A stretch of 22,036 nt of DNA, from IMG/VR virus record IMGVR_UViG_3300028384_000749, positions 1 through 22,036 of that record. The stretch is one strand, 5' to 3'. A model generated the notes under the pieces. The model had not been told where the DNA came from and did not search any database. It saw only the letters and a program-made list of their open reading frames with translations. The DNA is from a virus. Numbering within the stretch: the stretch's first letter is position 1; every line of letters starts with the position of its first letter. This document shows positions 1 to 22,036 of this stretch, piece after piece. The position numbers and the translations under genes are program-made.

Positions 1-6
1 ACTGCA

Positions 7-2376
7 TTAGGCTGTGCCTCCTTGAACAGTGCCATTATTAGTAAATGTGACATTGGATAGACCACGGATGTACTTACCTGCTGCGCCGCCGCCAGAACCT
101 GACGAGCCACCAGAGCCGCCTGAGCCGCCATTGTGATAGTTGGTCACGACAGCACGACATTGGAACATCGGTAATTCACCCATTGCACACGATCCACAAT
201 GACTACAGCAACCGCCTGAGCAATAACAACCGCCACACTCTGAGCAACCGCCTACAGTGCCACCACATCCAGTAGTACGACCCTGACCGCCATTGCCGCC
301 ATTGCCTCCAGAGCCACCTGCTCCACCTCCACCACCGCCACCACGGATAGTTCCGTTGTTGATGATAGTTACATTGGCTACGTTACAACGAAGGGCATCG
401 CCCCCTGCTCCGCCACCAGCAGACCCACCAGCACCAGTGATAGTGCCGTTGTTAGTTAGGGTGATGTCACCTGAGCCACCTGAGTTCAGTTCAAGAGCAA
501 ACTCAGATGCGTTGGTCGTACCTAGTTCGACACCAGAGTTAATGATGATTTCTTTTGGGTAGTTCACGCCCCAGTCAGAGCCAAACAATGTGCTGGCATC
601 TTGTGTGGTAGCACCACTTGCGAAAGTGTACTTGAAGCCTTTTGCTTGGCTTCGGTAGTCACTGAAATCAACAGCACCTGATGTGGGTACGGTTGATGCT
701 AAGTTTGTGGCGTTGTTGTTAGCCGCTTTGGAACGCACATTCGTACCGCCACGGTAGTAATCAGAGATAGACACAGCACCTGAGCCGCCAAACTCAGTGC
801 GGATGTCACTGAAGGATACAGTTGTTGCGCCAATAGCCATGATTTCCCCAGTATCGAGTTCGATAGACCACTTGCTAGAGCCAAACAGAATAGCGTTACC
901 GTTTGTGTCTAGGTTGCCACCTAATTGTGGGGTTGTGTCATCTACAAGTTCGCTTGAGATGTTGTCGATCTGGGTCTGAATAGAGGAAGTAACACCATCC
1001 ACATAGTTAAGTTCTGTGGTTGTGGCTGTGACACCATCCATGATGTTAAGTTCTGCTGTGGTAGCAGTCACACCGTCCATGATGTTTAACTCAGATGCAG
1101 TCGCAGTGACCCCATCAAGTGTGTTTAATTCAGCCGTAGTAGCAGTTACGCCATCCATGATATTCAGTTCAGATGCTGTAGCAGTTACACCATCGAGGAT
1201 ATTGAGTTCTGCTGTAGAAGCAGTAACACCATCGAGAATGTTTAATTCTGTTGCAGTAGCCGTTACGCCATCAAGGATGTTCAATTCTGCTGTCGTAGAG
1301 GTAATCCCATCCAGAGTATTGATCTCAGTGGCTGTAGCAGTCACTCCAGTCAAATCTGTGGGTGCGATGCTAATGTTTGCAGACCCATCAAATGACTGAC
1401 CAGCAATATTCCGTGCTGTTGCCAAAGTTGTGGCTGTAGCCGCATTACCAGAGATGTCACTAGAGGTCAGAGCCACAGTGCCAGTCGCATCTGGAAGTGT
1501 AATGGTACGGTCTGCAGTTGGGTCGGTAACTGTTAGCGTAGTTTCGTTAGCGTCAGCCGTAGCACCTTCAAAGACTAAGTTAGCATTGTTCAACTGCAAG
1601 TTGCCTGAAAGACCGCCACCAGTGGTCGGCAGGAAGCCTGAACCTGCTGTAACGCCCTGCTCCCAAGCACTTCCCGTATACACTTTGAGTGTTCCTGAAG
1701 TCTGATTGAAAAATAGGTCCCCAGTATCAAGGCTATCTGAAGGATCAGTTGCACCAGTACGGTACAGAGCCTGAAAGTCAGACAAACTGGATGCTGCACT
1801 TGTGGCTGATGTCGATGCTTCAGATGCTTTTGTTGATGCAGTTGTTGCTGAAGCAGATGCTTTTGCGCTGTAGTGTTTGGCTGAGTATTCAGAACCATCT
1901 ACTGTGCTGTCTTCTGCCTTTGTAGCCCATTCTTTAGCCGCACCAGTGCTGTTTGTAACTCCAGTGCCGCCAACAGCGTGTGCTTTGGCTGAGTACCCTT
2001 CTCCAGATACAGCCTCACCGTCTGTCTTTTGTGCCCATGCTTCGGCTTCATCTTCTGATGCTTGTGCATCTGTAGCACTTGATGATGCTTCAGAGGCTTT
2101 TGTAGTCGCAGTTGTGGCGGAAGATGCCGCAGTATCTTTGTGGGTCGATGCAGTGTTGCGATAACTTAAGGCGAGATCACGAGCCGCTTCACTGGCAGTT
2201 TTCGCTGTCTCACTTTGAGTTTTCGCAGTCTCACTTGCTGTTTGGGCAGTCTCTGCAGCAACTTGTGCTGCTTCTGCTGCAGTTTGAGCAGCCTCTGCTG
2301 CTGTAACGCTGGTATCGATACTGTTTTCTACAGTTGCGGTAGTCCCAGTGTTACTAAAGAAACTTGTGTTCGCCAT
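7..2376 (-). CDS. Large repetitive tail fibre / adhesin protein
   Basis: A 789-residue protein, probably a host-recognition tail fibre. Residues about 25-75 are Ala/Thr/Glu-rich and heptad-like, suggesting a trimeric coiled coil. They are followed by fibre-type repeats containing WAxK and YSAKxY motifs (about 110-180). The middle holds about nine copies of a 14-residue unit centred on ELNILDGVTAT. The C-terminal ~140 residues are very rich in glycine (GGGGGGG, GGSGG runs), with about ten cysteines packed into roughly 40 residues. Known family context: glycine-rich tips occur in phage adhesins such as the gp38 type. That this tip binds the receptor is inference. It starts 4 bases after the adaptor stop codon, so the two are probably co-transcribed. 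The stop at 9-7 is inside the window, so the gene is complete. Confidence 0.85.
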   Translation of the reverse strand: MANTSFFSNTGTTATVENSIDTSVTAAEAAQTAAEAAQVAAETAQTASETAKTQSETAKTASEAARDLALSYRNTASTHKDTAASSATTATTKASEASSSATDAQASEDEAEAWAQKTDGEAVSGEGYSAKAHAVGGTGVTNSTGAAKEWATKAEDSTVDGSEYSAKHYSAKASASATTASTKASEASTSATSAASSLSDFQALYRTGATDPSDSLDTGDLFFNQTSGTLKVYTGSAWEQGVTAGSGFLPTTGGGLSGNLQLNNANLVFEGATADANETTLTVTDPTADRTITLPDATGTVALTSSDISGNAATATTLATARNIAGQSFDGSANISIAPTDLTGVTATATEINTLDGITSTTAELNILDGVTATATELNILDGVTASTAELNILDGVTATASELNIMDGVTATTAELNTLDGVTATASELNIMDGVTATTAELNIMDGVTATTTELNYVDGVTSSIQTQIDNISSELVDDTTPQLGGNLDTNGNAILFGSSKWSIELDTGEIMAIGATTVSFSDIRTEFGGSGAVSISDYYRGGTNVRSKAANNNATNLASTVPTSGAVDFSDYRSQAKGFKYTFASGATTQDASTLFGSDWGVNYPKEIIINSGVELGTTNASEFALELNSGGSGDITLTNNGTITGAGGSAGGGAGGDALRCNVANVTIINNGTIRGGGGGGGAGGSGGNGGNGGQGRTTGCGGTVGGCSECGGCYCSGGCCSHCGSCAMGELPMFQCRAVVTNYHNGGSGGSGGSSGSGGGAAGKYIRGLSNVTFTNNGTVQGGTA
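985..1350 (-). repeat. Tandem 42-bp repeats in the tail fibre gene
   Basis: About nine imperfect 42-bp units encode 14-residue repeats with the core [AST]ELN(I/T/Y)(L/M/V)DGVTAT. On the plus strand they recur as GTNACNCCATC(C/A)A(T/G)GAT-like blocks. Copies differ mainly at synonymous and Ile/Thr or Leu/Met positions. They probably form a repetitive rod segment, and copy number could change by recombination. One related unit (TELSVMDGDTA) also occurs in the collar fibre at 18590-19564. Confidence 0.85.
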
Positions 2377-2380
2377 TTAA

Positions 2381-2992
2381 TCACTCGTCATTGTATCTGT
2401 AGGCTGGAAGCATTGATTGTGTTCCACCCTGAAGTTCTTGGTCATTTGCCTGTTCTTGTAGTTCCAAGAGAAAGCGATTGAACTTGGCCTCGAAGACTTC
2501 ATTTCGGTTGTCGAGGTAGTAGTCAGCAGCGTAAGTCAGTGCTGCATAGATGATCAGGTCTGGGGCCGCATTGGTCAGTTGATGTGTGTCACTATCGGCA
2601 GACAATGCTGGAAACTCTGCGTGGTAATACAGAAAGAGTTTGCCTGATGTAGGTTGTGGGTAAATGTACAGTTTCTCTGCCTGTCGAGCGAAGTACCGTG
2701 GTTTACCTGCAACTGCTGTGTTGGCAAGTTCTCTGTATCTCCGCATTGAGACACGCTCTAGTTCATACTCGCCCATATACAGACTGATGATTTCCAAGAA
2801 ATCGGCTGGAAGTGTCACTGTTTCTGTTTGTCCAGATACTGTGATCTCCAGTGTCCGTTCAGACATTGGTGTACGAAGTTGTCTTTGAATACGGGCGATC
2901 CCTTGGTCTATGAAACGCTCAGTAAGCGTATTAGTAATGTCTGACCTGTTGAGCAGGTCATTGAAGTGTGATTTAATTTCACCATAGTTCAT
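2381..2992 (-). CDS. Head-tail adaptor protein (SU10 adaptor-like)
   Basis: A 203-residue protein resembling the podovirus adaptor family that docks under the portal and joins it to the tail nozzle. The N-terminus (MNYGEIKSHFNDLLNR) leads into a helix with the motif FIDQGIARIQRQLR, typical of this family. Next comes the segment VTLPADFLEIISLYMG, then LYIYPQP and LFLYYHAEFPAL strands, and a C-terminal helical part (LIIYAALTYAADYYLDN). Length fits the family. It lies directly upstream of the tail fibre gene. Its start faces the plus-strand gene at 3020 across a 27-nt gap, so any promoter for that gene must lie in this gap or inside this gene. Confidence 0.8.
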   Translation of the reverse strand: MNYGEIKSHFNDLLNRSDITNTLTERFIDQGIARIQRQLRTPMSERTLEITVSGQTETVTLPADFLEIISLYMGEYELERVSMRRYRELANTAVAGKPRYFARQAEKLYIYPQPTSGKLFLYYHAEFPALSADSDTHQLTNAAPDLIIYAALTYAADYYLDNRNEVFEAKFNRFLLELQEQANDQELQGGTQSMLPAYRYNDE

Positions 2993-3019
2993 GTGATAAA
3001 CCTTGTAGAGGGATGTTAA

Positions 3020-3445
3020 ATGTTAAAGAAAGTTGTATTTGCAGTAATGTCAGTATTGCTTACTGCGTCACATACAGTTGCACATGAAGCACCTAAGACT
3101 GATGCTGCTAAACAAGAGTACATAGATAACTTTGTGAAGGTATTTGAAGTAAATGCACGTTACTTCAATGATGATGATCCTGGTGTGCAATATGCAGTTA
3201 AGAATATTGGTACTGAAACCATCATTGATTTAGAAGTAACGTTTTACTTCCTCGACAAGTCTGGCAATAGATTTGGTGAAGAAAACTTCCACCCTCTATT
3301 GATAGGGTATAAAAGAACAGAACCACTTAAACCAAACTACACTTGGAGGAGCAGCGACATTACGTACAGTTCCTTTGGAAATCTAGGTGATGAGTGGTCT
3401 GGTAAAGTTGAGTATGAAATCAGTGACATAAAGTTTGCAGAGTAA
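3020..3445 (+). CDS. Small exported protein, probable beta-sandwich domain
   Basis: A 141-residue protein on the strand opposite to its neighbours. An N-terminal signal peptide is visible (MLKKVVFAVMSVLLTASHTVA, cleavage likely near AHE), so it should enter the periplasm. There are no cysteines. The mature part holds alternating strands such as VQYAVKNIGTETIIDLEVTFYFLDKSGN, reminiscent of FxLYD-type or other immunoglobulin-like periplasmic domains in which a conserved NxG turn precedes a strand and a 'D..G' turn. This resemblance is by eye only. The start is supported by GAGGG at 3009-3013, six bases before the ATG. It ends two bases from the convergent stop of the small basic protein at 3448. 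Function unknown; an accessory (moron-like) gene is the best inference. Confidence 0.8.
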   Translation: MLKKVVFAVMSVLLTASHTVAHEAPKTDAAKQEYIDNFVKVFEVNARYFNDDDPGVQYAVKNIGTETIIDLEVTFYFLDKSGNRFGEENFHPLLIGYKRTEPLKPNYTWRSSDITYSSFGNLGDEWSGKVEYEISDIKFAE

Positions 3446-3447
3446 CT

Positions 3448-3603
3448 TCATCCCTTTTTCTTCTTGGCTGTCTTGGCTGCAGCACGGAAGTTCTTTGCTT
3501 TCGGTGCGCCTTTCGAGCCGGGTTTACGCATCTTTTCGCCTGAACCAGCAGCGATGCGTTTGCGTTTTGCGTGGATGTTTGCGTATAAGCCTTTTCCCGG
3601 CAT
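3448..3603 (-). CDS. Very basic 51-residue phage protein
   Basis: A 51-residue protein beginning MPGKGLYANIHAKRKRIAAG and ending in a KKKKG tail. I count 13 lysines and 4 arginines against a single acidic residue. Proteins with this opening are common next to capsid genes in marine phages, though the exact role is not known to me. The charge suggests nucleic acid binding or DNA packing in the head (inference). Its ATG overlaps the TAA of the upstream gene by one base (TAATG), pointing to translational coupling. Confidence 0.8.
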   Translation of the reverse strand: MPGKGLYANIHAKRKRIAAGSGEKMRKPGSKGAPKAKNFRAAAKTAKKKKG

Positions 3604-3845
3604 TACTTTCTCCGTGATTTAGAGCCACTGCAATTCCACTTCTTGCGTGAAAGTCGTAGTGGTGAGTTGGGGTCTTTTGCTGCTTTTGGGTGTTTCTTCA
3701 TCTGACCTGCAGAGCGTGAACAGTAACTGTCGCCCTTTTTTGTGCCCGGTGAGATGCTGTAGCCTTTGGCTCCATACCGGACAGTCTTTGTTCCGGTCTT
3801 GGTTTTCACCTTTTTGCTAAATTTCTTTGGTCCTGAGTAAGCCAT
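3603..3845 (-). CDS. Small Lys-rich, two-cysteine phage protein
   Basis: An 80-residue basic protein. It has an N-terminal KKFSKKVKTKTGTKTVRYG segment, a central GDSYCSRSAGQMKK motif and a C-terminal LSRKKWNCSGSKSRRK motif. The two cysteines (in SYC and WNC) could bind a metal or form a disulphide. Similar short proteins with the GDSYC...LSRKKW pattern occur in many marine phages, usually annotated as hypothetical. The start ATG overlaps the upstream TAA by one base (TAATG), so it is coupled to the 3845-4168 gene, and it is coupled the same way to the next gene at 3603. Confidence 0.8.
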   Translation of the reverse strand: MAYSGPKKFSKKVKTKTGTKTVRYGAKGYSISPGTKKGDSYCSRSAGQMKKHPKAAKDPNSPLRLSRKKWNCSGSKSRRK

Positions 3846-4168
3846 TAGACGTTCTTCTCTGTCGTCAGGAACGCCTCTAGGTTTTCTTGCTTCAGTCTTT
3901 TGACAATCTCGGCTGCGCTATGTTCGCCAGACATGATGTTGAAACCTTCACGCATCCATTTCTCGACGATTACTGTTGGAATTGATGCAACACGCATAAA
4001 ATCTCCTTCTTTTCGGCCTGTTGAGGCTTTGCGCTGCTCTGCAAGGCTGTCTAGGAAGGATTGCGATATGTCTTGGGTATGTTTTCGGAATACCCCATCA
4101 GCATCTTCGTTGTAGACGGTATCGATACCTATGAGGTCAGTCTTTAAGTTTGGTAACTTTTCAGTCAT
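3845..4168 (-). CDS. Conserved phage protein of the virion module, unknown function
   Basis: A 107-residue protein. Its central stretch FMRVASIPTVIVEKWMREGFNI and the following AAEIVKRLKQENLEAFLTTEK match a pattern I recall from hypothetical proteins beside phage capsid genes. The N-terminus is acidic and the C-terminal half looks helical. No catalytic motif or transmembrane segment is visible. An accessory head or completion role is inferred from position alone. The start is divergent from the plus-strand gene at 4208, with 39 bases between the two ATGs. Confidence 0.75.
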   Translation of the reverse strand: MTEKLPNLKTDLIGIDTVYNEDADGVFRKHTQDISQSFLDSLAEQRKASTGRKEGDFMRVASIPTVIVEKWMREGFNIMSGEHSAAEIVKRLKQENLEAFLTTEKNV

Positions 4169-4207
4169 GATTGTGTCTCCTTTTGTATGATTGACGGAGA
4201 AGTTGAG

Positions 4208-4432
4208 ATGGAACTAAAAGTCCCTAAATCCCTAATTGTTGCTCTATGGGTGATTGGTGTTGGCCTTGTGCTGAATGGTGTTCAGCCGTTTCTTGGGACA
4301 CCTGCTAATGCTTCTGGTGGTATCCAAAAAATGGCGATTTGTGACATGAAAGGTAGATGTGCTGACATGGTAAATACTGGTAGCACCATCCAAAATGGTA
4401 TGACATTAGGCGTGTTTAACTTCGGCCGTTAA
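4208..4432 (+). CDS. Small membrane-anchored or exported protein
   Basis: A 74-residue protein. The start at 4208 is chosen over the ATG at 4187 because GGAG at 4196-4199 lies at normal distance and the product then begins MELKVPK, a typical basic N-region. Residues about 8-30 are strongly hydrophobic (SLIVALWVIGVGLVLNGVQ), followed by TPANA, so this is either a signal peptide cut after ANA or a single membrane anchor. The exposed tail contains the motif MAICDMKGRCADM with two cysteines. It sits alone on the plus strand between the 3845-4168 gene and the capsid gene. Function unknown; one of six small exported proteins in this window. Confidence 0.78.
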   Translation: MELKVPKSLIVALWVIGVGLVLNGVQPFLGTPANASGGIQKMAICDMKGRCADMVNTGSTIQNGMTLGVFNFGR

Positions 4433-4456
4433 TAACATGAAGGAACGAGAGGAGCG

Positions 4457-4491
4457 ATAAGGAGAGCGAAACTCGCTCCCCTCGCCCTTAT
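4457..4491. terminator. Two-part hairpin between convergent genes, possible bidirectional terminator
   Basis: The 69-base gap between the plus-strand gene ending at 4432 and the capsid stop at 4502 contains an outer ATAAGG/CCTTAT stem (4457-4462 with 4486-4491) and an inner GAGCGA/TCGCTC stem (4464-4469 with 4473-4478, loop AAC). Convergent stops on both sides make a shared terminator plausible. There is no good T-run on either strand, so it may instead stabilise the 3' end of the capsid mRNA. Confidence 0.45.
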
Positions 4492-4501
4492 TCAGTCAGC
4501 C

Positions 4502-5914
4502 TTATGAAAGGCCGTTGATTTGTGCTGATGCAGAGTGGTTGAGGTGCATCAAACCACCTTCGTAAACTACGAAATGCTTATCGCTATCGCCTGTCTTTGA
4601 CAGCAGGGTGCGAGAAGTTGGACGTAGTACGGCTGAACGCCACATTGTTGGGTCCAGCAGGAAGGCGTGTGTGGTCATCTGGTGACGGTTCAGAACAACC
4701 TTCAGTGTACCGTATGGATTAACCAGCACATCAACTGCGTTGGTTAATGTGGTTACACCGTCGTTGAAGTTCCGTGTACGGCCAGCAGAGCCTGTGAAAC
4801 CAGCAACGATTTCAGCATCGGCTGGCTTAATCATGAAGATTGATGGGTCACCACCTGCGTTGTAACAGGCTTCGTGAGCATCAAGCATCTTTGCTTCTGT
4901 AAGTGCGTCAGTAGCGTTTGAACCAGCGTCAATTGTGTTACCTGCCACAATCAACTGTGATGCTGAATCCATTTCTCGTGCTACTGAGGATGAACCTGTG
5001 ACGCCAGCATTGTCTTGACCGACATATGCAAATTCAATGTCACGCTTCAGTTCCTTTAGGGCCTTGCCCAGTTGGTCATTTGTATTCGTCTGTGGTCGTT
5101 AAGCACAGACCGCCTTTCGGCTGCTCATACTTTCGATATGAGATTAGACTATATCATTGCTAATTTTTTGTGATGTCACTGCAAAAGCAAGAGTAGTGAT
5201 TATCTTCTGTTTCTTGATCAAATGCTCTGATGAGTATGCAGTATCGCTTTGCAGTCATACTCATTTGAAGATTAACTACACCGTCTTCGATTTTTCTTGT
5301 TTCAAGAATGACACCATTTCTTGCTGTATCAATGCAAACTTGAAGATTTTCTTCCTTCTCATTGCTACTTTTGTAACTAAGTTCGTTTGCTATGGCTTGT
5401 GAAGACCACAACAGCATGATGAAAAGTATCGTGTGTTTCATATAATTAGCACCCTGCGCTTCCACCCACTTGGGTGTACTCCTGTCGGATAGTCGTTGAA
5501 CCTTCCCCTTGCGAGGCTTGGCTGCTGATTACCATATCATAATTGACTTAGGCTTCCCAGCAATTCACAGGGTTTATACTACGCTACCAATTTTAACGCA
5601 GTCTCTTTTGCGCGACCGTAGGTGCGGATGGCGTCTGCCGTCGCGCTGACTTGGAAAGATTTGCTCAGGATCTGAGTGTTCCCAGTACGCATTGTTGTTG
5701 CAGTAATTGAACCAATTGTAGGGTCTGCTCCTTCAACTGATTTATTATCTGCGGCAGCGGCCAAAGTATCTTCCATGTATTCGTATACACGAGCATGGAC
5801 TTTCTGCGGCTTAATCATTGTGTACATGGGACAATCTGTAGGTGAAATATCAACGATGAGGTCCTGTACGTCCTCTGCTGCACCCACAGTATCGTATGAG
5901 GTAAAAGTTGCCAT
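4502..5914 (-). CDS. Major capsid protein, interrupted by a group I intron
   Basis: Exon 1 is 5914-5596 and exon 2 is 5076-4502 (minus strand), giving a 297-residue protein after splicing. It resembles the SU10/DUF5309 major capsid family, which builds the icosahedral shell. Family signatures are the N-terminal VEGADPTIGSITATTMR region, the QILSKSFQVSATADAIRTYGRAKET helix, and KELKRDIEFAYVGQDN just after the splice junction. Splicing joins T|AC to make Tyr107, giving ETAYQLGKALKELKRD, which is what the family has here. Unspliced mRNA would end at a TAG after residue 111. An in-frame ATG at 4972 exists but would yield only the C-terminal half and has no reason to be used. The gene follows the scaffold gene by 29 bases. 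Confidence 0.9.
5077..5595 (-). ncRNA. Group I self-splicing intron (IA-like, T4 td-like)
   Basis: The conserved group I elements are all readable on the minus strand. P: AATTGCTGGGAAGCC. Q: AATCAGCAGCCAAGCC. R: GTTCAACGACTATCC. S: GATATAGTCTAATC. Pairings: P1, exon ACTGCGT (5602-5596) with guide GCGTAGT, ending in the canonical U·G at the splice site; P3, 5573-5566 with 5458-5451 (8 bp); P4, 5563-5558 with 5527-5522; P7, 5494-5489 with 5152-5147; P7.2, 5476-5463; P8, GCTAATT (5450-5444) with AATTAGC (5165-5159); P9, 5142-5124 with a GAAA loop; P9.1, 5121-5112 with a GAAA loop; P9.2, 5110-5104 with 5094-5088; P10, TTGGT (5590-5586) with exon ACCAA (5076-5072). The last intron base is G. The 3' end resembles that of the T4 td intron. 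Confidence 0.93.
5160..5441 (-). CDS. Intron-encoded small exported cysteine protein
   Basis: A 93-residue protein occupying the P8 loop of the capsid intron. The ATG at 5441 is preferred over an upstream in-frame ATG at 5465. It is preceded by AGGG at 5455-5452, and it gives a clean signal peptide (MKHTILFIMLLWSSQAIA, cut before NE). The mature part has four cysteines (LQVC, KRYC, HYSC, CFC), suggesting two disulphides in the periplasm. No LAGLIDADG, GIY-YIG, HNH or other endonuclease motif is visible. The start lies three bases after the 5' strand of P8 and the stop TAG overlaps its 3' strand, so the gene fills the loop exactly. It runs on the same strand as the capsid gene. Function unknown. 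Confidence 0.8.
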   Translation of the reverse strand: MKHTILFIMLLWSSQAIANELSYKSSNEKEENLQVCIDTARNGVILETRKIEDGVVNLQMSMTAKRYCILIRAFDQETEDNHYSCFCSDITKN

Positions 5915-5943
5915 TAGTAGTTTTCCTTCTTGGCTAAAGTTGG

Positions 5944-6948
5944 TTATTCAGCCCAGCGAGAAAGAATGACATCTGCTAAATCATCTATGTCACGAGAGTT
6001 GCGAAGTTTCTCACGCTGCTTGGCATTAGCGATTTTGCGCTTACTTGCTTCGTTTTGTGGAGCCTTCTTCGAGCGTAGTACCTTTTTCTGTACTGCTTGC
6101 TTCTTCTTAACTGTTGCGACTTGTTTGCCCTGATCGTAGAGACGAGCCTTGTTGAGAATTTGGATGACGATCGGATCTACATACTGATTGACCTGTTCTT
6201 CCGGAAGTCCCTGCCCTACAGCATACATTCTGATGTCGTTGTAGAGATCGTTACTCCAATCAGGCATTTCAGTCTGAAGGGTTTCAATGCAATCTTTGGC
6301 TGCTTTCTGCAACTGTTCTGTCTGTTGCTTTTGTAATTCACCAAAGTATGCGTCTGCTTCTTCTTGTAGAAAGTCGAGGTCCTGTTTCGCTTGTTGTGCT
6401 TCTTTTCGAAGTTGAGCGAAATCCTCTGTGGTCATGCTCTTAGAGGCTACCATCATATCGATGTCTTCGTATGGTTTGTAACGCTCTTGGGCTTGATTTA
6501 TCAGTTTGTCGAAGATGACTTGGCTTCTGCCAATGTTATCTTCTGCTTCTTTGCGCTTGGCTGCGACTTCTTGAGACTTTCGTGTGAGGCTTGCCTCTTG
6601 TCCGTACAGTCGTTTCAGTGTCTTTAAAGGTGCAGTCTCAGTCTTACCATCCACTAGGATTTCAATTTCAAAGTCGTCGTTAAGTTCGACAACTTCTTCA
6701 TCCTCCTCTGTGTCAGGTTCGTCTTCTTCTGACTGGTCTTCATCTACTTCTTCGTCTGTTTCGTCTTCATCGACTTCCTCGTACTCTAGTTCACCATCAG
6801 TCTCCTCTGGAGTGACTAGAGGTGCATCTTCTTCGTCTTCAGATGCCTGATCTTCATCAGGGTCTTCCCAACGTGCCAAGATTGCGTCTTCAATTGTGTC
6901 CATGTCGAGGACACGGTTTTCTGAGGGGTTGTTTTGGACGTTATCCAT
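5944..6948 (-). CDS. Scaffold (capsid assembly) protein
   Basis: A 334-residue highly charged protein placed between portal and capsid genes, the usual position of the podovirus scaffold. I place the start at 6948 (MDNVQNN) because GAGGA lies about nine bases upstream, whereas the longer frame from 6975 overlaps the previous gene. The first ~90 residues are extremely acidic (runs such as EEVDEDETDEEVDEDQ). Then comes the family-like segment KTLKRLYGQEASLTRKSQEV, a long charged coiled coil, and a basic C-terminus (KKAPQNEASKRKIANAKQRE) that could contact capsid subunits. Scaffold proteins guide procapsid assembly and leave before maturation. Confidence 0.85.
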   Translation of the reverse strand: MDNVQNNPSENRVLDMDTIEDAILARWEDPDEDQASEDEEDAPLVTPEETDGELEYEEVDEDETDEEVDEDQSEEDEPDTEEDEEVVELNDDFEIEILVDGKTETAPLKTLKRLYGQEASLTRKSQEVAAKRKEAEDNIGRSQVIFDKLINQAQERYKPYEDIDMMVASKSMTTEDFAQLRKEAQQAKQDLDFLQEEADAYFGELQKQQTEQLQKAAKDCIETLQTEMPDWSNDLYNDIRMYAVGQGLPEEQVNQYVDPIVIQILNKARLYDQGKQVATVKKKQAVQKKVLRSKKAPQNEASKRKIANAKQREKLRNSRDIDDLADVILSRWAE

Positions 6949-6952
6949 GGTC

Positions 6953-7222
6953 CTATTCCTCTTGATTGTTGTCATCGGCCTTTGCTTCGATTTGTTCCTT
7001 CACGGCAACACGCTGACGTAGTGTGCTGATGATTTCGACTAAGGCTCTGTAGTGGTGGTAAGACTGCTCTCTGATGTCCACTTGCTCAGGCTTTGAGTTC
7101 ACGAACTGCTGAAAAGCACCGTCTACCAGTTGATTGATTGTGTTATTGAATATGTCGTTATCAAGCAGGAATGAGGCATCCTCACCCTGCTGGATTAACG
7201 AAAGTTCAGTATCTTTATCCAA
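6953..7222 (-). CDS. Small acidic helical protein between portal and scaffold
   Basis: An 89-residue protein starting with TTG at 7222. The rare start is well supported: AGGAG lies at normal distance and no ATG is available upstream. The sequence (LSLIQQGEDASFLLDNDIFNNTINQLVDGAFQQF and later LVEIISTLRQRVAVKEQI) looks alpha-helical and is acidic at the C-terminus. Its stop lies four bases before the chosen scaffold start, so the two genes are linked. No membrane segment or catalytic motif is seen. A virion assembly role is inferred from position only. Confidence 0.75.
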   Translation of the reverse strand: MDKDTELSLIQQGEDASFLLDNDIFNNTINQLVDGAFQQFVNSKPEQVDIREQSYHHYRALVEIISTLRQRVAVKEQIEAKADDNNQEE

Positions 7223-7282
7223 ACTTCTCTCCTATTTCTGATACACTTTCCTAATGCCCAATCGCCAGTTAAGGAGACTTAG

Positions 7283-7537
7283 ATGAAGAAAGTGTTGATT
7301 GTTGTTAGTGTTGGTTTGATGACCATGACATCTTCAGCCTTTGCAGATGACTGTGATAAAGTGCGATCAAGCGGCTTAAGGCTTACTCACGAGATCTTTT
7401 TATGGAAAAAAGTACTTGGTGAATCTGTTAAAGCCGAAAAAGACGATCAGGCTGATATTGCTCGCTTCGCTCTCGAGGAGTCTTTGGATTTGGCTGCCAA
7501 ATACGCCTCCATATATAATGCGTTTTGCAAAGACTAG
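7283..7537 (+). CDS. Small exported helical two-cysteine protein
   Basis: An 84-residue protein with a textbook signal peptide (MKKVLIVVSVGLMTMTSSAFA, cut before DD). The mature ~63 residues look mostly helical, with one cysteine near each end (DDCDK and NAFCKD), which could staple the ends together in the periplasm. AAGGAG at 7271-7276, six bases before the ATG, gives strong translation initiation. It is alone on the plus strand between the portal gene and the 6953-7222 gene. Its TAG stop and the portal TAG stop share the same CTAG, so the genes converge with overlapping stop codons. Function unknown. Confidence 0.82.
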   Translation: MKKVLIVVSVGLMTMTSSAFADDCDKVRSSGLRLTHEIFLWKKVLGESVKAEKDDQADIARFALEESLDLAAKYASIYNAFCKD

Positions 7538-9561
7538 CCAGTGGGACTTGCGATCCCACGGACTTCACTTGTGTTTTGGAGAACCTCTAGTTCGGCTTCG
7601 TCAATTCGCTGCTTATGCTGGAATTGAGCCTCTTTGAGGTCCATTGTGTCAGACTGAATTGCGTGGCTGGCTTGTGCTTTCTCAGCATCAATCTCCAGTT
7701 TGGCTGCTGCCATCTGTGCATCTGTTTCTGCACGAACTTCTGCTACCCTTGTCTGGCGTTCTTGAATTTCCATCTGCTTCATAGCCATCTGCGCTTGCAT
7801 TTCCTGCATTGGGTTAGGCTGAGGTGGAGGTATCATCTCTGGAGGCGTTAGGTATTCCTCAACATTTAGGATCCCTTGTTGCTCAAGAATAGATTTCATC
7901 ATCGCATAGCGATTTTGTAGGCTGTACATAGGCTGTAAGCCCGGATCTTGGGTAAACATAGTATGCAAAGCCAAGCGTTTCTGCGCTTCTCTGTCTTGCT
8001 CACCGTAGCCAAGACGCAGTTCAACAACCACATCACGCTTTTCTTTCCATGATGTTGGGTCGATTTGTACATATGCACCTGCAATCTCGACGACTTTCTG
8101 CTGGCTCTCGTTTTCAACGACCAGCATATAAATCTCGTGGAACAGATGCTTTACAAAGGATGCGAAGTGTCTTGCGACAATTTTTTGACGCTGCTGGCTT
8201 AAGGTAGCCAGTTGTTCGACCATGGCTGCGCTATTCTGCTTTGATATAGCGTCCTTGTTCAAGCCTTGGCTTAACCTGCTAACACCTGTGTTATCTTCCA
8301 AATCCTGATCAAGTTGCTGTAGGGTCTGGAACACAAATGGGTTCAGTGGTGCCTGTGGCATTGGACTGATTGCGTCTGGTCTCGACACATTCACAAGACC
8401 GCCCACTCTGTTGTCGATCAACTCTCGAGGATTTGTGAGACCACCTTTGACGACCATATACCTTGGGTTGTTGGTGATCATTGCGTGGTCGAGGATTGAC
8501 CGAGTAAGTACCGTTCTTGCATTTTGCGTGGCGCATAGTTTGTCTGCGAAGTTAGATCCGTAGAATGAATGTGGGATTGGAAGTGGGCAGAAAGTAATAA
8601 ACGGACGTCGATTTACTTCTTCAATGTCCAGTATTGCATTACCTGCCTTGACTACACGATGAAGTTTAGCAATGCCCTCACCTTCGACATCAAGCATGAT
8701 GTAGGCTTCATAGACCATGATGTATCGCACTTGGTCTTGATAACCATGTGCACCAAAGCCTCGACCAACATCTACACCTTCATGTCGAGCCAGTATCTCA
8801 GGGTCTGTCTCCATCTCGATGTCTTCATGATCACCAATGTTGTCCAGTTCTTTGCTGTCTGGATACATTTCACGCAACTCTGACAAGGTTTTGCGTGTCC
8901 GGTGAGCACAGAATGTACTGTCTTCAAGGCTCTTACATTGTGCCTCAACAATCAGTTCCTCTGGTGGAATAGTCTCGATGACAACTTGTGAAGTGTCACG
9001 AATGACACCAACAGTACCACTAAGAAGACCCATATCATCTTCTTCACTGTCGATGAGGATTACGTCTTCTTGAGCAAGAAGCATATCAAGTTGATCTTGG
9101 TTTAGACCACTAAACTCCTCGACATTGGTTTCTTCGCTTTCCTGCCAAAATACTTTGGCTGCGCCAACTCTGGCCATGAGGCCATCGTGGATAACGCTTG
9201 AAAACACTTGGAAACCGTCATTCTGTCGGAAAAGCACATAATCTGTATACGATGAGCATACTGCAGCCGTTTGAGTGTCTTCTGGCCCCTGAGGAGCAAA
9301 CTTAACGATGCGATTACCTGCAGCGAAAGTCTCCAAGAGTGCTGCTTGCATTGAGTTAACGGCATTGTAGACGTCTTGAGAGACGTATTTGCTGTTACCG
9401 TCATGTGCAGGTTTTGGAAGTTTTGTGTTGTAGTATTCAAGAACCTTTTTGCGTTCTTTTGAAAGTTCACTGTCGTAGTAACCAACCGATAAACGGATGT
9501 TATCTTCGACAAGTTTGACGATCTCTTTGTCGTCTAACTTTCGATAGTCTTTTTCTGCCAT
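7534..9561 (-). CDS. Portal protein (head-to-tail connector)
   Basis: A 675-residue protein that forms the dodecameric ring at the capsid vertex through which DNA is packaged and ejected. It follows terL by three bases. The N-terminal region (SKYVSQDVYNAVNSMQAALLETFAAGNRIVKF) and DGLMARVGAAKVFW are typical of podovirus and P22-like portals, as is IDPTSWKEKRDVVVELRLGYG in the C-terminal half. The last ~90 residues are a long Gln/Glu/Ala-rich helix (MQAQMAMKQMEIQERQT onward), matching a barrel or coiled-coil tail. Length fits this class of portal. The stop codon overlaps that of the convergent gene at 7283. Confidence 0.88.
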   Translation of the reverse strand: MAEKDYRKLDDKEIVKLVEDNIRLSVGYYDSELSKERKKVLEYYNTKLPKPAHDGNSKYVSQDVYNAVNSMQAALLETFAAGNRIVKFAPQGPEDTQTAAVCSSYTDYVLFRQNDGFQVFSSVIHDGLMARVGAAKVFWQESEETNVEEFSGLNQDQLDMLLAQEDVILIDSEEDDMGLLSGTVGVIRDTSQVVIETIPPEELIVEAQCKSLEDSTFCAHRTRKTLSELREMYPDSKELDNIGDHEDIEMETDPEILARHEGVDVGRGFGAHGYQDQVRYIMVYEAYIMLDVEGEGIAKLHRVVKAGNAILDIEEVNRRPFITFCPLPIPHSFYGSNFADKLCATQNARTVLTRSILDHAMITNNPRYMVVKGGLTNPRELIDNRVGGLVNVSRPDAISPMPQAPLNPFVFQTLQQLDQDLEDNTGVSRLSQGLNKDAISKQNSAAMVEQLATLSQQRQKIVARHFASFVKHLFHEIYMLVVENESQQKVVEIAGAYVQIDPTSWKEKRDVVVELRLGYGEQDREAQKRLALHTMFTQDPGLQPMYSLQNRYAMMKSILEQQGILNVEEYLTPPEMIPPPQPNPMQEMQAQMAMKQMEIQERQTRVAEVRAETDAQMAAAKLEIDAEKAQASHAIQSDTMDLKEAQFQHKQRIDEAELEVLQNTSEVRGIASPTG

Positions 9562-9564
9562 AGA

Positions 9565-11136
9565 TTACACCATTTCAATAAATAGTTCGGGTGGGGTTTC
9601 GACTGGTTCCCACACGCCTTCATGGACATGATTAGCGAGTGCGAGTGACATGACGCAGTCATCAAAACAAGACGCTTCCGCCTCCATTGAGCCACTTTCT
9701 GTGACGATGTAGGTAAGCATTTCTCTGATTGTGACTTTGTCGTTAAGTTCCAATTCGCCTTCACGCATTGAGGCTCTTAATTGGTCTATTATCAACGGCT
9801 TAGTCTTCGAAGTTGTAGTAAAGCCTAACTTTACTGTCTCTCGATCTGTGATCTTATCTACCTGCACTTCTGTGTAGAAGTTGGGGTAAGCGAAGTCTTT
9901 GCCTAACCTTGTGCAGGTCAGGATGCCATGAGAGTTATTCTCAACGATGATATGCGCTTCATTGTAGTATTCACCAAGGGCATACAGAACGTCTGCAAAG
10001 TAGTCTGGGTGTATTTGACCACGCCAAGTTGCAACCTGTCTTTTCTTGCTGTCGAGCACTTGTGCAACGGAGTAGTCTCCATTTCGGACACCCATGGCAA
10101 CATCAGCCCCAATAACATAGCGTTCTCCCGGGTCATGTTTGATGTATGTGGTAAGTTCCCCTCGAGCATTATGGATGAACTCATCACCCTCTAATGCAAG
10201 GCGTTCCTCTACATCACGAGTGTCATTAAGACATTCTGATAGTTGTTCTGGGTTAAATACAGGCCGGCCTGTGGTTAAAAAGGCTTCTTCTGGCTCTGCA
10301 GGGTATTCCTGTCTGAATAGATCAATGCCATTTTGAGCAATTTTTCGACGACGGAACATTAGTTGTTCATCATCAAGATTGTACTTTTCGACTAACTCAT
10401 CTTCTTCTGGTGTACGCTCAAATGCTTCAGGAACTAATTCTCTGTAGTTTGGGTCTGTAAACCATGGAATAAACACCGGAATAAAGCCATTTGTACCCTC
10501 TACAGCACCTTTCCAGAGGTCATAGTAGATACCAGTTACACCATTGGCTGTACTTTCAACAAATACGGCTGTTCCTTTGGTATTTGGCACCGCCTGTAGC
10601 AGACCATTCCAGATGTCTGCTGCTGTATTCTTTGGCCAAAAGGCTAATTCTGATGCGTGAACGTGAGTAAGTGTTTCCCCTCGCCCAACACTGTCACCAC
10701 CTGCAGTAGCCACAATGAAACTGCTGTCTAAAACATCAAATGAGAGTTCACGTCTGGAACTGTATTTGGTGTGAGGCTTTAGAATTTCAGGGCAATGCTG
10801 ATGGAACCTCTGTGTCATATCAAACAATGCCCTTGTGCTGTCACTGTGGTGAGTAACAACCATTGCTTTCCGGGCTTTCTGTTGAGAAACAGAGAAATAC
10901 AGGTATCCGCCTGTGTAAGTAGACAAACCCTGCTGCCGAGCCTTGAGAATGATGACACGAACCTTGCCTTCGGTCTTAAGTTGCTTGCTTACAGCGTCGT
11001 CTAGGATTTGTTGGGCTGGATTGAGTTTAAATGGGGCAATTTTGCCCTCTTTAGTACGAATTTTAAGTGAAGATTGTGCGTAGAAGGGAAAGTCGGTGTA
11101 AAGACGCTTACGGACCTTCTTGAGTTTCGGGTCCAT
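9565..11136 (-). CDS. terL: Terminase large subunit
   Basis: A 523-residue DNA packaging motor. The ATPase domain has a Walker A-like ILKARQQGLS (about residues 63-72), a Walker B/catalytic segment THVHASELAFW with Glu163, and a coupling motif VFVESTANG (191-199). The C-terminal nuclease domain shows the RNase H-like acidic residues: GADVAMG (Asp345), IIVENNS (Glu399) and FDDCVMSLALA (Asp492/Asp493). It cuts concatemeric DNA and pumps it into the procapsid through the portal. The start at 11136 overlaps the terS coding region by 29 bases and is preceded by GAGGAAG, so translation is probably coupled. Nothing essential appears missing. Confidence 0.93.
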   Translation of the reverse strand: MDPKLKKVRKRLYTDFPFYAQSSLKIRTKEGKIAPFKLNPAQQILDDAVSKQLKTEGKVRVIILKARQQGLSTYTGGYLYFSVSQQKARKAMVVTHHSDSTRALFDMTQRFHQHCPEILKPHTKYSSRRELSFDVLDSSFIVATAGGDSVGRGETLTHVHASELAFWPKNTAADIWNGLLQAVPNTKGTAVFVESTANGVTGIYYDLWKGAVEGTNGFIPVFIPWFTDPNYRELVPEAFERTPEEDELVEKYNLDDEQLMFRRRKIAQNGIDLFRQEYPAEPEEAFLTTGRPVFNPEQLSECLNDTRDVEERLALEGDEFIHNARGELTTYIKHDPGERYVIGADVAMGVRNGDYSVAQVLDSKKRQVATWRGQIHPDYFADVLYALGEYYNEAHIIVENNSHGILTCTRLGKDFAYPNFYTEVQVDKITDRETVKLGFTTTSKTKPLIIDQLRASMREGELELNDKVTIREMLTYIVTESGSMEAEASCFDDCVMSLALANHVHEGVWEPVETPPELFIEMV

Positions 11137-11596
11137 CTTCCTCGTCTTCTGTAAGTAGGCTTGCTAGGAAGTCTTCTGCCTTCGCTACAGCCACTTCTGA
11201 CTTTGATACAGGTTTGCTTTTAGTAAAATCTAAAACCAAACGTGCTGCTGCAAGTCTTTCTCGGGTTTCGCCGGGTACTCGCATCACTTCCACAGCAGTT
11301 TCTAATGCTTCACGACTGTAATCGTCTTCGATGTCGTATTTGTCTGCCATGATTTTTACTACCTCTTTTGCTTCCTTCTTTGCTTTTGCACGAATTGGTT
11401 CGATTTCGTGCTTTCTGTAACCGTCTGGAACACCTTTAGGGCGTCCAGCGTTCTTCCGTGGCTTCGTAGACCACTGTTTTCTAAGTTCCCGACCCTCTGG
11501 AGTATCCATAAGGGTCGAGAAGTAATTTCGTTTTGGTGCTTTTTGAGGTTGAGACGATGTTTTGGATGATTTTGCACGTTCTTTACGCTGCTTCAT
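11108..11596 (-). CDS. terS: Terminase small subunit
   Basis: A 162-residue protein. The N-terminus is basic and disordered (KQRKERAKSSKTSSQPQKAPKRN). It is followed by GRPKGVPDGYRKHEIEPIRAKA and a helical core (ALETAVEVMRVPGETRERLAAARLVLDFTKSKP) typical of small terminases of marine podoviruses, then an acidic C-terminal tail that may contact TerL. It recognises phage DNA and delivers it to TerL. The ATG overlaps the TGA of the upstream internal virion gene by one base (TGATG). The terL start lies inside its 3' end. Confidence 0.85.
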   Translation of the reverse strand: MKQRKERAKSSKTSSQPQKAPKRNYFSTLMDTPEGRELRKQWSTKPRKNAGRPKGVPDGYRKHEIEPIRAKAKKEAKEVVKIMADKYDIEDDYSREALETAVEVMRVPGETRERLAAARLVLDFTKSKPVSKSEVAVAKAEDFLASLLTEDEEDGPETQEGP

Positions 11597-13872
11597 CAGT
11601 CTTGCCTCGTTTGCTTTCCGATACGCTCAAGATATGGCGTAAGATACTTATCGACTAAGTCTTTGCGACGAAGTTTTGCTTCGGCTTCTGCAAGGATGTC
11701 GAAAGCACGTCTATATGGCTGTGGGCCAAGGTTTCCGCCTAAATCAGCAAGTGCTTGTGATAAGATTTGTTTGTCACTGACGGCAATGCTTTTGTCGTCA
11801 TTAACAGCATCTCTTAAATCACGCAGTGCTTTCTTGTTCTTCATCTCTCCACGTCTGCGTCTGTCTTCAGTTTCTGTCAGTTCTTTACGAACTGGTTCAG
11901 CAACACGACGATCTTCCATTTGTGGGTTTTTAGCGATGAAGTCGTTAACAGCCTTGATCAGTGGCGAAAGCATATCGTTTGAGATTTTACCGCCAGTATC
12001 AATACTAATCCGATACTCTTTAATAGCCTTTACCAATGCAGGTTCAGCATTTGGCTGCCTAAGTAGATAGCGCATAACTTCAGCAACACCGCCTTTATCT
12101 AAACCAGTAGATAATTGAACGATGTCTTGAGGTGAGCCGGGTGTCGGTTCTGCACCCTGTGCGCCTTGTAGTCTGTTAAGACGTGCTTGGGAGGCTTGGT
12201 TTTCCTGTTCTCTTTCAGCCTTAGCCTGTGCTGCTAAATCTTTGAGCGTTTGTTCATCGATGCGCTGCTGGACCACAGACTGACCTGTCGGAGCAGCCAT
12301 GCCCTGCTTTTGTGCATTATCACGAACAAACTTAGCCACACGGCTGCGTCTGCCTGTAAGAGCGTCAATACCACGACCACCAAGTACGGCTGCTAACTGT
12401 GGAGCAATTGAAGTCCCACCAGTTCCATATGCAGCACCTGCGGTTGCAGCACCAATTATAGGTGACGCAAGTGTTCGCTGATTGCTGTAGCCAGTATTAG
12501 TGTCAAAAGGATTGAGAGCGTCAGTAAGACGTGAAACGCCACCTTTTAAACCGTTGTTGTGGACACGAGTAAGTTCATCAGACTTCCGCATCAAAGCCAG
12601 AAGTTGTTGACCTTCTCTTGTGTCACCGACCAGTTTTTCGACAGCATCATAGTCTTGTTTGCCGACTGTGTTCTTTGTTTTGTTCCGTGCCTTGTCAAAG
12701 CCAATCTTAGCCTGAACTTTATCCAGTCTTTGAGCCTCTGGATCAGTGTCCTTGAGTTTAAGTTGCTCTTTGAGTGCTTGGATAAGACCCTGCATTTGAC
12801 CAGTGTAATTCTTGTGTACTGCATCAATTGCTGCTCTTGCGCCTTCAGTAGAAGTTGGATCGACATCTTTGAGATTGAAACCATCATCTGCAGTCACTTG
12901 TTCTAAGTCTCGAGCAAAGTCTGCTGCTGCTTCAGGATTACTGGTTTTTTGAGGGTTGCCTGTGATTGCACCGACAGTCTCCTGTCCTGCTTTTGCAGTA
13001 CCTTTGACTGTTGCACCAGTTGAGGCACCCAACACAAAGTTATCGACAACGTCATTAACAACTTCTTCGGCTGTGAACTCACCGCCTTGAGCCGCTACAC
13101 CACCGATTTCAACACCAGACTGTGCTGCTTCTGTAATACCCTCTGTCTTTGCGCCACTCCACACTTCTTTGATGAAGCGTTTAGCAAGACCAGGATTTTT
13201 CTTGGCTAGTGTTTCAGCAATCTCACCATTAGTCATAGTGGCTACTTTGTTCTTCGGTATCAGTTTAGACGCACCAATCTTATCAAGTGCACCAACAACA
13301 ATCCCTAAAGCCACGTTTTTAGCAGCAGTGCTTTGGTCCTCTACATCAAGACCCTTTTGCTCTGCGGTCTCCGTAACTGATCCAATACCTAAGCCAACAC
13401 CAGTAGCGGTGGCTGTGGCACCAAGGCCAGCAACTGCGACTGCTGGTGCACCAAGCCATGCTGCGAGAGCAGCACCGCCAGCAATGATCGGAGTAGCACC
13501 GATTGAGGCTGCATTTTCTGCCCCACGAGTGGCAACCCATTCCATACCTTTGTCTTGGCTTAAGGCATCCATAAAGGACATATCACCTAAGGGTGATACA
13601 TAACCACCCTGCTCGATGTCTTTGTCTTGTTCAGCAACAATTCTGTTGCCCATATCAGTCAAGCCTTGGAAGTCGAAGGCAGAGCCTATCGATCGTAATG
13701 TTTGACCACCAAGACGCTGCGCTTGGTCTACTGAGTATCCAAATGCACTGTCGGTAGGTTGGTTTTGAGATTGTAATTGGCGAATTGCTTGGGCCAATCG
13801 CTTTGCATCTTCTGTGTTACCTGCAGCATCGGCTTTTCTTAGCGCATCAGAAAGTTGGTTAATGTCAGCCAT
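11596..13872 (-). CDS. Internal virion / DNA ejection protein with hydrophobic core
   Basis: A 758-residue protein. Residues about 124-166 are a long Ala/Gly/Val-rich hydrophobic stretch, able to insert into a membrane. The rest is Gln-, Ala- and charge-rich with long helical segments. Podovirus ejection proteins carry this profile: they are packed in the head and form a channel through the cell envelope at infection. Location next to the transglycosylase-bearing gene supports this. AGGAG eight bases upstream supports the start at 13872. No enzyme motif was found. The exact family is not recognised. Confidence 0.72.
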   Translation of the reverse strand: MADINQLSDALRKADAAGNTEDAKRLAQAIRQLQSQNQPTDSAFGYSVDQAQRLGGQTLRSIGSAFDFQGLTDMGNRIVAEQDKDIEQGGYVSPLGDMSFMDALSQDKGMEWVATRGAENAASIGATPIIAGGAALAAWLGAPAVAVAGLGATATATGVGLGIGSVTETAEQKGLDVEDQSTAAKNVALGIVVGALDKIGASKLIPKNKVATMTNGEIAETLAKKNPGLAKRFIKEVWSGAKTEGITEAAQSGVEIGGVAAQGGEFTAEEVVNDVVDNFVLGASTGATVKGTAKAGQETVGAITGNPQKTSNPEAAADFARDLEQVTADDGFNLKDVDPTSTEGARAAIDAVHKNYTGQMQGLIQALKEQLKLKDTDPEAQRLDKVQAKIGFDKARNKTKNTVGKQDYDAVEKLVGDTREGQQLLALMRKSDELTRVHNNGLKGGVSRLTDALNPFDTNTGYSNQRTLASPIIGAATAGAAYGTGGTSIAPQLAAVLGGRGIDALTGRRSRVAKFVRDNAQKQGMAAPTGQSVVQQRIDEQTLKDLAAQAKAEREQENQASQARLNRLQGAQGAEPTPGSPQDIVQLSTGLDKGGVAEVMRYLLRQPNAEPALVKAIKEYRISIDTGGKISNDMLSPLIKAVNDFIAKNPQMEDRRVAEPVRKELTETEDRRRRGEMKNKKALRDLRDAVNDDKSIAVSDKQILSQALADLGGNLGPQPYRRAFDILAEAEAKLRRKDLVDKYLTPYLERIGKQTRQD

Positions 13873-13887
13873 ACTTTACTCCTGCTG

Positions 13888-15315
13888 CTATTTGTACTTT
13901 TCCACTAAATCTTGGACGTCATCTGGAATGTTTGATGAGTTTGTAGGCTGCGGAGTGCTGCCAATTGATTCAATTACACCGTCCTTTTGGAAGGCGTTAA
14001 TCACACCGACGTAATGTTTCTTAACTCGTGCAAGGTTCTTCAAGAATTGCTCACGGCTTTGAGACTGCCGGAGACTACCAAGTGAAGATTTGAGCAAACC
14101 AAGTTCTCTGTCAGATACCTGACCTAATGAACCACCAGTTGGAGATGCGTCACGCATTGCTTGTAGACGATCAAAGCCTACTGCAGCCTCGATAGTATCA
14201 ATTTGTGAGGCAACATCATGAGCCTCAGTGCCCGGTACATAAGACAGAGCATTACCAATCATGCCTGTAACATTATCGAATGGGTTCCAAGTGCTTGCCG
14301 CAGTCTTAACCTTTTGTTCAATTGTATTAATGCTGTCTAATGCTGCTTGGCTGTAAACATTTTGCCCTTCGCTAGACGTATTTTTCGCTTTGCCCTGATT
14401 TGCAAGCATCTCTTGATATGCTGCAAGTCCGTTAGCACGGTTTGCATCCATAATAGCACCATAGGTGTCTCCCATTGCTTGATATGCTGCTAAACCACCT
14501 TTTGCGCTTGCACCAACTCCGGCTAAACCAACTCTCATTAGTAGTTCATTGTTATCAATCTGTGTGGATGGCAGAGCCATGTTGGACTGGTCACGACGAC
14601 GCCCAGTAACACGAAATGTACCTAACATTGGCACCGGAGGATCACCCTCGCCTTCTTGAGGCATTGTCAGTGCGGGTTTACTTTCTGCAGCCGTGGCTGG
14701 CATTGTCTCAGCCTGTGCTGTGCTGATTGGATTGATTGCACTCAAGATTGGACCAAAGAAACCATCATCTGCACTGGCAGTGTTTGCTTCTGGCCTTCTT
14801 ATTGTTTGTGTTCCCATCATGGCGTCAGCCATGGCAAGACGAGCCATTTCTTCTTCAGTCATCTGAGCCATTTGTGTATTACCTTCATTTGTAGGTGCTG
14901 ACGCTATGTATTGCGCTGCACGTCGGATGTATTGCTGTGTTTCATTAGGCAAATCCTCAACTCGACCACCATTGGCTTTCCACTCAACAGTCGCTGCTGG
15001 ACCCATGTTGTAGGCAACAAGCATCTCTAATGGTGTTGTGAAGTTGTGATAGTTGCTGAAGCCAGTAATGTACTGACCAGCCAACTGCCGTGCCGTTATA
15101 GGGTCTTGCACGTCAGTCAGTGGGATATTCATTGGCATCCCATAACCCATGTTACCAAGGTTCTTTTGAAGAAACTGATAAGGGCCTTGAGCACCTTTTG
15201 GGCTTACTGCTGTTCGTGCTTTATTTGGGCTAAGGTGCCCAGTTTCAGCAAATCTGATGGCGTCTAGTAGCATCGGTTGAGGCAAGCCTGAATTGTTCAG
15301 GATGCCGATACTCAT
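13888..15315 (-). CDS. Internal virion protein with lytic transglycosylase domain
   Basis: A 475-residue protein. Its first ~140 residues form an SLT-type lytic transglycosylase fold: the catalytic Glu is probably Glu24 (AIRFAETGHL), followed by VSPKGAQGPYQF (37-48) and AYNMGP (101-106). These are the family's ES, GLMQ-like and AYNxG motifs. The enzyme would cut the glycan strands of peptidoglycan so DNA can cross the envelope on entry. The remainder is low-complexity and helical, with no second domain recognised. It lies two bases from the next upstream stop and 15 bases before the following ejection gene, in a three-gene ejection block. Confidence 0.85.
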   Translation of the reverse strand: MSIGILNNSGLPQPMLLDAIRFAETGHLSPNKARTAVSPKGAQGPYQFLQKNLGNMGYGMPMNIPLTDVQDPITARQLAGQYITGFSNYHNFTTPLEMLVAYNMGPAATVEWKANGGRVEDLPNETQQYIRRAAQYIASAPTNEGNTQMAQMTEEEMARLAMADAMMGTQTIRRPEANTASADDGFFGPILSAINPISTAQAETMPATAAESKPALTMPQEGEGDPPVPMLGTFRVTGRRRDQSNMALPSTQIDNNELLMRVGLAGVGASAKGGLAAYQAMGDTYGAIMDANRANGLAAYQEMLANQGKAKNTSSEGQNVYSQAALDSINTIEQKVKTAASTWNPFDNVTGMIGNALSYVPGTEAHDVASQIDTIEAAVGFDRLQAMRDASPTGGSLGQVSDRELGLLKSSLGSLRQSQSREQFLKNLARVKKHYVGVINAFQKDGVIESIGSTPQPTNSSNIPDDVQDLVEKYK

Positions 15316-15317
15316 TC

Positions 15318-16373
15318 TTAGAACCCATATACGTTGTTATTAATGCCATACATACTTCCGTTAGGTGTACCCATAGGGTTTGGATTATACGATGGCGTAG
15401 TTTGTCTAGGTGAAAACAGGTCATTAAGGCCAGTTAGATACTTACCGCCAAAGCCAAACCCAGCCATAGCACCACCTAATGCTGCAGTTGTTGGATTAGC
15501 AGTCACTGGTTGGTACGTCGCTGACTGTGGGGCATTGTTTAAGATACCTGCGTTGTACCTCATGTACTGATTAAGATCGAAGTCACGCTGACGCTCGAAA
15601 CTATCTCGAGTGTCGTCAAGTTGTGCTTGTGCATCCTGACGGAAACCAGATCCAGCGTCGGTAAGCATATTTGCTAAAGTTGGACCCATTCCAAAGCCAA
15701 TACCATAAGTATTCTTCAAACCTTCATTTGCGGCTGTCATATTACGAATGTCTTGTGAGTTTGATCGTAGATACTGATCAGCCAAATCACTGTAAATGTT
15801 ACTTGCTACATCAGCACGACGATCATCAAAGGACCGTTCTGCAATAGCCTGTGCAACTCCTGCTCTTGATGAGTTTGTGTTGTTTGAGCGTGATGCAGCC
15901 ATACCTATGCCGGGAAGTGTCTGCTCCTCGAGGCGTCGTCTGTTATCACGCATTGCTGCATCGATCATAGACTGTGCCTGAGGTGACGCTGTTGCATATG
16001 CAATCGCATTGTCTAATGACGGACTGGAAGCACGATTGTAGATATTTTGATAATTTGACCCAAAGTTTGCACCTTGGTTCATAAAGTTTTGGCCTTGGCC
16101 CATAGCGTTTGTGCCGAAGTTAGCCAGATAATTTAGACCAGACGCTGTGCGTGGGTCCATTGGTGCTAAGGTTGTATCTGTATATGCACCTGTATTCAGT
16201 GCTGCATTTAATGCGTTTTGACCACCCCGATACATATCATTGATAAAAGGCCGGGCATCTGTGTAACCTTCTGCACTTTTGTCGGCAGCATAACGCTGCG
16301 CTTTAGCATCAGTTTTGGCAGCAGATTTCGTTGCCATACCGCCAATGACGGCACCTAAAACTTGTCCAAACAT
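15318..16373 (-). CDS. Internal virion protein, probable ejection protein
   Basis: A 351-residue protein opening with a short hydrophobic, Gly/Ala-rich helix (MFGQVLGAVIGGMATKSAAK), then Asn/Gln/Gly-rich repeats (GQGQNFMNQGANFGSNYQN) and a long helical centre with RRRLEEQTLPGIGMAASRSNN. This composition and the position directly before the transglycosylase gene fit the smallest of the three head-borne ejection proteins found in many podoviruses. The C-terminus is rich in Asn, Pro and Gly. No enzyme motif is visible. Function is inferred from position and composition. Confidence 0.68.
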   Translation of the reverse strand: MFGQVLGAVIGGMATKSAAKTDAKAQRYAADKSAEGYTDARPFINDMYRGGQNALNAALNTGAYTDTTLAPMDPRTASGLNYLANFGTNAMGQGQNFMNQGANFGSNYQNIYNRASSPSLDNAIAYATASPQAQSMIDAAMRDNRRRLEEQTLPGIGMAASRSNNTNSSRAGVAQAIAERSFDDRRADVASNIYSDLADQYLRSNSQDIRNMTAANEGLKNTYGIGFGMGPTLANMLTDAGSGFRQDAQAQLDDTRDSFERQRDFDLNQYMRYNAGILNNAPQSATYQPVTANPTTAALGGAMAGFGFGGKYLTGLNDLFSPRQTTPSYNPNPMGTPNGSMYGINNNVYGF

Positions 16374-16385
16374 ATTGTATCCTTT

Positions 16386-16664
16386 TTAGACAGCAACCCA
16401 TGCTGTTCCGTTGTAGACAACCAAACCCTCGCTACTATCGCTAAGGGGATCCCAAGGATCTAAGTTGAAACGGACCATACCTTTCACTGGATTGTCTGGG
16501 GGTGTGTCTGTGACTTGAATGGCAGCATCTGCCACTGTTGATATTGATTGTTCTATTCTCTGTAATTCGTCTTGGATGTAACGCCTGACGCCTTCTTCAA
16601 GTTCAGGGAATTGGCGACGTACATACTTAGTGACAACCTGATTGGTTTTGTCATTTACTGCCAT
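16386..16664 (-). CDS. Small virion-associated protein
   Basis: A 92-residue protein. The N-terminal half is helical (KYVRRQFPELEEGVRRYIQDELQRIEQSIS). The C-terminal half holds PPDNPVKGMVRFNLDPWDP and SEGLVVYNGTAWVAV, a short strand-rich motif ('G.vvYNGtaWv') often found in phage tail or fibre proteins that present a small knob. It lies between the nozzle and ejection genes, so a minor structural role is likely. It is 12 bases upstream of the 16373 start. Confidence 0.7.
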   Translation of the reverse strand: MAVNDKTNQVVTKYVRRQFPELEEGVRRYIQDELQRIEQSISTVADAAIQVTDTPPDNPVKGMVRFNLDPWDPLSDSSEGLVVYNGTAWVAV

Positions 16665-16676
16665 AATTGTTACTCT
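16648..16676 (+). promoter_or_regulatory. Possible sigma70-type promoter for the 16700 gene
   Basis: TTGTCA (16648-16653) and TACTCT (16671-16676) are separated by 17 bases and lie 24 bases before the ATG at 16700. The -35 box is a fair match and the -10 box is weak. It overlaps the start of the minus-strand 16386-16664 gene, so the two transcripts would diverge. Supported only by box similarity. Confidence 0.3.
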
Positions 16677-16699
16677 TTTGATGAAAAGGAGATTTGACC

Positions 16700-16954
16700 A
16701 TGAAAACAGTCTTTGCCGTTTTGGTGGCTGTACTTTGGGTATTTAATTCATATGCAGTAGATGAATATAATACTGCTGAAGAAGTACCTGTAAGTGTCTG
16801 TGAAGTTGCAGGTAAGTCAGGCGTAAAAATTAACGTCGCTGGAAAATTTCAAGATAGTTATGTTTACTGGTATTACAATGGTGCCGTTTATCAAATGGGC
16901 ACACACAAAGAGGACGGTATCTTCAGGATTGGGTGTATTAAATACAGCGAATAA
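16700..16954 (+). CDS. Small exported two-cysteine protein
   Basis: An 84-residue protein. ATG at 16700 is taken as the start because AGGAG at 16686-16690 is well placed. The signal peptide is MKTVFAVLVAVLWVFNSYA with likely cleavage before VD. The mature part looks strand-rich (VKINVAGKFQDSYVYWYYNG) and has one cysteine early (VSVCEVAG) and one late (RIGCIKYSE), a likely disulphide pair. It is the only plus-strand gene between the nozzle gene and the 16386-16664 gene, and its stop lies one base from the nozzle stop. No known family is recognised. Confidence 0.8.
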   Translation: MKTVFAVLVAVLWVFNSYAVDEYNTAEEVPVSVCEVAGKSGVKINVAGKFQDSYVYWYYNGAVYQMGTHKEDGIFRIGCIKYSE

Positions 16955-16955
16955 T

Positions 16956-18572
16956 CTACCGTCTTCCAGTAGTAGTAATGTCTAAGTCAAAACCTGACAA
17001 TTCAAAGTCTTTGTTATCAGTTACAGTCATTTTGTAACTTAGATAACGACCTGCTGCCCTACTATCGATCTTGTGATCAGTAGCGATGTCAAAGGTGACT
17101 GTGTCTGCGTAGGTTGGTGTTGATCGTGGTATATCGGATGCACCAAAGTTAAATGATAGCGTCGTATCGATTGTATTCTTTGTGTCTGCTTGAGGGTAAA
17201 GCCTAGTAACGACCATATAGTTCGTTACGGCAGACCCTGCTTCATCGAGATCAAGACCAATGCGTTCCAAGAATGGAGCCTTTGTCGCTTCAGTGTCTAA
17301 CTGGAAACTAAGTTTACCTTCATCGGCCAAATCGACACCATATAGTTTGTCTGACGAGATGCTGTCTGAGGAGTTATCCTCACCAACCATCAGATTGTGT
17401 CGGTCATAGTTATCTTCCTGATCGTAGAAACTCCCGCCAACAAGTGCATATGTAAGACTTCCAGCATTTGCATATGTGCTTACTGAATTTACGTTTGCAG
17501 TCGTTCCAGAAGAAACATTCGGTAAGTCCATAAATGACCAAGTGTTATTTCTGTAATTGTATACGGCTGCACGATTACAGCGTGTGGCATTAGAAAATGC
17601 GACGTATTCGTCACCACTTTGGTAGCAGAAGTAAATTTCGTTTAATGCTTCGTTGTGAGAAACGAAACAACGATCTGCGTTCTGGGTGTTTAAGCCTGCA
17701 TAGATAAAGTTCTTCACTCGCTCATCACAGATGGATTTTTTAGATGTTCCATCGTGAACATAAATGTCCTGAGGTCCAAAGACGAAATGCTTACTTTCTA
17801 CCTCAACAACACAATTTTGATTAATAAGACCAGCATCAGTGAACAACTTGCGGAAGTTAAATACAAACGTGCCACCTACAAATTCCATCTGCCATACTTG
17901 GTCAGATGAGTAGATTATGAAGTTTGAGCCTAATGTAGCACCATCGATGATGGCCGTTTTCATCTGAACAAGATCATTAAATCCTGCAGATTTCGTAGTG
18001 TCTGTTTCATCCCAACTATCTGGGTAGTTGTTTGCAGACACAATATTTGAGAAACGGACACGGTTTGGAAAACTTGTGGTGTTCTCAGTTAAGTTTAAAG
18101 CGATCAATTGGTCGCCATATGACCGTAAAGAAGCGCATTTCCATGTGCTATCCCAGTTAGGCAAGTCAGCAAAGTTACTGCCAGATGGTCCTCTGTATAC
18201 TGGGACCCTGTCCTCACGATTGATGTACGTCAGATCAGCAAGTGTAGTTCCTGTAAAGGGTCGGGGGTCACTTGAGCCAGTTATGGAACCAGAACGGTCT
18301 GTAACTGTACCACTAGCGTATTCTTTGATTGCCCAGTCATCTGAGACCATGACGACTTTGTCATAGCCAGTTGCTGGGGTAATGCCAAAAGCAAACCTTG
18401 GGCTAAATCCTAGGCTATCTTTGACAGAACGAAAGATTGGTGAACGGCTTACCCTTCCCTCATCAAACCGTACATTGATGCCAGCAGAGTAAGCGTTGAG
18501 TGGAATGTTGTATGGCGAGACATCGGAAAGAACCCCAATGGCTCCGAGGTCACGGATAGATAATGTGGGCAT
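16956..18572 (-). CDS. Tail nozzle / DNA stabilisation protein
   Basis: A 538-residue protein resembling the tail nozzle of SU10-like and P22 gp10-like podoviruses, which closes the tail channel beneath the adaptor. The N-terminus (LGAIGVLSDVSPYNIPLNAYSAG onward) includes the recognisable VNVRFDEGRVSR-type segment seen here as INVRFDEGRVSRSP. Repeated strand-rich blades follow: FIIYSSDQVWQMEF, FVFGPQDIYVHDG, EIYFCYQSGDEY and AAVYNYRNNTWSFMDLP, suggesting a beta-propeller-like fold. Length fits the family. The gene starts 17 bases after the collar fibre stop. Confidence 0.85.
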   Translation of the reverse strand: MPTLSIRDLGAIGVLSDVSPYNIPLNAYSAGINVRFDEGRVSRSPIFRSVKDSLGFSPRFAFGITPATGYDKVVMVSDDWAIKEYASGTVTDRSGSITGSSDPRPFTGTTLADLTYINREDRVPVYRGPSGSNFADLPNWDSTWKCASLRSYGDQLIALNLTENTTSFPNRVRFSNIVSANNYPDSWDETDTTKSAGFNDLVQMKTAIIDGATLGSNFIIYSSDQVWQMEFVGGTFVFNFRKLFTDAGLINQNCVVEVESKHFVFGPQDIYVHDGTSKKSICDERVKNFIYAGLNTQNADRCFVSHNEALNEIYFCYQSGDEYVAFSNATRCNRAAVYNYRNNTWSFMDLPNVSSGTTANVNSVSTYANAGSLTYALVGGSFYDQEDNYDRHNLMVGEDNSSDSISSDKLYGVDLADEGKLSFQLDTEATKAPFLERIGLDLDEAGSAVTNYMVVTRLYPQADTKNTIDTTLSFNFGASDIPRSTPTYADTVTFDIATDHKIDSRAAGRYLSYKMTVTDNKDFELSGFDLDITTTGRR

Positions 18573-18589
18573 ATCCGTACTCCGTAGTA

Positions 18590-19564
18590 TTATTGCTTGA
18601 TTATGTAATTGAGGATAATGGTCGGCTGGACGTTATTGTGTGCAGTGTCGCTACCAGTATCATTGAGAGTACCAGTTACACTGAATAGGCCGTCATTATT
18701 TGGGTTATGGGATGTTGTAGATGAGACCACAAGTGCTGCAGGGGTAGTCCCGGTATAGCCACCTGTAGTTGATACAGTATTGACCCCTAGGCCACCTGAG
18801 TGTGAGTGAGAAGCCAATTCTGCTTCAGTAAGTGTATGGGTCTCTGAACCACCAGTTGCACCCAGCGTATCACCGTTAAGACCACCAGATTGGTTGGTAA
18901 GACGGTTCGCTGAACTACCACCCATATCATCCTGACCAGCAATCACGCGACCACGCAAGTCCGGTAGGTTAAATGTGGTTGATCCATCGCCAGAACCGTA
19001 TGTGGTTCCAATAGCGGTGAACAACGATGAATATGTTGTTCTTGAAACTGCCTGACCGTAGCAAAGCAGCCATCCAGATGGTGCAGTCGATCCTGCAAAT
19101 GGCATCATCATGCCTGATGCTAGTTCAAGTACGCCTGAAGCAATCTTGTCGCTAGTGATAGCACCATCAGCGACCTTGGCTGTTGTGATTGCATCATCGA
19201 CAATGTTTGCTGTGTCTACGATTGTATCTGCTAGAGATGAAGCCGTGACAACATCTGCCCTGAGGGTCATGTTTGCGTCTACATATGTTTGTAGGTCCGT
19301 CATTGCGACTTGAACCATGGTACCATCATCATTCACGACCATTCGGTCTGCATCCACTAATGAGGTGCTTGTGGCTGCTGTATCACCATCCATCACTGAT
19401 AGTTCCGTGTGGGTCGCATTGACTGCGCCAGTGATACTTGGGAAAGACGCTTTGATTGTGGATTTGATAAGACGCAAGTGGTCGTCGGTTGAACTTAGAG
19501 CGTCTGTAGCCACCGGATTGGCAGCATTTAGGCTGTCTATGTATGTGCCAGATTCTAGTGCCAT
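18590..19564 (-). CDS. Tail fibre protein with phage tail collar domain
   Basis: A 324-residue protein. The N-terminal ~60 residues (SLNAANPVATDALSSTDDHLRLIKSTIK) and a HTELSVMDGDTA unit are typical of marine phage fibres. Residues about 150-215 form a phage tail collar domain: MPFAGSTAPSGWLLCYGQ, YSSLFTAIGTTYGSGDG, STTFNLPDLRGRVIAGQDD. The C-terminus ends with HTLTEAELASHSHS and VQPTIILNYIIK, also standard for the family. Such proteins form short fibres or the tip of fibres that touch the receptor. AAGGAAA upstream supports the start. Confidence 0.9.
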   Translation of the reverse strand: MALESGTYIDSLNAANPVATDALSSTDDHLRLIKSTIKASFPSITGAVNATHTELSVMDGDTAATSTSLVDADRMVVNDDGTMVQVAMTDLQTYVDANMTLRADVVTASSLADTIVDTANIVDDAITTAKVADGAITSDKIASGVLELASGMMMPFAGSTAPSGWLLCYGQAVSRTTYSSLFTAIGTTYGSGDGSTTFNLPDLRGRVIAGQDDMGGSSANRLTNQSGGLNGDTLGATGGSETHTLTEAELASHSHSGGLGVNTVSTTGGYTGTTPAALVVSSTTSHNPNNDGLFSVTGTLNDTGSDTAHNNVQPTIILNYIIKQ

Positions 19565-19612
19565 TCTGTGGGTTTCCTTATGTTTCGTGGGTGGGTCTCT
19601 GCTGTTAAAAGG

Positions 19613-19762
19613 CTAACAACAACAACAACACGACCAACCTTTAGCGGTATTTTGAAATCGATGAGATTTTGCACCTACTGCCCTGTCAAATGCTCGAGCA
19701 TGGTACCAAAATTCTGAGTGATATGTGCTAAGTGCTTGTAATCTAACGATACTGATGGTCAA
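19613..19762 (-). CDS. Possible small protein ending in five cysteines
   Basis: An open frame on the minus strand ending at the TAG 19615-19613. It has no ATG. TTG at 19762 would give 49 residues, and the frame stays open up to a TAA at 19867. The product is protein-like (LQALSTYHSEFWYHARAFDR, then KSHRFQNTAKGWS) and ends in CCCCC. The five Cys codons are a TGT repeat seen as AACAACAAC on the plus strand. No good ribosome binding site is visible. It may be a small gene with an unusual start, a decayed gene, or chance. It lies just upstream of the collar fibre gene. Confidence 0.35.
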   Translation of the reverse strand: MTISIVRLQALSTYHSEFWYHARAFDRAVGAKSHRFQNTAKGWSCCCCC

Positions 19763-19781
19763 GCGATGAGCGATCGCTTGA
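19759..19781. repeat. Dyad TCAAGCGAT / ATCGCTTGA, operator-like
   Basis: A perfect 9-bp inverted repeat with a 5-base spacer (GAGCG) lies between the collar fibre gene and the plus-strand gene at 19871. It overlaps the candidate TTG start at 19762. The short spacer and the position between diverging transcripts fit a repressor-binding dyad, or alternatively an RNA hairpin. No T-run follows on either strand. Confidence 0.4.
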
Positions 19782-19799
19782 TGTGAAGACACACCATCT

Positions 19800-19815
19800 A
19801 GGACATTAGGACATT
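19800..19815. repeat. Tandem 8-base repeat AGGACATT x2
   Basis: Two exact, adjacent copies of AGGACATT (19800-19807, 19808-19815) lie upstream of the exported-protein gene at 19871. The second copy supplies a weak -35-like AGGACA placed 17 bases before TAGGAT (19831-19836), so the element may be part of a promoter or a binding site. Confidence 0.45.
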
Positions 19816-19870
19816 TCTGAAATTTATTGGTAGGATGTAAGGGATTTTCAATGCAAATCGGGACTTAATC

Positions 19871-20161
19871 ATGCGTCTACTTATCGCCACCTTCGTAACC
19901 TTATTCACTCTCAGTTCATCAGTTACTTTTGCATACGACGAAATGAAACAAGATAGAGTACCAATCGAGCAATGTTTTAAGGCTTTCGAGAGGGGCAAGG
20001 TGATTTACGAATTTGATGACGCAATCAGACTCGAAACTTTCATAGTCTCAGCCAGTAAACTTTACTTGTGGGTTTTAAACAAATATGAACTTTCTAACAC
20101 TAAGAGATCAACTCAATTCTGTAATGTATTTGTGTCAGAGAAGTTCAATGATGTTCACTAA
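19871..20161 (+). CDS. Small exported two-cysteine protein
   Basis: A 96-residue protein with a clear signal peptide (MRLLIATFVTLFTLSSSVTFA, cut before YD). The mature part has two cysteines (IEQCFKAF and STQFCNVF), consistent with one periplasmic disulphide. A GGGA seven bases before the ATG could serve as ribosome binding site. A five-codon reading frame (MQIGT, 19851-19868) with a good AAGGG upstream ends two bases before this start and might couple translation. The gene is flanked on both sides by tandem 8-base repeats. It is another isolated plus-strand gene. No known family is recognised. Confidence 0.78.
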   Translation: MRLLIATFVTLFTLSSSVTFAYDEMKQDRVPIEQCFKAFERGKVIYEFDDAIRLETFIVSASKLYLWVLNKYELSNTKRSTQFCNVFVSEKFNDVH

Positions 20162-20176
20162 GGTCCTTAGGTCCTT
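20161..20176. repeat. Tandem 8-base repeat AGGTCCTT x2
   Basis: Two exact adjacent copies of AGGTCCTT begin at the last base of the stop codon of the 19871 gene. Each unit is itself nearly palindromic. The pattern AGGNCNTT doubled is shared with the repeat at 19800-19815 on the other side of the gene. Role unknown. Confidence 0.45.
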
Positions 20177-20278
20177 CGTAAGGTATTAAGTAGAAGACGT
20201 AGTTGTAACCTTAGTAACTATAGTCCCTCGTAAGTGTCTGGTCTTGAAACCTTGGGTTTCTGCGGTTTCTAGCGATAC

Positions 20279-20307
20279 TTGATATTAGTGTCAGAAGATC
20301 GTATATT
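20279..20307 (+). promoter_or_regulatory. Predicted sigma70-like promoter
   Basis: TTGATA (20279-20284), a 17-base spacer and TATATT (20302-20307): each box differs from consensus at one or two bases and the spacing is optimal. It points rightwards into the hairpin at 20380 and then antisense to the 20450-20671 gene, so no plus-strand protein gene is served. It could drive a short RNA. Confidence 0.5.
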
Positions 20308-20340
20308 TTGTGTAGAAGATGTGACGTTCCGTGCAATCGG

Positions 20341-20368
20341 TTAACAGCATCTCTGATACACTTATATA
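20341..20368 (+). promoter_or_regulatory. Second promoter-like sequence
   Basis: TTAACA (20341-20346) and TATATA (20363-20368) are separated by 16 bases. Transcription would start around 20375, only a few bases before the hairpin at 20380. It faces the same way as the box pair at 20279. Because TATATA is palindromic, the same box could also act leftwards for late genes, though no good leftward -35 box is seen. Confidence 0.35.
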
Positions 20369-20379
20369 GTATCTAAAGT

Positions 20380-20425
20380 CTTAAGGGTCATACACCCCAA
20401 ACTTGTTGGGGAGGTGGCCCTTAAG
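20380..20425. other. Long two-part hairpin (candidate structured RNA or terminator)
   Basis: The outer stem is 11 bp: CTTAAGGGTCA (20380-20390) with TGGCCCTTAAG (20415-20425), including one G·T pair. The inner stem is 6 bp: CCCCAA (20395-20400) with TTGGGG (20406-20411), loop ACTTG. Almost the same fold forms on either strand. There is no strong T-run on either side, so a classical intrinsic terminator is doubtful. It lies between the convergent ends of the 19871 gene and the 20450-20671 gene. Confidence 0.6.
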
Positions 20426-20449
20426 CATTTCTAGACACAATTAGACCCA

Positions 20450-20671
20450 CTATTTCTCATTTATGGGTAGAAGAACGTGCTCAATCATCTCATAGCAACC
20501 AATGATTTCAGCATCAGTAACTGCTAGAGCAATGCCGTTGTGTCTTCGTAATGCTTTCTCTAAGCCGTGATTAAGTATTTGGGCACCATGATCTGTGATG
20601 GTGTCAAGTTTGTCAGCAAGCACCTTTTGGGCTTTTTTAGACAGTAGTTCTCTTTGGTATTGGTCAATCAT
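20450..20671 (-). CDS. Hypothetical small helical protein
   Basis: A 73-residue protein (MIDQYQRELLSKKAQKVLAD onward). It looks fully helical, with a basic N-terminal half and a more hydrophobic end (EIIGCYEMIEHVLLPINEK). No signal peptide, membrane segment or known motif is seen. Only a weak AGAAGT precedes the ATG. It sits between the nucleotide metabolism genes and the structural module. No function is proposed. Confidence 0.6.
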   Translation of the reverse strand: MIDQYQRELLSKKAQKVLADKLDTITDHGAQILNHGLEKALRRHNGIALAVTDAEIIGCYEMIEHVLLPINEK

Positions 20672-20783
20672 AGTACACTTCTAACATGAATAAGGCCCAC
20701 ACCACCACTCCAGATGCATAAATAGGAGGGATATGGTGATGTGAGCCGACTTACAGAGGATCTTGTTTAAGTCTACTATGCGA

Positions 20784-20875
20784 CACCTAAAAGGATATGT
20801 AAAGTATTCCAGAGATTACTACTGAAACGACCATTAGGGGGATGAAATGGTTACGCTTCTTTATCCTTTTAGGTG
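20784..20875. repeat. 14-bp perfect inverted repeat with 64-base spacer
   Basis: CACCTAAAAGGATA (20784-20797) and TATCCTTTTAGGTG (20862-20875) are exact reverse complements. Both arms lie within, or just past the end of, the small membrane protein gene 20787-20915, and the left arm contains its stop codon. In the minus-strand RNA this would form a long-range stem enclosing the segment that encodes the membrane helix. Confidence 0.6.
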
Positions 20876-20915
20876 CCACAATTCCGTTTGTAAGATGCGG
20901 GAAATAAGTTTCCAT
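20787..20915 (-). CDS. Small single-pass membrane protein
   Basis: A 42-residue protein beginning METYFPHLTNGIVAPKRIKK. The ATG at 20915 is preceded by GAGGAG at normal distance, a strong initiation site. A basic patch (KRIKKRNH) precedes a hydrophobic helix at the C-terminus (IPLMVVSVVISGILYISF), so it should sit in the inner membrane with the N-terminus inside by the positive-inside rule. Size and shape fit small holin-like or lysis accessory proteins, but many small phage membrane proteins look like this, so function is open. It lies downstream of the thyX terminator. Confidence 0.6.
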   Translation of the reverse strand: METYFPHLTNGIVAPKRIKKRNHFIPLMVVSVVISGILYISF

Positions 20916-20953
20916 TCTTTGTCTCCTCAACATGATCTAGTCCAATCCTTTAG

Positions 20954-20990
20954 AAAAAAAAGGCCACGCCAGTTAAGACCAGCGTGACCT
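20954..20990 (-). terminator. Intrinsic terminator after thyX
   Basis: Read on the minus strand, GGTCACGC pairs with GCGTGGCC (8 bp with one U·G pair), separated by a 12-base loop, and is followed directly by eight T's. It begins about five bases after the thyX stop. It should end the ribonucleotide reductase-thyX transcript and separate it from the structural module. Confidence 0.88.
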
Positions 20991-20994
20991 ATGA

Positions 20995-21633
20995 TTATTG
21001 TGTGTCTGTTAATGCAGCCCATGACACTGGGAATTGCTCTTGGCAATGAAAGCCAATGTCACTGGCGACTGCATTTGTTTCTAGTTGTGAGTGAGGGTCT
21101 ATCCTCTGTCTGAAGACACGAGAGAAGGCGTGAAGTGAGCCTGACCAGTACCATTCAGTCATCATTGATTGGGGTAGTATTGACCGTGCTTGTTCTGGTG
21201 CGACACCATCCTCGATGAGTTGTTGGTAGTTGCGTGAGGCTACATCATGGACTTCTTCCATCAGACGCAGTGCTTTTACCTGCTGCTCATCACCTAAAAT
21301 TTCACCAGATCCTTGCTTACTATTAGTAGGCTTGCTGCGTAAGACAGAAGTGTAGTCAAACTCAGGTTCATCACTGACGTACCTTCGTGACACTTCGTTC
21401 CACACCAGACCAACCTGATGCTTCACCAGTTGCCTAGCGACAAACAGTGGCGCAGAGATGCGGAACTGCAGAAAACAATGGGCAAAGGGTGTCCAATGCC
21501 CATGTTTAGCGAGGTAGTTGATAAGACGCTCATCACGCTCATCGAACTCCTTACTGTGTTTTGCGTAAGACACTCGTGCTGCGTTCACGACGGTTAAGTC
21601 AGAACCTAGTGTGTCGATTAGTTCAACTTGCAT
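20995..21633 (-). CDS. thyX: FAD-dependent thymidylate synthase ThyX
   Basis: A 212-residue enzyme that makes dTMP from dUMP using methylene-tetrahydrofolate, FAD and NADPH. The N-terminus (TVVNAARVSYAKHSKEFDERDERLINYLAKHGHWTPFAH) is typical. The ThyX signature appears as ARQLVKHQVGLVWNEVSRRYV (about residues 66-86), a variant of the RHRX7S motif in which the first positions read KHQ; this form occurs in phage ThyX proteins. The C-terminal part (ILPQSMMTEWYWSGSLHAFSRVFRQR with Arg/Gln-rich end) matches the substrate-binding helix. It follows the ribonucleotide reductase stop by 13 bases and is closed by a strong terminator, so the two genes form one nucleotide-synthesis transcript. Confidence 0.93.
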   Translation of the reverse strand: MQVELIDTLGSDLTVVNAARVSYAKHSKEFDERDERLINYLAKHGHWTPFAHCFLQFRISAPLFVARQLVKHQVGLVWNEVSRRYVSDEPEFDYTSVLRSKPTNSKQGSGEILGDEQQVKALRLMEEVHDVASRNYQQLIEDGVAPEQARSILPQSMMTEWYWSGSLHAFSRVFRQRIDPHSQLETNAVASDIGFHCQEQFPVSWAALTDTQ

Positions 21634-21646
21634 CTTTTGTCATCCA

Positions 21647-22036
21647 TTAGCCACACTCCTTCTGTCCTGTTTCAGGGTCGATGAAGCAAGCCTCAGCCTT
21701 TGGTTCGTCGTTATCATTGACTTCGTTGAGTATCCCAAAGCGTTTACCTGCAGCACGGAAGGTTGTGATGCCTTTACAGCCACCTTTCCAAGCCTTGTAG
21801 TAGAGTTGTTTGAACTCATCGTAAGTGACTTCCTCACCTACGTTACAAGTCTTAGAGACAGCACTATCAACGTATTTAGAGACCATGATCAGTACATTGA
21901 CGTGCTCATCTGCCGTGATCTCGTTTGCTGTCCGTCCTGCGACACCCTGACGGTATGCGTAATCTTCAACACGCTCGACCTGATGACCATCAAAACTGGC
22001 GACTGTTCGGTCATAAAAATGACTGAACGGTGGCTC
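21647..22036 (-). CDS. Ribonucleotide reductase, class II-like, C-terminal part (partial)
   Basis: The last 129 residues of a gene that continues beyond the right edge. The visible part reads EPPFSHFYDRTVASFDG at the window edge, then AYGVAGRTANEITADEHVNVL and SKYVDSAVSKTCNVG, then YKAWKGGCKGITTFRAAGKRFG, which matches the C-terminal end of adenosylcobalamin-dependent (NrdJ-type) reductases. The enzyme reduces ribonucleotides to deoxyribonucleotides for phage DNA synthesis. It ends in ACFIDPETGQKECG, with two cysteines 11 residues apart that may be the redox pair re-reducing the active site. The C-terminus is short for the class. Class is inferred, since the active-site region is outside the window. 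Confidence 0.82.
   Translation of the reverse strand, partial: EPPFSHFYDRTVASFDGHQVERVEDYAYRQGVAGRTANEITADEHVNVLIMVSKYVDSAVSKTCNVGEEVTYDEFKQLYYKAWKGGCKGITTFRAAGKRFGILNEVNDNDEPKAEACFIDPETGQKECG

Follow-up and report, generated by a model that had tools for sequence, protein, structure and literature searches.

The tail fibre encoded by the virus record IMGVR_UViG_3300028384_000749 is predicted to end in a gp38-like receptor tip, the main loop of which is probably held by several disulphides. Calculation supports the homology of this tip to free-standing proteins, its beta-helix fold, the position of the loop, hypervariability across the family, an even bias in the cysteine numbers of short loops, and a conserved cysteine core.

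The window, by which we mean the whole stretch of DNA analysed, is the complete virus record of 22,036 bases. Its fibre gene, with the adhesin module fused onto its C-terminal end, runs from 7 to 2376 on the minus strand and encodes 789 amino acids in a frame that is open throughout; PHROG tail families match at residues 194-243 and 296-355, among others, and the record ends 6 bases beyond the fibre stop codon. The closest match of the window terminase among the named phages listed is Roseobacter phage CRP-7, at 39.5% identity, and the portal matches 303 named-phage records, with 27-30% identity among the matches listed; these weak identities place the window at a distance from every named phage compared. 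The DNA of window positions 7000-13800 has zero matches among named phages. In the fibre shaft, at about 965-1345 (minus strand), we observe tandem repeats of the ELNILDGVTATTA type, with matches in several viral contigs.

The window has further features away from the fibre. A group I intron at 5124-5652 on the minus strand (Rfam RF00028, 75.5 bits against a gathering threshold of 50) interrupts the gene for the major capsid protein. One half of that gene (5582-5914) matches SU10_MCP positions 3-106 and the other (4505-4972) positions 150-291; an ORF of 101 amino acids inside the intron (5163-5465) has no Pfam or PHROG match. Five small plus-strand ORFs lie opposite the structural genes, at 3020-3445, 4187-4432, 7283-7537, 16694-16954 and 19871-20161; several start, by eye, like signal peptides, and none matches Pfam or PHROG.

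The C-terminal 277 residues of the fibre (residues 513-789, positions 10-840, minus strand) correspond to entire proteins in other viral sequences. An alignment covering the module's first 165 residues, used as a scan query, gave 90 relatives, of which 80 were retained. Additional scans, together with a profile, enlarged the family to 150 distinct members, namely the window, the named phages phiM9 and X1, and 147 members from viral contigs. The 150 include near-copies: among the 134 members complete at the 3' end, about 115 are clearly distinct, and 131 of the 134 are 330-480 amino acids long. Loop bounds could be scripted for 116 of these complete members, the 18 others being 16 long-loop proteins, L083 and L337. 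By tblastn against named phages, the C-terminal 287 residues found three records and the 165-residue part found 15, none with 80% coverage, and a pattern search of genome contigs returned 74 pattern matches and no relatives. Residues 535-698 also match positions 5-169 of the 353 in phrog_10745 (E 2.7e-19), a family whose function is not given, in a match that ends upstream of the window's cysteine cluster. A subfamily of about 454-479 amino acids (L133, L177, L205 and similar proteins) carries a domain-like insert of 160-200 residues between the glycine runs.

For the fold, AlphaFold2 was run on an alignment (A4) of 68 sequences, consisting of the window and 67 of 70 selected relatives (L082, L144 and L148 were excluded). 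The resulting model of the module has a mean pLDDT of 79, a pTM of 0.76 and a confident beta-helix. Its N-terminal part, beta-helix and a short glycine extension (residues 513-678, positions 343-840, minus strand) form beta strands, with a pLDDT of 77-95 over the first 60 residues and mostly above 90 thereafter, and the closing strands of the helix (residues 764-789, positions 10-87, minus strand) are modelled at module residues 256-259, 264-268 and 271-273. The glycine-cysteine segment, module residues 179-223 and 228-245, stays below a pLDDT of 50, too low for any cysteine pairing to be read from it; the confident model with only unpaired, buried cysteines that the original prediction had named as counting against it did not arise.

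The top Foldseek rows for this model are the gp38 adhesins of phages S16 and PP01, at E-values of just 0.13 and 0.16. VIA-align gives Z 14.4 for S16 gp38 (6f45_D; 187 residues aligned, rmsd 7.7) and Z 14.2 for PP01 gp38 (9v85_A; 150 aligned, rmsd 2.3), followed by a next row at Z 7.1. For L086, a relative with longer glycine blocks, the two gp38s score Z 18.8 and 18.2, and the next row 6.0. In the model of L086, the glycine blocks at residues 241-280 and 301-330 reach a pLDDT of 86-98, with the cysteine loop at about 45-57 and most of the first 65 residues also of low confidence. The polyglycine blocks are therefore confidently modelled in L086 and of low confidence in the window, whose glycine part is short and may fold otherwise. 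A profile-profile comparison of the family with 11 T-even gp38s gave a probability of 69% (E 4.5e-5) over 128 columns. PDB sequence matches of the fibre fell mostly on its glycine-rich part and were judged to be matches of composition.

In the accessible text of its structural descriptions, gp38 is a five-ringed beta-helix, two turns of which are extended into ten polyglycine-II helices, with hypervariable loops linked to host range (PMC6851490, PMC12892980). Like S16 and PP01 gp38, the module has a beta-helix that bears glycine-rich extensions, between which lie hypervariable segments, and gp38 and the window's relatives also have in common a separate adhesin gene, often directly after a fibre-like gene. 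The window differs from gp38 and from its own relatives in that its adhesin is fused to the fibre, and its loop is much richer in cysteine than those of the 11 T-even gp38s examined (S16 included; drawn from 655 records matching S16 gp38), which hold 0-2 cysteines past the first five-glycine run and show no cluster. Pfam GP38 (PF05268) was not recovered: neither the window module nor any of three relatives matched a Pfam family at E ≤10, against 246 bits for S16 gp38 itself. The attachment domain Gp38_N (PF21721), which scores 70.5 bits in S16 gp38, has no match in the window module, and the Pfam rows on the fibre are confined to weak matches of helix-hairpin-helix and TssC families that lie outside the adhesin module. 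By its modelled fold and its layout, the module is a gp38-like adhesin that lies outside the Pfam GP38 family, and the link to polyglycine-sandwich adhesins drawn in the original prediction is supported by the fold match to the two gp38s.

The fibre contains 11 cysteines, at residues 664, 704, 711, 714, 717, 719, 723, 724, 727, 730 and 740, and residues 1-512 are free of cysteine. Cys 664 (positions 385-387, minus strand) is not part of the cluster; the other ten fall within 37 residues (704-740, positions 157-267, minus strand), between a first long polyglycine run (residues 679-699, positions 280-342, minus strand), which aligns with the polyglycine blocks of relatives, and a second run placed by the loop alignment and by block measurement (residues 749-763, positions 88-132, minus strand). 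This agrees with the polyglycine runs and roughly ten cysteines in some 40 residues that had been proposed from inspection of positions 130-420, which code for residues 653-749 and take in the cluster together with the first long run of glycines; the motif GGCSECGGCYCSGGCC quoted there is present letter for letter in the translation. Against a background of 25 cysteines in 5272 residues, counted over 18 other window proteins, the binomial probability of ten cysteines in 40 residues, multiplied by 750 positions, is about 3e-12. The cluster mixes TGT and TGC codons for cysteine, and GGC, GGT and GGA for glycine, which rules out an origin as a simple nucleotide repeat.

Across the family, the segment between the polyglycine runs, where the cluster sits, is hypervariable on a conserved framework. 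Among 167 close pairs with modules 85-99.5% identical (short-loop members minus L082; no member is this close to the window itself), the loops are less than 40% identical in 90, and in 56 of these 90 the C-terminal block is still at least 70% identical. A divergent loop beside a conserved post-loop block is the pattern expected when a receptor-binding segment varies and its scaffold stays fixed. Family hypervariability thereby backs the loop position and, with it, the placing of the cluster at a receptor-binding tip in the original prediction; instead of the tip invariant across hosts that was to count against that idea, the relatives' tips vary, as seen on contigs that carry no host assignment.

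The number of cysteines per loop bears on what the cluster does. Our main parity test used the short loops (fewer than 140 residues), which make up 91 of the 116 bounded loops and hold no cysteine in 60 cases, one in 2, two in 9, four in 11, five in 3, six in 4, eight in 1 and ten in 1. Clustered at 80% identity, they form 69 clusters, 44 without cysteine and 25 with, of which 22 have an even number and 3 an odd one. With the window removed, the count is 21 even to 3 odd (p 1.4e-4 against one half, over clusters that are not independent of one another owing to kinship), and ten other amino acids counted in the same manner are near balance or lean to odd numbers. Each cluster takes the commonest count among its members, which at 80% and 70% masks the lone cysteine of L256; clustering at 95% gives 22 even and 5 odd. 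When only loops with at least two cysteines are counted, the skew is weaker (p 0.0018 at 80% without the window) and glutamate shows a similar one (25 to 3), so little weight attaches to the count in this form. Long loops do not follow the even trend: with them included, the 42 cysteine-bearing clusters at 90% divide into 27 even and 15 odd, and those at 70% into 20 and 8, a dilution that follows from the single cysteine in 15 of the 25 bounded long loops.

The clusters with five cysteines are L095 and the pair L091 and L103; the latter two have one further cysteine in a second insert, as does L090, which has a loop of four. Close pairs, which share members, differ by two cysteines in 17 cases, by four in 1 and by six in 5, and odd differences (one in 15, three in 1, five in 1) all involve L108, L256, L095, L091 or L103. 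Even numbers are expected from disulphide pairs, and this bias, like the conserved core of four cysteines described below, lends indirect support from the sequences to the multiple disulphides of the original prediction. A different six-cysteine loop, with HCHCMGYC, occurs in L144, L145 and L148, and is the sole one of the loop types in which histidines are paired with cysteines.

In a quick tree of 84 distinct modules drawn from the 91 short-loop members, the window falls in a starred clade of seven rows (SH-aLRT 96), all with cysteine-bearing loops of 4, 4, 4, 5, 5, 8 and 10. An alignment (A7) of six of these loops, with L084 left out, reveals a core common to the window and five near kin, CxxxC...SCAMG...C, with four cysteine columns invariant in all six; in the window it reads C719-x3-C723 ... 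S-C730-A-M-G-x6-C740 (positions 157-222, minus strand). In the five near kin, the core cysteines lie in a glycine-poor stretch next to long glycine blocks. Over the whole tree, the state of having at least two cysteines requires 12 changes, at least 4 of these being forced by starred branches. Judged from these sequences, the window cluster is the densest member of a graded series and no isolated freak. A search for further CAMG-core loops found two loci, both on contigs already in the set, and a DNA pattern for the core found 24 stretches. The motif appears in an ORF in 15 of these, and just two of the 15, L352 and L355, belong to the family, again on contigs already in the set. Two other long proteins, L350 (1077 amino acids) and L359 (994 amino acids), have SHAEG repeats with ten cysteines in about 120 residues and are apparently unrelated to the adhesin family.

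The window stands apart in how its module is attached. In the other members, the module begins at most 32 residues past an upstream stop, and is therefore a separate gene, with 4 of the 150 members open at the 5' end and uninformative; the window is the sole fused case among the 150. In 134 of 149 plus-strand members, an ORF of 80 codons or more terminates nearby, most commonly overlapping the start by a single base (78 of 134); of the 134 upstream ORFs, 67 match window fibre residues 1-512. The matching upstream fibres typically end SSKWSIELDTGDNDLLFKYNGTTVFKLAS.GAVTSADDITAFGSP followed by a stop, where the window reads SSKWSIELDTGE-I-MAIGATTVSFSD. By this comparison, the window lacks the stop codon together with about 34 residues of the fibre, and two genes have merged in frame at the internal Met 513 (positions 838-840, minus strand), the point at which, by alignment and by the DNA around the start, translation of the free-standing adhesins begins. 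The post-loop block of the window, at 41 residues, is also the shortest among the 116 measured, the next being 74 (33 longer).

We propose that the adhesin consists of a short N-terminal part and a beta-helix, with glycine-rich extensions that would display the receptor loops. In the fuller relatives, these extensions are predicted to be ordered glycine blocks equivalent to the polyglycine-II sandwich of gp38. The cysteine cluster would be the main loop. Its ten cysteines are most likely joined in some five disulphides, which would hold a short glycine-rich loop in a single shape. The most probable role of this clamped loop is to bind the receptor, which we infer it touches. The fibre is synthesised in a reducing cytoplasm, so bridge formation would be expected to follow lysis.

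A metal site at the tip (zinc, copper, iron or iron-sulphur), metallothionein-like and either stabilising the loop or offering iron to a siderophore receptor, is the alternative that we find improbable. The cluster contains CxxC, CxC and CC spacings and a single histidine (SHC), a pattern that we take to resemble metal sites, and HCHC occurs in the one other loop cluster of the family mentioned above, but a tip exposed to oxygen favours disulphides. A site with four ligands would moreover favour multiples of four, and half of the even clusters (11 of 22) hold 2, 6 or 10 cysteines, which argues against metal sites and leaves the metal binding of the original prediction the less likely of its two options. 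Iron in phage tail fibres has been published, for T4 gp37 and, by prediction, for Alteromonas phage R22Y, but the iron sites in the accessible text of that report are histidine pairs, HxH (PMC11705849), and HxH is absent from the window's fibre protein as read from its translation.

Rather unlikely, though not negligible, is the alternative that the cysteines lie within or between polyglycine-II helices and staple them in place of lost glycine helices, making the cluster scaffold and not receptor loop. This idea is modelled on a proposal for the glycine-tyrosine keratin-associated protein, whose model has two disulphides, and disulphides are among the stabilisers of glycine-rich PPII bundles in the accessible part of that source (PMC8409303); the cysteine segment of the window is itself glycine-rich, and the shortness of its post-loop block fits as well. 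The near kin, however, keep their core cysteines in the glycine-poor stretch beside long glycine blocks. Such bundles, the snow-flea antifreeze protein and the keratin-associated protein model, resemble the tip in their glycine-rich helices but are not of phage origin, and the structural match to the springtail antifreeze protein is weak, at Z 2.7. Doubtful, if somewhat less so, is the view that the window gene has decayed or been misassembled, with two in-frame losses through recombination or assembly between repeats and a tip that is non-functional or misread. The window alone is fused and short of glycine-block residues, and the record stops just past the fibre stop codon; against this, the frame is open over all 789 residues, and the beta-helix and its closing strands are confidently modelled. 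Decay or misassembly in the window would be compatible with disulphides in the family at large, the cysteine loop itself being real. A gp38-like receptor tip with a disulphide-held main loop remains our preferred reading of the fibre end.

Disulphides in phage particles have precedents. In the accessible text of the reports, Agrobacterium phage Milano has a sheath, tube and baseplate, and attached spikes and fibres, with many disulphides (PMC10811340), and Agrobacterium phage 7-7-1 has a disulphide-crosslinked capsid (PMC12796354). The likeness lies in structural proteins rich in disulphides; what is proposed for the window differs in concerning a single hypervariable receptor loop. The accessible portions of the open-access literature searched describe no cysteine-rich gp38-type tip.

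In T-even phages, host range is decided by the tips of gp38. The family described here carries the gp38 fold well past the T-even phages and into many viral contigs, offering many natural loops on one scaffold, and its gp38-like reading suggests an annotation for the phrog_10745 proteins, currently of unassigned function. As a speculative extension that we hold only tentatively, and think doubtful as a whole, disulphide pairs, from none to five, may be gained and lost in this large family as an evolvable element of the receptor loop on a constant glycine scaffold, by which short loops could keep new shapes, and the loop would become competent for binding only once it is oxidised outside the host. 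The window would then be the extreme case, covalently fused so that a trimeric fibre would carry three tips, not one. If the loops are indeed held by disulphides, phages would have a knottin-like route to diversify receptor binding.
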